Assembly: GCA_016290215.1 (NCBI GenBank)
Contig: JAEETH010000011.1
Coordinates: forward strand, 23,918-87,917
Length of the DNA: 64,000 bases
Direction of reading: 5' to 3'
DNA from: Bacteroidales bacterium
GTDB taxonomy: Bacteria; Bacteroidota; Bacteroidia; Bacteroidales; F082
The position numbers were made by a program, and so were the translations under genes. The notes beneath the pieces are model-generated. The model was not told where the DNA came from. It worked only from the letters and a program-made list of their open reading frames with translations, and did not search any database. Every line of letters starts with the position of its first letter. Positions within the stretch are counted from its first letter, which is position 1. Positions 1 to 64,000 of this stretch are shown one piece after another.

Positions 1-1
1 C

Positions 2-1918
2 TTCTCATACGAATGGTCCCCCGACGGACAATGGTTCGCCCTGACCCTCATAACCAACATGCGCGACCCTTATTCCGACATTGGCATCGTGAAAGCTGAC
101 GGCTCGAAAACGATATACAACATCACTGAGAGCGCTTATATCGACGGCAGTCCGCAATGGGTGTTAGATGGTAATGCAATTATCTATCGTTCAAATCGTT
201 ATGGTATGCGTTCGCACGCCTCCTGGGGTAGCCAAAACGATGCTTTCATTGCATTCCTAAACCAAGATGCTTATGATAAGTTCCGCCTTAACAAAGAGGA
301 ATACGCTTTGCTGAAGGAGACTGAAAAAGGTGGAAAGGATAAGCCGAAAGAGGAGCCTAAGGATGAAGGCAAGGATAAGAAAAAGGGCAAGAAGGATGAA
401 AAAAAGGACGATCCTTCGACAGGCTCAGGGACCTCAAAAGATAAGGAGACCAAAAAGATAGAGGTGGATCTGGAACATTTGCAGGACCGCATCATCCGTC
501 TGACGCCAATGTCGTCGAACTTGAGCGGAATGGCCCTCACTAACGACGGCGAGAAACTTTATTTTATGACCTCGTTTGAAAAGGGTTACGACCTTTGGGA
601 GATGGATGTGCGCGAAAAGTCGATGAAGATTACGAAGAAGTTGGGACAAGGCGGTGCCCAGCTGAGGATGAAGGGCGACAACCTTTTTGTGCTTTCAGGC
701 AATAACTTGCAGAAACTTGACAAAGGTGGCAAGTCGACATCGATTAAATATGATGCCACCATGCAACTCAACCTCGCCGAGGAGCGCGAATACATGTTCA
801 ACCATGTTTTCCTGCAAATCGAGAAACGTTTCTTCATGAAAGACCATCATGGCGTCGATCTCGAGTTGATGAAGAACGCCTATCAGCCTTTCTTGGCGCA
901 TATCAACAACAACTATGATTTCACCGAGATGCTGAGCGAGATTTTGGGTGAACTGAATGTGTCGCACACGGGTTCAGGCTATCGTCCCTCAGGTCGCGAC
1001 GGTGATGCCACAGCTGAGTTTGGCGTGCTTTTGGACCTCGACTACAAAGGTGATGGCTTGAAGATTGCCGAGGTAGTGGAAGGCGGTCCGTTCGATAAAG
1101 GTAAGTCGAAAGTGAAGGCGGGTTGCATTATCGAAAAGATTGACGGCGTGGAAATTACCAAAGGCATGGACTATTATCCTTTGCTTAACAACAAGCGCGG
1201 AAAGACGGTCTTGGTAACCCTCAAAGATGGTGGTAAGACTTGGGAAGAAACCGTGAAACCCATCAGCCATGGCGCGATGAATGAGTTGCTTTACAATCGT
1301 TGGGTGAAACACAACGAAGAGACTGTGAAGCGGTTGTCGAATGGCCGCTTGGGCTATGTCCATATCAAGAGCATGGGCGACGCCAGCTATCGTGACGTGT
1401 ATTCCCAGATTCTCGGCAAGTACAACCTCTGCGACGGCATTGTCATCGACACGCGCTTCAACGGCGGTGGTCGTCTGCATGAGGACATCGAAATCCTGTT
1501 TAGCGGTGAGAAATATTTGGAACAAGTCATCCACGACAGCGTGGCCTGTGTGATGCCTTCGCGGCGTTACAATAAGCCATCCATCATGATTATCGGTGAG
1601 GCCAACTACAGCAATGCCCATGGCACTCCGTGGGTTTATAAGCACAAAAACATGGGTAGCCTCGTTGGAATGCCTGTGCCTGGAACCATGTCGAGCGTGA
1701 CTTGGGAGACCCTGCAAGACCCATCGATGTACTTCGGCTTGCCCGTTGTGGGCTATCGCACCGAGCAAGGCAACTGGCTGGAAAATACGCAGTTGGAACC
1801 TGATTTCAAGGTGCGCAATACGCCCGAGAAGATGGCCGAAGGCGTTGATGAACAGCTCGAAGCCGCAGTCGGTGAACTGCTTAAAGAACTGAAGGATTTC
1901 CATTATTGGGGTAAGTAA
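2..1918 (+). CDS. Tricorn-like S41 peptidase (5' end outside window)
   Basis: The reading frame is open from base 2, so the gene starts upstream; 638 codons are visible. The first residues (EWSPDGQW) look like the end of a beta-propeller blade. A Lys/Glu-rich linker follows (about 310-470), then a PDZ domain (about 1015-1260) and an S41 peptidase domain (about 1290-1890) with the strand DGIVIDTRFNGGG. The likely nucleophile is the Ser of GEANYSNAHG (codon 1610-1612). This propeller-PDZ-S41 order is that of tricorn protease homologues, which in Bacteroidota are usually exported peptidases of roughly 1000-1100 residues. The linker contains one copy of a dispersed palindrome (413-434) read in frame as part of DPSTGSGTS. 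Function as a peptide-degrading enzyme is inferred from family. Confidence 0.85.
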   Translation, partial: FSYEWSPDGQWFALTLITNMRDPYSDIGIVKADGSKTIYNITESAYIDGSPQWVLDGNAIIYRSNRYGMRSHASWGSQNDAFIAFLNQDAYDKFRLNKEEYALLKETEKGGKDKPKEEPKDEGKDKKKGKKDEKKDDPSTGSGTSKDKETKKIEVDLEHLQDRIIRLTPMSSNLSGMALTNDGEKLYFMTSFEKGYDLWEMDVREKSMKITKKLGQGGAQLRMKGDNLFVLSGNNLQKLDKGGKSTSIKYDATMQLNLAEEREYMFNHVFLQIEKRFFMKDHHGVDLELMKNAYQPFLAHINNNYDFTEMLSEILGELNVSHTGSGYRPSGRDGDATAEFGVLLDLDYKGDGLKIAEVVEGGPFDKGKSKVKAGCIIEKIDGVEITKGMDYYPLLNNKRGKTVLVTLKDGGKTWEETVKPISHGAMNELLYNRWVKHNEETVKRLSNGRLGYVHIKSMGDASYRDVYSQILGKYNLCDGIVIDTRFNGGGRLHEDIEILFSGEKYLEQVIHDSVACVMPSRRYNKPSIMIIGEANYSNAHGTPWVYKHKNMGSLVGMPVPGTMSSVTWETLQDPSMYFGLPVVGYRTEQGNWLENTQLEPDFKVRNTPEKMAEGVDEQLEAAVGELLKELKDFHYWGK

Positions 1919-1920
1919 CT

Positions 1921-1994
1921 ATAGCCTATGGCTTATGGCCCATGGATTGCCCTTACCTCGGGCAGCCATGGGTCATAGGCTATTAGCCATAGGC
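1921..1994. repeat. Intergenic inverted repeat
   Basis: An imperfect palindrome begins ATAGCCTATG and is matched by the reverse complement ending CATAGGCTAT. The CCATGG core occurs on both sides and a further GCCATAGGC lies outside. It fills most of the gap between the tricorn-like gene and the transglutaminase-like gene. It may act as a transcript 3' hairpin but has no T-run, so a REP-like intergenic repeat is more likely. Confidence 0.6.
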
Positions 1995-2039
1995 AATAAT
2001 TAGCACGGTTTTTGCGTTCCAATAGAAAACCTCGATTTC

Positions 2040-3071
2040 ATGCGAACCCGTTTGCACCTTATAATAATATGGACCTTTATTAGCCTTTTCGCCTCGGCTC
2101 ATTCCGTTGTGGAACAAGATGGTTTTTATGAAGTGGAACATTCTTGGATATGCAATGGGAGGCAGTGTTCCGTTGCCTTAAACATTAGCACGGATTTGTA
2201 TGATTATTACTGCTACGAAAGAGAGCATTTGGCCTACATTTATCAGTTCAATGAGGGTGAGAGGCAGCCGAATTATTTCGGTTTCGTGTTGTCGGAACAC
2301 GACCGTCCTATCATACAGGCTTTGGCTGACGAATTCACTGGCAATGTGGAAACGGAAAAGGAACAAATAGAGTTGGCTCTGTCCTTCGTGCAATCTTTGC
2401 CTTATGTTTACGATTCCGCTTCGAAGGGAGTGGATGAATATCTGCGCTATCCCATTGAAACTCTGGTGGATGGATGTGGGGATTGTGAGGATAAGGTGGC
2501 ATTGCTGGCCGCATTGCTCTACGAAATGAATAGTGATTTTATCCTGTTGGTCATGCCTAATCACATGGCTGTCGGCGTGTGTTGTGATGGGGTCGATGCA
2601 AGTCGCGGTATGCTTTTCAGAGGGAAAAAGTACTACTATTTGGAGACGACCATGCCTAATTGGCAGATAGGCGAGATTCCGAAAGACTTTCATTACCCTA
2701 AGGTGAAAGCAGTTCCAATTGATACCACTCCGAGCCTACTGTTGAAAGGGGTGAGGTTCGAGTCACAACCGACGGCTTTTTATAAAGAGGCAGATTGTGA
2801 TTTGGAACTTGACTTGCATAACTTAGGCCCCGGTAAGGTGACCGAAGTCATGGCGCATATTCGGGTCGTGGTGAAAGGTGTGCCTAACATATTGCTTGCT
2901 GAGCAATGGTATTCTCTTGCTGATTTGGCTGAAGGTGAGGCCCGTACAGAAAAGCTTTCACTAAAGAGTCTGATCAAGGAAAGAAGTGAGTTGGAAGTGG
3001 AGCTGATGAGTGCAGAAACGGAAAGACAGCCGTATTCGGTGGGAATCAACTACAGCAAAGTGGGGGATTAA
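2040..3071 (+). CDS. Exported transglutaminase-like protein
   Basis: 343 residues with an N-terminal hydrophobic stretch (residues 6-20) that looks like a signal peptide. The middle has a transglutaminase-like papain-fold core: the Cys lies in DGCGDCEDKVALLAALL (around residue 147), followed by the His in MPNHMAVGV (around residue 175). The C-terminal third (residues about 230-330) looks like a beta-rich Ig-like domain. In this superfamily, bacterial members may be peptidases or crosslinking enzymes; the substrate cannot be told. It faces the convergent GH20 gene with no gap between the stop codons, so it may share a termination region with it. Confidence 0.7.
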   Translation: MRTRLHLIIIWTFISLFASAHSVVEQDGFYEVEHSWICNGRQCSVALNISTDLYDYYCYEREHLAYIYQFNEGERQPNYFGFVLSEHDRPIIQALADEFTGNVETEKEQIELALSFVQSLPYVYDSASKGVDEYLRYPIETLVDGCGDCEDKVALLAALLYEMNSDFILLVMPNHMAVGVCCDGVDASRGMLFRGKKYYYLETTMPNWQIGEIPKDFHYPKVKAVPIDTTPSLLLKGVRFESQPTAFYKEADCDLELDLHNLGPGKVTEVMAHIRVVVKGVPNILLAEQWYSLADLAEGEARTEKLSLKSLIKERSELEVELMSAETERQPYSVGINYSKVGD

Positions 3072-5687
3072 TCATTCCACCATTATCTCATCCATGAAAA
3101 TCCAAGAATCGTAACCGCTGCCTGGCAAACCTTCAGGTAATATCCCTGGATTTTTCACAACAATACGAAGGTAACGTGTTGAAAGATTGGGCGTTTCAAA
3201 ACGCTCGCGGAAGGTGTGGTTGCCCGTCAGCGGTATCTCGGTAGTAAGGGAGAAAGTTTTAAAAGGCTTGTAGTTCCTGCCGTCGCTGGAGGTGTAAATT
3301 TCAACCTCGTTGGGCCGCAAAATCCAGTCGTGGGCGTTAACCAAAAAACCGATATTCAGCGCGTTGACCTTTGTCCAAGTGCCCAAGTCGATTTCAATGT
3401 CGGCATCGATGCCGTAGAAACCTTGCCAATGGCCGTCCTTGTAGTCGTCGCTGCCAAGGGTGCCATCAAGAAGGGCGTTGTCGCCGCCGCCGGAATATTC
3501 GGGGCGATAATTGCCAGCGGGACTGTTGAGTTGCTTCAGTTTGCCCATACCTTTGTGGTAGCTAAAATAACGCTCAGCGCAAACAGGTTCACCCAAAGCA
3601 TTGAAACAAGCCGCTTTCACAAGACAAGGTCGCTCCAAAACAATGGGGCTTTGATAGACGGAATCGTTTGTCGTAACTTCTTTTCCATCAAGTGTATAGT
3701 ATATTTCCTTGTTGCTGAAAATGGTTTTTAGCACAACGGCTGCATCGCCATTTTCATTGATAGTAGGCTCAATAAAGGGAAGATATTCAAGTCGTTGCAA
3801 TTCAATGGCGATGTCGTCATATTTCTTCATATTGACATCCAACCAATATGGACGGCATTCATAATTCCACACTTTGACGTACTCGTTTTTCAGGTCATGA
3901 AGCGTAGGAATCAGCTCGTCAATCATTCGTCTGCTTTCGGCTATGTTTGTTTCGCTTGGACTGTTGTAAGTGCGGTAAAGCTGGCAACGGGTCATGTTGC
4001 GCTTGGCACACCATATCATGCGATGTACGGCATAAAGGGCGTTGTCAAGCAATTCGGTGTTTCGCTTCACCTGTTTTTTGTCATTGGCTAAGGTCTTTTC
4101 CAATGCGGACAAGGCTACAAAAGCCCTTTGGTTCAAGGCCTTGATGGAGTCGCTGACGAGGGCAGGGTAGAAGGGAACCATGGTTTCGGTCATGGCGGTG
4201 AACTTGCCGATGCCGTCGATTTTCGTCCATTCCGAGAGTTCGTCAAGATGTTGGCAGATTTCGTCGGAAAGGCTGCCTAAGAAATGAAGCGTGAAATTGG
4301 CTTCGGTGTTGCGCTCTTGCGTTGTAGTAGGATTCCAACTTGTTTCGGCACCTAAGGCCAAGCCATATAACGCGCAGTTGGTCAGCGACTCGCCGAAGTC
4401 GTCCCAGCAGGTGTTGATGACACCGAGGGCGCCGTTTTTGTAGCCGTCGCGACACAAATTAGTGATGTTAGCCTTAAACTCATAATGTTTGGGCCAAACC
4501 CTTTCGGAGAGACTGACACCTGGCGCGACAAAGAAATTGCGTCCCGATTTGACGTATGGTTCCAAGAATTCGTCGAAGCTGTCGATACCCACATAACTCC
4601 ACGCGATGAGGAAAAGGTCATCGTCCAGATTGTCAAGGATTTCGGGATGCTGGTCGGCAATGTCGCCCCACATCATCACGCGCTTACGGTAGGGGCGCAA
4701 CATCCGATTGACGCGATTAATGTGCTGGTAATAAACCTTTTCCGCTCCAATGGAATCGACGTATGCTTTGGCATAGCCTTGGCCAAGGCTCTCGGTTTCG
4801 TCGCAGTTGATGTTGAAATAGGGTGATTTATAGGCTCTTGCCACCTCGCGGAGATGGTCTTCGAGGAATTGGTAGGTCTCTTCCTTGGCAGGGTTGAGGT
4901 TCCATTTTGTGTCGGCCAAATGGCTGTAGAACGGATTGCACAAAATTTCCTCGAAATGCCCGAAACATTGCTGGTTGCCGATGATTTGGATGTGAAACGG
5001 CCTGCAAAAGTCCTCCAACTCCTTGATTTCCTCGGCAGTGAAGGCATCGGTGGGGGCAATGTCGGGGTGACATTTGGTCTTGAAGGTGTGCTCGGTATAG
5101 AGCGAGAACGCATTGAGCTTGCACTCGGCCATCTGAGGGATGAGGCGTTTCAGATAATCCATGCTGACAATGGGACCGCGGCTGATGTCGTCCTGCCAGG
5201 CGCGAATCTTGAAGTTGGGCCAGTCGGTGATGGTCATGCAAGGGATGATAATTTCGCCTTTGTTTTGCAAAAAGGAATAACGGTAAAGCTGTTTCAGGCT
5301 TTGCGCGCCATAGAAAAGTCCCGTGGCGGAAGTGGCTTCCAAACGGATGTTGTTTTTGCGGATGGTCAGTTTGTAGGCTTGGTCTTCGTTTTCGCTCACG
5401 CCGAGATGGTCGGTCTTGACGAGTTCAATGTAATGCTTGCCTTTGATAGCACCACGTGAGAATAGCACCATCTTGCCAGTGATTTGGTCCAAGTCGCTGC
5501 GCCACATCGCGACGATTTGGCTGATTTCGGTATCGGTGGCATCGTAGGTAAGGACGACATTCTCATCCCAAACAAAATGGCCCTCTTGGGTTTTGACTTG
5601 CTGAGGGATAGGAAGGATATGGGTGTTTTGCGCAAAGGCGCCCAGAGTAAAAAGATAAAGGATAATGATAAGGAGCCTGGTCTTCAT
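3072..5687 (-). CDS. Beta-N-acetylhexosaminidase, GH20 family, with C-terminal F5/8C domain
   Basis: 871 residues starting with a signal peptide that ends near ALGAFAQ. Residues about 25-140 form the GH20 N-terminal domain and about 145-480 the catalytic barrel, with the catalytic Asp-Glu pair in NINCDETESLGQG and a WDDFGE motif near the end of the barrel. A small domain follows with IYYTLDGKEV (chitobiase/Fn3-associated type, about 660-720), and a discoidin-like (F5/8 type C) carbohydrate-binding domain fills about 740-871. The enzyme removes terminal beta-linked GlcNAc or GalNAc from host or dietary glycans, probably in the periplasm. The C-terminal binding domain suggests a polymeric or cell-surface substrate. 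The product is close in architecture to the large Bacteroidales hexosaminidases. Confidence 0.92.
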   Translation of the reverse strand: MKTRLLIIILYLFTLGAFAQNTHILPIPQQVKTQEGHFVWDENVVLTYDATDTEISQIVAMWRSDLDQITGKMVLFSRGAIKGKHYIELVKTDHLGVSENEDQAYKLTIRKNNIRLEATSATGLFYGAQSLKQLYRYSFLQNKGEIIIPCMTITDWPNFKIRAWQDDISRGPIVSMDYLKRLIPQMAECKLNAFSLYTEHTFKTKCHPDIAPTDAFTAEEIKELEDFCRPFHIQIIGNQQCFGHFEEILCNPFYSHLADTKWNLNPAKEETYQFLEDHLREVARAYKSPYFNINCDETESLGQGYAKAYVDSIGAEKVYYQHINRVNRMLRPYRKRVMMWGDIADQHPEILDNLDDDLFLIAWSYVGIDSFDEFLEPYVKSGRNFFVAPGVSLSERVWPKHYEFKANITNLCRDGYKNGALGVINTCWDDFGESLTNCALYGLALGAETSWNPTTTQERNTEANFTLHFLGSLSDEICQHLDELSEWTKIDGIGKFTAMTETMVPFYPALVSDSIKALNQRAFVALSALEKTLANDKKQVKRNTELLDNALYAVHRMIWCAKRNMTRCQLYRTYNSPSETNIAESRRMIDELIPTLHDLKNEYVKVWNYECRPYWLDVNMKKYDDIAIELQRLEYLPFIEPTINENGDAAVVLKTIFSNKEIYYTLDGKEVTTNDSVYQSPIVLERPCLVKAACFNALGEPVCAERYFSYHKGMGKLKQLNSPAGNYRPEYSGGGDNALLDGTLGSDDYKDGHWQGFYGIDADIEIDLGTWTKVNALNIGFLVNAHDWILRPNEVEIYTSSDGRNYKPFKTFSLTTEIPLTGNHTFRERFETPNLSTRYLRIVVKNPGILPEGLPGSGYDSWIFMDEIMVE

Positions 5688-5790
5688 AGTTCTAAAACAA
5701 TTCTACGCGATATTTATTGTAAAATTACAACAAATTTTGGTTATGGCAGTCTATTGTTCGAAAGTTACTGCAAAAATGCAATGTTTTTCG

Positions 5791-5973
5791 GTTAGTAACT
5801 GTTCAAAATTAAACTACACTTTTTTGACGCTGGACTTATTGACTATGACCATTGACAATGACTATGACCGCTTTCACAGAAATGCTGAAATTTCAGTTCT
5901 TGGTTGAGGTGGTCATTGTCATAGTCACAAGTCATCGTCCCTATAGGTAAACTAATTCTGCTCATCTACTTAC
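5791..5973. repeat. MITE-like element, copy 1
   Basis: The element has ends AGTAACTGTTCAAAATTAAA (left, from 5794) and GTAAACTAATTCTGCTCA (right, 5947-5964, followed by a CTACTTA tail). The two ends are imperfect inverted repeats of one another. The same two ends recur at 14016-14178, with an unrelated interior. The interior here is a run of CATTGACAATGACTATGAC-type words and their complement, able to form its own hairpin. No gene is seen in 5688-6197 apart from this element and the terminator at 6120. Confidence 0.6.
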
Positions 5974-6119
5974 TCAATAAGGCTTCTATCCTTAATATGT
6001 TGTAAAAGTACGATAATTATCAGTTAGTATTTAGACTTCTTATTATTGAAAGCTATCCCTTTTTCAATCGTTCCTCCCTCAATGTGCGCGATGATTTGTT
6101 CCGTTTTAAAAAACAAAAA

Positions 6120-6150
6120 CGAGGGCATTGTATAATGCTGCCCTCGTTTT
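6120..6150 (-). terminator. Intrinsic terminator after fimbrillin-like gene
   Basis: Stem CGAGGGCA (6120-6127) pairs with TGCCCTCG (6139-6146). A-runs precede it and T-runs follow, so it could work in both directions. On the minus strand it lies about 50 bp after the stop of the lipoprotein gene at 6198-7181. Confidence 0.75.
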
Positions 6151-6197
6151 GGAATAATTTGTAATCTTGTAAAATAAATCCCTCGTAATAACAAGTA

Positions 6198-7181
6198 TTA
6201 AAAATTGGCAAGATTGAAACCGAGGGGCCTGACGAAATTGGGTTTTATCATATAGTTATAAACTAAATCAATAGTTTTAGAAGATCCGTCAGCAAAAGAC
6301 AATTTGATGCTGCAACCTTGGCTTAAAGCCAGAGGACGCAACACGATTTCGAAAGAAGTGGAAGTGGCTTGAGTTGTACCAATCTGCACACCTTCTTCAG
6401 GCAGGTTCAAGGTGATTGTGTTACCTTGGTTAGTCATGTTCAGACCTACGCTGTTTTTCCACGCATTCCATTGGTTGGGATTACTATTGTAGTTGTCGAC
6501 GGCTGAGATAAATTCATCATAGTTGTTGCCAAAAGCAGGGATGTTCACTTCCACCTGGCCGGTAAGGGCAAAAGTGTTGTCGGTAATTTCAATCTTTTTT
6601 ACTACTGTGGGCCCGTTTGGATCAAACAACTGTAATTGTAAAACTCCAAAGATATTCATAAAGTCGAAATCGGCATCACCCAGCTGCGCGACATTATCCA
6701 CTTTAGCAAACATGGGGAAGTCGTGTAGAGGAGTTAAGAGTTGTCCGGAAGTCGCATCCAAGCGATAATCCTGCTCAGGATCAATAGTGAATTTGGTCTT
6801 GTTTTCACCTTGGCCGAGTTCGGTCCACATTTTACCATAACCGCCAGGGTAGTAGGCAAAGAAAGCATCCATCTTTTCGCCAGCAATTTCTCCCAAACCA
6901 CAGTTTTGGAATGTCACGACACTGCCGGTTTCAAGAGCCTCATAGGTGGCGCAATGGCTTCGCGAGGGGTTTGTATTGTTTATATTGTAAACCATGCAAA
7001 CATCGCCGGTTTCAAAATGCACATATTCGTCGTCGCCGATAAATGCCCTATTTGTTTCTCCTTCATATACCAGCTTTTGGGTTCTAGCTGTGAAAGTGGT
7101 TTTTGTCTCATTTTTCTTGCATGAGGTGATAGTCAAGGCCACCAATGCTATCATGCAAAGGCATCTGATAACTTTTTTCAT
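6198..7181 (-). CDS. Fimbrillin-family lipoprotein
   Basis: 327 residues with a lipoprotein signal peptide and lipobox Cys in LTITSCKKN (residue 21). The rest matches the pattern of fimbrillin/Mfa-like proteins: an early stretch on FETGDVCMVYNI, the PMFAKV segment, the FMNIFGVLQLQL segment introducing the second beta-domain, and a C-terminal strand rich in hydrophobic residues. These proteins are exported through the outer membrane as lipoproteins and in known cases assemble into type V pili after proteolysis. Whether this one polymerises is not visible. A 56-residue Gly-rich protein is encoded just upstream on the same strand, with 69 bp between them. Confidence 0.7.
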   Translation of the reverse strand: MKKVIRCLCMIALVALTITSCKKNETKTTFTARTQKLVYEGETNRAFIGDDEYVHFETGDVCMVYNINNTNPSRSHCATYEALETGSVVTFQNCGLGEIAGEKMDAFFAYYPGGYGKMWTELGQGENKTKFTIDPEQDYRLDATSGQLLTPLHDFPMFAKVDNVAQLGDADFDFMNIFGVLQLQLFDPNGPTVVKKIEITDNTFALTGQVEVNIPAFGNNYDEFISAVDNYNSNPNQWNAWKNSVGLNMTNQGNTITLNLPEEGVQIGTTQATSTSFEIVLRPLALSQGCSIKLSFADGSSKTIDLVYNYMIKPNFVRPLGFNLANF

Positions 7182-7250
7182 TGTTTGTTCTTTTTTATTT
7201 AAATTATTAATATTTGAATTTGATTTGATTAGATTAGATTAGATTGCAGA

Positions 7251-7421
7251 TTAGCCTACATTCCACCAGGTGGTTTCATATTGCACAGCTCCACCACGCC
7301 ATGTGCCCCCACCCGAGGAGACTGGTCCTCCGCCACCACCGGAACTCATCAAGATGGAAACCGGTTGGATTTCAATTATCTCAGTCTTTGGTGCTGCATA
7401 CGATTTGTTGTTTTTCTTCAT
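7251..7421 (-). CDS. Small Gly-rich protein preceding the fimbrillin gene
   Basis: A 56-residue frame runs from the ATG at 7421 to the TAA at 7251. It reads MKKNNKSYAAPKTEIIEIQP, then a Gly/Ser-rich middle with SSGGGGGPVSSGGG, then an aromatic end ETTWWNVG. The polar K-rich start, a Y-P-x-EIIEI segment and a Gly-rich tail resemble the short proteins that often accompany surface lipoprotein genes in Bacteroidales. I recognise no domain. It is oriented with the fimbrillin-like gene and may be co-transcribed. An AT-rich GATTA microsatellite (about 7218-7245) lies between the two. Confidence 0.55.
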   Translation of the reverse strand: MKKNNKSYAAPKTEIIEIQPVSILMSSGGGGGPVSSGGGTWRGGAVQYETTWWNVG

Positions 7422-7574
7422 ATTATTTAGGCCGTGTTATATCCCATTCGGCACTTCGGTTTTGGTTAAAAATAATCAAAAGCAAATTTAGGAATTATCC
7501 CCTTGTTGTTAGCGTTTATATGCTAACTTATTTTATCATAAAAACTGAAAAATACTATCGGAAAAACACAATTT

Positions 7575-7823
7575 TTATTTCGTTTTTTCCGCTTCCAAAT
7601 ATGCAGAACACTCCTTGAAGAAATCATAATCCAAAGCCTTGCAAATCTCGAAGAGCAAAGGCATGGGAATCCATTGTTGGCGGTAGGTTTTGTAGATGTT
7701 TTCGGGAGTACAGTGTACTTGCTTGGCCAGCCAGGTGGCAGTGCGGCCTTGTCGGGCAAGTTCGGCTTTGAGAAGCAGGCCTAAATGGAAATCGGTTGGG
7801 GATGGTGTCGTTTTCATTTTCAT
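7575..7823 (-). CDS. Small HTH (XRE-like) regulator
   Basis: The frame is open from 7871 but the ATG at 7823 (MKMKTTPSPTDFHLG) is the better start. The protein is then 82 residues. Residues about 12-65 form a helix-turn-helix of the type common in Bacteroidota: HLGLLLKAELARQGRTATWL, then AKQVHCTPENIYKTYRQQ, then an ending FEICKALDYDFFKEC. It probably binds DNA, and its target is unknown. A 112-bp inverted repeat lies about 90 bp upstream of the start and could be its operator or an unrelated repeat. Confidence 0.65.
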   Translation of the reverse strand: MKMKTTPSPTDFHLGLLLKAELARQGRTATWLAKQVHCTPENIYKTYRQQWIPMPLLFEICKALDYDFFKECSAYLEAEKTK

Positions 7824-7908
7824 GGTAGTTGGCGATTTGGGGGAGGATTTCCGCTCTTGCCAGCAAGCCATGAAGAAAGGCGCTCACCTTTCGTTTGTTT
7901 GCTTATTA

Positions 7909-8020
7909 TGTCTGAAGGCTCTGGTAAACCGTTGCAACTAATAAGCACGAAAAAGTTTGCGCCAAACGCAAACTTTCCGCTACTTATTCCCGTTGCTAAA
8001 TTTACCAGATTTTACAGACA
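7909..8020. repeat. 112-bp inverted repeat with perfect inner palindrome
   Basis: Outer arms TGTCTG (7909-7914) and CAGACA (8015-8020), then CTGGTAAA (7921-7928) and TTTACCAG (8001-8008), enclose AAAGTTTGCG (7952-7961), the spacer CCAAA and CGCAAACTTT (7967-7976). The inner 10-bp arms are perfect. The region between the HTH gene and the zeta-like gene otherwise holds nothing recognisable. Confidence 0.6.
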
Positions 8021-8108
8021 GAGAACAAGAGCGTAAAGCTCAGGGGTTATGTTAGGATGTATACTTTATTATTTTTATTTTATTGGTTTATAGTTTGTTA
8101 TAATAATG

Positions 8109-8708
8109 TTATTCAATTATCTGTCTCGCCCATTCGGGCAGTTGCTCCACATATCTTTTCACAATGATGCCGTCAGAGAGTCTAATGAGCAATTGCTGCT
8201 CGGCATCATCAACAGAGTTGTCATATAAATAGGTACGGTCAACCTTGGTTGCAATGTACTTGCAGTTGAGGATGGACTTTTGATAACGCGAGATAACCTT
8301 TGTAATCGGAACATCGTGTCCACCTTTCATCACCCGTTGGGCAATGCGTGAGGCGTTGATGGCAGGTGATTTTGTGCAGACGAAAAACAACCTGACGAAG
8401 AAACCTATCTTTTTTGCCCTTTCAATGTAATCGATTTTGTCTTTGGCAGATAAAACCGTTTCAAAAATTAGGCTCTTCCGTTCAGTCAAGCACTTTTCTC
8501 GCCATTCTTCGCAATAGACCACTGCTTTTTTAATGGCATCCATCGAGTTCCAATCGCCGAATTTTTCTTGAGCAACAATGTCGGGATTAATGTATACCGA
8601 ATCTTCCATCCATTCATGTTGAAGGATTTTGCTGGTTACTGAAGTTTTTCCACTTCCGTTGGGACCAGCAATTACAATTAAAACCGGTTTTCTGCCCTCC
8701 GTGCGCAT
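8109..8708 (-). CDS. Zeta-toxin-like P-loop kinase
   Basis: 199 residues. A Walker A motif GPNGSGKTS is at residues 15-23, a strand INPDIVAQEKFGDWN follows, and FETVLS (around residue 83) fits the substrate-binding segment of zeta toxins and related small-molecule kinases. Conserved Arg residues (RIAQRVMKGGHD) lie in the lid region. Zeta toxins phosphorylate UDP-GlcNAc to block wall synthesis; this member could equally be a housekeeping or phage-defence kinase. The start codon overlaps the stop of the preceding small gene by one base, so the two are translationally coupled. Confidence 0.7.
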   Translation of the reverse strand: MRTEGRKPVLIVIAGPNGSGKTSVTSKILQHEWMEDSVYINPDIVAQEKFGDWNSMDAIKKAVVYCEEWREKCLTERKSLIFETVLSAKDKIDYIERAKKIGFFVRLFFVCTKSPAINASRIAQRVMKGGHDVPITKVISRYQKSILNCKYIATKVDRTYLYDNSVDDAEQQLLIRLSDGIIVKRYVEQLPEWARQIIE

Positions 8709-8887
8709 TAGTTGTTGCCGTATTGTTGTTGATACATCAGGCTGATTTCATCGAAAAACTTTTCCAAGGCCTCTTCGTTGCTTTGTTTTGCTTCCTCCGC
8801 CACTTCCCGCATGATATACGCTAACATCTCGTCCGTTGGCTCTTCCAACGAAGTCAAGCGATAGGCGTTGATTTCTTTCTCTGACAT
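8708..8887 (-). CDS. Small acidic partner of the zeta-like kinase
   Basis: 59 residues starting at the ATG at 8887 (MSEKEINAYRLTS). A longer frame reaches 8962, but its extra N-terminus is Cys/Lys-rich and less plausible. The protein is acidic and mostly helical by composition (EEAKQSNEEALEKFFDEISL). The TAATG junction with the kinase gene places it as the first gene of a two-gene operon, which is the layout of an antitoxin with a kinase toxin. The antitoxin role is inferred from position only. Confidence 0.6.
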   Translation of the reverse strand: MSEKEINAYRLTSLEEPTDEMLAYIMREVAEEAKQSNEEALEKFFDEISLMYQQQYGNN

Positions 8888-8991
8888 GGTTTTTTGTCTT
8901 TTTACTCCGCAAAAATAGTGTTTTTTCATAAATTGAGACCTTTTCCGCCAACAATTAAACAATTAAACAATCAACACTTCAACAAAATCAA

Positions 8992-8999
8992 TATCTTTG
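8992..8999 (+). promoter_or_regulatory. -7 element of cutC
   Basis: TATCTTTG fits the Bacteroidota TAnnTTTG consensus. Transcription from it would start near 9005, which makes the ATG at 9018 the likely start of cutC and rules out the upstream ATG at 8997. Confidence 0.55.
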
Positions 9000-9017
9000 C
9001 CCCAAAATTTGACAACT

Positions 9018-9752
9018 ATGATAAGATTGGAAATCTGTGCCAACGGCATCAAGTCGTTGCAGAACGCGATGGACGGCTGCGCCCAGTGCGTGGAGTTGTG
9101 TGAATGCCTCGAAGTGGGCGGCGTGACGCCTTCATTCGGCACTTTGGCCAAAGCCATCGACATTTCATTTATCCCGATGCGTGTGCTCATCCGTCCGCGA
9201 CCGGGCAACTACATCTACGATGATGAAGAAGTTGAGATGATGAAAACCGACATCATGCTCTGCAAAAAACTTAGCTTCGAGGGTGTTGTTATCGGGGCCT
9301 TGAACGACAAGGGAGAACTTGACGTTGAAACCCTTAAGGCCTTGATGGGAGCAGGCGAGGGACTGAAATTCACCTTCCACCGCGCCATCGATGCCTGTGT
9401 GAAGCCTTTCGAGGCGGTTGAACAACTGATAGAACTCGGCTTCGACAAAATCCTGACTTCGGGCGGCAAGCCCACAGCCTTGGAAGGCGTCCCGATGATT
9501 GCCGAGATGCAGTTGCGCTATGGCGATAAAATCGGCATCATGCCTGGTGGCGGCATCAACCTCGGCAACGTGAAGGAGATCCTCGACATGACGGGCGCGG
9601 TGCATTGTCACGCCTCGTTAGGCCATTGGGTGCCACGCTTCAATGAGAAACTCTATCCTAACCAAAAAGACGCGACCGGCGCGACGATGGTCTGGACGGA
9701 GTCGAACAAGGACTTGATTTATGAAATGGAAAAAATGCTGAACCCGTTCTGA
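9018..9752 (+). CDS. cutC: CutC family copper homeostasis protein
   Basis: 244 residues from the ATG at 9018. It has the TIM-barrel signature of CutC: IRPRPGNYIYDDEE near residue 60, the segment FEGVVIGALNDKGELD, TFHRAIDAC near residue 115, and LTSGG near residue 145. A glycine-rich C-terminal phosphate-like loop (MPGGGINLGNVK) and a late CHASLGHW follow. CutC was named for copper tolerance in E. coli, but its biochemical function is not settled. It stands alone here, between a repeat-rich leader and a GH2 gene. Confidence 0.9.
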   Translation: MIRLEICANGIKSLQNAMDGCAQCVELCECLEVGGVTPSFGTLAKAIDISFIPMRVLIRPRPGNYIYDDEEVEMMKTDIMLCKKLSFEGVVIGALNDKGELDVETLKALMGAGEGLKFTFHRAIDACVKPFEAVEQLIELGFDKILTSGGKPTALEGVPMIAEMQLRYGDKIGIMPGGGINLGNVKEILDMTGAVHCHASLGHWVPRFNEKLYPNQKDATGATMVWTESNKDLIYEMEKMLNPF

Positions 9753-9777
9753 TTGTCTCACGCAGGATTATTTATCT

Positions 9778-9865
9778 CACGCAGAATACGCAGAATACGC
9801 AGAAGCGCGAAGCGACGAATAATAGGCGTCCGGTAGGTTCATAAAATTCTGCGCATTCTGCGTGC
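9778..9865. repeat. CACGCAGAAT-type inverted repeat, copy 1
   Basis: The left arm CACGCAGAATACGCAGAA (from 9778, with a tandem third unit) pairs with the right arm TTCTGCGCATTCTGCGTG (9848-9865). The same arms occur at 13866-13892 and 14189-14206. Confidence 0.65.
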
Positions 9866-9880
9866 CAAAAAAAACTCAAA

Positions 9881-12157
9881 ATGAAAAAACTACTTCCTTT
9901 TATTCTCCTGATAATCGCTTTTACAGCGTGTCAACAAGTCGAAAAGCCCAACGTCGTTGCGCAACTCCTCAACCAAGGCTGGACGCTCACGGGCGATACC
10001 TTAGATATTAATATGCAGGTCGATGTGCCCTCGGTGGTGCAGCAGAGCCTCTATGACAACGGCGTGATACCTCATCCCTATCTCGGCACGGTGGAAAACC
10101 AATTGCTTTGGATCTCCGACCATCCTTGGGACTACACCTTGCGTTTCGATGCGGATAGGGATTTGCTTGGAAAAGAGAATGTTGAATTGAAATTTGAAGG
10201 CATTGATACATACGCCGAAGTGAAATTGAACGGCGAAAAACTCTTCTTTGCTGACAACCAATTCCGCGTTTGGAAACACGAGGTGAAAGACTTGCTGAAA
10301 AAGAAAGACAACCTTTTGGAAGTGCATTTCCTTCGTTATGACAGCACACAACTGGCTTTGTATGAGCAACATCAGCCTCGATTGCCCGAGAAATATGCCG
10401 TCTCGCGCAAAGCACCTTACCAGCATGGCTGGGACTGGGCACCGAAGTACAAGAACGTGGGCATTTGGAAACGGGTGGAATTGATCGGTTGGTCGGATGC
10501 GAAATTACGAAACGCATATATTGTCACGGAAAACATTGATAACGAGAAGGCTACGATGCGTTTGTACCTTGATGTGGAAAGTAAGGCTGAAGGAAATTAT
10601 GTGGCGGAAATCTATGTCAATGGTGAGAAAAACAGTCAGAAAACCATACACTTTAAAGGCGGTAGCCTAAATGAAAACCTGAACTTTGAAATAGTAAATC
10701 CAGAATTGTGGTGGCCCAACGAGATGGGCGAACAACCGCTTTATGTCATTGATGTTCTCCTAAAAGACGGGGATAAGATTTTGGATTTCAAGAAAATAAG
10801 GTCTGGTATTAAAACCTTCGAGATGGTGGATGAGCCTGACAGCATCGGGCGGGCGTTCTATTTTAAGGTGAACGGCGTGCCATTCTATGCCAAAGGCGCC
10901 AACTACATTCCCGAGGAGATGATTGAGACCTGGAATGATGTTGACTATACGATTCAACTCTTGGAGCAAGTCAAAGACGCTCATTTCAATATGTTGCGCG
11001 TGTGGGGCGGCGGCATCTATCCTTCCGACGACTTTTTCACGCTTTGCGACAAATATGGCATTTTGGTTTGGGAGGACTTCATGTATGCCGGCACGATGTA
11101 TCCCTACGATGAGGCTTTCCTCGAAAACGCAAGAATTGAGGCGGAGGAGCAGGTGAAACGCTTGGCTTCGCATCCGTCGTTGGCCTTGTGGTGTGGCGGC
11201 AACGAGATTTCGGAGGGCTACTACAACTGGGGCTGGCAGCAGTCTTTAGGCTGGAGCGAGGAAGACGACAAAGCCATCAAAGCAGGCTATGACAAATTGT
11301 TTGAAAACATTCTGCCTCAAGCCGTTGCGCAATTCGACGGCACACGACCCTATTGGCCTAGTTCGCCCTCGAAAGGTTGGGGCCGTCCCGAAAGCCTGAC
11401 GGAAGGCGATGTGCATTATTGGGGTGTTTGGTGGGGCGAGCAGCCATACGAGGTCTATCGTGAGAAGGTGGGTCGCTTCAACAGCGAATACGGCTACCAA
11501 AGCTATCCCGATTATTCGACTTTGCTGAAAATAGCAGAAGGCGAGGAGTTGAGCAAGGATGCCGAAGTGATTGCCGCGCACCAAAAACATGCCCGTGGCA
11601 CACGACAAATCGATGACTTCATCCAACGGTATTACCCCGATGTGCAACCCAAGGATTTTGAGGAATATGTACATCTGAGCCAACTCTCGCAAGCCTACGG
11701 CATGGAAATCGCCATTGAAGCGCACCGCACGGCGAAGCCTTACAATATGGGCACGCTTTATTGGCAACTCAACGATGCCTGGCCTGTGACTTCGTGGTCG
11801 TCCATCGACTATTATGGCCATCCCAAGGTGCTGCAAGAGCGGCTGAAGACGCTTTATGCGCCGGTTTTGCTCTCGCTCGACAAGAAAGACTATGGGGTTT
11901 TCGTCACTTCCGACCTGCTGCGCAACATCGACGGAACATTGTCCGTCACGGTGTGCAACCTTGAAGACAGCCCGCTGTTTGAACAAGAAATGAAAGTTGA
12001 GTTGGAGGCCAACGAGAATAGGAAATTTGTCGTGGAAGGCCTAAGCGAATGTCTGTCTAAAATGGACTTGCAGAAGGTTTACGTAAAGCTTGAACTGACC
12101 GAAGGCGACACCCTCACCGCCGAGCGTAAATGCTATTTTTCCGCTTTTTTTGAGTGA
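9881..12157 (+). CDS. Beta-mannosidase-like GH2 glycosidase, lipoprotein
   Basis: 758 residues. The signal peptide ends in a lipobox Cys (IAFTACQQ), so the enzyme is probably a membrane-anchored lipoprotein. Residues about 25-175 are a GH2 sugar-binding domain (the PWDYTLRF and YAEVKLNGEKLF segments), then an Ig-like domain, then the TIM barrel from about 330. The acid/base Glu lies in WCGGNEISEGYY (around residue 445) and the nucleophile in FNSEYGYQSYPDY (around residue 537). This arrangement matches beta-mannosidases that remove mannose from N-glycans or mannan oligosaccharides. Other GH2 specificities are possible. Confidence 0.9.
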   Translation: MKKLLPFILLIIAFTACQQVEKPNVVAQLLNQGWTLTGDTLDINMQVDVPSVVQQSLYDNGVIPHPYLGTVENQLLWISDHPWDYTLRFDADRDLLGKENVELKFEGIDTYAEVKLNGEKLFFADNQFRVWKHEVKDLLKKKDNLLEVHFLRYDSTQLALYEQHQPRLPEKYAVSRKAPYQHGWDWAPKYKNVGIWKRVELIGWSDAKLRNAYIVTENIDNEKATMRLYLDVESKAEGNYVAEIYVNGEKNSQKTIHFKGGSLNENLNFEIVNPELWWPNEMGEQPLYVIDVLLKDGDKILDFKKIRSGIKTFEMVDEPDSIGRAFYFKVNGVPFYAKGANYIPEEMIETWNDVDYTIQLLEQVKDAHFNMLRVWGGGIYPSDDFFTLCDKYGILVWEDFMYAGTMYPYDEAFLENARIEAEEQVKRLASHPSLALWCGGNEISEGYYNWGWQQSLGWSEEDDKAIKAGYDKLFENILPQAVAQFDGTRPYWPSSPSKGWGRPESLTEGDVHYWGVWWGEQPYEVYREKVGRFNSEYGYQSYPDYSTLLKIAEGEELSKDAEVIAAHQKHARGTRQIDDFIQRYYPDVQPKDFEEYVHLSQLSQAYGMEIAIEAHRTAKPYNMGTLYWQLNDAWPVTSWSSIDYYGHPKVLQERLKTLYAPVLLSLDKKDYGVFVTSDLLRNIDGTLSVTVCNLEDSPLFEQEMKVELEANENRKFVVEGLSECLSKMDLQKVYVKLELTEGDTLTAERKCYFSAFFE

Positions 12158-12197
12158 AGCCTGTAACTTTTTTGTGGTTTCTCCGTATTACGGGTGT

Positions 12198-12335
12198 TGA
12201 CGGAAGACAGAGGACGGAGGACGGATGACGGAAGACAGAAGACAGAGGACAAAGTCCCAAGTCTTAAGTCCTAAGTCTTAAGTCTTAAGTCCTAAGTCCC
12301 ACGTCCTAAGTCCCACGTCCTGCGTCCTCCGTCAA
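12198..12335. repeat. Low-complexity inverted purine/pyrimidine tract
   Basis: The left half is a run of GACGGAAGACAGAGGACGG-type words; the right half is built from AAGTCC/AAGTCTTAAG words and ends CGTCCTCCGTC. The two ends are complementary, so the tract can fold on itself. Nothing else is visible between the GH2 gene and the next gene. Confidence 0.5.
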
Positions 12336-12374
12336 TAACTTGTAACACGATTAACAACTTAAACCTCAATAAAA

Positions 12375-13841
12375 ATGAAAACAAGATTATTTTTTGCAGC
12401 CTTGTTGCTGCTGGCTTTCGGAAGCGTGAAGGCACAAGACACGATTACGGTTCCAGTAAAGGTTGACACCACCATCCAAGTCGTTACGCCCGATATGTCC
12501 CAATTTAATGAGATCATGCGCGAGTTGGGCACTAACCTTCAACGCCTCCCTGATTCCGTGGACTGGAAGAATTTTGAACGTGACATGGAGCAATGGGGCA
12601 AGGAAATGGAAGAATGGGGCCGCAAAATGGAGCAGTGGGGTGCAGAGTTTGAGAAACAGTTCGAGAAACAGTTTGAGAAACCGTACAACAATCAGCCTTC
12701 GAAGAAAGATGATTCCCAAGTTCATGCCATCCAGGTTGAAGGCTCGGGCGACGTGCGCATCGAACAAGTGCAAGACGGCTTTTCGCTGCGTCGCGGCAAC
12801 AAAGAGACTTCCCATCATTATGTGACTAATGGCACGCTGATTCTTTCAGGTTCAAGTGATTATGATGTTGCCATTCAGGAACTCGACGAGGTCATCTTGC
12901 GCTCGTCGGGCGATGGGAAGGGGAAAAATACTCTCAAAGGTCGTAATCTTAAGATATTTGTGCTGGGCTCTGGCGACCTTTCGCTGAATGTGGATTATGA
13001 CACCATCCGCGTCGAAATGTTAGGCTCTGGTGATGTCACGCTTGCAGGGCAATGCAAGGTAATCTATGGTAAAATCACGGGTTCGGGCGACTTGCATATT
13101 CCCCAACTGCGTTATGCCGAGTCCGACCTCAATGCGACGGGTTCTGGCGAAGTTTGGGCTAACAAGTCAAATGGCGTCATTCACCAAAAAAGCTATCGGG
13201 AGAAGAATACACAGAAAAGGAGTCTCCTTTTCGATGCCAATTGGAACGGCTTCGAGGCAGGTTTGAATATGCTGTTCAACACGCCGGCAGATGTCACGAA
13301 CATGAATAATGGTGCACAAGGCATGGAAATCAAGCCGTTGCGTAGCTGGTATTTCGGTTTCAATATCGCTGATGTGGGTGTCGCTTTCAACAGAAAACAC
13401 ACGGCGGGCTTGTTTACGGGTGTTGGTATCGGTTGGAACAACTTCAGCTGGAATAACGATGTCACCATCGAATTCGACCCTGACAATGTGGTGTACACGC
13501 TTGTGCCTATTGATACGGATAAGATTGTGAAAACCAGCAAATACGGTGCCTTGTTTTTGCAAGTGCCGCTGATGGTGGAAATCCGTACGCGTAGCTTGTT
13601 TATCGATGCAGGTGTGACTGGTGGTCTTCGTTTTGCACAATGGAACAGGGTGAAACTCGCCGACGGCTCACAAATCAAGCGCTATTCCGCGGCCCGTATC
13701 AACCAGTTCAAGCTGGATGCCTCGTTCCGCATTGGCTATGACATGTTGGGCTTTTTCGCCAACTATTCCTTGCTGCCCATCTTTGACTTCCCCAACTCAA
13801 AGGTCCATCCATTTACTTTTGGATTTAGTATCAATTTCTGA
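12375..13841 (+). CDS. GIN-domain (DUF2807) surface protein with C-terminal beta-barrel-like region
   Basis: 488 residues with a signal peptide ending near GSVKAQ. Residues about 45-100 are a coiled stretch with repeats of EQWGKEMEEWGRK type. Residues about 115-270 carry the repeated G-S-G-D strands (EGSGDVRIEQ, SSGDGKG, LGSGDLSL, LGSGDVTL, TGSGDLHI, TGSGEVWA) of a DUF2807/GIN beta-helix. The C-terminal part has alternating-hydrophobicity strands ending FTFGFSINF, as in an outer-membrane barrel ending in Phe. An outer-membrane location is likely; function is unknown. Confidence 0.7.
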   Translation: MKTRLFFAALLLLAFGSVKAQDTITVPVKVDTTIQVVTPDMSQFNEIMRELGTNLQRLPDSVDWKNFERDMEQWGKEMEEWGRKMEQWGAEFEKQFEKQFEKPYNNQPSKKDDSQVHAIQVEGSGDVRIEQVQDGFSLRRGNKETSHHYVTNGTLILSGSSDYDVAIQELDEVILRSSGDGKGKNTLKGRNLKIFVLGSGDLSLNVDYDTIRVEMLGSGDVTLAGQCKVIYGKITGSGDLHIPQLRYAESDLNATGSGEVWANKSNGVIHQKSYREKNTQKRSLLFDANWNGFEAGLNMLFNTPADVTNMNNGAQGMEIKPLRSWYFGFNIADVGVAFNRKHTAGLFTGVGIGWNNFSWNNDVTIEFDPDNVVYTLVPIDTDKIVKTSKYGALFLQVPLMVEIRTRSLFIDAGVTGGLRFAQWNRVKLADGSQIKRYSAARINQFKLDASFRIGYDMLGFFANYSLLPIFDFPNSKVHPFTFGFSINF

Positions 13842-13921
13842 TTTCCTCACGCTGAGATTATCTTTCACGCAGAATCCGCTGAAATCGCAGAACCTATCGG
13901 ACGCTTTTTGTGTCGCTTTGC

Positions 13922-14002
13922 GTCATTGCGAGGAGGAACGACGAAGCAATCCAGGCCAAAAGTTGAATTATTGGTCTGGACTGCTTCATTCTTCGCAGTG
14001 AC
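13922..14002. repeat. GTCATTGCGAGG-type palindrome
   Basis: GTCATTGCGAGGAGGAACGA (13922-13941, continuing to the CCAG at 13954) is matched by the reverse-complement arm CTGGACTGCTTCATTCTTCG (from 13976, continuing to GTGAC). A degenerate partial copy, CTGGATTGCTTCGTTCC, occurs at 49215-49231. This is a widespread type of dispersed repeat in bacterial genomes. Confidence 0.6.
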
Positions 14003-14015
14003 GTGAAGCGATTGC

Positions 14016-14178
14016 TAAGTAACTGTTCAAAATTAAACTGCATTATTATAAGCTTCATAGCTGTCTGCAATCAGCCGTCAGCTATCAGCTTGGTGGCACC
14101 ATGGCTGACTGCTGATGGCTGACTGCTGACGGCCAAATTCTCCTGCCTTTATGTAAACTAATTCTGCTCAGCTACTTA
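14016..14178. repeat. MITE-like element, copy 2
   Basis: Same ends as 5791-5973: AGTAACTGTTCAAAATTAAA on the left (from 14018) and GTAAACTAATTCTGCTCA (14153-14170) on the right. The interior differs completely (runs of GTCAGCTATCAGC/GCTGACTGCTG words) yet also folds on itself. Confidence 0.6.
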
Positions 14179-14230
14179 TTTCATACTATTCTGCGATTTC
14201 TGCGTGCCTAATTCTTTCCGCGTGCCCCAA

Positions 14231-15142
14231 TTATTCCTCTCGTTTCTCCTGCCATTGTTCCTTGGCTTCTTCGAGGTGTTCCTCGGCGCGGTAATAGGTG
14301 GCCAAGGCTGCATCGGTGGAAGCTTTCACGACTTTCTTCTTGGCGATGCGAAGCCCCGCGTTGATGAGGTCGCCAATGCTGGCATGTCGGCCCTCGGTCA
14401 TCCGATAAATGCCTTTCCCGATGAACGAAGTGGGCATTTCTTCTTCAATAGTCGGTTCAAGGGAAAGTCGGGCAAGGGCTTGTTCGGTTTCCAATTGGTA
14501 GCGTAGCAACTCGATGTCGGACGCAAGGGCAAAACCAGCATCTTTAAAGGCCACAATTTCTTGCGCTTTCATGGGCGGCAATGCCGCAATGGCTTCTATC
14601 TCCATTCTTGTCGGCGCGCTTTGGGTTTCTTTTTTAGTGTTTTGCCTTTCAGTGAACGGGATGGCCCTTTTCGGCACAATGCGGAGCGGGTCTTCCGTGA
14701 GGGTTAGGCAGGAGTGGATAGGCTTCAGCTCAGCAATGGGATCCACTTTGGGCAACGACTTCTCTGGCCACAAACTAATGGTGAGCAGCAGCCCCGCGGC
14801 GGCGGCAGCCGAGGCGATTTTGACATAGAGGGGAATAATGGCAATCTTATGTCGGCCCTTCGACCCTTCGAGAGGCCTCAGGGACCGCAAGTTCAGGGAC
14901 CTTGATGTTGATGGGCTCAGGGATCTAAGGTCGTTGAGCCTGTCGAAACGCCGACATAGGTTGTTTTTGCTTTCGTAGACGATTTGAGGGGCCTCCAGAT
15001 GTGGCAGTCCTTCGGTGAGTTCGGCCCAGTCCAAGCCTTGGGCAGCGACGAATTGCTTCAGCTGCTCCGTTTCGTCGGTGTTGAGGTTGCCGTCTAAGTA
15101 ATCAATGAGGTAGGCTTCGTAGTTGTCGGTAGTGATGTTCAT
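14231..15142 (-). CDS. Putative anti-sigma factor
   Basis: 303 residues. The N-terminal part (YLIDYLDGNLNTDETEQLKQ) resembles the cytoplasmic segment found in Bacteroidota sigma regulators. A single membrane helix lies at about residues 107-124 (YVKIASAAAAAGLLLTI), and the C-terminal about 170 residues would be periplasmic. There is no zinc-binding HxxxCxxC. Residues about 62-97 come from an inserted palindromic repeat (14849-14957) read in frame, which adds an Arg/Ser/Leu-rich stretch just before the membrane helix. Its first four bases overlap the end of the sigma gene, so the two are coupled. Confidence 0.6.
   Translation of the reverse strand: MNITTDNYEAYLIDYLDGNLNTDETEQLKQFVAAQGLDWAELTEGLPHLEAPQIVYESKNNLCRRFDRLNDLRSLSPSTSRSLNLRSLRPLEGSKGRHKIAIIPLYVKIASAAAAAGLLLTISLWPEKSLPKVDPIAELKPIHSCLTLTEDPLRIVPKRAIPFTERQNTKKETQSAPTRMEIEAIAALPPMKAQEIVAFKDAGFALASDIELLRYQLETEQALARLSLEPTIEEEMPTSFIGKGIYRMTEGRHASIGDLINAGLRIAKKKVVKASTDAALATYYRAEEHLEEAKEQWQEKREE
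14849..14957. repeat. CTTCGACAGGCTCAGGGACC-type repeat inside a coding sequence
   Basis: Arms ATGTCGGC (14849-14856) and GCCGACAT (14950-14957) flank CTTCGAC words and a GAGCCTGTCGAA arm. The core word family is the same as at 413-434 and 23219-23282. Here the element is entirely inside the putative anti-sigma gene without breaking its frame. Confidence 0.65.
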
Positions 15143-15636
15143 GGCTCTATGTCGATTAGGTTGTCGATGCTTTTCAGTTTGTTTTTCAGTGCGGTGCGGG
15201 CGCGAAAGATGTTGACTTTCACCTGGGCCTCGCTCATCCCCGTGATGTCGCCGATTTCCTGGTAGCTGTAGCCCTCGTAGTCGCGCAAGAGCAAGGCGTG
15301 GCGTTGTGCCTCTGGCAAGGTGGCCAAGGTCTTGTGCAGTATGTCGTTGACATCAGGGTAGGGGATGCCTTTGGGGTCGGTGAGGGTCGCAATATCATTG
15401 AGGTCGCTCGTCTGCATCCGTTGCCTGACTTCGTCAACCATGGCGTGGTGGGCGGTGGTGAAGAGGTAGGATTTCGCCTTGGCGAAGTCCACGGTCTTGC
15501 GCTTCTCCCAAACGCGGGCAAAGCTTTCCTGCACCACGTCCTCGGCCTGCTCGCGGTTGCGGAGGCTCGAAAACGCGAAGCGGAAAAGCCTGTCGGCATA
15601 TTGCTCCACGCACTGGTTGTATTGTTCCGTGTTCAC
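15139..15636 (-). CDS. ECF RNA polymerase sigma factor
   Basis: 165 residues. Region 2 is visible at residues about 10-75 (YADRLFRFAFSSLRNREQAE, then DVVQESFARVWEKR) and region 4 at about 105-155 (LPEAQRHALLLRDYEGYSYQ, EIGDITGMSEAQVKVNIFRA). It recruits RNA polymerase to its own promoters. The downstream gene, overlapping by four bases (ATGA), encodes a one-helix membrane protein that probably holds it inactive until a signal arrives. Which genes it controls cannot be told. Confidence 0.9.
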   Translation of the reverse strand: MNTEQYNQCVEQYADRLFRFAFSSLRNREQAEDVVQESFARVWEKRKTVDFAKAKSYLFTTAHHAMVDEVRQRMQTSDLNDIATLTDPKGIPYPDVNDILHKTLATLPEAQRHALLLRDYEGYSYQEIGDITGMSEAQVKVNIFRARTALKNKLKSIDNLIDIEP

Positions 15637-15744
15637 GGAAGGAAGTTTTTCTCTTTAAATCTATAAGTAATACGGAGAATTGCGGAAAAAGTTACATCTT
15701 TCGAGTTTTTTTCCCGAAACCACTTGTGACTTTGGAAAAAGTTG

Positions 15745-15752
15745 TATATTTG
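15745..15752 (+). promoter_or_regulatory. -7 element upstream of the NYN gene
   Basis: TATATTTG matches TAnnTTTG, with a partial CTTG about 18 bases upstream. Transcription would start near 15758, just before the two-hairpin leader. Confidence 0.5.
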
Positions 15753-15757
15753 CAGCA

Positions 15758-15823
15758 CATTTATCCCCCGTAGGTGGAAAATACTACGGCCCGCCACCTC
15801 CAACAAAGGTGGCTTATTTTTTA
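15758..15823 (+). promoter_or_regulatory. Two-hairpin leader with terminator-like end
   Basis: Hairpin 1: CCGTAG (15768-15773) with CTACGG (15784-15789). Hairpin 2: GCCACC (15793-15798) with GGTGGC (15808-15813), followed by TTATTTTTT. The loop of hairpin 1 contains AGGTGG, complementary to CCACCT of hairpin 2, so the two structures can compete. This looks like an attenuator immediately before the start at 15829, or a short independent RNA. Confidence 0.5.
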
Positions 15824-15828
15824 TTGGT

Positions 15829-16464
15829 ATGGAAAAGCAACGAGTAATTGTCTATATTGACGGGTTTAACTTCTACTATGGCTTGCGCTCAGAAGCAAGG
15901 TGGAAGAAGTATTATTGGTTAGATATAGTAAAGTTCTTTGATTTGTTTATGAAAGACAATCAAGAATTAGTCGCAGTAAAGTATTTTTCTGCACGTCCTT
16001 ATGATTTAGAGAAGAAGAGGAATCAGAATGCTTTTTTTCAAGCAAACAAGGAAAATCCTCGATTTCAATTAGTTTTAGGGAAATACTTGAGAAAGGAGAT
16101 GACGTGTAGGAATTGTGGATATAAGATTCGCACATACGAGGAAAAGGAATCTGATGTCCGTATTGCCACCCAAGTCGTCGCGGATGCCTATAAGAAGAAA
16201 TGTGATGTGGCGATTATTGTTTCTGCCGATAGTGATATGATTCCAGCTGTTGAATTGGCGTTGGAAGCGAAACAACGAGTTTTTGTGTATTTTCCGCCCA
16301 ACCATTATTCTACGGATTTGAATTCTATTTGTAATAGTACCGTTTTTCTGAACCGATATGAGAATCGGTTTAAGCAGTGTCTTTTCCCTGATGTTGTTCA
16401 TTTGGAATTGGCAAATTTTGATCTTCATATTCCTGAGAAATGGAAACAATTTCAGGACAAATGA
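15829..16464 (+). CDS. NYN-domain (PIN-like) putative ribonuclease
   Basis: 211 residues from the ATG at 15829; the longer frame from 15742 would translate through the leader hairpins and is not accepted. The first strand has VYIDGFNFYYGL with the conserved Asp, and the later acidic cluster is in IIVSADSDMIPAVE (around residue 140). A possible zinc pair CRNCGYK sits in the middle. NYN proteins are metal-dependent RNases or scaffold proteins of the PIN fold. Substrate is unknown. It precedes lgt on the same strand, with 45 bp between. Confidence 0.75.
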   Translation: MEKQRVIVYIDGFNFYYGLRSEARWKKYYWLDIVKFFDLFMKDNQELVAVKYFSARPYDLEKKRNQNAFFQANKENPRFQLVLGKYLRKEMTCRNCGYKIRTYEEKESDVRIATQVVADAYKKKCDVAIIVSADSDMIPAVELALEAKQRVFVYFPPNHYSTDLNSICNSTVFLNRYENRFKQCLFPDVVHLELANFDLHIPEKWKQFQDK

Positions 16465-16509
16465 CTCGTTTATCAATTTAATCATCTGATTTTCAAAAAA
16501 GACTATATC

Positions 16510-17421
16510 ATGTTATTAAACTACATCACTTGGAACGTCGACCCTGTGCTGTTTTCCATCGGGAATCTCTCTGTCCGTTGGTACGGCCTGCTGTGGGCAG
16601 TGGGTTTTCTCATCGGTTATTTCATCATGAAACGCATCTATCAGCGCGAGAAGATGGCGGAAGATTCTTTGGATAAGTTACTGATTTATATGTTAGTGTC
16701 GACAATAGTGGGAGCCCGTCTCGGCCATTGCTTGTTTTATGAGCCGGAGTATTACCTTTCCAACCCGTTGAAGATGTTGGCGGTGTGGGAAGGCGGTCTC
16801 GCCAGCCACGGCGGCGCCATCGGCATTTTGATTGGTCTTTGGCTTTATGCGCGCAGTTATAATAAGTCGACGAAGAAACAGAAAACTGACCTTCAGCGGA
16901 TTAACTACATCTGGATTCTCGACCGCATCGTCGTTGCAGTGTGCCTCGTCGGGTCCTTGATTCGCATCGGCAATGTGATGAACCATGAGATTTACGGCAC
17001 GCCTACTTCCTTGCCTTGGGGTTTCGTGTTTCTGCGCGGTGCGGAGCAGTTTTGTGGCACCTTCGACAACTACACCGCCTGCAACTCATGGGATGCGCCC
17101 TGCCCGCCGAGTGAGTGGCTGCCCTGCCATCCGACGGGTCTTTACGAAGCTTTCTTCTGCCTCGTGGCCATGGGCATCCTCTTGTGGATGTACTACAAGC
17201 GCGACCTCGGCCACAAGCAGCCCGGCCTCATGTTCGGCACCTTCCTCGTCATCATCTTTGGCTCACGCATTTGTATCGAGTTCCTGAAGAACGTGCAGGT
17301 CGACTTCGAGCGCAACATGACCTTCGACATGGGGCAGTGGCTTAGCATTCCTTTTGTGCTCATCGGTATTGGGATGATTGTTTGGAGCTTCATGCAGCGA
17401 AGGAAAGTAGAAGGACAGTAA
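16510..17421 (+). CDS. lgt: Prolipoprotein diacylglyceryl transferase
   Basis: 303 residues with about seven membrane helices. Lgt motifs are visible: SHGGAIGILIGL (about residues 98-109), RIGNVMNHEIYG (about 155-166) and PTGLYEAF later in the protein. The enzyme moves diacylglycerol from phosphatidylglycerol to the lipobox Cys of prolipoproteins in the inner membrane, so it acts on the lipoproteins encoded elsewhere in this window. Confidence 0.95.
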   Translation: MLLNYITWNVDPVLFSIGNLSVRWYGLLWAVGFLIGYFIMKRIYQREKMAEDSLDKLLIYMLVSTIVGARLGHCLFYEPEYYLSNPLKMLAVWEGGLASHGGAIGILIGLWLYARSYNKSTKKQKTDLQRINYIWILDRIVVAVCLVGSLIRIGNVMNHEIYGTPTSLPWGFVFLRGAEQFCGTFDNYTACNSWDAPCPPSEWLPCHPTGLYEAFFCLVAMGILLWMYYKRDLGHKQPGLMFGTFLVIIFGSRICIEFLKNVQVDFERNMTFDMGQWLSIPFVLIGIGMIVWSFMQRRKVEGQ

Positions 17422-17519
17422 AGCTATGGGAAGGGTGTGGCGCATAGGATTTCAGCGTAATTGTTCTAGATTGCTTGGAATAAAAAAACCAACGGTAAAT
17501 TAATTAAAAAATCATTGTC

Positions 17520-18293
17520 ATGAAAAATAGAATTCTTATCATCTTAACATTTGCATTGACGTTTATCTTCAATAATGTGAAGGCTCAAGTTGTTTTTCTA
17601 CACACGCATTTTGATCCTCCTTTAACTTTATTGAGACCAAACAATTTACCCGTCTTGGACACATTGAAAATGGACTTTAACCGAGATGGGGTGGCTGACT
17701 TGGGGATTTCTTGGTCAGGCTGGCCTTGGAATGCGGACTTTATATCTCTTAATCCTAATTGGGATTGGACAATTCATAGAGTAGGCGAATCCAGTCCTCT
17801 TTCCTCTTCCAACTCACTATGGCTACACGAAAATGGATATATTAGTGATAGTGATGAATATGAATGGGGCGTAAGATTAAAGCGTGGAAACGACTACTAT
17901 TATGGATGGGCTTACACAGATGCCTTCAGCGAACCTAATCCAGGTATGCCTTTTAATAAGATTTATATTGCGCTACATGAAATGGTATTTTGCACCATCC
18001 CAAACTATCCATTGCATTGGGGACAAACTAGCTTGGATTGGGGGGTGGGAGAAAGCGAGGAAACTATATTCACTACCCTTCACCCCAACCCCACCACAGG
18101 CCAAGTTACTATCACTGGCCAAGACTTGAAAGCCGCCCAAATCATCAACGCCCTCGGCCAATGTGTTGCCACGGTCAAGGGCGAAGGCGAGCAGCTAACG
18201 TTGGACATTAGCAACCTGCCTGCGGGCGTCTATTTCGTCAACATCACCGATGGCGAGGGACGGAAATGCGTGAGGAAGGTGGTGAAGGAATAA
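17520..18293 (+). CDS. Secreted protein with T9SS type A sorting domain
   Basis: 257 residues: signal peptide (ending near NNVKAQ), a body of about 155 residues I do not recognise, with DFNRDGVADLG that could bind calcium, and a C-terminal type A sorting domain from about residue 180 (LHPNPTTGQVTITG, later LPAGVYFVNI and a final basic KCVRKVVKE). The tail directs export through the type IX system. Cargo function unknown. Base composition of the C-terminal 230 bp is clearly more GC-rich than the body, which suggests the sorting domain has been shuffled onto it. Confidence 0.8.
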   Translation: MKNRILIILTFALTFIFNNVKAQVVFLHTHFDPPLTLLRPNNLPVLDTLKMDFNRDGVADLGISWSGWPWNADFISLNPNWDWTIHRVGESSPLSSSNSLWLHENGYISDSDEYEWGVRLKRGNDYYYGWAYTDAFSEPNPGMPFNKIYIALHEMVFCTIPNYPLHWGQTSLDWGVGESEETIFTTLHPNPTTGQVTITGQDLKAAQIINALGQCVATVKGEGEQLTLDISNLPAGVYFVNITDGEGRKCVRKVVKE

Positions 18294-18313
18294 GGCTCTA
18301 ACTGTTTGCAAAA

Positions 18314-18350
18314 AAAATCAGCGTCCGGAAAATTCCGAACGCTGATTTTC
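18314..18350. terminator. Bidirectional terminator between convergent genes
   Basis: AAAATCAGCGTCCGGAA (18314-18330) is complementary to CCGAACGCTGATTTT (18335-18349) around AATT. It lies between the T9SS cargo gene and the convergent DUF2723 gene and has A/T runs on both sides. Confidence 0.8.
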
Positions 18351-18366
18351 GTTTAGTGCAGCTGCA

Positions 18367-21300
18367 TCATTCCATATAATAGCTGCTGAGGAAACTGTCT
18401 AACTTGCCGGTAATCAAGTTCTTCATCTCGGTGCGTTCGTACTTGCTGGCCACCCTTTCGAAATGGTGGAGCAAGCTCATGCCTTCCTCGAGGTCCTCGT
18501 TGTAATACTCACGGAATCTCGGTTTCATGTTGCCGTAATACTGCACCTTGTCAGAATAGTTGTTGACCAACTTCATCATGTAGTCGTCGCCTTTCACGGT
18601 GTCGCCGCAGACGTAGTACATCTCGGGGAACTGGTAGGTGCGGATTTCGGCGGGGAACTTCTCATTGGGGAAGAACTCCTGGAACTTGTCCATGACGATG
18701 ACGGCAGAGTCGAACTGTCCATGGTTGACAAAGGCCTGCGCCAAGCGAGAATAAGACATCTGGGCATATTGGATCTCACGCATACTCTCGCGGTCGGGCA
18801 CCACGCCTTCCTGGTTCAAGCTGCCCCAGTTGACGATGCCCTCGTTGGCTTTGTTGACCAACAGCTCGTAGGCGCCATCGCGATAAACGCCGCCGTAGCC
18901 TTTCAAATAATCTTCGGCCTCGACGGGGATGAAGCGGTAGGCAAGGCCTTCCATGTGTAAATACTTGGAGATGCCCAACACCTTCGCCATGTCGCTGAAC
19001 GAGGTGAAGTACACGGGACGCTCCCAGTTGTTGGTGGCCATAAAGTCCAACAGCATGATGCCGCTCTTGTAGAGGTAGGTGTCTTGGATTTCCCAGCTGA
19101 TTTCGTCAACGATGCGGTCTTGCATGCTTTCGGGCACGATACCGTTGCGGATGCAGGCTTCTTTGTCGACGGTGAGCTTCACTTTGCGGCAGGGGATGTA
19201 GTTGTAGGAACCACCTGAATAGCGTTTCACCGCTTTCGGGTTGTGGAGGAAGTCGATGACCTGCTTCAGCTCCACGGTTTTGCCCTTGAAGTAGTCTTCT
19301 TCTTCCACAGGTACCTGCTCGTTGATGCCGTTGTCGTATTCCTTCGGGGTCAGCGTGAGCGGAAGCTTCTCGGATTCATACACCTTGCGGCCCATCTGGT
19401 GAACATACCAGTAGCCGCTCGACAGCATGTAGTTGCACACGCGCACGTCGGTGCGGAAGCCTTCCACCTCTTGCACATACCACAAGGGGAAGGTGTCGTT
19501 GTCGCCACGGGTGAAGATGACCGAGTTGGGCGGCAGCTGCGCGAGGTAGTTTCGCGCCCAGTCGCGAGCCGAGGTCTTGCCCGAACGGTTGTGTTCTTGC
19601 CATCCGTTGGAGGCCAAAACGCAAGGTACGGCGATGAAGCACAGCAGTCCGACGGCCACGGTGGTAATCACACTTTGTTTCTTGGTCAGCTTGTTGATCC
19701 AGTCGATGATGGCGATGACGCCGAAGCCAATCCAGATGGCAAAGGCGTAGAACGAGCCGGCGTAGCTGTAGTCACGCTCACGAGGCTGGTTGGGCGTTTG
19801 GTTCAGGTAGATGATGATGGCCAAACCCGTCAGGAAGAAGAGCAGGAAGATGATCCAGCTTTGCTTCAGGTCGTTCTTGAGCAGCCAGAACAAGCCAATC
19901 AAGCCGAGGATGAGGGGCAGGAAATAATAGGTCGTTCTGCCTGGATTCTGCAAACAGGCCGGGATGTTGTCCTGGTCGCCGAGGCGGGCATTGTCGATGA
20001 AGCTGATGCCGCTGAGCCAGTTGCCGTGGTTGAGCTCGCCTTGGCTCTCGATGTCATTTTGACGGCCCACGAAGTTCCACATGAAATAGCGCCAATACAT
20101 CCAATTGCATTGGTAGCTGATGAAGAACTTCAGGTTTTGCGCGAAGGTGGGCTTGTTGACGTTGACCATTTCGCCACGGTAGTTCTTGACGCGTACCTGC
20201 GTGCCAGTGACGACGCCTTTCTCGTTTTTGCGGTAGTTGTCGTAGGCATCGGTGTGAACGCCTCTTTGTGTGCTCCACATACGAGGGAAGATGGTCTTCA
20301 TCTCGTCGGGATATTCAGGCAGGCTGCGCTTGTTGTCGTCGGTGATGACATAACGGCCTTTTTCCTTGTCTTTCACGTAGATGGGCGAGCCGTCCTTGAA
20401 GTCGGAGAGGGGCGCGTTGTAGTAAGGTCCGTAAAGCAAGGGCCAGCTACCATATTGGTCGCGGTTGATATAAGAAAGCATCGAAAGGGCTTCCTTGGGT
20501 TCGTTCTCGTTGATGGGCGGGTTGGTGTTGGCGCGGATAATCAGCATGAAGAACGAGGAATAGCCAATCAAGATGAACATGAAGGCGAGGATGGCGGTGT
20601 TCCAAATCACCTTGCCGCGTTTGGCCGTATACCAAAGTCCCCAGATGATGAGGCCGATGATGATGGCGAAATACACGATGGAGCCGAGGTTGAACGGTGC
20701 GCCGAGGGTGTTCACGAAGAACAGCTCCGTCTTGCCGGCCAAGTTGATGATTTGCGGCACGAGGAACATGTTGAGGAACCACAGCAGCACTAACGAAACC
20801 ACGCCAGCCAGCACGAAGCCTCCCACCGAGGTCTTTTTCCATTTCTTGAAATAGACCACATACACGATGGCAGGCACACACAACAGGTTGAGCAGGTGGA
20901 CACCGATGGACAGACCGATGAGGAAAGCGATGAAGATAAACCATCGGAAGCTCTTCGGGTCGTCGGCCACTTGCTCCCATTTCAGGATGGCCCAGAAAGT
21001 TATGGCAGTGAAAAGTGACGACATGGCGTACACTTCGCCTTCCACGGCGTTGAACCAGAACGATTCGGTGAAGGTGTAGGCCACTGCGCCGACAAAGCCA
21101 GCCAGCAGCACACCTATTTTATTTACCCAAGGGGCATCTTCGCCTTCCTTCATCCACACTTTGCGGGCCATCAGGGTGATGGTCCAGAAAAGGAAGACGA
21201 TGGTGAGGCCGCTACAGATGGCCGACATCACGTTGACCATCATGGCCACCTTGGTAACGTCGCCGCCTGCAAAGAGCGTGAAGAAACGTCCAATCATCTG

Positions 21301-21468
21301 GAACAGCGGTGCCCCAGGGGGGTGACCCACTTGCAGTTTGTAAGCCGTTGAAATGTACTCGCCGCAGTCCCACCAGCTCACGGTAGGTTCAAGCGTGAGG
21401 AAATACACGATGGTGGCGATGATGCCTGCCAACCATCCTGTAATGTTGTTTAACCTTTTGAATGTCAT
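18367..21468 (-). CDS. DUF2723 multi-pass membrane protein (GT117-type)
   Basis: 1033 residues. The first about 350 contain many membrane helices and the conserved start of DUF2723 proteins: FLTLEPTVSWWDCGEYISTA, then GHPPGAPLFQMIGRFF. The central part holds a second membrane block, and the C-terminal half is soluble and probably periplasmic, with TFPLWYVQEVEGFRTDVRV. Bacteroidota members are placed among the lipid-linked-sugar glycosyltransferases (GT117) and may O-glycosylate exported proteins. That role is inferred from family. The arrangement DCGEY keeps the acidic residue expected in the catalytic loop. Confidence 0.8.
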   Translation of the reverse strand: MTFKRLNNITGWLAGIIATIVYFLTLEPTVSWWDCGEYISTAYKLQVGHPPGAPLFQMIGRFFTLFAGGDVTKVAMMVNVMSAICSGLTIVFLFWTITLMARKVWMKEGEDAPWVNKIGVLLAGFVGAVAYTFTESFWFNAVEGEVYAMSSLFTAITFWAILKWEQVADDPKSFRWFIFIAFLIGLSIGVHLLNLLCVPAIVYVVYFKKWKKTSVGGFVLAGVVSLVLLWFLNMFLVPQIINLAGKTELFFVNTLGAPFNLGSIVYFAIIIGLIIWGLWYTAKRGKVIWNTAILAFMFILIGYSSFFMLIIRANTNPPINENEPKEALSMLSYINRDQYGSWPLLYGPYYNAPLSDFKDGSPIYVKDKEKGRYVITDDNKRSLPEYPDEMKTIFPRMWSTQRGVHTDAYDNYRKNEKGVVTGTQVRVKNYRGEMVNVNKPTFAQNLKFFISYQCNWMYWRYFMWNFVGRQNDIESQGELNHGNWLSGISFIDNARLGDQDNIPACLQNPGRTTYYFLPLILGLIGLFWLLKNDLKQSWIIFLLFFLTGLAIIIYLNQTPNQPRERDYSYAGSFYAFAIWIGFGVIAIIDWINKLTKKQSVITTVAVGLLCFIAVPCVLASNGWQEHNRSGKTSARDWARNYLAQLPPNSVIFTRGDNDTFPLWYVQEVEGFRTDVRVCNYMLSSGYWYVHQMGRKVYESEKLPLTLTPKEYDNGINEQVPVEEEDYFKGKTVELKQVIDFLHNPKAVKRYSGGSYNYIPCRKVKLTVDKEACIRNGIVPESMQDRIVDEISWEIQDTYLYKSGIMLLDFMATNNWERPVYFTSFSDMAKVLGISKYLHMEGLAYRFIPVEAEDYLKGYGGVYRDGAYELLVNKANEGIVNWGSLNQEGVVPDRESMREIQYAQMSYSRLAQAFVNHGQFDSAVIVMDKFQEFFPNEKFPAEIRTYQFPEMYYVCGDTVKGDDYMMKLVNNYSDKVQYYGNMKPRFREYYNEDLEEGMSLLHHFERVASKYERTEMKNLITGKLDSFLSSYYME

Positions 21469-21524
21469 AATGATATAAGAACTATTTGTTGAATTTTCGC
21501 TTCAATTTGGCTTTTGCCAAATGG

Positions 21525-21532
21525 CAAAAATA
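21525..21532 (-). promoter_or_regulatory. -7 element of the DUF2723 gene
   Basis: CAAAAATA on the plus strand reads TATTTTTG on the minus strand. It lies 57 bp before the ATG at 21468. Confidence 0.45.
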
Positions 21533-21627
21533 CGGCTTTTTGGTTTACACTTCCGCCTTTTTTCGTGATTTGGCCTTGAATTTCATTTTTTTTCGTTTAT
21601 TTGCCATGATTTTTAATCTCTGAAACG

Positions 21628-22497
21628 ATGAAAAAGACCTATTTATTATTATTGGCTTTGTCCTTTTGCGTGATTGACGGTATTTTTGCACAAACTGAAC
21701 AAAAAGACTACTATCCTTTGATTCCTGAAACGGGAGAAAAGCAATGGGATACAAGGCGTGATTTCATTTGGGGGGAGTCAGACTATTATATATGTTGGTT
21801 TGGCGATAACATTGAACTGGACGGCGTGATGTACAGAACCCTAATGGGAATACTTGATAACCCATACCATTCGGGTTTGGTTGGAGCGCTCCGAGAGGAG
21901 AACAAAAAAGTGTATGCCAGATGGTGGAGCTCTGGACTCCAATATTACAGGGAAGAAGTACTCTATTACGATTTTGGATTGCAAGTCGGTGATTGGTTTT
22001 CGGTAGGTGATGAAGACGAACCTTGGTATATTATGGTGGAATCCATTGATGAAGTGACCATGGGTGACGGCTCGGTGCGCAATGCCATTGTGTTCAATGA
22101 AGGCTGGGGGGACGAAAAGGAAACTTGGATTGAGGGCGTTGGCAGTCTGGCAGGCGTAACTCATCGATATGATCCTAATTTAGTCGGTAGTTACTTTTCT
22201 CATTTGCAGTGTTATTTCGAAGAGGGCAACCTTAATTGGACCGATGGCGAATGTTGGGACGATACCGAAGAAAACCTTTCCGAAAACATTAGCCTGTATC
22301 CCAACCCGACCCATGGAATGGTGTATGTTGATGCCGAAAACCTGCAAAAGGTGGAAGTGTTGAATCTTTATGGGCAAATGGTGCAGTGTCAAGAAAGCTC
22401 TGCCATTGACTTGTTTGGACTCAGTGCTGGTGTATATGTTGTGAGAATCATGGATGGAGAAGGCCATGTTGAGGTGCACAAAGTCGTCAAAGAATGA
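21628..22497 (+). CDS. Secreted protein with T9SS type A sorting domain
   Basis: 289 residues with a signal peptide ending near GIFAQ. The body (residues 25-215) has several Trp-rich strands and is unknown to me. The C-terminal domain from about residue 220 follows the type A sorting pattern (SLYPNPTHGMVYVD, LSAGVYVVRI, ending VHKVVKE). Both T9SS cargo proteins in the window end in KVVKE. The protein is therefore expected outside the cell or on its surface. Confidence 0.8.
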   Translation: MKKTYLLLLALSFCVIDGIFAQTEQKDYYPLIPETGEKQWDTRRDFIWGESDYYICWFGDNIELDGVMYRTLMGILDNPYHSGLVGALREENKKVYARWWSSGLQYYREEVLYYDFGLQVGDWFSVGDEDEPWYIMVESIDEVTMGDGSVRNAIVFNEGWGDEKETWIEGVGSLAGVTHRYDPNLVGSYFSHLQCYFEEGNLNWTDGECWDDTEENLSENISLYPNPTHGMVYVDAENLQKVEVLNLYGQMVQCQESSAIDLFGLSAGVYVVRIMDGEGHVEVHKVVKE

Positions 22498-22535
22498 GGG
22501 AAAAAATAACTTTTTTCAAAAAAATGAAAAAAATG

Positions 22536-22566
22536 CTTGCGCGTAACAAAATTAGTTGTACTTTTG
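22536..22566 (+). promoter_or_regulatory. Promoter of tRNA-Gln
   Basis: TACTTTTG (22559-22566) is a good -7 element and TTG (22537-22539) lies about 19 bases upstream as a -33 element. Transcription would start near 22572. Confidence 0.6.
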
Positions 22567-22589
22567 CAGCCGCATTCGGGAACGAATGA

Positions 22590-22660
22590 TGTCGAGTGGT
22601 GTAATGGCAGCACTGCAGATTTTGGTTCTGCCTGTCAAGGTTCGAATCCTTGCTCGACAA
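22590..22660 (+). tRNA. tRNA-Gln (anticodon TTG)
   Basis: 71 nt form a complete cloverleaf. Acceptor stem TGTCGAG pairs with CTCGACA, with discriminator A at 22660. The anticodon stem GCAGA/TCTGC holds the loop TTTTGGT, so the anticodon is TTG. The T arm is CAAGG-TTCGAAT-CCTTG. CCA is not encoded. It stands alone between a T9SS cargo gene and rimP and is followed by a terminator. Confidence 0.95.
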
Positions 22661-22678
22661 CTTAAGGTGGAAGAAAAG

Positions 22679-22707
22679 ACCTGCTACTTTGAGTAACAGG
22701 TTTTTTT
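22679..22707 (+). terminator. Terminator after tRNA-Gln
   Basis: ACCTG (22679-22683) pairs with CAGGT (22697-22701), with a partial TAC/GTA extension, followed by a run of seven T. Confidence 0.7.
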
Positions 22708-22756
22708 ATTTGAAGTTGGAATTTTATATTTTGAATCTTAAATCTTTGAATTTTAA

Positions 22757-23212
22757 ATGATTAACAAAGAACAAGTATCAACCCTCTGCGAAGAAGCCCT
22801 CGCCAACAGCGACCGCTTCCTCGTGGAAGTGAAGGTGAAGCCCAACAACGTGATCGAGGTCTACGTCGACTCTGACACTGCCGTCAACATAGACCATTGC
22901 GCCGAGTTGAGCCGTTACATCAACGAGAAACTCGACCGCGATGTAGAAGACTATGAGCTGAGCGTGTTGTCGTGGGGCCTTTCGGGTGCCTTGAAGATGG
23001 ACCGCCAGTTGCAGAAATATGTGGGCAAGGACGTGGAAGTGAAGACGAAAGAGACGGGCAAGATGCAAGGTAAGTTGGTGAGTTTCGATGCCGAAAAGGT
23101 TGAATTTGCCCCTGCACCGAAGAAGTCCTCGAAGAAGAAACCTGCTGAAGAGCCTGTAAACCTGTTCTTTGAACGCAATAAAGTGGAAGTCAAACCCGCA
23201 ATAATCTTTTAG
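22757..23212 (+). CDS. rimP: Ribosome maturation factor RimP
   Basis: 151 residues. The N-terminal domain ends with VYVDSDTAVNIDHCAELSRY and the YELSVLSWGLSGALK stretch corresponds to the conserved LEVSSPGL region, here degenerate. The C-terminal SH3-like domain includes KDVEVKTKETGKMQGKLVSF. RimP helps assemble the 30S subunit. It starts the conserved rimP-nusA-infB cluster. A 118-bp gap with a palindromic repeat separates it from nusA, so read-through or a second promoter would be needed. Confidence 0.9.
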   Translation: MINKEQVSTLCEEALANSDRFLVEVKVKPNNVIEVYVDSDTAVNIDHCAELSRYINEKLDRDVEDYELSVLSWGLSGALKMDRQLQKYVGKDVEVKTKETGKMQGKLVSFDAEKVEFAPAPKKSSKKKPAEEPVNLFFERNKVEVKPAIIF

Positions 23213-23218
23213 AACGGC

Positions 23219-23282
23219 CCTTCGACAGGCTCAGGGACCTTAACTCTCACAAAAGACAAGGGTGCCTGAGCCTGTCGAAGGC
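23219..23282. repeat. CTTCGACAGGCTCAGGGACC-type inverted repeat
   Basis: CTTCGACAGGCTCAGG (from 23220) is matched by CCTGAGCCTGTCGAAG (23265-23280). The loop is about 29 bases. It is the complete intergenic version of the element whose half appears in the tricorn-like gene (413-434) and whose altered copy lies in the putative anti-sigma gene. Confidence 0.75.
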
Positions 23283-23330
23283 CCCGAACCAACAATCAAC
23301 GATTAAACAATCAACAATCAACAACATAAA

Positions 23331-24590
23331 ATGGACAACTACAAATTAGTAGAAACTTTCTCGGAATTCAAGGAATTCAAGAACATCGACCGCGAAGCCA
23401 TGATGCGCATCATCGAGGATGTGTTCAGAGGCATGTTGAACAAGAAGTTTGAAACCGACACCAACGACTTCATCGACATCATCGTGAACGTTGACAAGGG
23501 CGACTTCGAAATCTACCACAACCGCACGGTCGTTGAAGACGACGAACTGACCGACCCGCTGCGTCAGATTAAGTTGTCGGATGCCATCAAGATCGAGCCT
23601 GACTTCGAAGTGGGTGAGGAAGTGAACGAAGAACTCCGTATCGAGAGCTTCGGTCGCCGCGATATTCTTGCGCTGCGCCAGAACCTCCAGACCAAAGTCT
23701 CTGAATATGAGAAGGAAAACATCTTCCAAAAGTACAAAGAGAAGGTCGGCGAAATCATCACTGCCGAGGTGATGCACGTGTGGAAACGCGAAATCGTTGT
23801 GCAGGACGACGAGAACATTGAATTGATTCTGCCCAAGGCGGAACAGATTCCGAGCGACATATATAAGAAAGGTGACACCCTTCGCGCCATCGTGAAGAGC
23901 GTTGAGAGCGTCAACGGCTCGCCCGTGGTCACGCTTTCGCGTACTTCTGAGGTTTTCTTGCAGCGTCTGCTCGAAGCCGAAGTGCCTGAAATCTACGACG
24001 GCCTCATCACCATCAAGAAGATTGTCCGTGAACCTGGCCAGCGTGCCAAGATTGCAGTGGAATCCTATGACGACCGCATTGACCCCGTCGGTGCCTGCGT
24101 CGGTATGAAGGGTACGCGTATCCACGGCATCGTCCGCGAGCTGCGCAACGAGAACATCGATGTCATCAACTGGACCACCAATCCGGTGCTGCTCATCACC
24201 CGTGCCCTTAGCCCGGCCAAGATTACGAACATCGTCATCAGCAGCGACAATACCATGGCCAATGTCTACATGGAGAACGACCAAATCAGCCTCGCCATCG
24301 GTAAGGGTGGTTATAACATCAAACTTGCCGGCAAGCTGACGGGCTATGAAATCGACGTCTACCGCAACAGCGAAGCCAACAACGCTGAAGAGGATGTCGA
24401 CCTGCAAGAATTCTCCGACGAAATCGACCAGTGGGTCATCGACTCCCTCATCCACATGGGTTGCGATACGGCCAAGGCCGTCTTGTCGTACACGCCTGAA
24501 GAGGTGGCCAACCGTGCCGACCTCGAAATTGAGACCGTCAAGGATGTGTTCCGCATTCTGAAGGCCGAATTTGAACAAGATGCCGAATAA
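23331..24590 (+). CDS. nusA: Transcription termination/antitermination factor NusA
   Basis: 419 residues. Domain order is N-terminal RNA-polymerase-binding domain (1-125), S1 (about 130-200, with [13 protein letters not shown]), KH1 (with the [20 protein letters not shown] motif) and KH2 ([20 protein letters not shown]), followed by a helical C-terminal repeat. NusA modulates pausing and termination. A CAATCAAC-rich leader precedes it, as before cutC and nhaD. It is followed by infB after 44 bp. Confidence 0.96.
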
Positions 24591-24634
24591 AGCATTGCAA
24601 TAATCACCAAACGAGAAACAAAGAGAAAGAAACT

Positions 24635-27550
24635 ATGTCCGAAGAAACTAATTTTACGATTCGATTATCCAAAGCGGTAAAAGAATTCAATGTGGGAAAG
24701 GACACCATTGTGGAATTCCTCGCCAAAAAGGGATTTCAGGTGGATCCCTCTCCCAACACGAAGCTCACGGCAGACATGTATGCGCTGCTCGTGAAGGAAT
24801 ATCAGGGCGAGAAGGAAGTGAAGAACGAGGCCATGAAATTGGGTAACCTCTCTTTCAAGGGTGGTAGTGTTTCCGTTGATTCGGCATTGCAATCGCCTAA
24901 GACTGTGGACGAAGAGGACCACGATGAGGTCATTATTCGTTCAACCACAATATCGTCGCCAACGAAAAAGGTAGCCAAGCCTGCTGCAGAGCCTGAAAAA
25001 GAGGTTGTGAAGGAAGAGACTCCGAAGCCAGAGCCTGAGCCTGAAAAGCCAGCTCCTGAAAAAGTGGAACCCGAAAAGAAGGAAGAACCTTCATCAGGCA
25101 TTTCGCTGAATATCCTCGGGAAAATCGACCTTGAGCCTAAACCTCGTCAGGAGAAGAAACAGGAAAAGAAGCCCGAAAAGCAACCTGAAAAACAGCCTGA
25201 AAAACAACATGGCCAGCCTGAGAAGAAACAGCAGAAGCCTCAACAGCCTCAGCAACCACAGCAGCAGAAACCTGTGGAGAAGAAGCATGAAGCCCCTGCC
25301 AAGGAGGAAGAAAAGCCTGCAGAGCCCAGAGTCATCAAGTTGGAGGCTCCCAAACTGACGGGTCCCACTGTTTTAGGCACCTTGGAACTGCCTGTCGAGA
25401 AGAAAGGCGGCAAGCCTGAGGATTCGAAGAAAAAGAAACGCAAGCGCATCATGGGCGGCAAGCCCGAAGGCTCGTCGGAGAATCCTACTGGACCGAATGT
25501 GAATGCGGGCGGCAAGAAACAGGATGGCGGCAAGCAGGGTAAAGGCCAGAAACCTGCCGACCAAGGCGGAAAGAAAGGCCAGAAAGACAACCCGAAGCTG
25601 AGCAAGAAGGACAAGAAAGGCAAACGCGAAGAGAAACCCGAACTGAGCGAAGAGGAAATCTCGAAGCAGATTAAGGACACTTTGGCGCGCCTCGCTCCTA
25701 TGGGCAAGTCGAAGACCTCCAAGCACCGCCGTGAGAAACGTCAGGCAGTGGCTGGCTCGATAATGGAGGAGATGATGCGTCAGGAAGAGGACAAGAAAGT
25801 CCTGAAAGTGACGGAATTTGTCACCGCCAACGAGTTGGCAACCATGATGAACGTGCCTGTGGTGAAGGTCATCGGCACCTGCATGAGCCTCGGTATGCCT
25901 GTCTCCATCAACCAACGTCTTGACGCAGAAGCCCTTACCGTGGTGGCCGAGGAGTTCGGTTTCCAAGTCGACTTCGTCAGTGCCGATGTGCAGGAAGCCA
26001 TCGCAGAGACCGAAGAAGTCGATAAGGAAGAGGATCTCGTGCCTCGTGCTCCCGTCGTCACCGTCATGGGTCACGTCGACCATGGTAAGACCAAGCTCTT
26101 GGACTACATCCGTAATACCAACGTGGTGGCTGGTGAGGCTGGTGGTATCACCCAGCATATCGGTGCCTACGAGGTGACTACCGAGAGCGGCAAGAAGATT
26201 ACCTTCTTGGATACCCCTGGTCACGAAGCCTTCACGGCTATGCGTGCCCGTGGTGCCAAGATTACGGACGTGGCCATCATCGTCATCGCTACTGATGACA
26301 GCGTGATGCCCCAAACCGTTGAGGCCATCAACCACGCGCAGGCTGCTGGCGTGCCTATCGTCTTCGCATTGAATAAGATCGATAAGCCCACTGCCAATCC
26401 CGACAAGATTCGTGAGCAACTCGCCAACATGAATATCCTCGTCGAGAGCTGGGGCGGTAAGTACCAAGACCAGGAAATCGCTGCTAAGATCGGTTTGAAC
26501 GTCGACGCACTGCTTGAAAAGGTGTTGCTCGAAGCCGAGCTCCTCGACTTAAAGGCTAACCCGAACCGTCTCGCCAAGGGTACGGTCATCGAGTCCGCCT
26601 TGGACAAAGGCCGTGGCTATGTGGCCAAGATCTTGGTGCAAAACGGCACCTTGAAGATTGGTGACATGGTGCTGGCCGGCACCACCTACGGTAAGGTGAA
26701 GGCCATGTTCGACGACCACAACCGTCCTGTCAAGGAGGCTGGCCCATCCACGCCAGTGCTGTTGTTGGGCTTGAATGGCGCTCCCATGCCGGGCGATGCC
26801 TTCAACGTGATGACCGACGAGCGTGAGGTGAAAGCCATCGCCAACCGTCGTGAGCAGCTGCAACGCGAGCAGACGCGCCGCACCAGCCCGCACATCACCT
26901 TGGATGAAATCGGTCGTCGTATCGCCATCGGTGATTTCAAGGAATTGAACATCATCGTCAAGGCCGACGTGGACGGCTCCGTGGAGGCTTTGGCCGACAG
27001 CTTGTTGAAGCTTTCTACCGAGCAGGTGCAGGTCAATGTCATCCACAAGTCGGTGGGTGCCATCAGCGAGTCAGACGTCATGCTGGCTTCGGCATCCAAC
27101 GCCGTCATCGTGGGCTTCAATGTGCGTCCTACCGCGCAAGCGCGTAAGATGGCTGAGAATGAGAAGATTGACATCCGTCTGTACTCCATCATCTACACCG
27201 CCATCGAGGAAATCAAGGCTGCTATCGAAGGTATGTTGGCTCCCGACATCGAGGAGGTGGTCACCTGCAACCTCGAAATCCGCGAGACCTTCAAGATCAG
27301 CAAGGTCGGCACCATCGCCGGTTGCATGGTCTTGGACGGCAAGATCACCCGCAACACCAAGATCCGTGTCATCCGCGACGGTATCGTCATCTATACGGGC
27401 GTGCTCGGCTCCTTGAAGCGTTACAAGGACGATGTGAAGGAAGTCAGTGCTGGTATGGACTGCGGTCTGAACATCGAGAACTTCAACGACATCAAAGTCG
27501 GCGACATCATCGAAGGTTATACTGAGAAGGAAGTCGCAAGGAAGTTGTAA
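24635..27550 (+). CDS. infB: Translation initiation factor IF-2
   Basis: 971 residues. Residues 1-60 form the IF-2 N-terminal domain; residues 100-350 are low-complexity (Glu/Lys/Pro/Gln-rich), typical for IF-2 in this phylum and variable between strains. The G domain starts near residue 475 with [14 protein letters not shown], followed by DTPGHEAF and NKIDKP. Domains II-IV follow to the end ([12 protein letters not shown]). It delivers fMet-tRNA to the 30S complex. It is the last gene of the rimP-nusA-infB cluster and ends in a strong hairpin. Confidence 0.97.
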
Positions 27551-27573
27551 ATGGATTCATTTCCGAAAACATT

Positions 27574-27607
27574 GTAGAGACGCGATTTATCGCGTCTCTA
27601 CTGTTTT
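27574..27607 (+). terminator. Terminator after infB made of a dispersed palindrome
   Basis: GTAGAGACGCGAT (27574-27586) pairs perfectly with ATCGCGTCTCTAC (27589-27601), followed by TGTTTTT. The arms are the same GTAGAGACG word found at 55836-55863, so a repeat element appears to serve as the terminator. Confidence 0.8.
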
Positions 27608-28170
27608 TATTGCAAGGTCAATTCGCAAAGCCCGTCCTTGTTGCCCACCACAAATGCCACGGGCGGATTGTCGCCCTGCACAAGGTCGTTCAGGTAGAGC
27701 GGCTCGCCGAGGATGAAGAGTGCGCAGCGGAAAGTGTTACCCACCTTCAGCTTGGAGTTTTCGGCTTGCTCCACAACGAAACGGTAGTCGCCAAGATAGC
27801 GGAACGTGCATCGGCGGTTGGGTTTCCATGAAACCGAGACAAGGTCGCCGACCTTCAGGTCATCCGTCTTGATGTGTTGTTTGGTCACACGGTCGGAGCC
27901 GTTGTCTTGGCCGATATACTCCAAAAAACCGTCCCAATCCTTGAAACCCAAGAATTTCGACAAGATTTCAAGCGTGCTGTTGCGTGTGGTGTCGGGACCG
28001 TCGACATAGCCCCAAAGCCGTTTCAGCGTGGAAGTGCTGATGTTCTCGTGGGTGCGCTCCCAGATGGCGCCACTGAGGAAGGTGAAGTCGTTGGACGTCT
28101 TCATCTTGCGCCCGACGCTTTCCTCGATTTGCTGCTTGAGTTCGGAGATTTCTGGACTGGTTTTCTGCAT
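27607..28170 (-). CDS. Hypothetical protein
   Basis: 187 residues if started at the ATG at 28170 (MQKTSPEISELKQQ). The open frame reaches 28209, but the extra residues come from a GACGCGAGAC-type repeat, so they are not counted. The N-terminal half has Thr/Leu-rich helices (TLEILSKFLGFKDWDGFLEY); the C-terminal half is beta-rich (GDLVSVSWKPNRRCTFRYLG). Proteins of this pattern are common in Bacteroidales, but I know no function. It is convergent with infB and divergent from the kinase. Confidence 0.55.
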   Translation of the reverse strand: MQKTSPEISELKQQIEESVGRKMKTSNDFTFLSGAIWERTHENISTSTLKRLWGYVDGPDTTRNSTLEILSKFLGFKDWDGFLEYIGQDNGSDRVTKQHIKTDDLKVGDLVSVSWKPNRRCTFRYLGDYRFVVEQAENSKLKVGNTFRCALFILGEPLYLNDLVQGDNPPVAFVVGNKDGLCELTLQ

Positions 28171-28182
28171 GGTGTCTTTTTT

Positions 28183-28225
28183 GACGCGAGACTTTTTGAC
28201 GCGGGACACGAGACTGTCTCGCGAC
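28183..28225. repeat. GACGCGAGAC-type repeat
   Basis: GACGCGAGAC (28183-28192) and a second GACGCGGGAC (28198-28207) are followed by a GAGACTGTCTCGCGAC hairpin ending at 28225. The word family recurs at 59255-59328. Confidence 0.5.
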
Positions 28226-28296
28226 TTTTCAACGGCAAAGTAACAAACTTTTTTCGTATTGCGTGCGTTTCTTTTTGGTTCATTTTGTAAAATGTG

Positions 28297-28424
28297 AGAT
28301 TCCCCAGGGGAATGGAGTGGGCATTTGAGTATAATGCGGCGACAAGTAGTTCATTTGCTATGTAAACTCCACCTGTCGCCGCAGTTCTAATTAGTACCAG
28401 ATATCTCCATTCCCTTGGGAATCT
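28297..28424. repeat. 128-bp inverted repeat upstream of the kinase gene
   Basis: The left end AGATTCCCCAGGGGAATGGA (28297-28316) is matched on the right by CTCCATTCCCTTGGGAATCT (28405-28424). Inside, TGCGGCGACA (28335-28344) and TGTCGCCGCA (28374-28383) are perfect complements. It lies between two divergent genes and may be a REP-type element or a structured leader. Confidence 0.6.
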
Positions 28425-28484
28425 ATAACTTTAATGAGCCCATGAAGTTTATAGAAAAGCCCAAACGGTTTATAATAGTTTTCG

Positions 28485-28492
28485 TACTTTTG
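28485..28492 (+). promoter_or_regulatory. -7 element of the kinase gene
   Basis: TACTTTTG matches TAnnTTTG and lies 16 bp before the ATG at 28509, giving a very short leader. Confidence 0.5.
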
Positions 28493-28508
28493 CCGAAAAA
28501 TATAGGCC

Positions 28509-29675
28509 ATGGACGACAATAGCACTTCGGGAATCATCAATGGCAGTTTCATCACCGAGACGGATGCTATGACGGTGTACGAGTCCTCATCGTCACGTGG
28601 TTTCAACCAGGTGGTGAAGGTGCAGAGACAAGGCAAATGGTTCATCCTGAAAGGCTTGAAACCCGAATATCGCGACCAACAGGCCTATATCGAGTTGCTG
28701 AAGAAGGAGTTTGACTTGGGCACCCAACTCGACCATCCCAACATCGTGAAGATACTCGCCAAGGAGATGAACCCCGAGGTGGGGCCATGCATCGTGATGG
28801 AGTATGTGGATGGCGTGCCTCTGGATGCGTTTCTCGCTTCAAAGCCCTCGGCGAATGTTCGTAAAAAAGTGGTGGAGCAGCTGGTGGACGCCCTCGTTTA
28901 CATCCACGGCAAGCAAATCATCCACCGCGACTTGAAGCCGAGCAACATTTTGGTGACCAGAAACAGCAATAACGTGAAAATCATCGACTTCGGCCTTTCC
29001 GATGCCGATGACTACGCCGTGTTGAAGCAGCCTGCCGGCACCTTGAAATACATGGCGCCCGAGCAAAAGGAACCTGCTGTGAAGATTGACGGTCGAGCTG
29101 ACCTCTATGCCTTCGGTTTGCTGTTGAAGGAGATTTTCCCGCACCGCTACAGGCACATTGCAGCCAAGTGCTCGCGTGTCGACCGCGAGTGCCGCTATGC
29201 CAACGCCGAAGCCTTGAAGAAAGCCTTTGAGCGGCATACGCGTTGGCTTTGGATGCTTCCGATTTTGATAGGGGTGGTGTTGGCGATTATCCCGTTGTTG
29301 TTGCGGCCCAAAGAAATCGTTAGGACCGAGGTACAGCATGTGATTGACACCATCATCGTGGAGCGTAATCCCAACGGTTATTCCGACGAGTTCATGGCGC
29401 TGCTCGACAGGGCTGAGTTTATCATTGACAGTATGTATCAGCCTGTCATCGACGACATAAACAATGGAAAATATGAGGCTGATGTTGTCGGTGTCTATGA
29501 TGATTTCACTAACAGGTTGAAGGTTTGTCGTTCGTTGTTGCAAAACATCCAATCGCCGTTGCTTGACGACCGCAAGACCAGCGACGAGTTCAGAAGCGCT
29601 TGGGAGAAGATGCACAACGACAAGTATAACGAGATTGCCTTTATGATGTTCGATCGAGTGAACCAAACAGAATAG
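28509..29675 (+). CDS. Transmembrane Ser/Thr protein kinase
   Basis: 388 residues. Residues 20-240 form a Hanks-type kinase domain: the Lys of WFILKGLKPE (VAIK equivalent), a C-helix Glu, IIHRDLKPSNILV with the catalytic Asp, KIIDFGLSD (DFG), and GTLKYMAPEQ. A membrane helix at about 256-275 (LPILIGVVLAIIPLLL) separates it from a C-terminal part of about 110 residues outside the membrane. The C-lobe is short but the core residues are all present. Likely role is a signal receptor; the target is unknown. Confidence 0.85.
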   Translation: MDDNSTSGIINGSFITETDAMTVYESSSSRGFNQVVKVQRQGKWFILKGLKPEYRDQQAYIELLKKEFDLGTQLDHPNIVKILAKEMNPEVGPCIVMEYVDGVPLDAFLASKPSANVRKKVVEQLVDALVYIHGKQIIHRDLKPSNILVTRNSNNVKIIDFGLSDADDYAVLKQPAGTLKYMAPEQKEPAVKIDGRADLYAFGLLLKEIFPHRYRHIAAKCSRVDRECRYANAEALKKAFERHTRWLWMLPILIGVVLAIIPLLLRPKEIVRTEVQHVIDTIIVERNPNGYSDEFMALLDRAEFIIDSMYQPVIDDINNGKYEADVVGVYDDFTNRLKVCRSLLQNIQSPLLDDRKTSDEFRSAWEKMHNDKYNEIAFMMFDRVNQTE

Positions 29676-29710
29676 ACTTGAGGAATAAACACAAATGGAG
29701 TCAACTAAGC

Positions 29711-29871
29711 CTATAATAAAGGTGTCATGTAGATAGGCATGTAGGTGATGTTGCCTTCGATTTTTAGGTCTGAGGTGTGGATGACGGTAGGAGTGGTTAA
29801 ATGCTCGCCACTTCTCCTTGTTGTTGTTCTTTCCATTCAATAAGTTGTTGATATATCTTGCGTTTCATCAT
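29711..29871 (-). pseudogene. Remnant of an AAA/DUF4143 ATPase gene
   Basis: The ATG at 29871 opens a frame of MMKRKIYQQLIEWKEQQQ followed by a few residues and a stop at 29797. That N-terminus matches the start of the ATPase at 39545 (KRKIYDRLLKW). A second frame, ending at 29711, encodes HTSDLKIEGNITYMPIYM and TPLL, which looks like the normal C-terminus of the same family. Everything between, including the P-loop, has been deleted. Confidence 0.65.
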
Positions 29872-29878
29872 TATAAAA

Positions 29879-29938
29879 CACCTTTTTGAGATTTTTGATG
29901 CTGCAAATATACACTTTTTTGAGATTTTTTATCCTGCA
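29879..29938. repeat. 33-bp-spaced direct repeats at the ATPase remnant promoter
   Basis: Two 27-bp repeats, at 29879-29905 and 29912-29938, match at 24 positions; both contain TTTTTGAGATTTTT and end CTGCA. Their starts are exactly 33 bp apart. On the minus strand a TATATTTG -7 element lies between or beside them (29904-29911). Confidence 0.65.
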
Positions 29939-30025
29939 TCACCATCTTTAGAAAGTAGAAACGGAAAACATGAACCAACATGAACCAAAAGGATTCCGCT
30001 TTTGCCGCAAAATCCTCGTTTTTAT

Positions 30026-30056
30026 TTTGTATTTCTCCAAAAATTCCCTAATTTTG
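30026..30056 (+). promoter_or_regulatory. Promoter of a candidate non-coding RNA
   Basis: TTTG (30026-30029), a spacer of 19 bases and TAATTTTG (30049-30056) match the -33/-7 consensus of Bacteroidota very well. The predicted start is about 30062. Confidence 0.7.
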
Positions 30057-30061
30057 GGGCG

Positions 30062-30296
30062 TAAAATAAAAGAAAAGCCTATGGAATAACCCGCCGTAAG
30101 GCGCAATTAGAAGCAATATAGTTCATATAATCAGACGATTAGCAATATTCTGTCTTATCGAAAGTTTGGCGATTTGAGATAAAGAAACCAGAATGATGCT
30201 GAAAGTTGCACGCGTAGCGTGTGCTTTTCAACATTCGGTTTCTTTAGGTATGCCAAACACCTCGATAAGCGGATGCAAAAGTATCACGCTTTTTTT
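30062..30296 (+). ncRNA. Candidate structured non-coding RNA
   Basis: The RNA would start after the promoter at 30026-30056 and end in the terminator AGCGGAT/ATCACGCT plus seven T (30268-30296). It has a small hairpin CGCC-GTAA-GGCG (30092-30103). A long rod follows at 30154-30269, where CTTATCGA pairs with TCGATAAG, TTTGGC with GCCAAA, TAAAGAAACC with GGTTTCTTTA, GAATG with CATTC, and the tip is GCACGC-gta-GCGTGTGC. No open frame is convincing inside. A rod with a central internal loop recalls 6S RNA, but I cannot assign it. Confidence 0.55.
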
Positions 30297-30408
30297 GTGC
30301 TGGCAAGAAACGACCTAAAATGAACCAAAATGAACCTGAAAAGTTTCTGAGGAAGTGCGTTTCTTTGCAGGTGGGAAAAGAAAGAAGAACAACTAAAACT
30401 ATACGAAT

Positions 30409-30669
30409 ATGAGTGTCGAATACTACAAAAAGAAATTGGTGGATTTGAGAGCCGACGTGGTCAAAGAGAAAGAAGCCAAGAAAAGAGACAACGAGAGGTA
30501 TGCTGGATTAATCAAAAGTGCCTCGTCACCTTCGAGCAAGGCTTCTTACAGAAAGAGCAAAATAGACCATGCCGCTGCTCATGACCGCAAGATTGAAAGT
30601 CTGAAACGGGAGATAGAGCGTTGCAAAGATACTTTGGCTCGCGAAAGGGAACGGGCGAAAAGGAAGTAA
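30409..30669 (+). CDS. Small charged coiled-coil protein
   Basis: 86 residues, almost entirely Lys/Glu/Arg-rich with heptad-like spacing (KKLVDLRADVVKEKEAKKRD, then IESLKREIERCKDTLARERE). No signal peptide or domain. It is the first gene of the island (30.4-35.0 kb) and starts about 110 bp after the RNA terminator. A DNA- or RNA-associated coiled-coil is possible, but no function is proposed. Confidence 0.6.
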   Translation: MSVEYYKKKLVDLRADVVKEKEAKKRDNERYAGLIKSASSPSSKASYRKSKIDHAAAHDRKIESLKREIERCKDTLARERERAKRK

Positions 30670-30699
30670 AATAATTGTATCACTTAAATACTTAATATT

Positions 30700-31068
30700 A
30701 TGGGACTGATTAACAATCTGAAAGACAAATTCAACAAGGCGGAATTCACCGTGGCTCCGCAGAAGAAACTTAAGACTCTCTCCAAGGAGTTTTTGGATGC
30801 GTTTGACCTGCAATTGGTGTTCTACAAAGGCAACATCATTGCCGAAGGTGACTTGACCTTGGCTGCCTTGAACAAGAAAACCACCAAAGATGTCAACGCT
30901 AAAGCAGACGGCATCAAAATCAAAGGTAGCACAAAAGTTGGCGATGCCGAGAAGATGTTCGACACTAACTTTGGTGTAAAGGTGCAAATCAAGGACAAGG
31001 CAGGAAAGATATGCGTTCCGAATGAGATAACCATTGGACAAGCCGCAAGAGGAGAGTATGAACGGTAA
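30700..31068 (+). CDS. Island protein with divergent duplicated module
   Basis: 122 residues. It shares the pattern of the island proteins: KKLKTLSKEFLDAFDLQLVF followed by a YKG and ATLA-like segment (EGDLTLAALN), then a second half with STKVGDAEKMFDTNFGVKVQ. The first half corresponds to MKVKTLK..F..FG..LRVY and the second to MKVGNFEDKI..FGIKVQVA of the 100-residue proteins at 33993 and 34671. It is the most divergent member and starts 30 bp after the coiled-coil gene. Confidence 0.65.
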   Translation: MGLINNLKDKFNKAEFTVAPQKKLKTLSKEFLDAFDLQLVFYKGNIIAEGDLTLAALNKKTTKDVNAKADGIKIKGSTKVGDAEKMFDTNFGVKVQIKDKAGKICVPNEITIGQAARGEYER

Positions 31069-31084
31069 TTTAAACAATAAAGTT

Positions 31085-31651
31085 ATGGCAACAACAACCA
31101 AAAAGACAACAACGGCAAAACCAGCTGCTAAAAAGACCACGACGACAAAAACCGCTGCTAAAAAGACCGCAACAGCAAAACCTGTTGTAAAAAAGACGGC
31201 AACAACAAAGACCTCTACAAAGAAGACTACAACAGCAAAGGCAACGACTACAACCAAAAGCAACGAAATTTCAGTGACCGGAAACAAGAAGATAAGCACG
31301 CTTATGAAAGAATTCAACAAACAGTTTCCATATCTTAATCTCTGTATTTTTTATAGTTATGCTCGCCAACAAGTGGCAAAAGGTGAAAACATTACTCCTA
31401 TTGAATACAACAAAACCCTTGCGTCTGTGCGTCGTGCTGATTCAGGAGGGGATATTTCGATTTCTGGGAACAAGAAGATTAAAACATTGGAGAAGGAGTT
31501 TGATACTGTCTTTGGCCTCTACACTCAAGTATGCTTCGCTGTCAAAGAAGGGCAACGCCACTATACTAGTGGAACACAAGATGAGATGACTCTTGCTGCT
31601 TTTAATAAACTATGTGAAGATTCAGGTTTCAAGAAAGGTGCTTGGGTTTAA
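31085..31651 (+). CDS. Lys/Thr/Ala-rich tail plus duplicated island module
   Basis: 188 residues from the ATG at 31085. Residues 1-55 are a low-complexity tail of Lys, Thr and Ala repeats (AKPAAKKTTTTKTAAKK type), resembling the basic tails of histone-like or nucleoid proteins. Residues about 60-185 contain two copies of the island unit: GNKKISTLMKEFNKQFPYLN and GNKKIKTLEKEFDTVFGLYT, each followed by a T-L-A segment. The basic tail suggests nucleic-acid binding, which is inference. The frame from 31034 starts inside the previous gene and is not used. Confidence 0.6.
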   Translation: MATTTKKTTTAKPAAKKTTTTKTAAKKTATAKPVVKKTATTKTSTKKTTTAKATTTTKSNEISVTGNKKISTLMKEFNKQFPYLNLCIFYSYARQQVAKGENITPIEYNKTLASVRRADSGGDISISGNKKIKTLEKEFDTVFGLYTQVCFAVKEGQRHYTSGTQDEMTLAAFNKLCEDSGFKKGAWV

Positions 31652-31692
31652 TCGAAATAGGGCAAAGCAACATTCGCTGATGTAGAATAGAA

Positions 31693-32598
31693 ATGGGAAA
31701 CACGACATCTCTGCGAGAACTCTTAAACAGCAAAGAACCTCGCTTTGACCAGTCCTTGTCCGCTGGCAAGGTGCAACTGATGCGTCTGAAAAACATAGCT
31801 ATCACCATTGATGGTCAGACGCACAAGGACAAGAATCTCTTTGACCTTTTCCTTGACCATCAGAACGACGGACTGTTTGAGGATTATGTGCGTGAGCATA
31901 CCCCTGTCAATGCTAACTTGCTTATGCAGGCGGATTATGTCATTGTCTTTGTGGCCGATGGCAAGTTTTCCCGTTTTGCGGGTGTGTATCAGGTTTTTGG
32001 AGAAGACAAGTCTGCCAAAGTGCAATCGGATGGCAAAAAAGGCGATACGGTTTTTGTTAAAGTGGAGCGCCTGAAAGCTTTTGAACCCTTGGGTGGCCGT
32101 GTCCTCGTCGATTGGGGAGGACTGGCCGCTCAGCGGTGGTTGCAATGGTTCAGGAGCGACAAGAAAGTGCTTCGCATTGACGAAGGCATCATTCGCATGA
32201 TGATTCCTTTCACCTCCTATAATGACGTGCTGCTTTCTTTCAAGGAGTTGAAGAACCTCATCGAGACCGACAATGTGGAATGGCGCGACAAACTGAAGGC
32301 GGTGAATGGTATTTATGGCATTGCCGACCAAAGCAACGGCAAACTTTATGTCGGATCGGCCTACGGCGACGAAGGCATCTGGGGCCGCTGGAAAGTGTAT
32401 GTCGAAACCAACGGCCATGGCAACAACGATATGCTGGTTGAGTTGCTAAGCAAGAATAAAGACTATGCTTGGGACCATTTCCAATGGTTCATCCTCGAAA
32501 CCTTCCCATTGGACGTGACTGATGATTACGCCATCCATAGGGAGAATCTTTATAAGTTGAAACTTTGTACAAGGGCGTTTGGGTACAATAAAAATTAG
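31693..32598 (+). CDS. GIY-YIG nuclease-domain protein
   Basis: 301 residues. The N-terminal part (about 1-200) is unknown to me; it contains FDLFLDHQNDGLFEDYV and FAGVYQVFGE. The C-terminal part from about residue 215 is a GIY-YIG-type module: GIYGIADQSNGKLYVGSAYG, then GIWGRWKVYVETNGHGNNDM, an Arg-containing helix and a late catalytic-type Glu in IHRENLYKLKL. GIY-YIG nucleases cut DNA in repair, homing or restriction. Target unknown. It sits in the middle of the island, 41 bp after the previous gene. Confidence 0.75.
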   Translation: MGNTTSLRELLNSKEPRFDQSLSAGKVQLMRLKNIAITIDGQTHKDKNLFDLFLDHQNDGLFEDYVREHTPVNANLLMQADYVIVFVADGKFSRFAGVYQVFGEDKSAKVQSDGKKGDTVFVKVERLKAFEPLGGRVLVDWGGLAAQRWLQWFRSDKKVLRIDEGIIRMMIPFTSYNDVLLSFKELKNLIETDNVEWRDKLKAVNGIYGIADQSNGKLYVGSAYGDEGIWGRWKVYVETNGHGNNDMLVELLSKNKDYAWDHFQWFILETFPLDVTDDYAIHRENLYKLKLCTRAFGYNKN

Positions 32599-32612
32599 AA
32601 AACAAAGAATCA

Positions 32613-33197
32613 ATGAAAATAAAAGAAAAAATATTCCATAAGGATTCTAGTACTTTGTCACCTGATGTTTTTGTTGACTGTGAGACATTTGACAAAATAT
32701 TGAAGGAAGGCAGATACGATAAAGATGACTCCTTGGATATTTTGTTCGAGAAGTATGAAACACTTTGCGATTTGTCGGTGATGAAACTTGATAAACGCCA
32801 AAAGGAAAAGGTTCATAATGCCAAAATGACTTTTGTGGCTGAAATAACAACTCCGCAGGATGTTGAGCAATCATTGACATTTGTAATACGAGCTATGCCG
32901 TATGCAAAAAAAACTATCGGTTCAGAGGTGACTCAGGCATTGACAAGTATTGGATTTGGAACAATAAAAACCGTGTCAGCAGTTGGTAAAATAGCGACTT
33001 TAGGAGCTTTGAGTAAATCTATGAATCAAGTTGAGAGTATTACTAAAAAGGCAATTACATCTGACGATTACGAATTGGCTTGCGCTTGGGAAACCAAACT
33101 TCAACATATTATCGCTGATGTGAAAAGGAAATTGAAAATGTTTGGAGATAAAGAGTTGAAATCAAAGATTTCTGAATTGGAAAAGCAATTAAAATAG
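32613..33197 (+). CDS. Hypothetical island protein
   Basis: 194 residues, Lys/Glu-rich at both ends. The centre (IGSEVTQALTSIGFGTIKTV, then SAVGKIATLGALSKSMNQVE) is a hydrophobic helical hairpin rich in Gly/Ala/Ser, followed by a Lys-rich C-terminal helix (LKSKISELEKQLK). Not recognised. Its last bases (GCAATTAAAATAGAAATAGG) reappear, nearly unchanged, before the gene at 34671, so a piece of its 3' end was duplicated with the leader. Confidence 0.5.
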   Translation: MKIKEKIFHKDSSTLSPDVFVDCETFDKILKEGRYDKDDSLDILFEKYETLCDLSVMKLDKRQKEKVHNAKMTFVAEITTPQDVEQSLTFVIRAMPYAKKTIGSEVTQALTSIGFGTIKTVSAVGKIATLGALSKSMNQVESITKKAITSDDYELACAWETKLQHIIADVKRKLKMFGDKELKSKISELEKQLK

Positions 33198-33198
33198 A

Positions 33199-33238
33199 AA
33201 TAGGAGTAATGCCGAAAATCCTGTAAAGAGTAGGCAAC
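33199..33238 (+). promoter_or_regulatory. Conserved island leader, copy 1
   Basis: AATAGGAG, a short spacer, GCCGAAAATCCTGTAAAGAG and TAGGCAA precede the gene at 33255. The segments AGGA/TCCT and GCC/GGC are complementary and interleave, so a small pseudoknot is possible. Copies 2 and 3 lie at 33933 and 34606. Confidence 0.5.
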
Positions 33239-33254
33239 TAAAAAAGAAATAATT

Positions 33255-33932
33255 ATGGCATCATTTAAGATTACAGGCCAAATGAAGATCAAAACGCTGA
33301 AGGAACAGTTTATGAACAACTTCGGTTCAGTGCTTAGGGTGTATTATCACCACCATTTTGCAGACGACAATGCCACGTTGGCTGCTATCCGTGGCGGGGG
33401 CGCCATAGGCGGCGAACTGGACTGTGGCGACAACGACATTGTTGGCGATTTCGAAGAGTTCATGATGGCCTTGTATGGCATCGAGGTTCAAGTGGCTTCG
33501 CCCGACAATAGTTTCCTTGTCGATAATGATTTGAAACTCTGTGAGGTGAGAAATGCATCGCCTAATCCCAATACCGAGAAGAAAGTAAAGAAGGCATTTG
33601 TCTTCAACGGACAAACTTACAAAACAAAAGGCCGTTTGTGCCATGCAATAGTGAAATACTATGCAGAGCAAAACCCCAACGCTGCCTTGGTAACTCTGCA
33701 AAGAGCATTCAATACAGCCACAAATATGATTGTGGCCACTCCTGAAATGGCAAAGACTATCGTCAATAGTGACAAAATCCCAGGAGGCGACTTCTACATG
33801 AAAGAAGAGGATGTGATTTGCTTGAAAAATTGTAAGGTGGTGGTCTGGAAATACTGGCCAGAGCAATACTTCAAACCCTTTATGGAGCAAGTGAAAGCCT
33901 TGGGATATACCGTTGAAGAAATAGAACAATAA
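33255..33932 (+). CDS. Island protein: duplicated module plus C-terminal domain
   Basis: 225 residues. Residues 1-95 are the island module: GQMKIKTLKEQFMNNFGSVL, RVYYHHHFADDNATLAAIRG, then GDFEEFMMALYGIEVQVASP. Residues about 105-225 are a separate domain (GQTYKTKGRLCHAIVKYYAE, and a late KNCKVVVWKYWPEQYF) that I cannot place. The module is closer to the 100-residue proteins than to the one at 30700. The gene has the conserved leader in front. Confidence 0.65.
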   Translation: MASFKITGQMKIKTLKEQFMNNFGSVLRVYYHHHFADDNATLAAIRGGGAIGGELDCGDNDIVGDFEEFMMALYGIEVQVASPDNSFLVDNDLKLCEVRNASPNPNTEKKVKKAFVFNGQTYKTKGRLCHAIVKYYAEQNPNAALVTLQRAFNTATNMIVATPEMAKTIVNSDKIPGGDFYMKEEDVICLKNCKVVVWKYWPEQYFKPFMEQVKALGYTVEEIEQ

Positions 33933-33971
33933 AATAGGAGCATCGCCGAAAATCCTGTAAAGAGTAGGCAA
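33933..33971 (+). promoter_or_regulatory. Conserved island leader, copy 2
   Basis: AATAGGAGCATCGCCGAAAA, then TCCTGTAAAGAGTAGGCAA, directly after the stop at 33932 and before the 33993 gene. The AGGA/TCCT and GCC/GGC words are unchanged from copy 1. Confidence 0.5.
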
Positions 33972-33992
33972 ACATTAAACAACTTATTTATT

Positions 33993-34295
33993 ATGGCAGA
34001 TTTCAATATTGATGGCCGCATGAAGGTCAAGACGTTGAAAGCCCAGTTCAAGGAGGCTTTCGGTGCAACGTTGAGAGTTTACAAAGGTCCCGGCTTCGCT
34101 GACGACAACGCCACTTTGGCATCCATCCGTGCCGAAGGCGCCAAAGGCGGCGAGGTGAAAGTGGTCGGCAACATGAAGGTCGGCAACTTCGAGGACAAGA
34201 TCAAGGAGGTGTTTGGCATTAAGGTGCAGGTTGCCACTAAGGACGACTCAGCCCTGGCCGACAATAGCATTACCTTGAGCGCTGCGGGAAAATAA
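33993..34295 (+). CDS. 100-residue island protein, copy 1
   Basis: 100 residues: a first unit DGRMKVKTLKAQFKEAFGAT, LRVYKGPGFADDNATLASIR and a second unit VVGNMKVGNFEDKIKEVFGI, KVQVATKDDSALADNSITLS. The two halves align with each other (M-K-V-x-T/N-L/F..., F-G, V, AD-(D)N), so the protein is an internal duplication. The protein is identical to that of the gene at 34671; the DNA differs only at silent positions. Function unknown. Confidence 0.75.
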   Translation: MADFNIDGRMKVKTLKAQFKEAFGATLRVYKGPGFADDNATLASIRAEGAKGGEVKVVGNMKVGNFEDKIKEVFGIKVQVATKDDSALADNSITLSAAGK

Positions 34296-34345
34296 CCCAT
34301 TTCGAATAAACTAACTTTGTTATTAACTTTTTAAAAATTAAAAAT

Positions 34346-34546
34346 ATGGCTTACAAAAAATCAGCAATTAGCGGAGAATACATGTTGGGTGTTCTTGAAA
34401 GCGGTTCAATCGAAGTTTACCGTGTTTATGACAATGTAAAAGGCGCATTACGCGAAATAGCGGAGAAAGAAGGTTTTGAATACGATCCTAATTGGAATAC
34501 CCGTCAATTCGGAGCGAAACTTATCGACTTTCTTAACGAAAAGTAA
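34346..34546 (+). CDS. Small hypothetical island protein
   Basis: 66 residues (MAYKKSAISGEYMLGVLESG start, NTRQFGAKLIDFLNEK end). A plausible short alpha/beta domain with no motif that I recognise. Located between the two 100-residue copies; it lacks the conserved leader and has an AT-rich upstream stretch. Confidence 0.55.
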   Translation: MAYKKSAISGEYMLGVLESGSIEVYRVYDNVKGALREIAEKEGFEYDPNWNTRQFGAKLIDFLNEK

Positions 34547-34605
34547 CAATAGACGGAAAATTAACATAACTCCAGTCTATGTTGAGCCAGAAAAGTAATT
34601 AAAAT

Positions 34606-34646
34606 AGAAATAGGAGCATCGCCGAAAATCCTATAAAGAGTAGGCA
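34606..34646 (+). promoter_or_regulatory. Conserved island leader, copy 3
   Basis: AATAGGAGCATCGCCGAAAA, then TCCTATAAAGAGTAGGCAAA, before the gene at 34671. It differs from copy 2 by one substitution in the central part. Upstream bases also match the 3' end of the gene at 32613. Confidence 0.5.
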
Positions 34647-34670
34647 AACATTAAACAACTTATTTTTATT

Positions 34671-34973
34671 ATGGCAGATTTCAATATTGATGGCCGCATG
34701 AAGGTCAAGACGTTGAAAGCCCAGTTCAAGGAGGCTTTCGGTGCAACATTGAGAGTTTACAAAGGTCCAGGCTTTGCTGACGACAACGCTACTTTGGCAT
34801 CCATCCGTGCCGAAGGCGCCAAAGGCGGCGAGGTGAAAGTGGTCGGCAACATGAAGGTCGGCAACTTCGAGGACAAAATCAAGGAAGTGTTCGGCATTAA
34901 GGTGCAGGTCGCCACGAAGGACGACTCAGCCCTGGCCGACAATAGCATTACCTTGAGCGCTGCGGGAAAATAA
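34671..34973 (+). CDS. 100-residue island protein, copy 2
   Basis: Encodes the same 100 residues as the gene at 33993. Only synonymous changes are seen (for example GCAACG to GCAACA and CCCGGCTTC to CCAGGCTTT). The pair is either recently duplicated or kept similar by recombination. Last gene before the terminator at 34992. Confidence 0.75.
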   Translation: MADFNIDGRMKVKTLKAQFKEAFGATLRVYKGPGFADDNATLASIRAEGAKGGEVKVVGNMKVGNFEDKIKEVFGIKVQVATKDDSALADNSITLSAAGK

Positions 34974-34991
34974 CCCATTTTTTTCTGTGAG

Positions 34992-35020
34992 GAGGGTGGG
35001 CGTAACGCCTGCCCTCTTTT
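34992..35020 (+). terminator. Terminator closing the island
   Basis: GAGGGTGGGCG (34992-35002) pairs with CGCCTGCCCTC (35006-35016) across TAA, with two wobble pairs, followed by TTTT. It marks the right end of the 30.4-35.0 kb transcription unit. Confidence 0.8.
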
Positions 35021-35085
35021 GTAAACAAGCTGTTTATACACAACAAACATGTCGGAATTCTTGCAAGTAAGAATACAAAAAAGTG

Positions 35086-35706
35086 ATGATGAAAGTATTA
35101 CTTACCGGTTTTGAGCCTTTTGGTCAAGAAAAAGTGAATCCTTCATGGGAAACAGTGAAAGCGTTTCCTGAACTCAGGGAAGATGTTGAGGTCTTGAAAA
35201 TATGTCTGCCTGTCTCGTTTCAAAAAGCAGTGACGATGCTGGAGCAGGCCGTTGACGATTATCGTCCCGATGTGCTGCTGAGCATCGGGCAAGCTGGAGG
35301 ACGCTGTGCAATCGAAGTGGAGCGTGTTGCCATCAACATGGTTGACAGTAAAAAGCCCGATAATGATGGCTATCAGCCTCAGGAGTGTCAATTGCGAGCA
35401 GATGCCCCGAATGCTTACTTCAGCAACTTGCCGCTGAAACGGCTGGTGGAAGCTATTCAAGATGAAGGTATCCTTGCGGCCATCTCCAATAGTGCTGGAC
35501 TTTACGTGTGCAATAGCGTTTTTTATACTGCCATGCATTTGGTATATAGCAAATATCCAAACATGCAAGCAGGATTCATCCATGTCCCTTATCTGCCTTG
35601 CCAGGTCGTGGGCAAAAACAAGCAGCCATCTATGTCTACCGAAACAACAGTACTGGCTTTAATAGCTGTAATACAAGCGTTGATGGCTTGTAATCAAATG
35701 GTTTAA
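35086..35706 (+). CDS. pcp: Pyroglutamyl-peptidase I (C15)
   Basis: 206 residues from the ATG at 35086 (or the next ATG at 35089). The start VLLTGFEPFGQEKVNPSWET is the family signature. The segment SIGQAGGRCAIEVERVAIN includes the catalytic Glu. The catalytic Cys is in ISNSAGLYVCNSVFYTAMH and the His in GFIHVPYLP. It removes N-terminal pyroglutamate from peptides in the cytoplasm. It follows the island terminator, so it probably has its own promoter. Confidence 0.92.
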   Translation: MMKVLLTGFEPFGQEKVNPSWETVKAFPELREDVEVLKICLPVSFQKAVTMLEQAVDDYRPDVLLSIGQAGGRCAIEVERVAINMVDSKKPDNDGYQPQECQLRADAPNAYFSNLPLKRLVEAIQDEGILAAISNSAGLYVCNSVFYTAMHLVYSKYPNMQAGFIHVPYLPCQVVGKNKQPSMSTETTVLALIAVIQALMACNQMV

Positions 35707-35768
35707 TCCTTGTCATCAAGAATAATCCTTATAACAGAGGCTAAAAAATAAGTAATCAATTTTTCGCT

Positions 35769-37469
35769 ATGGGTTTTCAGCGTATAAAAAAAGAACTCGC
35801 ACGGGTGTTTGACGACAATCTCCGCACCAGGCAGTGGCAAAACGTGGTTGATTATATAATCATTGGGTTGATTGTTATCAGCACCATAGAGGTGTTTCTG
35901 TCTACCTATGAAAATATCGTTGAGAAATATGGACATATCTTGAAATTTATCGATTGGTTTACCACCATTTTCTTTACCATAGAAGTCACTTTAAGAATCT
36001 GGACTGCCGACCTTCAAGATGCAAGATTCAAAGGATTTAAAGGGAGGTTGCGTTATTGCTTCACGTTTTACGGGTTAATAGATATACTATCAACATATTC
36101 TTTTTATTTACACTTCTTCATGCCAATGCCGTATGCCGCGCTGAAGATCTTGAGGGTTTTCCGCTTATTGCGCATTTTTCGCTATATGAAGTCGTTCCGC
36201 ATTTTGGGCGATGCGATTTCGTCAAAAAAGCAGGAACTAACGGTTAGCTTGGCTTTCTTGTCTATCTTGACGGTTATCTTGTCATTCTTGTTGTATTTTG
36301 CCGAACATGCTGCACAACCGGAATTGTGCGAAAATGGTTGGAAAACCATGGTCTGGGCATTCGCCAAATACCTCGGCGACCCGGGAAAGATTGCAGATTT
36401 CCCGATGGTCACATTTTGGGGAAACTTAATCGCAATAATCGTGGGAGTGCTTGGCATTGCCATATTCGCTGTACCTGCTGGTTTGATCAGTTCTGGTTTC
36501 ATCGAAGTGATGGATGAAAGAAGAAAAACAGAGGAAACCAAAAAGAATGTGGAAAAAATGCATTTGGCATTTGAGCGTAAGCTTGACAGACCTACTGGAT
36601 TTCAAATCGTGCCAGCGTTTGTTTCTATTGCCGATGTGCAGTCTCGATTGAAAATGAGTGAAAATGACATATTCGATGCATTGGCCAATGCGGAAGATTT
36701 CCGGCTTGTGAATTTGGCTACCACACAACCGGTCAACCAGCATCCAGAAGACAGACTCGTAATCGAACACTATCAGCTCAACCGCCCCTATGGTGTTTGC
36801 ATTGACAGAGGTTCAGCGGTCACTATAGTCTCTCCTTCTTCTCTGGTGGATCCCATTATGGGATATTTTTCTTATTATCTCGCTAAGATTGGAGGCTTTA
36901 ACTATGTCAGCAGGGAGATAGGTGAAACAAGACCGTATAAATCATTTTATTTAATAGATAAGGCAAACGAACCTCCGTTTTTAAAGGAATATATGGAAGA
37001 TTTGAATCGCTTTGCAGCTGTTGACGGCAGTTGGATTATCACCTTGTTGGCAGCAAGTGGTGCAAATGAGCCAGAGTATCCGACGCAATTCCATTTTACC
37101 TATGGAGGGAAAAAAGGAGATGAAACTTATAATGGCGAAAACCTGACCATTCATGATTTTAATACCTTTGATTCCTTATATAAGGATTTGTCAAATCGGT
37201 TAGAGAGAGAATTTGAATATGTTTCTGATTGCCAGCGATATCACGACACTTCAAATCTCAAATTGTTTGTCCGTCATCTTGAGCATACCGAAAAGATAAA
37301 CGCATTGATGTTGCGCATAGCATGGAAAGCAACTTGTTGGGATATGCGAAGAATACAAATAGCAAAAATCCTTTCCGATACCTTTGCAACATATCTGTTA
37401 GGTGGGATCAATCCATACTCAGATGAGTTGAAAAAGAAAGGAATGGGGTATTCTGATTATTGTGAATAA
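35769..37469 (+). CDS. Six-helix ion channel with unusual pore and long cytoplasmic domain
   Basis: 566 residues. Residues about 25-240 form an S1-S6 voltage-sensor-type unit; S4 is LKILRVFRLLRIFRYMKSFR, with Arg/Lys every third position. The pore loop between S5 and S6 reads WAFAKYLGDPGKIADFPMVT and lacks the TVGYG filter of K+ channels, though S6 (GVLGIAIFAVPAGLISSGF) is normal. About 320 residues of soluble C-terminal domain follow. It belongs to the ion_trans superfamily, but ion specificity is unclear. Confidence 0.75.
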   Translation: MGFQRIKKELARVFDDNLRTRQWQNVVDYIIIGLIVISTIEVFLSTYENIVEKYGHILKFIDWFTTIFFTIEVTLRIWTADLQDARFKGFKGRLRYCFTFYGLIDILSTYSFYLHFFMPMPYAALKILRVFRLLRIFRYMKSFRILGDAISSKKQELTVSLAFLSILTVILSFLLYFAEHAAQPELCENGWKTMVWAFAKYLGDPGKIADFPMVTFWGNLIAIIVGVLGIAIFAVPAGLISSGFIEVMDERRKTEETKKNVEKMHLAFERKLDRPTGFQIVPAFVSIADVQSRLKMSENDIFDALANAEDFRLVNLATTQPVNQHPEDRLVIEHYQLNRPYGVCIDRGSAVTIVSPSSLVDPIMGYFSYYLAKIGGFNYVSREIGETRPYKSFYLIDKANEPPFLKEYMEDLNRFAAVDGSWIITLLAASGANEPEYPTQFHFTYGGKKGDETYNGENLTIHDFNTFDSLYKDLSNRLEREFEYVSDCQRYHDTSNLKLFVRHLEHTEKINALMLRIAWKATCWDMRRIQIAKILSDTFATYLLGGINPYSDELKKKGMGYSDYCE

Positions 37470-37486
37470 TAAAAAACGAGAGATAA

Positions 37487-37795
37487 ATGTTAGTAACCGC
37501 CTTATTATGGCTTTTTCAAAAGATTTCGCCAATACTCACCATCCTTGGAGCATTGGTGCTTTTCGGCGATGGCTTTGAAGGATATGAATTTATTGTCGGA
37601 GCGATTTTGGCGGTGATTGGCTTCATTGTCGGCTGGTCAGCATGGGGTCAGGAAGTGCCGCCGCGCTGGTTTTGGGTGAAGTCGAAACTCGAATTGTTTG
37701 ACAATCGGGCCTGGAATGCGTTCAGTTACGCTCTCCAGTTTTTCTTGATACCTTTTGGCGTCACTGGAATCATTACGATTGTTGATATGTTGTGA
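37487..37795 (+). CDS. Small membrane protein
   Basis: 102 residues with three predicted membrane helices (LLWLFQKISPILTILGALVL, then FIVGAILAVIGFIVGW, then a C-terminal helix near FFLIPFGVTGIITIV). It starts 17 bp after the channel gene and may be its partner. No family recognised. Confidence 0.55.
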   Translation: MLVTALLWLFQKISPILTILGALVLFGDGFEGYEFIVGAILAVIGFIVGWSAWGQEVPPRWFWVKSKLELFDNRAWNAFSYALQFFLIPFGVTGIITIVDML

Positions 37796-37797
37796 TG

Positions 37798-37851
37798 AAT
37801 AGGGATTCCATCCGCGATTATCATGAGATGGTTCATGGAGATCTAGATTGA
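37798..37851 (+). pseudogene. 3' fragment of a coiled-coil gene, copy 1
   Basis: The frame encodes NRDSIRDYHEMVHGDLD and a stop. It matches the end of the fragment at 39235-39417 (NRDSIRDYHEMALGDME). It sits directly after the small membrane protein and has no start. Confidence 0.6.
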
Positions 37852-37855
37852 GGTT

Positions 37856-39061
37856 TCAATAGAGAAATCCAAAAGCCCAAAGGGGTATCTTTCGCATATA
37901 AGCTGACTCAATGCCATCAGCGGCAACGTATGCGTTTTCTTGTCCGACCAGTTGGCTGAAACCTTTGTCCTGGCCGCCCACTTCTACAACGATGTCGCCA
38001 TCAATTCGGAAGTCACCTTTCTTGAATCCGGCATATTCCACCACATGGCCCGCCGAAGCCAATTGGTTGGCAAAGAATGTCTCACGTGCCGTCCCTATTT
38101 CTGGGTTTTCTTGACTGAGCGTATAAAGCAGGTTGGTGTTGTCGAGATACATCTTGTCGGGCTTTTGCAAATCCGTAACGCTTTTCAGGTCTGTGAACAA
38201 ACGACGAATCAAGCGAGCCTCATCTAAATGGGTAAGGTATTTCAACGTGGATAGCCGACTAATTCCCGAGGCCTTCGACAGTTTTGCAATATCCACCTCG
38301 TAAGGTACCATTTGGGAAATCACATGCAACAAGGCCTTAACCTGACGGGTGTAACCCACGTCTAAACTGCGGTATTTTGTCAGTTCGACGTCAATGATAT
38401 AGTTAATCGTGTTTTCCAACTTGTCGTAATACTCTTGCTTTTGTTCAAAATAGAAAGGGTAGTAGCCGAATTGCAGATAACGCCCGAAGTGCTCTAAAGG
38501 ATGGCATTTCGAGATCACTTGCATGCAAAACTCCGTTGGCTTTTCCAACAATTGCTCCAATGATATGGGCTTGATGTCAAGCCCTATGTCAAGATGCAGG
38601 AACTCGCGCAGCGACAGTCCTGGCATGTCATACGGCATCAGGCGTCGTGACAGATCTGCTTGCCCGTCATTGATTTGGATAAGCGACGAGCCGCTCAGCA
38701 CGATATTCAGCTCGCGGTATAGGTCGTAGATTTCCTTGATTTCCCGACTCCATCCCGGATACTTGTGTACCTCGTCAATGAAAAGCCATTTTCCTCCCAA
38801 CTTTACGAAGTTATCAGCCAAGTCAAGTAAAGAGTGCGCGGCAAAATAGTTCGTATCGGCCGAACAATAGAGCACATGCCGGTCGCCAGCGGCGAAATTC
38901 TGCTTGATGTATTGTTGCATCAATGTCGATTTGCCCACGCCCTTGGGACCTCTGATGACAATCAGACGTGAGCTCCAATTCACCCGTTGCATATAGTCGC
39001 GGATGTATTCCATCGGAACTGTTGAAAGATAGGCATCATGGCGCTTAAACAGACTTTCCAT
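37856..39061 (-). CDS. AAA ATPase with C-terminal DUF4143-type domain
   Basis: 401 residues. P-loop IRGPKGVGKSTLMQQYI is at about residues 36-52, Walker B LFIDEVHKYPGW at about 93-104, and a sensor LSGSSLIQ follows. A winged-helix-like stretch lies around residues 250-300 (KLSKASGISRLSTLKYLTHL), and the C-terminal domain contains DIVVEVGGQDKGFSQLVGQE. Proteins of this class (AAA_14 plus DUF4143) are abundant in Bacteroidota; functions are largely unknown. Direct repeats 33 bp apart lie upstream of the start. Confidence 0.8.
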   Translation of the reverse strand: MESLFKRHDAYLSTVPMEYIRDYMQRVNWSSRLIVIRGPKGVGKSTLMQQYIKQNFAAGDRHVLYCSADTNYFAAHSLLDLADNFVKLGGKWLFIDEVHKYPGWSREIKEIYDLYRELNIVLSGSSLIQINDGQADLSRRLMPYDMPGLSLREFLHLDIGLDIKPISLEQLLEKPTEFCMQVISKCHPLEHFGRYLQFGYYPFYFEQKQEYYDKLENTINYIIDVELTKYRSLDVGYTRQVKALLHVISQMVPYEVDIAKLSKASGISRLSTLKYLTHLDEARLIRRLFTDLKSVTDLQKPDKMYLDNTNLLYTLSQENPEIGTARETFFANQLASAGHVVEYAGFKKGDFRIDGDIVVEVGGQDKGFSQLVGQENAYVAADGIESAYMRKIPLWAFGFLY

Positions 39062-39121
39062 ATCATTTTGTTTTTAAATGCGTTTGTTTACGCAAGTGAA
39101 TATTCTTTTTGCAAAAGTGAT

Positions 39122-39173
39122 AATCATAATAAACATTTCTTTTTATAATATGTAAATCATGATAAACACTTTC
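39122..39173. repeat. 33-bp-spaced direct repeats upstream of ATPase 1
   Basis: AATCATAATAAACATTT (39122-39138) and AATCATGATAAACACTT (39155-39171) match at 15 of 17 positions and are exactly 33 bp apart. They lie 60-110 bp before the start codon at 39061 of the minus-strand ATPase. Confidence 0.6.
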
Positions 39174-39234
39174 GGACTGCAAAAATAATATGTTTTTCTA
39201 AAATACCCTATTTTTATGGTGAAAAGTTTATTGA

Positions 39235-39417
39235 TTGCATGTGCTTGAAAAGAAGGCAACCATTACCGATGCCGCCGACCTGAAAACCATCAACAAGCAA
39301 ATCAACGCCTTGCAGGAAGAAATCGGGAGGTTGAAAAGCGATATCCGTCTTTATGCAAGCCTAAACAGGGACTCCATCCGCGATTATCATGAGATGGCTC
39401 TTGGGGATATGGAGTGA
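39235..39417 (+). pseudogene. 3' fragment of a coiled-coil gene, copy 2
   Basis: 60 residues are readable, with a coiled-coil character: ITDAADLKTINKQINALQEE, then IGRLKSDIRLYASLNRDSIR and a final DYHEMALGDME. The first part reappears at 40893-40961, the last part at 37798-37851. There is no convincing start codon, so this is probably the leftover end of a larger gene. Confidence 0.55.
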
Positions 39418-39424
39418 AAAGCCG

Positions 39425-39513
39425 AAATTTTGAGAATTTTGCGGATTTGCGCATAATAAATTTTGAGAATTTTGCGTTTTTCGGCGGAATAAATTTTGAG
39501 GAAAGAAATAAAA
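39425..39513. repeat. 33-bp tandem repeats before ATPase 2
   Basis: AAATTTTGAGAATTTTGCG starts at 39425 and 39458, and a partial third copy (AAATTTTGAG) starts at 39491: exactly 33 bp each time. They end just before the -7 element at 39517. Confidence 0.7.
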
Positions 39514-39516
39514 CGC

Positions 39517-39524
39517 TATTTTTG
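39517..39524 (+). promoter_or_regulatory. -7 element of ATPase 2
   Basis: TATTTTTG matches TAnnTTTG. The start would be near 39530, so the GTG at 39527 cannot be the start codon and the ATG at 39545 is chosen. Confidence 0.6.
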
Positions 39525-39544
39525 CAGTGTCAAATCAGCAAGTT

Positions 39545-40888
39545 ATGGAACCGAAGAGACTCTTTAAGCGAAAAATATATGACCGCCTGCTCAAATGGAA
39601 GCAAGAAAGTAACGGGAAAAGTGCTCTCCTCATAGAAGGTGCCCGTCGTATAGGCAAGTCAACCATTGTAAAAACCTTCGCGCGAAATGAATATAAATCG
39701 TTCATTCTCATTGATTTCACCACATGTTCGCAAGAAGTCAAGAACCTCTTCAACGATGTTTCCGACCTCAATTACATATTTTTGAGGCTTCAATTGGCAT
39801 ACGATGTGCAATTGGTTGAACGTAAGTCGCTCATCGTTTTTGACGAGGTTCAGTTTCAGCCCCTTGCCCGTCAAGCGATAAAGTCGTTCGTGGAAGACCA
39901 TCGTTACGATTACATTGAAACAGGTTCCCTGATTTCCATCCGCAAGAACACAGAGAACATACTCATTCCCAGTGAAGAGGAACGTGTCAGCATGTATCCG
40001 ATGGATTACGAAGAGTTTCGCTGGGCCATGGGCGACACGGCAACTATTCCATTGCTCCGTGGAGTTTGGGAACATCCTCAGCCACTGAACGAAGTCCATC
40101 GCAAACTCATGCGCGACTTCCGTCTTTATATGCTTGTCGGGGGCATGCCCCAGGCCGTGGATGCCTATTTGGAATCCAACAACTTCGAGGTGGTCGACCG
40201 CGCCAAAAGACTCATACTTGATTTGTATGATGAGGATTTTGGGAAAATCGACCCATCGGGAAAAGCTGCACGGATTTTCGCCGCCATTCCGGCACAACTC
40301 AACAGCAATGCTTCTCGCTATCAGATTTCCAGTGTAATTCCAAAGGCAAGAAATGAAGACTATATAGAGTTGATTTCTGAAATGGAGAAGTCAAAAACGG
40401 TGAATATCTCCCACCACTGCGACGATCCGAATGTCGGCCTTGGAAGCACAGAGGATTTGGAACAGTACAAAATGTTTGTCGGCGACACGGGTCTCTTTGT
40501 CACGCTTGCGTTTCGCGACAAGGCGTTTACGGAAAATGTCATCTATGAGCGTCTCCTTAGCGACAAATTGGCAACTAACCTTGGGTATTTATATGAGAAC
40601 ATCGTTGCCCAGATGCTCACGGCTTCAGGCAACAAACTTTTCTATCATTCTTGGCCTACCGAAAGCGGCAAACACAACTATGAGGTCGACTTCCTTTTAT
40701 CTCGAGGAACCAAGATTCTGCCGATTGAGGTGAAATCATCTGCCTACAAGACGCATGCATCATTAGACACCTTTTGCAAGAAGTTCTCGTCGCGCATTAC
40801 CAATGAACGTTACCTGATTTATGCGAAAGATTATGCCCATGAGGGAGCAGTGAAGTATCTGCCTGCTTATTTGGCGTATTTTCTATAG
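39545..40888 (+). CDS. AAA ATPase with C-terminal DUF4143-type domain
   Basis: 447 residues from the ATG at 39545. P-loop IEGARRIGKSTIVKTF is at about residues 30-45, Walker B SLIVFDEVQFQPLARQ at about 95-110, and ETGSLISIRKN follows. The C-terminal domain carries YEVDFLLSRGTKILPIEVKS, the D...E-V-K pattern of a PD-(D/E)xK-like nuclease fold, so a cleavage role is possible. It shares the KRKIY..LL.WK start with the remnant at 29711-29871. The gene lies between two fragments of the same coiled-coil gene. Confidence 0.82.
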   Translation: MEPKRLFKRKIYDRLLKWKQESNGKSALLIEGARRIGKSTIVKTFARNEYKSFILIDFTTCSQEVKNLFNDVSDLNYIFLRLQLAYDVQLVERKSLIVFDEVQFQPLARQAIKSFVEDHRYDYIETGSLISIRKNTENILIPSEEERVSMYPMDYEEFRWAMGDTATIPLLRGVWEHPQPLNEVHRKLMRDFRLYMLVGGMPQAVDAYLESNNFEVVDRAKRLILDLYDEDFGKIDPSGKAARIFAAIPAQLNSNASRYQISSVIPKARNEDYIELISEMEKSKTVNISHHCDDPNVGLGSTEDLEQYKMFVGDTGLFVTLAFRDKAFTENVIYERLLSDKLATNLGYLYENIVAQMLTASGNKLFYHSWPTESGKHNYEVDFLLSRGTKILPIEVKSSAYKTHASLDTFCKKFSSRITNERYLIYAKDYAHEGAVKYLPAYLAYFL

Positions 40889-40892
40889 TCAG

Positions 40893-40961
40893 AATCCCTT
40901 TACCGACGCCGAAGAACTGAAATCCATCAACAAGCAAATCAACGACTTGCAGGAAGCTTAA
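40893..40961 (+). pseudogene. 3' fragment of a coiled-coil gene, copy 3
   Basis: NPFTDAEELKSINKQINDLQ and EA, then a stop. It matches the middle of the fragment at 39235-39417 (TDAADLKTINKQINALQEE). Confidence 0.55.
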
Positions 40962-40963
40962 CC

Positions 40964-43516
40964 TTATAGTTTCGCAATCACCTTGAGCATTTGTTCGCCC
41001 AAGCCAATCGTGTAGCCCTGTTTCACAAACACCACCTCGCTGTTGGCGTTGGCGATGATGAAAATGGGGCGACTGTCGGTGTTGAGGTGCAGACCGTCAA
41101 CGATTTCATCGCGGATATTGCCTTCATCGAGGCCGTAGACGATGCCTTCGGGCAATTCGTTGAAGTTCTTCAGCTTGAACTTGTCGTAATCCTCTTTGCT
41201 GCTAAAGACGAAAATCATCGGTAGGCTGCTATTCTCAAAGTCTTTGCGGAAGGCGGCGATGTCCTGCATGGCATGTGTCGTCGGCTCGCTGCCTTGGTCT
41301 AAGAGGCCAAGGATGAAATATTCGTCTTGGATGAGCTGTTTGGCGTTGCCCACTTCGCCCGTCTCAGGGTCGGTGAATTTGCTGTCGGCATAAAAACTGC
41401 CGACAACATGAAGCTCGTCATCGGGCTGACGAAGAGTAAGGTTCACATGGGTGGTCTCGTCCGCCTTGATGGTAAAGAACTCGCTGTGGGTCAGGGCGGT
41501 ACCGTCCTCCAAGCGGGTGCCTGCCGTGAGGATGTAATAGCCTTCGTCCAAGGGCGTGGGATGGTCGAAAGAGGAAAGCATCATGCCATCGTCGATGCCA
41601 GGGTCTTTGGCGTCGTAGGCCAAGAGGCGGAAGCTGTTGCCATCGAACTTCTTGATGCTGAAGTGGGTGTAGTATTTCGGGTCGGCGACTGAAGCGGTGG
41701 GGTAGTAGTGGATATCTAAATACCCGATAGCCGTGTTGGCAGGCTCGGCGGCTTCGAAGTCTACATTGGTCCAATCCTTGCCAAAATATTGCACATTGCC
41801 GTTCACCGGGTTGATTTGTGCGGCGATGCCCAAACTCCTTGCCATGCTGACGAAGAGGATGTCGCGGGAATGGCGGTCGGCCTTGCGTGCCTTCAGCACG
41901 CCCAAAGGCGAAATCGGAATACGTTGTAAAGCCAAGTTGTCGTCGGTTTTGATGTTGTTTTTCACCCAATCGACCAACAGGGCGGGATTGTCATGGTATT
42001 GCTGTCTCTCCGCTTCGGGGAAGAACTCGGTGAGGGTTTTGCGATAAGGCACAATCATTTCGTTGCTCACGTGTGGGCTGAGGATGTATTGTGCATAGAG
42101 CTCGGGCGGCATGGAGATGATGGATTGTTCGAGACCAGGCGTGTTGTCGAGATGGTCTTTCAAAACTTCGAGGCTGACGTCGCGTAAATCTTTGTCGGAG
42201 ATGTTTCTGAGCAACTCCACGGCTTTGATTTCTTGGTTTTTGCTTTGGGCATAGTTCACGAAATCGGCGATAGTTTGGTAGTTACCCCAAGTCTTTTCAT
42301 AAATGCGGCACAGGGTTTTGTTGCCCGTGTTCAGGATCAGTTCTTGCTGGGCTTTCTTGCAGTTGGCGATATAGGCATTCCGCAATGAATCTTCATAGGC
42401 AATGCGACGGTCGTTCTCGGCACGCATCTCAGCCGTCACTTCAGGCAAGACACTGGTCGGAGCGGGTGGCACCATGTCGAATTCGAAGACTTCTTCGGTG
42501 CCTTCCTCATGGTTGAGGGTTATAGTGACATTCTTTTTTTCGCCTGACTTGAACACTTGGAAGCCGAACTTGCCGTCCTTTGAGGCGTAGGCCATCATGC
42601 AGCCCAAACCGGCGGTGAGCCAGGTCTGACCGTTCTCGTCGGTGGTCTTCGTGACGACGGTGCAGAACTCGGCGTAGTTGTAGATCTTGAACTCCACGGG
42701 CAGGTTGGCCTGTGGCTTGCCGTCCATGTCCACGACAGTGAAGGTAGTCTTGACAGTCTTTCCGTAGTTGTCCACCACGTTGATTTCCGTGTAGTTGGCA
42801 CTACGGCTGATGACCTCTTCGGGGCCGTCGTAGTCGCCAAACACGCGCGTGTGTAATAATAAGGTGCGCGAGGCGGGCTCATTGAACCAGCCCAAGTCGA
42901 GCACAGGCTCGGGCTCGCAGGCGCCGAGGAAATGCCAATTCCCATCCACCCAGGCCTCCACCCAGGCGTGGTTGTCGTCGCAGTGGGCCCAACGCGGGGT
43001 ATAGACCTGTCGGGCCGGGATGCCCACGGTACGCAAGGCGGTCACTAACAGTGTCGACTCTTCGCCGCAGCGACCCCACGAGGTCTTGATGGTGGCCATT
43101 GGGGCGCTGGTGCGGCTGTCGCTGCCTTTGTAGTTGACGTGCTCGTGGCACCAGTGGTTCACTTCGAGGACGGCGTCATATAAAGAAAGGTCTTTCACAC
43201 GCGCTTTCAGCTCCTCGTAATAGGTGGCGCGGAAGCGGTCGAGGTTCTCGTTGTTGACGCGCACAGGCACAACGAAATGCTTGAACTCGCGTTCGGGGAC
43301 GTTGTTGCCCCATGGCATCTCTTCTTTGGCCAGGAAGGCATAGTGGATGCACTCGCGGTAATAGTCTTCAGTGTAGTCCACGCTGTCGCCGAGCGGCATG
43401 TATTGGTAGAGGAACTGTAAGGCTTGTTTTTCGTTGAAGGTCGTTTCCTTTTCCGACGAGCAGGCCGAGAAGAACGCTGCTGAAAGGATGGCAAAGGTGA
43501 GGATGATGTTTTTCAT
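40964..43516 (-). CDS. Transglutaminase-like lipoprotein
   Basis: 850 residues. A lipoprotein signal ends in LSAAFFSACSSE (Cys at about residue 19). Residues about 120-230 hold the transglutaminase-like core: Cys in SWGRCGEESTLLVTALRTVG, His in DDNHAWVEAWVDG, and Asp in EPEPVLDLGWF. A carboxypeptidase-regulatory-like beta domain follows (DMDGKPQANLPVEFKIYNYA). The last about 160 residues look like a thioredoxin-type or beta-rich region (FILGLLDQGSEPTTH). It is probably attached to the outer membrane or exposed in the periplasm; substrate unknown. Confidence 0.75.
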   Translation of the reverse strand: MKNIILTFAILSAAFFSACSSEKETTFNEKQALQFLYQYMPLGDSVDYTEDYYRECIHYAFLAKEEMPWGNNVPEREFKHFVVPVRVNNENLDRFRATYYEELKARVKDLSLYDAVLEVNHWCHEHVNYKGSDSRTSAPMATIKTSWGRCGEESTLLVTALRTVGIPARQVYTPRWAHCDDNHAWVEAWVDGNWHFLGACEPEPVLDLGWFNEPASRTLLLHTRVFGDYDGPEEVISRSANYTEINVVDNYGKTVKTTFTVVDMDGKPQANLPVEFKIYNYAEFCTVVTKTTDENGQTWLTAGLGCMMAYASKDGKFGFQVFKSGEKKNVTITLNHEEGTEEVFEFDMVPPAPTSVLPEVTAEMRAENDRRIAYEDSLRNAYIANCKKAQQELILNTGNKTLCRIYEKTWGNYQTIADFVNYAQSKNQEIKAVELLRNISDKDLRDVSLEVLKDHLDNTPGLEQSIISMPPELYAQYILSPHVSNEMIVPYRKTLTEFFPEAERQQYHDNPALLVDWVKNNIKTDDNLALQRIPISPLGVLKARKADRHSRDILFVSMARSLGIAAQINPVNGNVQYFGKDWTNVDFEAAEPANTAIGYLDIHYYPTASVADPKYYTHFSIKKFDGNSFRLLAYDAKDPGIDDGMMLSSFDHPTPLDEGYYILTAGTRLEDGTALTHSEFFTIKADETTHVNLTLRQPDDELHVVGSFYADSKFTDPETGEVGNAKQLIQDEYFILGLLDQGSEPTTHAMQDIAAFRKDFENSSLPMIFVFSSKEDYDKFKLKNFNELPEGIVYGLDEGNIRDEIVDGLHLNTDSRPIFIIANANSEVVFVKQGYTIGLGEQMLKVIAKL

Positions 43517-43533
43517 AGATGGATTATTTGCTG

Positions 43534-43541
43534 CAAAGATA
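43534..43541 (-). promoter_or_regulatory. -7 element of the transglutaminase-like gene
   Basis: The plus-strand CAAAGATA reads TATCTTTG on the minus strand, 18 bp before the ATG at 43516. Confidence 0.55.
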
Positions 43542-43600
43542 GTGTTTATTTCAATCCTTCCATCAGGAACTTCCTCAAATGTAGGTGGGTGATGCCTTGG

Positions 43601-43703
43601 ATATTTCTTTTATGGAAGAAATTTTCTACAAAAACAGGAAATATTTCCTTTATAGAAGAAATTTCCTTGAAAAGCTTGAAATTCTTCTTTTATAGAAGAA
43701 ATT
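43601..43703. repeat. Three 40-bp iterons
   Basis: Units start at 43601, 43641 and 43681. Each contains TTTATRGAAGAAATT, and each core (ATTTCYTTTATRGAAGAAAT) is nearly palindromic. The spacing is exactly 40 bp. They lie between the divergent transglutaminase-like gene and the promoter of the structured RNA candidate. Confidence 0.65.
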
Positions 43704-43760
43704 GTATTGATGGAGAGATTGGTTTTCTGAATTTGTAGTGCAATTATCAGGAAAATACGC

Positions 43761-43768
43761 TATCTTTG
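43761..43768 (+). promoter_or_regulatory. -7 element upstream of the methyltransferase leader
   Basis: TATCTTTG matches TAnnTTTG. Expected start near 43774. No convincing -33 element. Confidence 0.5.
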
Positions 43769-43769
43769 C

Positions 43770-44047
43770 GCCAAATAAAAACCAAACGTATCGTAGAGAT
43801 AAGAATAGAGAATAGATAACATATTATAAACCACAGCATTAGCTATTATTCGCGTTCAAAACAAAAGCGTCGGAAACTCTTGGTTTGAAACCATCGGATA
43901 AAAGCAAGTTCACGGAAGCGATAGTTTCCTGTTTCCATCTTATAAAGTTGATGCTCGCACCAATTAGGTGTGGGCTTGACTAAAGATGGAATGGGGTTCA
44001 ACCGACGCTCCCCGTGAACGCGATAGAAAGGCCTGCACCTTTCTTTT
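43770..44047 (+). ncRNA. Candidate structured RNA or leader of the methyltransferase
   Basis: CGCGTTCA (43851-43858) pairs with TGAACGCG (44015-44022), and AGCGTCGG (43866-43873) pairs with CCGACGCT (44002-44009), nested inside. Further in, CCATCTT (43935-43941) pairs with AAGATGG (43983-43989) around a GCACC/GGTGT hairpin. GTTCACGG (43908-43915) can pair with CCGTGAAC (44012-44019), which competes with the outermost helix. GAAAGG/CCTTTC (44026-44043) then TTTT looks like a terminator. A 79-residue reading frame exists on the minus strand but looks accidental. Confidence 0.5.
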
Positions 44048-44090
44048 GTCCGAAAAGTGATTGATAGCCATGCAAAAACTGTCAATCACG

Positions 44091-45119
44091 ATGGCCAACA
44101 AGAATCTGAATCAGGCAAAGAATGCCAAAAAAGACGAGTTTTATACCCAACTTGTTGATATTGAGAATGAGTTGAGACATTACAAGGAGCATTTCAAAGG
44201 CAAAACCGTACTTTGCAACTGTGACGACCCGCGTGTGAGCAACTTTTTCCATTATTTCAGCTACAACTTTGGACAACTTGGGCTGAAAAAGTTGATTACC
44301 ACTTGTTACAAAAACCAAAATCGCGACTTGTTCAGTCAAAACGATGCCGAACAAGCCATTTGGTTGGAATATTTCGGCGACCGTAACGGTAATCGCGTGC
44401 CCGACCCCGAAGAAATCGGTATTCATTATTTCAAAGGGGATGGAGATTTTCGCTCTTCAGAATGCATTGAATTGCTGAAAGAAGCCGATATTGTGGTGAC
44501 CAATCCGCCTTTTTCATTGTTTCGGGAATTCTTGGATGTGTTGATGAAATATGAAAAACGGTTTTTGATTATTGGGAATGTAAACGCAGCATCGTATAAG
44601 GAGACATTTCAACTGATAAAGGCCAACAAATTATGGTTGGGAGCAAGTATTCATAGTGGCGATAGGGAGTTTGGTGTACCCAAAGACTATCCATTGAATG
44701 CAGCGGGCTGTCGGGAAGATGAAAAAGGCAACAAGTTCATTCGAGTGAAAGGTGTAAGATGGTTCACGAATTTGGATTATAAAGAACGTCATGAGGATTT
44801 GATTCTTTTCAAGAGATACACCCCTGAGGAATATCCAAAATACGATAATTATGATGCCATAAATGTGGATAAAACTGCTGAAATTCCAATGGATTTTGAT
44901 GGCGTGATGGGTGTGCCGATTACGTTTCTGGACAAATACAATCCTGAACAATTTGAGATTGTTGGGAATGAATTAGATTTAAACATTGAAAAAGGAAGAG
45001 GATACATCAATGGAAAACGTATGTATAGCCGCATATTTATCCGTCGCAAGCAAAAGCCAACAGACTACGCTTCGATAGAACCGACGGTCTCGATGGCGGC
45101 AGAAAACCAAGTCCCGTAG
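44091..45119 (+). CDS. EcoRI-type adenine DNA methyltransferase
   Basis: 342 residues from the ATG at 44091 (MANKNLNQAKNAKKDEFYTQ); ATGs at 44061 and 44070 are less likely. The catalytic motif IV is NPPF in DIVVTNPPFSLFREFLDVL; LNQAKNAKKDEFYTQLVDIE is the usual start of this family, and VLCNCDDPRVSNFFHYFSYN is its motif I equivalent. It belongs to the M.EcoRI group and should methylate adenine at N6. No matching type II endonuclease gene is next to it. Its stop codon lies inside the 138-bp repeat array. Confidence 0.88.
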   Translation: MANKNLNQAKNAKKDEFYTQLVDIENELRHYKEHFKGKTVLCNCDDPRVSNFFHYFSYNFGQLGLKKLITTCYKNQNRDLFSQNDAEQAIWLEYFGDRNGNRVPDPEEIGIHYFKGDGDFRSSECIELLKEADIVVTNPPFSLFREFLDVLMKYEKRFLIIGNVNAASYKETFQLIKANKLWLGASIHSGDREFGVPKDYPLNAAGCREDEKGNKFIRVKGVRWFTNLDYKERHEDLILFKRYTPEEYPKYDNYDAINVDKTAEIPMDFDGVMGVPITFLDKYNPEQFEIVGNELDLNIEKGRGYINGKRMYSRIFIRRKQKPTDYASIEPTVSMAAENQVP

Positions 45120-45436
45120 GGACGCAGGACATTAAGCAGGCGGATTCATCCCCTGCGCATAAAACGACGACGAAGAAAGGACGCAGCCATAGATCCCGAG
45201 CCAACGCGCAAACCAGCGTGGGGATGACATGGCTGCTGCCTCCACCAAGTCCCGTAGGGACGTAGGATATTAAGCAGGTGGATTCGTCCCCTGCGCATAA
45301 AACGACGACGAAGAAAGGACGCAGCCATAGCTCCCAAGCCATCGCACAAATCTGCGTGGGAATGACATGGCTGCTGTCTCCACCAAGTCCCGTAGGGACG
45401 ACAGAACATTAAGCAGGTGACGTGAGTCCCTGCGCC
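45109..45436. repeat. 138-bp tandem repeat, 2.4 units
   Basis: Units start at 45109, 45247 and 45385 with AAGTCCCGTAGGGACG. Each is about 138 bp and has diverged by roughly 10 percent. Each contains the palindrome GTCCCGTAGGGAC and an AACGACGACGAAGAAAGGAC stretch. The array lies between the methyltransferase and DUF262 genes and includes the last codons of the methyltransferase. No gene is seen in it. Confidence 0.8.
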
Positions 45437-45449
45437 AAACAAAGAGAAT

Positions 45450-46586
45450 ATGAACATAGAACTACACAAAATCACCGTCCGCGAGCTGACCAAAGGCTAC
45501 GTGGACAACAACGAAAATGGCGTGCGTGCCTATGGCGGCCACCTCGACGTGCGCCCGCCCTACCAGCGCGAGTTCGTCTACAAGGAAAAACAACGCGATG
45601 CCGTCATCGACACACTCACCCAAGGCTTCCCGCTCAATGTGATGTATTGGGCTGTAGTAGACGACGCTTCCGAGCGTCGTGACGACAATGGCGCAACGCT
45701 TGGAAGCGTTGCCTCCTACGAAATCATCGACGGCCAGCAACGCACCATCAGCATCTGCCAATACGTCAACGGCGACTTCGCCTTCAACTTCCGCTATTTT
45801 CACAATCTCCAGCCCGATGAGCAGGAGCAAATCCTCAACTACGAGTTGCAAATCTACATTTGTAGCGGCACCGACAGCGAGAAGCTGAAATGGTTTCGCA
45901 CCATCAACATTGCGGGAGAGGCGCTCACCGAGCAGGAGCTGCGCAATGCGGTGTACGCAGGCAGTTGGGTGAGCGACGCCAAACGCTATTTCAGCAAGAA
46001 CGGCGCACCTGCCGCAAAAATCGGCAGCGACTACCTCAACGGCTCCGCCATCCGTCAGGACTACCTTGAAACGGCCATCGACTGGATTTCCGATGGCAAC
46101 ATCGAGGTTTACATGTCGAATCATCAGCATGATGCCAGTGCCGCACCGTTGTGGCAGTTCTTCCAGTCGGTCATCACCTGGATTGAGACCTCGTTCCGTC
46201 CGACCAAAGAGCGCAAGAAAATCATGAAAGGCGTGGAGTGGGGGATGCTCTACAAACAATACAAAGACCAAGTGTTTGACTACAAGGCCATTGATGAAGA
46301 AGTGAAACGCCTCATCCTCGATGACGACGTGACCAAAAAGACGGGCATCTATCCCTATATCCTCACACGCAAAGAGAAATACTTGTCGATTAGAGCTTTT
46401 ACCGATGCGCAAAAATTGTCGGCCTACGAAAGGCAGATGGGTTTTTGTGCCGACTGCGGACAGCACTTCGAGCTTTCCCAAATGGAAGCCGACCACATCA
46501 CGCCGTGGCACCTTGGCGGCAAGACCATTGCGGAGAATTGTCAGATGCTCTGCAAGGAATGCAATAGACGGAAGAGTGGGAAATGA
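45450..46586 (+). CDS. DUF262 and HNH nuclease-domain protein
   Basis: 378 residues. N-terminal DUF262: PPYQREFVYKEKQRDAVIDT and IIDGQQRTISICQYVNGDF (the DGQQR motif). The C-terminal HNH domain has CADCGQHFELSQMEADHITP and LCKECNRRKSGK, complete with its Cys and His ligands. This layout is that of GmrSD-like or DUF262-HNH restriction proteins, which cut modified or invading DNA. Next to a methyltransferase, a defence role is the natural guess. Residues about 71-88 (DASERRDDNGATLG region) come from two inserted palindromes. Confidence 0.85.
   Translation: MNIELHKITVRELTKGYVDNNENGVRAYGGHLDVRPPYQREFVYKEKQRDAVIDTLTQGFPLNVMYWAVVDDASERRDDNGATLGSVASYEIIDGQQRTISICQYVNGDFAFNFRYFHNLQPDEQEQILNYELQIYICSGTDSEKLKWFRTINIAGEALTEQELRNAVYAGSWVSDAKRYFSKNGAPAAKIGSDYLNGSAIRQDYLETAIDWISDGNIEVYMSNHQHDASAAPLWQFFQSVITWIETSFRPTKERKKIMKGVEWGMLYKQYKDQVFDYKAIDEEVKRLILDDDVTKKTGIYPYILTRKEKYLSIRAFTDAQKLSAYERQMGFCADCGQHFELSQMEADHITPWHLGGKTIAENCQMLCKECNRRKSGK
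45661..45711. repeat. Two palindromes inside the DUF262 gene
   Basis: ACGACGCT-TCCG-AGCGTCGT (45661-45680) and CAACGCTT-GG-AAGCGTTG (45694-45711). They form two adjacent hairpins in the coding strand without breaking the frame, just before the DGQQR motif. Confidence 0.75.
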
Positions 46587-46694
46587 ACTGCCAAAAAGTC
46601 GGGTTACCACAAAAAAAGGAGGTAATCTTACCACCTTTTAGCCAACATTTTGTTCGGAACGCCTCGCGTCCCCTGTCTGATAGTCTCTCGTCTA

Positions 46695-47846
46695 TTATAC
46701 CATAAACTCTTCCAAAGAAGAGAACAGAATCTCTTTCAGTTCTTCTTTATGCTCGGGCGTGGTCTGCGTGAACAAGAAGCCCCAGATGCTCATGGCGGGA
46801 TTCATTATGTCGCGGGTCTCCAACACGCCGTGGAAGTGCCGCTTGATGCGCTCGAAGTCGAGCTTTCGGTTAGTGTCGTAAGGCTTGTCTAAGACGATGA
46901 AGCTGAACACGTCGTTCTCGATGCCGTTCCACATGGTGGCATAGTCGGGACGAATGCCCTCAAAATAGCACTGTACAGGTAGCAGATGGCAGGTGTGACG
47001 CGTCAGGTCGTTGAGGCACATGCCGGCAAAACGCAACGGATTGACCTCAATCGGGATGGCACGCCCTGTGTTTTTGTCGACACGGAACTCCACATGCATC
47101 GGGAAGTTCTTCAGTCCGAGCACGCCGTTCAAGTCGATGCAGAACTGGTTGAAAGCCGGATAGTTGGCTTCGAAGATCTGCTTGCTCATGCAGTAGAGGC
47201 GGTCGCTGACGTCGGTCTCGTTCTTGAAGATGTGGTGGAAGATGTTGATGATGTTGGGTTTGCCTTCAGCGTCATAGTAGGCATCCACGGCATATTCCTC
47301 ACCTTCGATGAACTGCTCAAGAACAAATTTCTCGCTGCGCACCACGGTCTCAGGGAAGACAGCGCATTGCTTGGCGAAGTTCTGGTCGATGTCGTCCAAT
47401 GCGGCTTGCCATTCAGCTTTGTTGCGGACGATATACACGCCCACGCTGAGGAAACCGACTGCCGGCTTCAGTACCAGAGGTAGCGGCAACTCGTCGGGAT
47501 TGAGGCTGCGCAACGCTTTCATCTCCATCTCTTTATAATAGAAGTCGGGATAAATCTGCTGGCAGATGCGACGAAAAGCGGCCTTGTCTTTCAGAATCTT
47601 GACCTTTTTCACCAGCTCCGACTCGGGCAGCTGGGCGTAGAGCCACACCAAGGCATTTTCCGAGACAGCATAGAGTTGGTTGGTTTGGTTGTATCTTTCG
47701 ACGAATTGTTTGTCGTCCAAAAGGTTGAGCTTGTGGCCTTGCTGTTTCAGCACCTCGGCCATGTCGTTATGCAAAACGGGGATTTGTTTCTCTTCCAGAT
47801 AGGCCACCAACGGGGCGGAAACGTATGGTTTTTCTAAAATGATCAC
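46695..47846 (-). CDS. ATP-grasp domain protein
   Basis: 383 residues. The ATP-grasp pattern is visible: KDKAAFRRICQQIYPDFYYK, PLVLKPAVGFLSVGVYIV with the ATP-binding Lys, EQFIEGEEYAVDAYYD and IPIEVNPLRFAGMC (metal-binding Glu-x-Asn). The group includes carboxylate-amine ligases, but the substrate is not clear from sequence. It lies 51 bp after purA on the same strand. Confidence 0.75.
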   Translation of the reverse strand: MIILEKPYVSAPLVAYLEEKQIPVLHNDMAEVLKQQGHKLNLLDDKQFVERYNQTNQLYAVSENALVWLYAQLPESELVKKVKILKDKAAFRRICQQIYPDFYYKEMEMKALRSLNPDELPLPLVLKPAVGFLSVGVYIVRNKAEWQAALDDIDQNFAKQCAVFPETVVRSEKFVLEQFIEGEEYAVDAYYDAEGKPNIINIFHHIFKNETDVSDRLYCMSKQIFEANYPAFNQFCIDLNGVLGLKNFPMHVEFRVDKNTGRAIPIEVNPLRFAGMCLNDLTRHTCHLLPVQCYFEGIRPDYATMWNGIENDVFSFIVLDKPYDTNRKLDFERIKRHFHGVLETRDIMNPAMSIWGFLFTQTTPEHKEELKEILFSSLEEFMV

Positions 47847-47897
47847 AATCTTAAATTTTAAATTTTAAATTTTGAATTTTGAATCTTTAATTTCGAA

Positions 47898-49175
47898 TTA
47901 CCGAATAATATTCTGTGTCCTGTCGGGCCCGTACGAAACGAACTTGATTGGCACGCCGACATGATCCTCGATGAATTTGATATAGTCTTCTAATTTTTGC
48001 GGGATCTTGCCTTCAATCTTCTGCTGCCAGCCAGGGAGTTCGGTATAGATAGGTTCCATAGTCTCGGTGCAGGCGGCAAAAGGCAAGTGTTTGGTCTCTT
48101 TGCCATTGTAGCGGTAGGCGGTGGCTACTTTCAGGGTGGCGAAGTCGTCCATCACGTCGCTCTTCATCATCATCAGGTCGGTGACGCCGCTGAGCATGAC
48201 GGCATATTTCAGTGCGGGCAGGTCGAGCCAGCCGCAACGGCGTGGACGACCCGTGGTGGCACCAAACTCATGTCCGTTCTGACGGAGCAATTCGCCGGTT
48301 TCATCAAACAGCTCGGTGGGGAAGGGGCCTGTGCCCACGCGGGTGCAGTAGGCTTTGAAGATGCCGTACACCTTGCCGACTCTGCTTGGAGCAACGCCCA
48401 AACCAGAGCAGACGCCAGCGGCGATGACATTCGATGAGGTGACGAAAGGATAGCTGCCGAAGTCCACGTCGAGCATGGAGCCTTGGGCACCTTCGGCCAG
48501 CACTTTCTTGCCGTTGTCGAGGGCCTCGTTGATGAAGTATTCGCCGTCGACGAACTGATATTGTTTCAGGTATTCGATGCCCTCAAACCACAGCTTCTCG
48601 TACTCGGCAAAGTCGACGCTGTCTAGTTGGAAGCCTTGCATCTCAAAGCCGAGGCCAGCGATTTGCTGCAGGTGGGCTTTCTTCAGGCTCTCGTATTTCT
48701 CACGGAAGTCGGACGCGTTGATGTCGCCGATGCGGAGACCCCTGCGGGCGGTTTTGTCGGTGTAGGTCGGGCCGATGCCTTTCAGCGTGGTGCCGACTTT
48801 CATCTTGCCCAAAGCCTTCTCGTTGGCAGCGTCCATGGCGCGGTGCGTTGGCAGAATGAGGTGGGCGCGGTTGGCGATCTTCAAAGTTTGGCGCAGGCCG
48901 AAACCAGCTTCGCGCAGACCTTCGATCTCACCTTTTAATATATGTGGCTCGATGATGACGCCGTTGCCGATGAGGTTGATGCAGCCAGGGGTGAGCACAC
49001 CTGAAGGGATGTTGTGCAACACGAATTTCTTGCCTTCAAACTCGATGGTGTGTCCGGCATTGGGGCCGCCTTGGAAACGGCAGACGATGTCATAATTCGG
49101 GGTGAGGGCATCGACGACCTTGCCTTTGCCTTCGTCGCCCCATTGTAAGCCGAGTAAGATATCTAATTTGTTCAT
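47898..49175 (-). CDS. purA: Adenylosuccinate synthetase
   Basis: 425 residues. Signature segments: GLQWGDEGKGKVVD at the start, GGPNAGHTIEF, and TGRPRRCGWLDLPALKYAV later. It joins IMP and aspartate to adenylosuccinate using GTP, the first step of AMP synthesis. Length is close to the usual 420-430 residues. Upstream lies 155 bp of simple AT-rich and CTCTAAACTC repeats, with a degenerate palindrome at 49215. Confidence 0.97.
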   Translation of the reverse strand: MNKLDILLGLQWGDEGKGKVVDALTPNYDIVCRFQGGPNAGHTIEFEGKKFVLHNIPSGVLTPGCINLIGNGVIIEPHILKGEIEGLREAGFGLRQTLKIANRAHLILPTHRAMDAANEKALGKMKVGTTLKGIGPTYTDKTARRGLRIGDINASDFREKYESLKKAHLQQIAGLGFEMQGFQLDSVDFAEYEKLWFEGIEYLKQYQFVDGEYFINEALDNGKKVLAEGAQGSMLDVDFGSYPFVTSSNVIAAGVCSGLGVAPSRVGKVYGIFKAYCTRVGTGPFPTELFDETGELLRQNGHEFGATTGRPRRCGWLDLPALKYAVMLSGVTDLMMMKSDVMDDFATLKVATAYRYNGKETKHLPFAACTETMEPIYTELPGWQQKIEGKIPQKLEDYIKFIEDHVGVPIKFVSYGPDRTQNIIR

Positions 49176-49214
49176 ATTTTGAAATTCAAGATTTAATATT
49201 CAAAGATTCAAATA

Positions 49215-49329
49215 CTGGATTGCTTCGTTCCTTGCAAATGCTCTGCATCCGACGTAGTCAATGACGCAAAGCGTCTCCTAACTTTCAACTCTCAACTAGC
49301 CACTGCCTCTAAACTCTCAACTCTAAACT
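49215..49329. repeat. Degenerate palindrome and simple repeats
   Basis: CTGGATTGCTTCGTTCC (49215-49231) resembles one arm of the palindrome at 13922-14002. Short AACTCTCAACT/CTCTAAACTC tandem words follow (49281-49335). Nothing else is visible between purA and the Fur-family gene. Confidence 0.45.
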
Positions 49330-49330
49330 C

Positions 49331-49774
49331 TCAACTCTTCTTGTGTCCATAAAATATCAGCGAATGATGCGTAATCTCCACCCCTAATTGCTCTTCAATT
49401 GACCGCTGGATTTCAAGCAAACGCGGGTCGCAAAATTCCATGACGGTTTCCGTTTCCATGTCGATGAAATGGTCGTGTTGGCGGAATTTGTAGGAACGTT
49501 CGTATTGCGCGCAGTTGTGCCCAAATTGGTGCTTGATGACCAAGCCGCAGTCGAGCAAAAGGTCAATGGTATTATATAAGGTGGCCCTGCTGACGCGGTA
49601 CTTGTTGTCTTTCATCTGGTTATACAGCGAGTCGATGTCGAAGTGCCCGTTGGTGGAGTAAATCTCCTTGAGGATGGCAAAGCGCTCGGGGGTCTTACGC
49701 AGCTTCCTCCGCTGTAGGTAATCGATGAATAACTTCTTGACGGCCAGATAGGTGTTGTCAAACGAGTCTTTCAT
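49331..49774 (-). CDS. Fur/PerR-family metalloregulator
   Basis: 147 residues. The DNA-binding winged helix covers residues about 20-85 (RKLRKTPERFAILKEIYSTN and RVSRATLYNTIDLLLDCGLV). The metal region has FRQHDHFIDMETETVMEFCD with His and Glu ligands. The C-terminus lacks the paired CxxC motifs of structural zinc seen in many Fur proteins. A 7-1-7 inverted repeat in its own promoter (49815-49829) resembles a PerR/Fur box. It could be the peroxide or iron sensor. Confidence 0.85.
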   Translation of the reverse strand: MKDSFDNTYLAVKKLFIDYLQRRKLRKTPERFAILKEIYSTNGHFDIDSLYNQMKDNKYRVSRATLYNTIDLLLDCGLVIKHQFGHNCAQYERSYKFRQHDHFIDMETETVMEFCDPRLLEIQRSIEEQLGVEITHHSLIFYGHKKS

Positions 49775-49796
49775 TTTTCTGTTCGTGATGTTGCCG

Positions 49797-49829
49797 CAAA
49801 GGTAAGGCTTTTTTTCAGAACAATTCTAA
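49797..49829 (-). promoter_or_regulatory. Promoter and possible operator of the Fur-family gene
   Basis: CAAAGGTA (49797-49804) reads TACCTTTG on the minus strand. About 11 bases further upstream is TCAGAACAATTCTAA (49815-49829; minus strand TTAGAATTGTTCTGA), a 7-1-7 inverted repeat like the PerR/Fur box. It overlaps the expected -33 region, which fits self-repression. Confidence 0.5.
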
Positions 49830-49845
49830 ATAAACGACATTATTT

Positions 49846-52047
49846 TTAATTGTTCTTGCGCACCACTTTTTGGATTTCCTTCAGCTGCCCCAACTTCTCA
49901 ATAAGGTCGTCGAGTTCCTTGGTGTTGTGAACGTAGATGGAGATGGCGGCTTCCACCACATCCTGCTTGGCTTCCATGTGGAGCGAGTGCAGGTTGAGTT
50001 TCAATTCGTTGGAGAGAAGGTTGGTCATTCGGTTGAGCAGTCCGGCTGTGTCTAAGGCGGTGATTTTCAACTCTGCCAAGAATGCGATTTCACTCTTGGG
50101 TTGCCATCTGGCCTTCACAATGTTGTTGCCATATCGCGCCGAAAGTTGGATGGCCTTTGGGCAGTTACTCCTATGGATTTGCAACGGCTCGCCAGGGAAA
50201 TTGAAGGCGATGACATCGTCGCCGGGGATGGGGTTGCAGCAGGTGGAGACGTTGAAATCGAACTCACCCGATGAGGTGATGGACGATGTTTCCTCCTTGT
50301 CGCGGTTGTTGCCTAAAAGGCCGAAGGTGATGTAACGCACAAAGTTGTTGCCGCTCGATTGTGGTTTCAAGACATTGCGTATGGCGCGTTCGTCGATCTT
50401 GCCCGTGGCCACCTGATAGTAGAAGTCGATGGTGCTGGTGAGCTTTTCGGCGTTCATCACTTCGTTTCGATTGGCTTTTGAGGGTTCCAAGTCGAGCTTG
50501 CGCATGATTTCTTCGTACTTCTGCTCGCCTTCTTCGCGGAAGGTGCGGCGGTATTCCTTGATGCCACTGCGTAATCGTGATTTAGCTGTGGCCGTTGCCA
50601 AAAACTCGAACCATTTTTCCTGCGGGTGCTGCGACTCGGAGGTGATGATTTCCACTTGGTCGCCCTTGGTGAGCTTGCGGTCGAGTTGGGCTAATTGGTT
50701 GTTGACGTTGGCCGCGATGCTGTGGTCGCCGATTTCGCTGTGGATGTAATAAGCGAAGTCGAGCACGGTGGAACCTTTGGGCAACGTCATCATTTTGCCC
50801 TGTGGGGTGAAGACATAGATTTCGTCGGAGAAGAGGTCGAGCTTGAAGTTGTCGACAAACTCGATGGCGTTATCCGATTCGCTGCCAATGAGGTCTTGGG
50901 CCTTCTTCAGCCATTCGTCGAAGCCACTCTCAGTCTGGCTGTCGGTCTTGTATTTGTAATAAGCGCCAAAGCCTTTCTCTGCAATTTCTTCCATGCGTTG
51001 GCTGCGAATTTGCACTTCCACCCAGTTGCCCGTCTGACCCATCACCACGGCGTGAAGGCTCTCATAGCCGTTGGCTTTCGGGAACGAAATCCAATCCTTC
51101 AACTTCTTAGTATAGGGTCGGTAGCAGTTGGTCAGCACGGCATAGATTTTCCAACATTCCATGCGTTCCTGCTCTTGGGGACAGTCGGTGATGAGGCGAA
51201 CGAGGAAGGAGCCATAGAGGTCTTCGAAGGCCAACTCTTTGTCCATCATGCGTTTCCATACCGAGTTGATAGAGCGTTCCTTGATTTCCGCTCTGGCCTT
51301 AATGCCGTTTTTCTCCAATTCCGCCTCGATGGGGGCAATGAAGTCGCGCAACTCGCCCATGCGTTTGCCACGCGCGTCATCCATGCGTTTGCGGATGTTG
51401 TAATAGATAGTGGGGTTGGTGTATTTCAGCGACAAGTCCTCCAACTCGATTTGGATGGCATGGAGACCGAGACGATAGGCGAGGGGTGCATAAATATAGG
51501 TGGTCTCTGAGGCGATTTTCAGCTGCTTGTGCTTGGGCATAGAGTCCAAGGTGCGCATGTTGTGCAGCCGGTCGGAGAGCTTGATGAGCACCACGCGGAT
51601 GTCGTACGACAGGGAGGAAATGACCTTCTTGAAGTTCTCGGCCTGGGCACTCTCGGCACCTTCCAAGTTGTCGAACTTGGTGAGACCATCCACCACGCGT
51701 TCCACCTTTTCACCAAACATCTCGCGGATGTCGTCGAGGGTGTATTTTGTGTCTTCCACCACGTCGTGCAGTAAGGCGCAGATGATGGAGGTGCGGCCCA
51801 ATCCAATGTCGTGGGCTGCGATGGTGGCCACCTCGATGGGATGGTAAATGTAAGGCTCACCTGAGCGACGGCGTTGGTCCTTGTGGGCTTCGACGGCAAA
51901 ATAGAAAGCCTTGTTGACGGCTTCTAAGTCTTGGGCTTCCTTACGCGTTTGCCATGCATCGATGAGGCGTTGGTGTCGCCGTTCGATTTCTTCTTTCTCT
52001 TCTTTGGAATAGGTGTCGGGTAAAATGGGTGTCATAGGTATTTGCAT
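49846..52047 (-). CDS. Bifunctional (p)ppGpp synthetase/hydrolase
   Basis: 733 residues. The HD hydrolase domain (about 25-200) has CALLHDVVEDTKYTLDDIRE; the synthetase domain (about 240-365) has ANGYESLHAVVMGQTGNWVE; TGS (about 405-470) has VFTPQGKMMTLPKGSTVLDF. An ACT domain closes the protein (ALDTAGLLNRMTNLLSNELK). The hydrolase motif is intact, so it is Rel/SpoT-like with both activities possible. It sets the stringent response. The start may be the second Met at 52035, since the -7 element lies very close. Confidence 0.93.
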   Translation of the reverse strand: MQIPMTPILPDTYSKEEKEEIERRHQRLIDAWQTRKEAQDLEAVNKAFYFAVEAHKDQRRRSGEPYIYHPIEVATIAAHDIGLGRTSIICALLHDVVEDTKYTLDDIREMFGEKVERVVDGLTKFDNLEGAESAQAENFKKVISSLSYDIRVVLIKLSDRLHNMRTLDSMPKHKQLKIASETTYIYAPLAYRLGLHAIQIELEDLSLKYTNPTIYYNIRKRMDDARGKRMGELRDFIAPIEAELEKNGIKARAEIKERSINSVWKRMMDKELAFEDLYGSFLVRLITDCPQEQERMECWKIYAVLTNCYRPYTKKLKDWISFPKANGYESLHAVVMGQTGNWVEVQIRSQRMEEIAEKGFGAYYKYKTDSQTESGFDEWLKKAQDLIGSESDNAIEFVDNFKLDLFSDEIYVFTPQGKMMTLPKGSTVLDFAYYIHSEIGDHSIAANVNNQLAQLDRKLTKGDQVEIITSESQHPQEKWFEFLATATAKSRLRSGIKEYRRTFREEGEQKYEEIMRKLDLEPSKANRNEVMNAEKLTSTIDFYYQVATGKIDERAIRNVLKPQSSGNNFVRYITFGLLGNNRDKEETSSITSSGEFDFNVSTCCNPIPGDDVIAFNFPGEPLQIHRSNCPKAIQLSARYGNNIVKARWQPKSEIAFLAELKITALDTAGLLNRMTNLLSNELKLNLHSLHMEAKQDVVEAAISIYVHNTKELDDLIEKLGQLKEIQKVVRKNN

Positions 52048-52057
52048 TTTTAGACTG

Positions 52058-52065
52058 CAAAGTTA
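52058..52065 (-). promoter_or_regulatory. -7 element of the Rel/Spo gene
   Basis: CAAAGTTA reads TAACTTTG on the minus strand, 11 bp upstream of the first ATG (52047). Confidence 0.5.
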
Positions 52066-52139
52066 GAGATAATCTTTTTTATGGATTACAACAAAATTTG
52101 ATTTTTTTCCAGTTTAGAGTGTTTTTTTGGAAAAGTGTG

Positions 52140-52147
52140 TATATTTG
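52140..52147 (+). promoter_or_regulatory. -7 element of the toxin-antitoxin operon
   Basis: TATATTTG matches TAnnTTTG, with the transcript starting near 52153 and the antitoxin ATG at 52178. Confidence 0.55.
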
Positions 52148-52177
52148 CAGGTCAAAATAGAAGAAATAGTTGTTAAA

Positions 52178-52408
52178 ATGGAAACAGTAACACTTACATT
52201 CGACAGCAAGAGTCCATTTGCTGCTAACCTTAATGCTTTTCTCAAGACCGTTCCTTCTGACGTGAAGATCAGCAAAAGCATTAAGCCGAAACGCAAGCGT
52301 AGGACTAACTATCAAATAACCCTTGACACTATCAAAGAAGCTAGGGAAGAAAAAAACGTGACTCATTACGCTTCGGTTGAAGAGCTCTTTGAAAAACTTG
52401 GAATATGA
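52178..52408 (+). CDS. Antitoxin of a YafQ/RelE-type pair
   Basis: 76 residues from the ATG at 52178 (the longer frame from 52127 begins before the promoter and is rejected). A basic Arg/Lys stretch SIKPKRKRRTNYQITLD is central, and the C-terminal half is helical (AREEKNVTHYASVEELFEKL). It overlaps the next gene by four bases (ATGA). The pairing suggests a RelB/DinJ-like antitoxin, though no ribbon-helix-helix motif is plain. Confidence 0.65.
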   Translation: METVTLTFDSKSPFAANLNAFLKTVPSDVKISKSIKPKRKRRTNYQITLDTIKEAREEKNVTHYASVEELFEKLGI

Positions 52409-52686
52409 CATACGAGATAGTCACTACCAAACGATTTGACAAAGAGGTTAAACAGTGCATGAAACGGGGTTATGACATGGAGGACCTTCGTACTGTCATC
52501 AAGACGTTAGCCGAAAAAGGTGCTCTTCCGAAGGAGTACAAGCCCCACAAATTGAAAGGCGATTTCAAGGGAACCATGGAATGTCATGTCAATCCCGACT
52601 GGCTTCTCATTTATGAGAAAGCGGAGAAAATCAAGTTGATACGCCTTCTTCGTACTGGCACCCATGCCGACCTTTATGGAAAATGA
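52405..52686 (+). CDS. YafQ-type mRNA interferase toxin
   Basis: 93 residues with the family pattern: TKRFDKEVKQCMKRGYDMED, HKLKGDFKGTMECHVNPDWL, LIYEKAEKIKLIRLLRTGTH and ADLYGK. The ending TGTHADLYGK matches the TGTHSDLF type seen in YafQ. The RelE-fold toxin cuts mRNA on the ribosome. Its translational coupling to the upstream gene supports the pairing. Confidence 0.85.
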   Translation: MTYEIVTTKRFDKEVKQCMKRGYDMEDLRTVIKTLAEKGALPKEYKPHKLKGDFKGTMECHVNPDWLLIYEKAEKIKLIRLLRTGTHADLYGK

Positions 52687-52789
52687 ATGAATCAGAATAG
52701 TATATAATCAATCGTTGAACTAAAACAATCGAACGAAAGAACAAGATAAACAGAAACTTACATATTAGCAGATAGCACTTGTTGCTGTC

Positions 52790-52947
52790 CTTGACACTCA
52801 AAATTTCCACGAACCCCCCATTTGTGGGGTAACATCTCAAGGACAAGTTGCAAATGTCGTAGTTGCTACGGCGTGGATGACTTGTTGGAGATGTGGGCGT
52901 GGAAACCCTGAGTGTCAAGCAAGGAATTGATTCCACGCTGTTTTTTT
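52790..52947 (+). promoter_or_regulatory. Structured element with alternative stems and T-run
   Basis: An outer stem of about 22 bp (19 matched) joins CTTGACACTC (from 52790) with GAGTGTCAAG (52910-52919), continuing inward to TTTCCACG/CGTGGAAA. Inside are a CCCC/GGGG hairpin, a stem ACATCTC/GAGATGT (52832-52838 and 52888-52894), and a small CGTAG-TTG-CTACG hairpin (52858-52870). GCGTGGAA (52897-52904) can pair instead with TTCCACGC (52931-52938), followed by TG and seven T. The element lies between the toxin pair and the lipoprotein gene at 53027. The rest of this 340-bp gap shows no gene. Confidence 0.5.
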
Positions 52948-53026
52948 GTGTGCATGATTAAAACAAATAATCCACTAACAAATAATTATTAGAAGTTGCA
53001 CCCGACACGAACTTAGGGAAAACAAA

Positions 53027-53917
53027 ATGAAACACTTTTTCTTGTTTATTATGGTATGTGTAGCACTTTCATCATGTGCACCAACCACTTATTATCAAAT
53101 GTACCAAACACAACCGATTTCCGATATTTCGATGCGTGATAACTACATGGTTTTTGAAGACGAAAACTGTGAGGTTTTTTACAATTTCTGGAAAGAGTAT
53201 GGTGAAATTGGTTTTGTCTTTCACAACAAAACTTCTCAGAATCTTTATTTACATCTTGACGAGAGCTTCTTTGTTGAGAATGATATTGCCTATGATTATT
53301 ACCGTAATAGAATTTTCACAAATAGCAGATCTTATATTACTTCAAGTCAATTATCCAATATCTATGGCTCGTCTGTCACTAAATCGAATGCTTCTGCATA
53401 TTCAAATTATTACCAAATTGGTTCGAATGGTTTGGGTAACGCATATGGAAATCAAACTACATACAAAAACGGTTATGTTTATGGTTCGACGGGAACAATC
53501 ACCAATACTACATCAAATAGTGTTTCAGTTGCAGAGAAACAAATAATCTGTATACCTCCTGAAACTTCAAAAATCATTACAGAATTTGACATCACAAGTT
53601 CTGTCTATCGTTCTTGTGACCTATATAGAAATCCAAGAAGGAAAGATTCTCATAGCGTATCATTTAACCAAGATAACACTCCTTTGACATTTGGAAATAG
53701 AATTGCTTATTCGATTGGTGATAACGAGGAATTAATTCGGATAAACAATGATTTTTATGTGTCTAAAATTTCAAATTATTCATCATTTGACATTACTCAA
53801 TTAGAATATATTGAAGTGTGTGGAAAGCAGACACAGAACCAAGTGCGTGTTTTTAAAGAATCAGGGCCTAATCAATTTTATATTCATTATTTGATGAATG
53901 GAGGGAGCAGGCATTAG
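53027..53917 (+). CDS. Lipoprotein of unknown function
   Basis: 296 residues. A lipobox is near VCVALSSCAPTTYY (Cys at residue 17). The mature part is rich in Asn, Ser and Tyr, with a glycine-poor stretch of SNIYGSSVTKSNASAYSNYY. There is no recognisable domain. Base composition is more AT-rich than its neighbours and codon use (many AAT/TAT/AGA) differs from lepA, suggesting foreign origin. Confidence 0.6.
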   Translation: MKHFFLFIMVCVALSSCAPTTYYQMYQTQPISDISMRDNYMVFEDENCEVFYNFWKEYGEIGFVFHNKTSQNLYLHLDESFFVENDIAYDYYRNRIFTNSRSYITSSQLSNIYGSSVTKSNASAYSNYYQIGSNGLGNAYGNQTTYKNGYVYGSTGTITNTTSNSVSVAEKQIICIPPETSKIITEFDITSSVYRSCDLYRNPRRKDSHSVSFNQDNTPLTFGNRIAYSIGDNEELIRINNDFYVSKISNYSSFDITQLEYIEVCGKQTQNQVRVFKESGPNQFYIHYLMNGGSRH

Positions 53918-53974
53918 AAGTGTAATAAATACTCTTCCGAATACTGTTTTCTATTTCATTATATTGTTTTTCAA

Positions 53975-54008
53975 AGGCGCATCAGAATTTTTCAGGTGCG
54001 TCTTTTTA
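53975..54008 (+). terminator. Terminator after the lipoprotein gene
   Basis: AGGCGCATC (53975-53983) pairs with GGTGCGTCT (53995-54003) including two wobbles, followed by TTTTTA. It separates the gene from lepA. Confidence 0.75.
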
Positions 54009-54026
54009 TGGTTTTAGAAAATTCCG

Positions 54027-54034
54027 TACTTTTG
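54027..54034 (+). promoter_or_regulatory. -7 element of lepA
   Basis: TACTTTTG matches TAnnTTTG. The start would be near 54041, so the ATG at 54043 would be almost leaderless. Confidence 0.55.
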
Positions 54035-54042
54035 CGCCCATA

Positions 54043-55830
54043 ATGAAAAACATCCGTAATTTTTGCATCATAGCCCATATCGACCACGGCAAATCGACCT
54101 TGGCCGACAGGCTTTTGGAACTAACACATACGCTCAACGATAAAGAACTCGTTGACCAGGTTTTGGACGACATGGACCTTGAGCGCGAGCGCGGCATCAC
54201 TATTAAGAGCCACGCCATCCAAATGAAATACAACTACAAGGGCGAGGAATATACCCTTAATCTCATCGATACTCCCGGTCACGTCGACTTCTCCTACGAG
54301 GTGTCGCGCAGCATCGCGGCCTGCGAAGGCGCCTTGCTCGTGGTGGATGCTACGCAAGGTATTCAGGCCCAGACGATTGCTAACCTTTATTCTGCCCTTG
54401 AGCATGACCTCGAAATCATCCCCGTGATGAACAAAATCGACATGGACAGCGCGATGGTCGACATCGTAGAGGACCAAATGGTTGACCTCTTGGGCTGCGA
54501 CCCTTCGGAAATCCTGAAGGTCAGCGCGCGAACGGGAGAAGGCGTGCCCGCCGTGCTTGATGCCATTGTGGAGCGCATCCCCTGCCCGAAAGGCGACCCC
54601 GAAGCACCACTGCAAGCCTTGATTTTTGACTCGGTGTTCAACTCGTTTCGTGGCATCATCGCCTATTTCCGCATCATGAACGGCACCATGCACACCAACG
54701 ATTTGGTGAAGTTCTTCGCAACGGGAAAGGAATACAACGCCGACGAGATTGGCGTGCTACAACTGAAGCAAGTGCCTAAGAAAGAGCTTTCTGCGGGCGA
54801 TGTGGGTTACATCATCTCCGGCATCAAGACCTCAAAGGAGGTCAAGGTGGGCGACACCATCACGCATGTCGAAAGGCCCTGCGCCGAGCCGGTGGCAGGC
54901 TTCGAGAACGTGAAACCCATGCTGTTTGCGGGTATCTATCCCGTGGATGCAGATGACTATGAGGAGTTGCGTGCCTCGTTGGAGAAATTGCAACTCAACG
55001 ATGCTTCCTTGGTTTGGGAGCCTGAGTCGTCTGCAGCACTGGGATTCGGCTTCCGCTGTGGTTTCTTGGGCCTCTTGCACATGGAAATCGTGCAGGAACG
55101 CCTCGACCGTGAGTTCGACATGGACGTCATCACCACGGTGCCCAACGTGTCGTTCAAGTGTTTCAAGACTGACGGTGAGATGATTGAGGTTCATAATCCC
55201 AGTGGTCTTCCCGAGGTGACGAAGATCGACCACATCGAGGAGCCGTATATCATCGCCCAGATCATCTCGAAGAACGAATTCACGGGGCCCATCATGACGC
55301 TCTGCATCGACAGGCGTGGAGTATTGAAAAACCAGGTCTATCTCTCCACCGATCGTGTGGAGCTGACTTTCCAGATGCCCCTGAGCGAAATCGTCTTCGA
55401 CTTCTACGACAAACTGAAATCCATCTCGAAGGGCTATGCCTCCTTCGACTATCATATCGCTGGCTATCAGGATGCCGACTTGGTGAAACTCGACATCATG
55501 CTCAACGGTGAGTCCGTCGACGCCTTGTCTACCTTGATACACCGTGGTCATGCCTACGACTTCGGTCGTCGCATGTGTGAGAAGTTGAAGGAATTGATTC
55601 CTCGTCACCAGTTCGACATCGCCATCCAGGCGGCCATCGGAGCGAAGATTATTGCCCGCGAGACGGTACGCCAGGTGCGTAAGGACGTGACGGCGAAGTG
55701 CTACGGCGGCGACGTCTCCCGTAAGCGCAAGCTGTTGGAGAAACAGAAGGCCGGTAAGAAACGTATGCGTCAAATCGGCAACGTCGAGGTGCCGCAGTCG
55801 GCATTCCTTGCTGTCTTGAAATTAGATTAA
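54043..55830 (+). CDS. lepA: Elongation factor 4 (LepA)
   Basis: 595 residues. G1 [16 protein letters not shown]3 DTPGHVDF and G4 MNKIDMD are present; the C-terminal LepA-specific domain ends with [20 protein letters not shown]-like residues ([18 protein letters not shown]). LepA is a ribosome-binding GTPase connected to back-translocation or assembly. Length is typical. The gene is followed by a GTAGAGACG palindrome instead of a T-run terminator. Confidence 0.97.
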
Positions 55831-55835
55831 TCCTT

Positions 55836-55863
55836 GTAGAGACGTGCCATGGCGCGTCTCTAC
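55836..55863. repeat. GTAGAGACG palindrome after lepA
   Basis: GTAGAGACGTGCCAT (55836-55850) pairs with GGCGCGTCTCTAC (55851-55863). The same arms form the terminator after infB at 27574. A CAATCAAC-rich stretch follows to the next start. Confidence 0.7.
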
Positions 55864-55908
55864 AATCAACAATCAACGATCAACAATTCAACAATCAACA
55901 AATAAACT

Positions 55909-57207
55909 ATGGAACACCTTATCCCTGCATGGATGTTAATTCCTTTCGTCGTGATGCTCCTCTGCATCGCCGTCTTGCCATTGCTGCCCAAGGTGGGCGA
56001 GTGGTGGGAACACAACCTTCACAAACTGTATGTGTCGCTCATCCTGGGCGTGCCCGTGGGCATTTGGCTTTGCGTGAACGGCATGAGCCACGAACTGATT
56101 CATCAGATGATTTTCGACTATGTCCCCTTCATCTTGTTGCTGATGGCACTGTTTGTCACCACTGGCGGCATCTGCATCAAGGGTGACCTTGTGGCAAAAC
56201 CGACTACCAACACCATCATTCTTGGCATCGGCTGGCTTTTGGCCTCTTTTATGGGTACCACGGGAGCCGCCATGCTGCTGATTCGCTTGGTATTGCAGAC
56301 CATCTCGCAGCGTAAGTACAAGATGCACACAGTCCTCTTCTTCATCGCAATCGTGGCCAACTGCGGCGGTCTGCTGTCACCTCTCGGCGACCCGCCCTTG
56401 TTCCTACTGTTCCAGAAAGGCGCCAGCTTTGGATGGTGGATGCAAAATATGTTCCTTGAATGGCTCGTCACGGGTGTTTTGCTGCTGCTTGTCTATTTCT
56501 TGGTGGATACTTATTTCTACCGCAAGGAGCCTAAGGAAAACCTCGCAGCCGACGAAGCCCAACAGGTGTCGCTGCAATTCTCCGGCCTCATCAATATCGT
56601 GTGGTTGCTCTGCATCATCGCCAGCACCATGTTCATCAACAAGACCTACATCCCGGCCATGGGCGGCGAACATGCTCCGTGGTATTTGAGGCTCTTGCGC
56701 GAATGGGTGTTTATCGCCATCATCGTGTGCTCGTGGCTGACCACGAAGAAGAAAGCCCGCACCGACAACAACTACTCTTGGGTGCCTATCCTCGAAGTGG
56801 CCTGCGTGTTCGTTGGCATCTTCGCCACGATGACGCCTGCCCTGATGTTCCTTGAGCAGATGAAAGAGACCATCCAAGCCTTCATCAGCCAGCCTTGGCA
56901 GTATGTCTATTGCACCGGTGTGCTGTCGGCTTTCCTCGACAATGCGCCTACCGCAATGGTGTTCAACTCCATGGCACCTTACGGCGACATCGTTGGTTTG
57001 GCCTCCGACCCATTCCTGAAAGCCATCTCGATGGGTGCCGTGTTCTTCGGCGCCTTGACCTATATCGGCAACGGCCCCAACTTCATGGTGAAGTCCATCG
57101 CCGAGCAAGAAGGCATCAAGATGCCGTCGTTCTTTGGCTATATGGCCAAGTTCTCACTCGTCGTGTGCCTGCCCATCTACGTGATTGTGCAACTTATTTT
57201 CATCTAA
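55909..57207 (+). CDS. nhaD: Na+/H+ antiporter NhaD
   Basis: 432 residues with about 12 membrane helices. The protein has the NhaD-type segments TTGGICIKGDLVAKPTTNTI, IAIVANCGGLLSPLGDPPLF and ATMTPALMFLEQM, and FLDNAPTAMVFNSMAPYGDI carries the ion-binding region. NhaD exchanges Na+ or Li+ for protons in the inner membrane. It precedes dprA by 12 bp and shares an operon with it. Confidence 0.9.
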   Translation: MEHLIPAWMLIPFVVMLLCIAVLPLLPKVGEWWEHNLHKLYVSLILGVPVGIWLCVNGMSHELIHQMIFDYVPFILLLMALFVTTGGICIKGDLVAKPTTNTIILGIGWLLASFMGTTGAAMLLIRLVLQTISQRKYKMHTVLFFIAIVANCGGLLSPLGDPPLFLLFQKGASFGWWMQNMFLEWLVTGVLLLLVYFLVDTYFYRKEPKENLAADEAQQVSLQFSGLINIVWLLCIIASTMFINKTYIPAMGGEHAPWYLRLLREWVFIAIIVCSWLTTKKKARTDNNYSWVPILEVACVFVGIFATMTPALMFLEQMKETIQAFISQPWQYVYCTGVLSAFLDNAPTAMVFNSMAPYGDIVGLASDPFLKAISMGAVFFGALTYIGNGPNFMVKSIAEQEGIKMPSFFGYMAKFSLVVCLPIYVIVQLIFI

Positions 57208-57219
57208 TAGCACAAAAGC

Positions 57220-58320
57220 ATGTCCGACGGTATTCTCTACGAGATAGCGATGACACTGCTGCCTGGTATCGGTGATATCAGCGGGAAGAAGTTTGTGCAA
57301 TATTGTGGCAGCGCGGAGGCCGTCTTCAAGGAGACGCGCAAGTCGTTGGAGAAGATTACGGGCATGAGGGAAGCTTCCATCGACGCCATCTGCAAGCCGA
57401 AGGAATACTTGAAACGGGCCGAGGAAGAGATTGGTTTTATCGAGAAAAACGCCATCCAACCTTTGTTTTTCCTCGATTCCGACTATCCACGCCGCCTCTT
57501 GCAGTGCGACGATGGCCCGATGATGTTGTACTACAAAGGCAAGGCCAACCTCAACGCCAACCGCGTGGTGGCCATCGTTGGCACACGCAACATCACAGAA
57601 TATGGCAAGGAGAATTGCAGTCAGTTAGTGGAAGACTTGAAAGACGATAATGTGCTGGTTGTAAGTGGATTGGCGTACGGTGTCGACACTTGCGCTCATA
57701 AGGCCTCAGTGAAAAACGGTATCCCCACCGTAGGCGTGATGGGTTGTGGCATGCAGCAAATCTATCCTGCCCCTAACAAGAAGCTGGCATCTGAGATGAT
57801 AGAGCAGGGTGGAGGCATCCTCACCGAGTGCATGAGTGGCACCCAGCCCGACCGAGAGAACTTCCCGCGCCGCAATCGTATCATTGCAGGCATGGCGGAT
57901 GCTGTGGTCGTCATCGAGTCGGCGATGAAGGGCGGCTCATTGATTACTGCCGACTTGGCCAACTCCTATAACCGTGATGTTTTCGCCTATCCAGGCCGCG
58001 TCATGGACCTCTACAGCCAAGGCTGCAACTACCTCATCCGCACCAACCGTGCCCATCTCATGGAAAGTGTGCTCAACTTGCGTTACATCATGCGCTGGGA
58101 CTCGGAGACGAAGAGCGAGAAACAAACGGCCTTGTTCCGTGAGTTCACCGCCGAGGAAAAATTGGTGATGGACTGCTTTGGCTCAAGTGCATTGGTCAAC
58201 CTCGACGACATCATCGTGAAGACGGAGTTACCGACCACGAAGATTGCTGCCATCCTGTTGACATTGGAATTTGATGGCGTGCTGATGGCATTGCCCGGAA
58301 AACGTTACCAGAAATGTTAG
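57220..58320 (+). CDS. dprA: DNA processing protein DprA
   Basis: 366 residues. The Rossmann-like core contains VAIVGTRNITEYGKENCSQL, VVSGLAYGVDTCAHKASV, VGVMGCGMQQIYP and NRIIAGMADAVVVIES. An N-terminal helix-hairpin-helix-like part and a C-terminal winged helix complete it. DprA loads RecA onto incoming single-stranded DNA. It overlaps rsgA by seven bases. Confidence 0.93.
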   Translation: MSDGILYEIAMTLLPGIGDISGKKFVQYCGSAEAVFKETRKSLEKITGMREASIDAICKPKEYLKRAEEEIGFIEKNAIQPLFFLDSDYPRRLLQCDDGPMMLYYKGKANLNANRVVAIVGTRNITEYGKENCSQLVEDLKDDNVLVVSGLAYGVDTCAHKASVKNGIPTVGVMGCGMQQIYPAPNKKLASEMIEQGGGILTECMSGTQPDRENFPRRNRIIAGMADAVVVIESAMKGGSLITADLANSYNRDVFAYPGRVMDLYSQGCNYLIRTNRAHLMESVLNLRYIMRWDSETKSEKQTALFREFTAEEKLVMDCFGSSALVNLDDIIVKTELPTTKIAAILLTLEFDGVLMALPGKRYQKC

Positions 58321-59249
58321 GCAAGGTCATCAAATCGACGGGCAGCTGGTATATCGTCATCGATGAGACGGGTCGCCAATGGGAATGCCGCTTGCGGGGC
58401 AAAATCCGCTTGGACGGCATCCGAAGCACCAACCCTGTTGCCGTGGGCGACAACGTGCAGTTTGAGCAGGAACCTGGAAAGGAGACTGGCGTTATCAAGA
58501 AGATTGAACCGCGAGATAATGTGATTGTCCGCCAGTCGGTCAACCTAAGCAAGGCCTCGCATATCCTCGCCGCCAACGTCGACTTGGCCATTGTGGTGGC
58601 CACCATCGCCCAGCCGCGCACTTCAACGGGTTTCATCGACCGTTTTTTGGTCACCGCCGAAGCCTACCACATCCCTGCCGCCTTGATTTTCAACAAGTGC
58701 GACCTCTACACCGACGAGCAGATAGGGGAGATGTGCGTGCTGATGGAATACTACCAGAGCCTTGGCTACACCTCGTTCGGCGTGTCAGCCAAGACGGGCT
58801 TCCAAATCGACCAACTGAAAGCCTTGATGCAAGGGAAGATATGCCTTTTCTCAGGCCATTCTGGTGTGGGCAAGTCGGCGCTTGTAAATGCTCTTGACCC
58901 CTCGCTGAACGTCCGTATCGGTGAAATTTCGAACTATCATGAGAAAGGCAAGCACACCACCACTTTTGCCGAGATGCACCATCTCGACTTCGGCGCTTGG
59001 ATTGTCGATACCCCTGGTATCAAGGAATTTGTGTTGTACGACATTGAAAAAGAGACTCTTGCACAGCGTTTTCCCGAGATGCGCAACTTGATGAGCGAAT
59101 GCCGTTTCGCCAACTGCACCCACACCCACGAACCTGGTTGCGCGGTGAAAGCCGCTGTCGAAAACGGCGACATCGCCGACTGGCGTTATGTGAATTACAT
59201 CCGCATGATGACAGATGAAAGCCATGAATCTGTGAAAGAAGAAGGATGA
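58314..59249 (+). CDS. rsgA: Ribosome small subunit GTPase RsgA
   Basis: 311 residues. N-terminal OB domain (RGKIRLDGIRSTNPVAVGDN), then a circularly permuted G domain: FNKCDLY (G4), CLFSGHSGVGKSALVNAL (G1) and DTPGIKEFVL (G3), then zinc site CRFANCTHTHEPGCAVKAAV. It helps 30S maturation. The start overlaps the end of dprA, which indicates translational coupling. Confidence 0.95.
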   Translation: MLGKVIKSTGSWYIVIDETGRQWECRLRGKIRLDGIRSTNPVAVGDNVQFEQEPGKETGVIKKIEPRDNVIVRQSVNLSKASHILAANVDLAIVVATIAQPRTSTGFIDRFLVTAEAYHIPAALIFNKCDLYTDEQIGEMCVLMEYYQSLGYTSFGVSAKTGFQIDQLKALMQGKICLFSGHSGVGKSALVNALDPSLNVRIGEISNYHEKGKHTTTFAEMHHLDFGAWIVDTPGIKEFVLYDIEKETLAQRFPEMRNLMSECRFANCTHTHEPGCAVKAAVENGDIADWRYVNYIRMMTDESHESVKEEG

Positions 59250-59254
59250 TTTTG

Positions 59255-59328
59255 GACACGGGACTTCGAGACACGGGACATGGGACGACGGTTTGTCTCG
59301 CGTCTCGCAGTCTCGCAGTCCCGCGACA
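59255..59328. repeat. GACACGGGAC-type repeat
   Basis: GGACACGGGACTTCGAGACA (59255-59274) continues to GACGACGG and is followed by the complementary GTCTCGCGTCTCGCAGTCTC and CGCAGTCCCGCGAC. It is related to 28183-28225. It fills the rsgA-nadK gap. Confidence 0.5.
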
Positions 59329-59360
59329 AAAAATGAATAAATAGTTGAAAAGACAAAAAT

Positions 59361-60233
59361 ATGACCATCGCCCTATTTGGAAAAACCATTGCCCCAGAGA
59401 ATGGGGAATATATGCGGCAATTGTTCAAAGAATTGTCTGACAATCAGGTTGAAATCCAAGTTTATCAGCCTTTTGCCGACATTGTCGCCGTCTACGTCCC
59501 TGTAGGCGTAAAATATAAAGCTTTCAGTTCCCATGAGGACTTAGACGCCGACCTGCTGTTTTCCATCGGCGGCGACGGAACGATTTTGGATACCGTTCCC
59601 TTCGTTCTCGACTCGGGCATTCCAGTGGCAGGCATTAACATGGGGCGTTTGGGATTTCTTTCTGGCATCTCAAAAAACGAGATTGACGTGGCGGTAAAGA
59701 GCGTGCTCACAAACGATTATACCGTTGAGCAGAGAACTTTGTTAGAACTCGTTTCTCCCGAAAAAGTGTTTGGCGACGTGAAATATGCTCTCAATGAGTT
59801 GAACGTTATCCGAAACCCAGAGCATAGTCTTTTGGCTATCAAGGTGTTTGTCGACGATGTGTATCTCAACACCTATTGGGGCGACGGCATCCTGTTGGCC
59901 ACCCCGACGGGTTCCACGGCCTATTCTTTAAGTGCAGGTGGTCCCATCATCGCGCCGAACGCGAAGAATTTCGTCATCACGCCCATCGCCACGCATAATT
60001 TGACAGTGCGTCCCGTCGTTATTCCCGACGACAGCACCATCCGCATCCAGGTGGAAGGTCGTGAGAAAAAATTTGTCTTCAGTATGGATTCAAGAAGCTG
60101 TACCTTAGATACTTCCGTTCAGCTTGAGGTACGCAAGGCGAGCTTCTGCCTCAACTTGGTAAGGATGTGTGGCGAGGACTTTTTCAGCACCATTCGCAAC
60201 AAATTGATGTGGGGAAAAGACAATAGAAACTGA
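59361..60233 (+). CDS. nadK: NAD kinase
   Basis: 290 residues. The GGDGTILDTVPFVLDSGIPV motif (residues 73-92) is the family signature, with GRLGFLSGI and a later TPTGSTAYSLSAGGPIIAP. It makes NADP+ from NAD+ and ATP in the cytoplasm. It is the gene before the porG-uppS-bamA cluster, as in other Bacteroidales. Confidence 0.96.
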   Translation: MTIALFGKTIAPENGEYMRQLFKELSDNQVEIQVYQPFADIVAVYVPVGVKYKAFSSHEDLDADLLFSIGGDGTILDTVPFVLDSGIPVAGINMGRLGFLSGISKNEIDVAVKSVLTNDYTVEQRTLLELVSPEKVFGDVKYALNELNVIRNPEHSLLAIKVFVDDVYLNTYWGDGILLATPTGSTAYSLSAGGPIIAPNAKNFVITPIATHNLTVRPVVIPDDSTIRIQVEGREKKFVFSMDSRSCTLDTSVQLEVRKASFCLNLVRMCGEDFFSTIRNKLMWGKDNRN

Positions 60234-60261
60234 TTTCTTTCGTTTTCAATGGAAAAATTCC

Positions 60262-60269
60262 TAATTTTG
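60262..60269 (+). promoter_or_regulatory. -7 element of porG-uppS-bamA
   Basis: TAATTTTG matches TAnnTTTG, 12 bp before the ATG at 60282. A TTTC word lies about 20 bases upstream. Confidence 0.55.
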
Positions 60270-60281
60270 CAGGCTTGAACT

Positions 60282-61127
60282 ATGTATAGAAAATTTCGTT
60301 TTTTATTGATAATGAGTTGCTTGGCTGTTTTTGCACAAGCCAAAGCCCAATTTAATGACCCCAAAACCTTGGAGGTGGGGCCGCATGTCGGTGTGAGTTA
60401 CTATATGGGCGACCTCAATCCGATGAAACCTTTTGCCCAGTCGCGCTTGCAGTATGGAGGTCTTGTGCGTTTCAATTACAACAACCGCTGGACCTTCCGT
60501 TTCGACTTTGCTCATGCCACGGTGACGGCCTCCGACGAGGTCATCAAATGGCGTCCCGAGCGCGGTTTGAATTTCACTTCGCATATCAACGATTTCAGCT
60601 TTGTGGCGGAGTTTAATTTCATCGAATACTACACGGGCAACCCGAAAAAGAATGTGTCGCCTTATATCTTCGGCGGCTTTTCGGTGTTTCAATACACGGT
60701 TTTCGCCCAAGCGGGCGACAACATGGTCAACCTGAGTAACTATCAGACCGAAGGTCCTCAAGACCCCAATGCGAAATGGTATGACAAAATGTTTGGCAAG
60801 ACCAGTCCCGTGGGCATTTCCATTCCCTTTGGCATGGGCGTGAAACTCTCGCTGTCGCGTCACATGGCCGCCACGGTGGAATGGCGTATGCAGAAGACCT
60901 TCACCGATTATCTGGATGATGTCGCCAAAGTGTATCCCCAACATCATGCCTTCTATACCGACGAAAATGACAACACATACGACCTAACCGACCCCACTGG
61001 CAACTACCGCGCTGGCCATCAGCGTGGCAACTCAGCCTTCAACGACTGGTTCGGCATGGCGCGTGTGTCATTAACTTGGAAGTTCAACCTGCCCGATGGC
61101 AGAGGCTGTAACCTAAGCAAATTCTGA
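60282..61127 (+). CDS. porG: PorG-like outer-membrane protein (DUF6089), T9SS component
   Basis: 281 residues with a signal peptide ending near QAKAQ. The protein is rich in alternating strands (VGVSYYMGDLNPMKPFAQSR, GGLVRFNYNNRWTFRFDFAH, VSPYIFGGFSVFQYTVFAQA) and resembles the DUF6089 group, which includes PorG, an outer-membrane partner of the type IX machine. The arrangement before uppS and bamA is the one found in Porphyromonas. It fits the two T9SS cargo genes in this window. Confidence 0.75.
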   Translation: MYRKFRFLLIMSCLAVFAQAKAQFNDPKTLEVGPHVGVSYYMGDLNPMKPFAQSRLQYGGLVRFNYNNRWTFRFDFAHATVTASDEVIKWRPERGLNFTSHINDFSFVAEFNFIEYYTGNPKKNVSPYIFGGFSVFQYTVFAQAGDNMVNLSNYQTEGPQDPNAKWYDKMFGKTSPVGISIPFGMGVKLSLSRHMAATVEWRMQKTFTDYLDDVAKVYPQHHAFYTDENDNTYDLTDPTGNYRAGHQRGNSAFNDWFGMARVSLTWKFNLPDGRGCNLSKF

Positions 61128-61129
61128 CT

Positions 61130-61885
61130 ATGGAACTGAAAGACCAACTGATGCAACAAATCGACCGCGATCGTTTGCCACAGCACATCGCGATCATCAT
61201 GGACGGCAATGGACGCTGGGCCAAAGAACGTGGCAAACCACGCCTTTTCGGCCATCAAAGCGCCATTCAATCGGTGCGTGAGGTAAGCGAAGCTTCGGCT
61301 GAAATCGGCGTGTCATACTTGACTTTGTACGCCTTCTCGACCGAGAATTGGAATCGCCCCTTGGCAGAAGTCAGCGGGTTGATGTCGTTGTTGGCTACGA
61401 CCATCACGAAAGAGGTCATCACTATGAACAAAAACAGCATCAAGCTGAATGCCATCGGTGACTTGAAGAGTCTGCCTGAGGCCAACTACAAGCAATTGAT
61501 GCAAGCCATAGCCGACACAAGCCACAATACCCGCATGACCTTGACTTTGGCCTTGAGCTATTCGGGTCGTTGGGACTTTATCCAAGCTTCACGACGCATG
61601 GCAGAAGATGTGAAGGCAGGAAAGTTGGCTCCCGAAGCCATCGACGATGCCACCATCTCGTCCTACCTCTCCACGGCGGGCATGCCTGATCCTGAGCTGC
61701 TCATCCGTACCAGCGGCGAGGAACGCATCAGCAACTTCCTGCTGTGGCAGTTGGCTTATTCCGAATTGTATTTCACCCCCAAATACTGGCCTGACTTCCG
61801 CAAGGCCGACCTCTACGAGGCAATTTTGAACTACCAGCATCGTGAGCGTCGCTTTGGAAAGACCAGTGAGCAAGTGACTAAATGA
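61130..61885 (+). CDS. uppS: Undecaprenyl diphosphate synthase
   Basis: 251 residues. The signature HIAIIMDGNGRWAKERGKPR starts near residue 15. Late motifs are PDPELLIRTSGEERISNFLL and YFTPKYWPDFRKADL. It extends farnesyl diphosphate to C55 for cell wall and glycan carriers. It follows porG by 2 bp and overlaps bamA by 4 bases. Confidence 0.97.
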   Translation: MELKDQLMQQIDRDRLPQHIAIIMDGNGRWAKERGKPRLFGHQSAIQSVREVSEASAEIGVSYLTLYAFSTENWNRPLAEVSGLMSLLATTITKEVITMNKNSIKLNAIGDLKSLPEANYKQLMQAIADTSHNTRMTLTLALSYSGRWDFIQASRRMAEDVKAGKLAPEAIDDATISSYLSTAGMPDPELLIRTSGEERISNFLLWQLAYSELYFTPKYWPDFRKADLYEAILNYQHRERRFGKTSEQVTK

Positions 61886-64000
61886 TGATTGATAGAACTA
61901 TGCGATTGAGATATATACCTGTTGTGCTGTTTCTTGTGGCCTTTTTGGGCTTCGGAAACGGCGTTTTTGCCCAAATCCAAATCGGCGACGACCTCTCGGA
62001 AATCGACTATGCGCATCCGCAGAAATATGAAATCGGTGGCATCGTCGTTGAAGGGGCCAAGTATGTCGATGGCTCGATGCTGAGCTTGATTGCAGGCTGG
62101 AGGGTGGGTGAGACCATCTCCATCCCTGGCGATGAAATTTCGAACGGCATCCGCAAGATTTGGGAACAGGGCTTGTTTGAGGATGTGGCAGTCAATGCCA
62201 CCGACTTTGTGGGCAACAAGGTGTTTCTGCAAATCGCTATCAAGGAAAAACCGCGTGTGTCGAAGTTCTCGTTTAAGGGCATCAAGAAGAGCGAGGCCGA
62301 TGACATCCGCAATAAGATCAACCTTTCGCGTGGTGACATTGCCACTGAGCACCTTTTGACCAAGACCACCCGAATCATCGAAGGTTTCTATTACGACAAG
62401 GGCTATCTCAACGTGGACATCGACATCCAGCAAGTGCCCGATACGCTCCGCGAGAACTACGTCGACATGATTATCAACATCGACAAGGGACAAAAGGTGA
62501 AGATTGGCAAAATCAATGTGATTGGTAATGATGAAGTTGCTGAAGGTCAGGTGCTCAGTGCGATGAAGGAAACCAAACAACGTGGCCACTTCGACCCATT
62601 GGATCCGTTGGGCCCGATGATTGTGAATACAGTCGCAGATGTGTTCACCTTGCATCCTTTGAGAGCCATCAATGGCGTGGAGGAATACTTCTACGACAAC
62701 TACCGCCCGCGTATCTTCAAGGCTTCGAAATACATCGAAAAGAACTACGAGGACGATAAGAAGCATATCATCGAGAAATACAATGCCAAAGGCTACCGCG
62801 ATGCTCGTATCATCAGCGATTCTGTGTATCGAATTGATGAAAACAACCTCGGCATCGACCTCGTCATCGACGAAGGCAACAAATACCACTATCGCAACAT
62901 CACATGGACGGGCAATACCAAATACACGGATGAGACCCTCAATTCCATCTTGGGCATCAAGAAGGGCGACGTATATAATAAGGAGTTACTCGATAAGAAC
63001 CTGAATTATAGCGAGACCAATTTGGATATCAGTTCGTTGTATATGGACGACGGCTACCTCTTCTTCCGCGTCGACCCTGTGGAAGTGGCCATCGAAAACG
63101 ATTCCATCGACCTTGAAATTCGTCTCACCGAAGGCAAACAGGCCCGCATCAGCAATGTGACGTTAGTGGGAAACACAAAGACTTACGACCATGTGGCTTT
63201 GCGTGAGCTTTACACCCGTCCCGGACAACTGTTCAGCCGTAGCGACGTAGTGCGCTCGGTGCGTGAGTTGGCCACTTTGGGCTTCTTCGCCCAGGAAAGC
63301 ATCAACCCTGATGTGCAGCCCAATCCTTCCGACAACACCGTCGACATTAGCTATTCCGTGGAGGAAGCCGCCGCCGACCAGATTCGTTTCTCGGCTGGTT
63401 TCGCCGCTGGTTACCTGATGTTGGAAGCAGGTTTGCAGTTCTCCAATTTCTCCATGCGCAACATCTTCAACAAGAAGGCTTGGAAACCTCTGCCGATGGG
63501 TGATGGACAGAAACTCTCGTTGACCGTGAGCACCTTGGGTAGAAGATACATCACCTATAGCGTTTCGTTTACCGAGCCTTGGTTGGGTGGCCGTAAGCCC
63601 AATGCATTCTCGGTTTCATTTTACCAAGCTTTCTATACTAACAACTATGAAAAGGGAGATGAAAAATATGGTTGGTTCAACATGACGGGTGGTACCATCG
63701 GTTTGGGTCGTCGCTTGACCTGGCCTGACGACTACTTCTCTGTGTATCATGGGCTCAACTTCAAACGATACAAGCTGAACAACTACCTGTCGCAGTTCCT
63801 TTCCGTGGGTGATGGCAATGGCGTGTTTAACCTCATTAGTTATAACTTTGTGCTGTCACGCAACTCGGTGAGCCAGCCCCTCTATCCGCGCAGTGGTTCC
63901 GAGTTCCAGTTGGGATTGGAAATCACGCCTCCCTATTCGCTGCTCACCAATAAGGATTACACCAACCTTTCTGACAACGAGAAATACAAGTGGATCGAGA
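61882..64000 (+). CDS. bamA: Outer-membrane assembly protein BamA (3' end outside window)
   Basis: The ATG at 61882 overlaps the uppS stop (ATGA). The alternative starts at 61885 and 61900 are in frame. 706 codons are visible and the gene continues past the window. A signal peptide ends near VFAQ. Five POTRA-type domains are suggested by the repeats of (I/V)xGxxxY/T-(D) segments, for example YEIGGIVVEGAKYVDGSMLS and VNVIGNDEVAEGQ-like words, up to about 63350. The barrel begins near FSAGFAAGYLMLEAGLQFSN. BamA inserts beta-barrel proteins into the outer membrane. Confidence 0.92.
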   Translation, partial: MMIDRTMRLRYIPVVLFLVAFLGFGNGVFAQIQIGDDLSEIDYAHPQKYEIGGIVVEGAKYVDGSMLSLIAGWRVGETISIPGDEISNGIRKIWEQGLFEDVAVNATDFVGNKVFLQIAIKEKPRVSKFSFKGIKKSEADDIRNKINLSRGDIATEHLLTKTTRIIEGFYYDKGYLNVDIDIQQVPDTLRENYVDMIINIDKGQKVKIGKINVIGNDEVAEGQVLSAMKETKQRGHFDPLDPLGPMIVNTVADVFTLHPLRAINGVEEYFYDNYRPRIFKASKYIEKNYEDDKKHIIEKYNAKGYRDARIISDSVYRIDENNLGIDLVIDEGNKYHYRNITWTGNTKYTDETLNSILGIKKGDVYNKELLDKNLNYSETNLDISSLYMDDGYLFFRVDPVEVAIENDSIDLEIRLTEGKQARISNVTLVGNTKTYDHVALRELYTRPGQLFSRSDVVRSVRELATLGFFAQESINPDVQPNPSDNTVDISYSVEEAAADQIRFSAGFAAGYLMLEAGLQFSNFSMRNIFNKKAWKPLPMGDGQKLSLTVSTLGRRYITYSVSFTEPWLGGRKPNAFSVSFYQAFYTNNYEKGDEKYGWFNMTGGTIGLGRRLTWPDDYFSVYHGLNFKRYKLNNYLSQFLSVGDGNGVFNLISYNFVLSRNSVSQPLYPRSGSEFQLGLEITPPYSLLTNKDYTNLSDNEKYKWIE

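Follow-up and report, generated by a model that had tools for sequence, protein, structure and literature searches.

The 64,000-nucleotide stretch of Bacteroidales DNA analyzed here (the window) raises the question whether a run of small, repetitive proteins encoded around a GIY-YIG nuclease forms a functional unit, and what such a unit might do. The first-pass annotation had placed this island at 30409-35020 and described eight codirectional genes with short gaps that end in one strong terminator. The common orientation stands, but the number of genes at 30409-34973 is nine (starting at 30409, 30700, 31085, 31693, 32613, 33255, 33993, 34346 and 34671). The intergenic gaps are indeed short (14-60 nt, with 124 nt ahead of the last gene), and the operon is closed by a stable hairpin in 34975-35025 (14 pairs, -23.1 kcal/mol, z -5.1) that none of 200 shuffled sequences matched in folding; a simple terminator scan by itself performs close to background for this region (7 found vs 6.4 expected).

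Extent and gene content of the block

The limits of 30409-35020 proved too narrow; the fuller block extends from about 27607 to 37795, and the island forms the variable center of this modular, roughly 10-kb set of genes. In order, this block encodes a divergent putative regulator, a membrane-anchored Ser/Thr kinase, the island, a pyroglutamyl peptidase, an ion channel and a small membrane protein (Table 1). The inverted repeat in the 733-nt gap upstream of the island was equalled in folding by two of 200 shuffles.

Table 1. Features of the block; fractions refer to 80 related Bacteroidales loci
Feature	Coordinates	Strand	Basis or occurrence
o27607, divergent putative regulator, 200 aa	27607..28209	-	homologues in 39/80 loci
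KIN, Ser/Thr protein kinase	28509..29675	+	Pfam Pkinase 1.1e-32
Inverted repeat in gap upstream of island	30185..30250	+	-20.4 kcal/mol, z -2.55
cc80, small charged protein, 86 aa, coiled coil by eye	30409..30669	+	
Unit protein type b, 122 aa	30700..31068	+	E=7.3e-11 to 33993
Unit protein type c, 188 aa, Lys/Thr/Ala-rich N-terminus	31085..31651	+	internal duplication
UzuA-like GIY-YIG nuclease, 301 aa	31693..32598	+	PADLOC UzuA (Uzume)
p32613, 194-aa protein, no assigned function	32613..33197	+	homologue in L077
DUF805b RNA element	33201..33236	+	RF02914, 41.0 bits vs gathering score 35.6
Unit protein type d: unit region and C-terminal domain	33255..33932	+	E=1.2e-25 to 33993
DUF805b RNA element	33935..33970	+	RF02914, 37.6 bits vs gathering score 35.6
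Unit protein type a, 100 aa, copy 1	33993..34295	+	
SGEY66, 66-aa protein, no assigned function	34346..34546	+	own cluster in 8/80 loci
DUF805b RNA element	34611..34646	+	RF02914, 38.5 bits vs gathering score 35.6
Unit protein type a, copy 2, protein identical to copy 1	34671..34973	+	
Intrinsic terminator hairpin	34989..35019	+	folding vs shuffles
PCP, pyroglutamyl-peptidase I	35083..35706	+	TIGR00504 4.9e-68; 22/80 loci
KCH, Ion_trans channel-like protein	35769..37469	+	L164 homologue, Pfam Ion_trans 2.4e-18
tm101, small membrane protein by eye	37487..37795	+	cluster in 20/80 loci

That the genes work together had been put forward as a supposition; that they belong together is now well supported, since 80 related loci of the Bacteroidales contain these families again, with a common orientation but a rearranged order, and the core families share a strand with the unit genes. 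These loci overlap the set of genomes from the genus and include near-identical pairs (e.g., L125 and L126). The cluster counts were obtained by picking the longest ORFs and are lower bounds, because genes lying under long antisense ORFs are lost (in the window, those at 30409, 30700 and 31085); labels were assigned only among the 45 largest clusters, and the maps omit five clusters that look like antisense or chance ORFs.

The kinase carries, as judged by eye, a transmembrane segment C-terminal to its catalytic domain, and among 44 sequences the catalytic K, HxD, N and DFG positions are retained in 92% or more. Its best PADLOC matches are the defense kinases mad6 (4.7e-39) and PD-T4-6 (2.7e-38), a result that may reflect generic kinase similarity. 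For the divergently encoded o27607 protein we infer a regulatory role; its homologues lie on the minus strand in 25 cases and on the plus strand in 14, and the homologue searched matched no Pfam family above the cut-off, including STAS and wHTH. Among the smaller proteins, homologues of cc80 occur in 48/80 loci, always in the orientation of the unit genes, p32613 shares 37% identity with its L077 counterpart (2e-35), and stretches resembling SGEY66 are found inside larger proteins of L078 and L082.

Across the loci, regulator and kinase mark one end of the block, followed by the array of small two-unit proteins with helper proteins and, as a rule, a single nuclease. The other end tends to carry a membrane module, either an ion channel, often together with the peptidase, or a KAP NTPase that resembles PifA (6.5e-31, PADLOC), and this module differs among related loci. 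Neither kinase nor channel is constant: 43/80 loci have the kinase cluster and 35/80 the channel family. Channel and KAP protein are anti-associated (both in 6 loci, channel only in 36, KAP only in 16, neither in 22; p=0.0065, a value to be read with the caution given below for the nucleases).

The small unit proteins

The first-pass annotation had recognized a shared unit in five proteins, and this unit goes beyond chance: when the 33993 protein was used as the query against its own genome at E values up to 10, all five matches fell within the island, namely the query itself, the identical 34671 protein, and the proteins encoded at 33255 (E=1.2e-25), 30700 (7.3e-11) and 31085 (2.3e-4). The view that most of these proteins contain the unit twice holds for 33993, 34671 and 31085 but not for 33255 and 30700 when the two halves of each protein are compared. 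Half-versus-half scores reach 50 in 33993 and the identical 34671 (shuffles average 21.2, sd 4.3) and 77 in 31085 (shuffles 20.7, sd 3.7), whereas both 33255 (shuffles 18.0) and 30700 (shuffles 20.5) score 19; the latter two qualify as two-unit proteins solely via their end-to-end alignment with 33993. The Lys/Thr/Ala stretch described for one protein is present in 31085, but it is N-terminal and not a C-terminal tail. A match of this protein to the histone-like HC2 family (2.6e-8, 34.7 bits vs a cut-off of 40) was discarded as an effect of that stretch, and none of the proteins encoded at 30700, 31085, 33255 and 33993 matched a family above cut-off in Pfam, NCBIfam or PADLOC.

The two type a genes (33993 and 34671) differ by nine synonymous and no non-synonymous substitutions and hence look to be under selection or gene conversion. 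Using type a as the search query, type b was found alongside it in 67/80 loci, and type c in 25/80; the type a and b families can serve as handles for locating such loci. The C-terminal domain of type d is similar to the N-terminal portion of OmpA-tailed proteins from other loci, with weak direct matches (about 6e-4) and a connection made through clustering. Numerous small proteins of gut Bacteroidales that lack annotation are in this way united in a single system open to testing.

An exchangeable nuclease

The GIY-YIG assignment of the 31693 protein was correct, despite scores under the cut-offs of Pfam (GIY-YIG, E=0.011) and NCBIfam (group I intron endonuclease, 4.4e-8, 33.4 bits vs 56.05). 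The PADLOC model PDLC03973 (UzuA) aligns its residues 7-301 with positions 5-278 of 278 (8.4e-66), a second UzuA model matches at 8.1e-44, and the active-site residues Y208, Y219, G221, R232 and E284 are conserved in the UzuA-like cluster of eight sequences.

The expectation that a GIY-YIG gene would always lie near the unit genes is not borne out. GIY-YIG proteins of three kinds are present in only 20/80 loci (7 + 9 + 5, less one overlap), so that a constant GIY-YIG partner was rejected; elsewhere another nuclease or none is detected. The kind of nuclease varies among the related loci, against a background of recurring unit proteins and, in many cases, a recurring kinase; besides the UzuA-like type there are GIY_YIG_2, LEM-3-like GIY-YIG, PvuRts1I-like proteins with an SRA domain, and PDDEXK_4 (PD-(D/E)XK) nucleases. 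Counting six kinds, exactly one is found in 48/80 loci, two in 7/80 and none in 25/80; the value of 48 compares with a permuted mean of 32.3 and was reached in 1/10,000 permutations, although neither the permutation nor the Fisher values are strict probabilities, because the loci are related and some of them are redundant. Some loci lack a detected nuclease because their contigs are short; among loci longer than 18 kb, 10/42 are without one, and leaving out a weakly assigned 224-aa family brings the loci without a detected nuclease to 46/80. This variation provides a natural series of differing nucleases within one kind of kinase-linked operon.

DUF805b RNA elements

Three island genes are preceded by DUF805b elements (RF02914) that had been overlooked in the earlier reading. 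DUF805b is a known candidate regulatory RNA, which, judging by its family name, is presumably linked with DUF805 genes; in the window, by contrast, the downstream genes encode unit proteins. A pseudoknot between loop and tail is backed by covariation, and the distance from the element to the start codon is nearly fixed. In other loci, positions were determined with a pattern of our own (tail motif, loop and 4-pair stem) and not with Rfam; it gave 30 matches in the 80 loci, from which four without the loop motif were removed, leaving 26 in the downstream count. Since 184 of the 295 genomes of the order carry DUF805b (E up to 1e-4), it was rejected as a marker of this system alone; it occurs in none of 14 control genomes, and the genes downstream of it are diverse. 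Literature searches on DUF805b, and on DUF805 together with RNA motif, retrieved no paper. An orphan regulatory RNA has now been placed in a defined operon, and given this operon, the nearly fixed start-codon distance and the supported pseudoknot, its function has become testable.

Distribution and chromosomal site

The block is sporadic in gut Bacteroidales: unit proteins were found in 23/99 genomes of the genus and in 13/295 of the order. Close relatives house it in the interval between pyrD and murB; the genome studied here has a short pyrD-murB interval, as does G101, and carries its own copy of the block next to infB. The pyrD-murB site of G369 holds the regulator, the kinase and a GIY-YIG protein, and that genome yielded no unit match at E 1e-5. 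Searched as a single protein, 33993 had no relative in viral_contigs (one scan of 8) and none among plasmids or phages; a mobile-element origin gained no support from these collections.

Possible function

The first-pass annotation had proposed a defense or genome-maintenance module. It is defense that we infer, from the UzuA match, the change of nuclease, the sporadic presence and the differing chromosomal site: the kinase, the small paired-unit proteins and the exchangeable nuclease that travel together most likely constitute an uncharacterized anti-phage system. As the best reading, and with moderate confidence, we regard the block as an anti-phage operon under the control of a kinase, equipped with small adaptors and a nuclease that can be swapped. 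Counting against this reading, seven of nine window proteins and four of ten proteins of relatives matched no PADLOC model, the unit protein searched had no relative in the phage, plasmid and viral collections, 25/80 loci lack a detected nuclease, and kinase and channel are not constant. A literature search with most subscription papers outside its reach found no paper title naming such a locus.

In the mechanism that we envision, the membrane-anchored kinase would sense infection or envelope stress, and its phosphorylation activity would release the regulator and/or activate a complex, in which the small two-unit proteins may act as adaptors that tie the kinase to the nuclease and to the membrane protein. 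Nucleic acid of the invader or of the host would be the target of the nuclease (in this genome GIY-YIG, UzuA-like), which would cut it; the site of action of the channel or KAP protein would be the membrane, and the DUF805b leaders might set the expression of single unit genes within the operon. We tentatively raise the possibility, doubtful as it is at present, of a new class of bacterial immune operons. In these, tandem adaptors resembling the ubiquitin fold would be governed by a transmembrane kinase, would need no conjugation enzymes and would serve as docking sites for an interchangeable nuclease and a membrane effector, and the adaptor genes would have structured RNA leaders of their own.

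The ion channel and the peptidase are also compatible with a stress response. An operon for envelope or ionic stress, in which the nuclease is a passenger and regulation of the membrane falls to the kinase, channel, peptidase and small proteins, would accommodate the recurrence of the Ion_trans channel, the membrane kinase and the OmpA-tailed proteins, as well as the retention of the channel in L076, the relative with the smallest island. We nevertheless consider it unlikely, as channel and KAP NTPase tend to substitute for each other, nucleases of six kinds occur in 55/80 loci, and the block is sporadic and changes its site. We are similarly skeptical of a loose accumulation of unrelated defense or selfish genes behind a common kinase and regulator, each acting alone as a single-gene UzuA would: the full-length UzuA match, the highly variable gene order and composition, and the different cargo behind kinase and regulator at the G369 site are all in keeping with it, but type b accompanies type a (the query) in most loci, and the codirectional families recur in loci assigned by their titles to several Bacteroidales groups.

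The question of a ubiquitin-like fold

The predicted models of the 33993 and 31085 proteins have pLDDT values of 88 and 91, respectively. In Foldseek, the 32 top-ranked entries retrieved with the 33993 model are all ubiquitin or ubiquitin-like proteins (best E 7.1e-3, TM 0.31-0.37), so that this one predicted model suggests a ubiquitin-like fold for the units; this reading is kept tentative because the 31085 model gave neither a ubiquitin consensus nor any consistent fold. A profile search of PDB sequences returned nothing useful (best E 0.34).

A conjugation system akin to Bil or Bub, in which the 100-aa protein would be a tandem modifier with a conserved C-terminus, might draw on this Foldseek result and on the AAGK ending of 61/118 type a proteins, but it is very improbable and was set aside, because the locus lacks an E1 (the sole ThiF, E1-like, match of this 85% complete genome lies on contig C131 and the window on C116), the tail is GK rather than GG, and the 31085 model shows no ubiquitin consensus.

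Relationship to known systems

Uzume (UzuA) is reportedly a single-gene anti-phage system, said to have been described by Millman et al. in 2022. The nuclease gene of the window matches its PADLOC model over the full length, but it belongs to a nine-gene operon within a block headed by a kinase, and comparable loci encode different nucleases. Bil is a ubiquitin-like defense system, which the present block may resemble in its small proteins with a possibly ubiquitin-like fold and its defense-like operon; it differs in that the contig of the window has no ThiF gene.

PMC13373217 mentions Bub operons and describes CapK-CapS as a kinase-repressor pair encoded ahead of varied immune operons, with CapK resembling anti-sigma factor (GHKL) kinases and CapS being a STAS-wHTH protein. 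Here, too, a kinase and a putative DNA-binding protein head variable operons, but the kinase belongs to the Pkinase family and the o27607 homologue falls into no Pfam family; the parallel is one of analogy and not of homology. The NTP-dependent conflict systems of PMC7159879 share small adaptor-type domains and variable effectors with the present loci, and the introduction of that paper mentions links to prokaryotic ubiquitin-like systems; a term search of that text gave no GIY-YIG or ion channel, and its KAP matches were author names. With regard to the ZorA/ZorB pair, no Zorya model of PADLOC was matched by any of the nine window proteins; an OmpA-tailed protein of a relative gave a weak match to ZorB (2.6e-8).

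Organization of the Island and Its Unit Proteins

The codirectional plus-strand run of genes described in the first-pass annotation was borne out, with nine genes rather than the eight originally counted. The genes are separated by intergenic gaps of 14 to 124 nt, and a hairpin of 14 pairs (−23.1 kcal/mol, z −5.1) lies 3' of the run. When the 100-aa unit protein 33993 (type a) was used as the query against its own genome (3.8 Mb, 153 contigs, 85% complete), five matches were obtained, every one of them inside the island. The second type a gene, 34671, encodes the same protein as 33993, and the two genes differ at nine synonymous positions. Of the unit proteins, most of which had been proposed to be duplicated, 33993 and 31085 (type c) show this clearly on direct comparison, and it is undetectable in 33255 (type d) and 30700 (type b); when the latter two are aligned to 33993, both of its units are covered. 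A minus-strand ORF of 264 aa, which lies antisense over 30700–31085 and misleads longest-ORF picking, is probably no gene.

Features of the island and its surroundings (window positions)
Feature	Position	Remarks
Sequence ending CGCTTTTTTTG	30270-30300	upstream of the island; short inverted repeat 5' of it
Codirectional gene run	30409-34973	plus strand
Antisense ORF	30526-31320	minus strand
DUF805b element	33201-33236	directly before gene 33255
DUF805b element	33935-33970	directly before gene 33993
DUF805b element	34611-34646	directly before gene 34671

Predicted Fold of the Unit Proteins

The predicted models of 33993 (pLDDT 88; two β-α-β units) and of the 31085 units (pLDDT 91; β-α-β twice) have a common β-α-β core. 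Comparison of the 33993 model with the PDB returned nothing at E 0.001. Ranks 1–32 are ubiquitin or ubiquitin-like entries, the matched chain being taken for the ubiquitin-like one from title or length; most are two-domain forms, linear di-ubiquitin and ISG15 among them, and they score poorly (best E 7.1e-3, TM 0.31–0.37). The two-domain forms deviate from the model by an rmsd of 13–17 Å across both domains, and single ubiquitins in some lower rows match 41–47 columns at 2.0–2.8 Å. For the 31085 unit model, the PDB matches agreed on no fold, with ISG15 at rank 4 (E 0.41) and a two-domain OAS-like entry at rank 5 (E 0.44). The 33993 model suggests that the units may adopt a ubiquitin-like fold. 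Ubiquitin-like conjugation is, in our view, unlikely, because 61 of the 118 type a sequences have AAGK at their C-terminus and the genome's single ThiF match lies on a contig other than that of the window.

In a viral structure library, the 33993 model has small phage proteins as its top rows, from E 0.014 upwards. These weak matches (E 0.014–0.13, TM 0.47–0.56) cover most of the protein and include Erwinia and Serratia phage proteins, one of them named a putative toxin.

Related Loci and the Exchange of Nucleases

From a scan of genome contigs, the best 80 of 208 relatives were taken; clustering covered 1605 ORFs, drawn from these loci and from a part of the window. The titles of 79 loci name Bacteroidales or other Bacteroidota, many from ruminant or other animal gut sources. 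The remaining one (L190) bears the title Helicobacter cetorum; unit proteins and a KAP gene are encoded on it, and it may represent contamination by Bacteroidales DNA.

When types were assigned by best match among the window proteins, type a, which had itself served as the search query, was found in 79 of the 80 loci, type b in 67 and type c in 25. The most widespread partners are cc80 (48 loci), the kinase (43), the OmpA-tailed, 33255-type protein (43), the regulator (39) and the channel (35), followed by a 224-aa family (23), the peptidase (22), a KAP NTPase (22), tm101 (20) and TerB (15). All OmpA-tailed, channel, peptidase, KAP, TerB, cc80 and nuclease cluster members share the strand of the unit genes, as does the kinase in 38 of 43 cases. 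The top PADLOC matches of the kinase are the mad6 and PD-T4-6 kinases, and its K, HxD, N and DFG positions are retained by 92% or more of the 44 sequences compared.

The nuclease changes from locus to locus: GIY_YIG_2, PvuRts1I-SRA and PDDEXK_4 occur in nine loci each, UzuA in seven and a LEM-3-like GIY-YIG protein in five. The GIY-YIG protein of the island matches UzuA (PADLOC, 8.4e-66), and positions fitting the catalytic tyrosines, arginine and glutamate are conserved across its eight sequences, several of which come from one genus. We scored the 224-aa family as a nuclease because E27, D71, E84 and K86 are kept in at least 90% of its 23 sequences, a pattern like that of PD-(D/E)XK enzymes; its Pfam match (0.042) is below the cut-off. 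Exactly one nuclease kind was then found in 48 of the 80 loci, two in seven and none in 25; without this family, the numbers are 29, five and 46. Under an assumption of independent loci, which these are not, permutation gave a mean of 32.3 loci with exactly one kind (48 was reached in 1 of 10,000), and the membrane module varies likewise, with a tendency of channel and KAP to mutual exclusion (p = 0.0065).

Chromosomal Site

The presence of the unit proteins is sporadic; they were detected in 23 of 99 genomes of the genus and, with a single-protein query, in 13 of 295 of the order. The smallest form, in a genome of the same genus (G201), comprises regulator, kinase, cc80, type b, GIY-YIG, DUF805b, type a, channel and tm101. 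The site changes as well: pyrD and/or murB border the block in six of the 23 genus maps (window plus 22 loci), and both do so in four. In the window, the block has infB on one side and an AAA gene on the other, and the neighbours differ again in L115, L206 and L207. In the window's own genome, 372 nt separate the pyrD and murB match ends, with an 85-aa ORF inside; the distance is 82 nt in G101, and one other gene occupies the interval in G327 and G319. At an E of 1e-60, three of the ten genomes queried gave no murB match. At this site, G369 carries a regulator, a kinase, 111-aa and 555-aa proteins, a LEM-3-like GIY-YIG protein and an AAA protein. Of these, the 555-aa protein is similar to one long sequence in the type a list (9e-36, 34%), and the genome has no unit protein match at E 1e-5. 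Judging from the flanks, the pyrD-murB intervals and the G369 site, it seems that the block moves as one piece with exchangeable contents.

Within the genus, the pyrD-murB cargo ranges from an 85-aa ORF or nothing through one gene, or kinase plus GIY-YIG, to the full block (L215, from G369, L216, L217, L218, L219, L076, L117, L202 and L205).

Proposed Mode of Action

We rate the block as a modular conflict operon whose parts belong to known kinds. The kinase would act as the sensor, the divergent regulator would control transcription, the unit proteins would serve as adaptors, and the nuclease and the membrane protein would be the effectors; the block as a whole may serve in defence. The nearest working analogy for the kinase-regulator head is CapK-CapS, a kinase and repressor reported to head diverse immune operons (PMC13373217). 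None of the scanned unit proteins reached the cut-off of a Pfam, NCBIfam or PADLOC family, and none of the published titles found in our literature searches describes such a locus.

The DUF805b Elements

Three Rfam matches to DUF805b (RF02914), a candidate regulatory RNA, score above the gathering threshold in the window. The genome has four matches above cut-off, three of them in the island, and three more at 28.8–34.4 bits. At E up to 1e-4, the element occurs in 184 of 295 order genomes (133 above cut-off); it is absent from all 14 control genomes. The genes downstream of inspected elements are diverse. A pattern of our own picked out 26 loop-motif elements across the 80 loci, followed by type a (18), type c, SGEY and BspA-like genes (one each), other ORFs (three) or no gene (two). 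The distance from the GTAGG end to the start codon varies little, being 20–27 nt in 108 of 115 instances with a reachable ATG, overlapping loci entering more than once.

Among 82 distinct elements from the window and the fetched loci, the base 5' of the loop CC makes a standard pair with the base 3' of the tail GG in 77 cases (G-C 55, G-U 8, U-A 6, A-U 6, C-G 2); shuffled pairings gave a mean of 56.6 and a maximum of 66, and 77 was reached in 0 of 10,000, in a set of related, non-independent sequences, many of them recruited by a consensus-favouring model. This covariation supports a putative loop-tail pseudoknot. The RF02914 consensus line, which cannot represent pseudoknots, is without one.

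The sequence ending CGCTTTTTTTG, with a short inverted repeat 5' of it, is also present in the same genome upstream of three further DUF805b genes (L002, L005, L006). In G318, a shortened type a gene lies behind an element (L114:7550-7774), with another type a copy not far off. At L092, L093 and L094, the element precedes rows of three or four small genes; their products start with MRKLKL or MRRLKL, carry a GG motif and resemble precursors of peptides that are secreted or modified.
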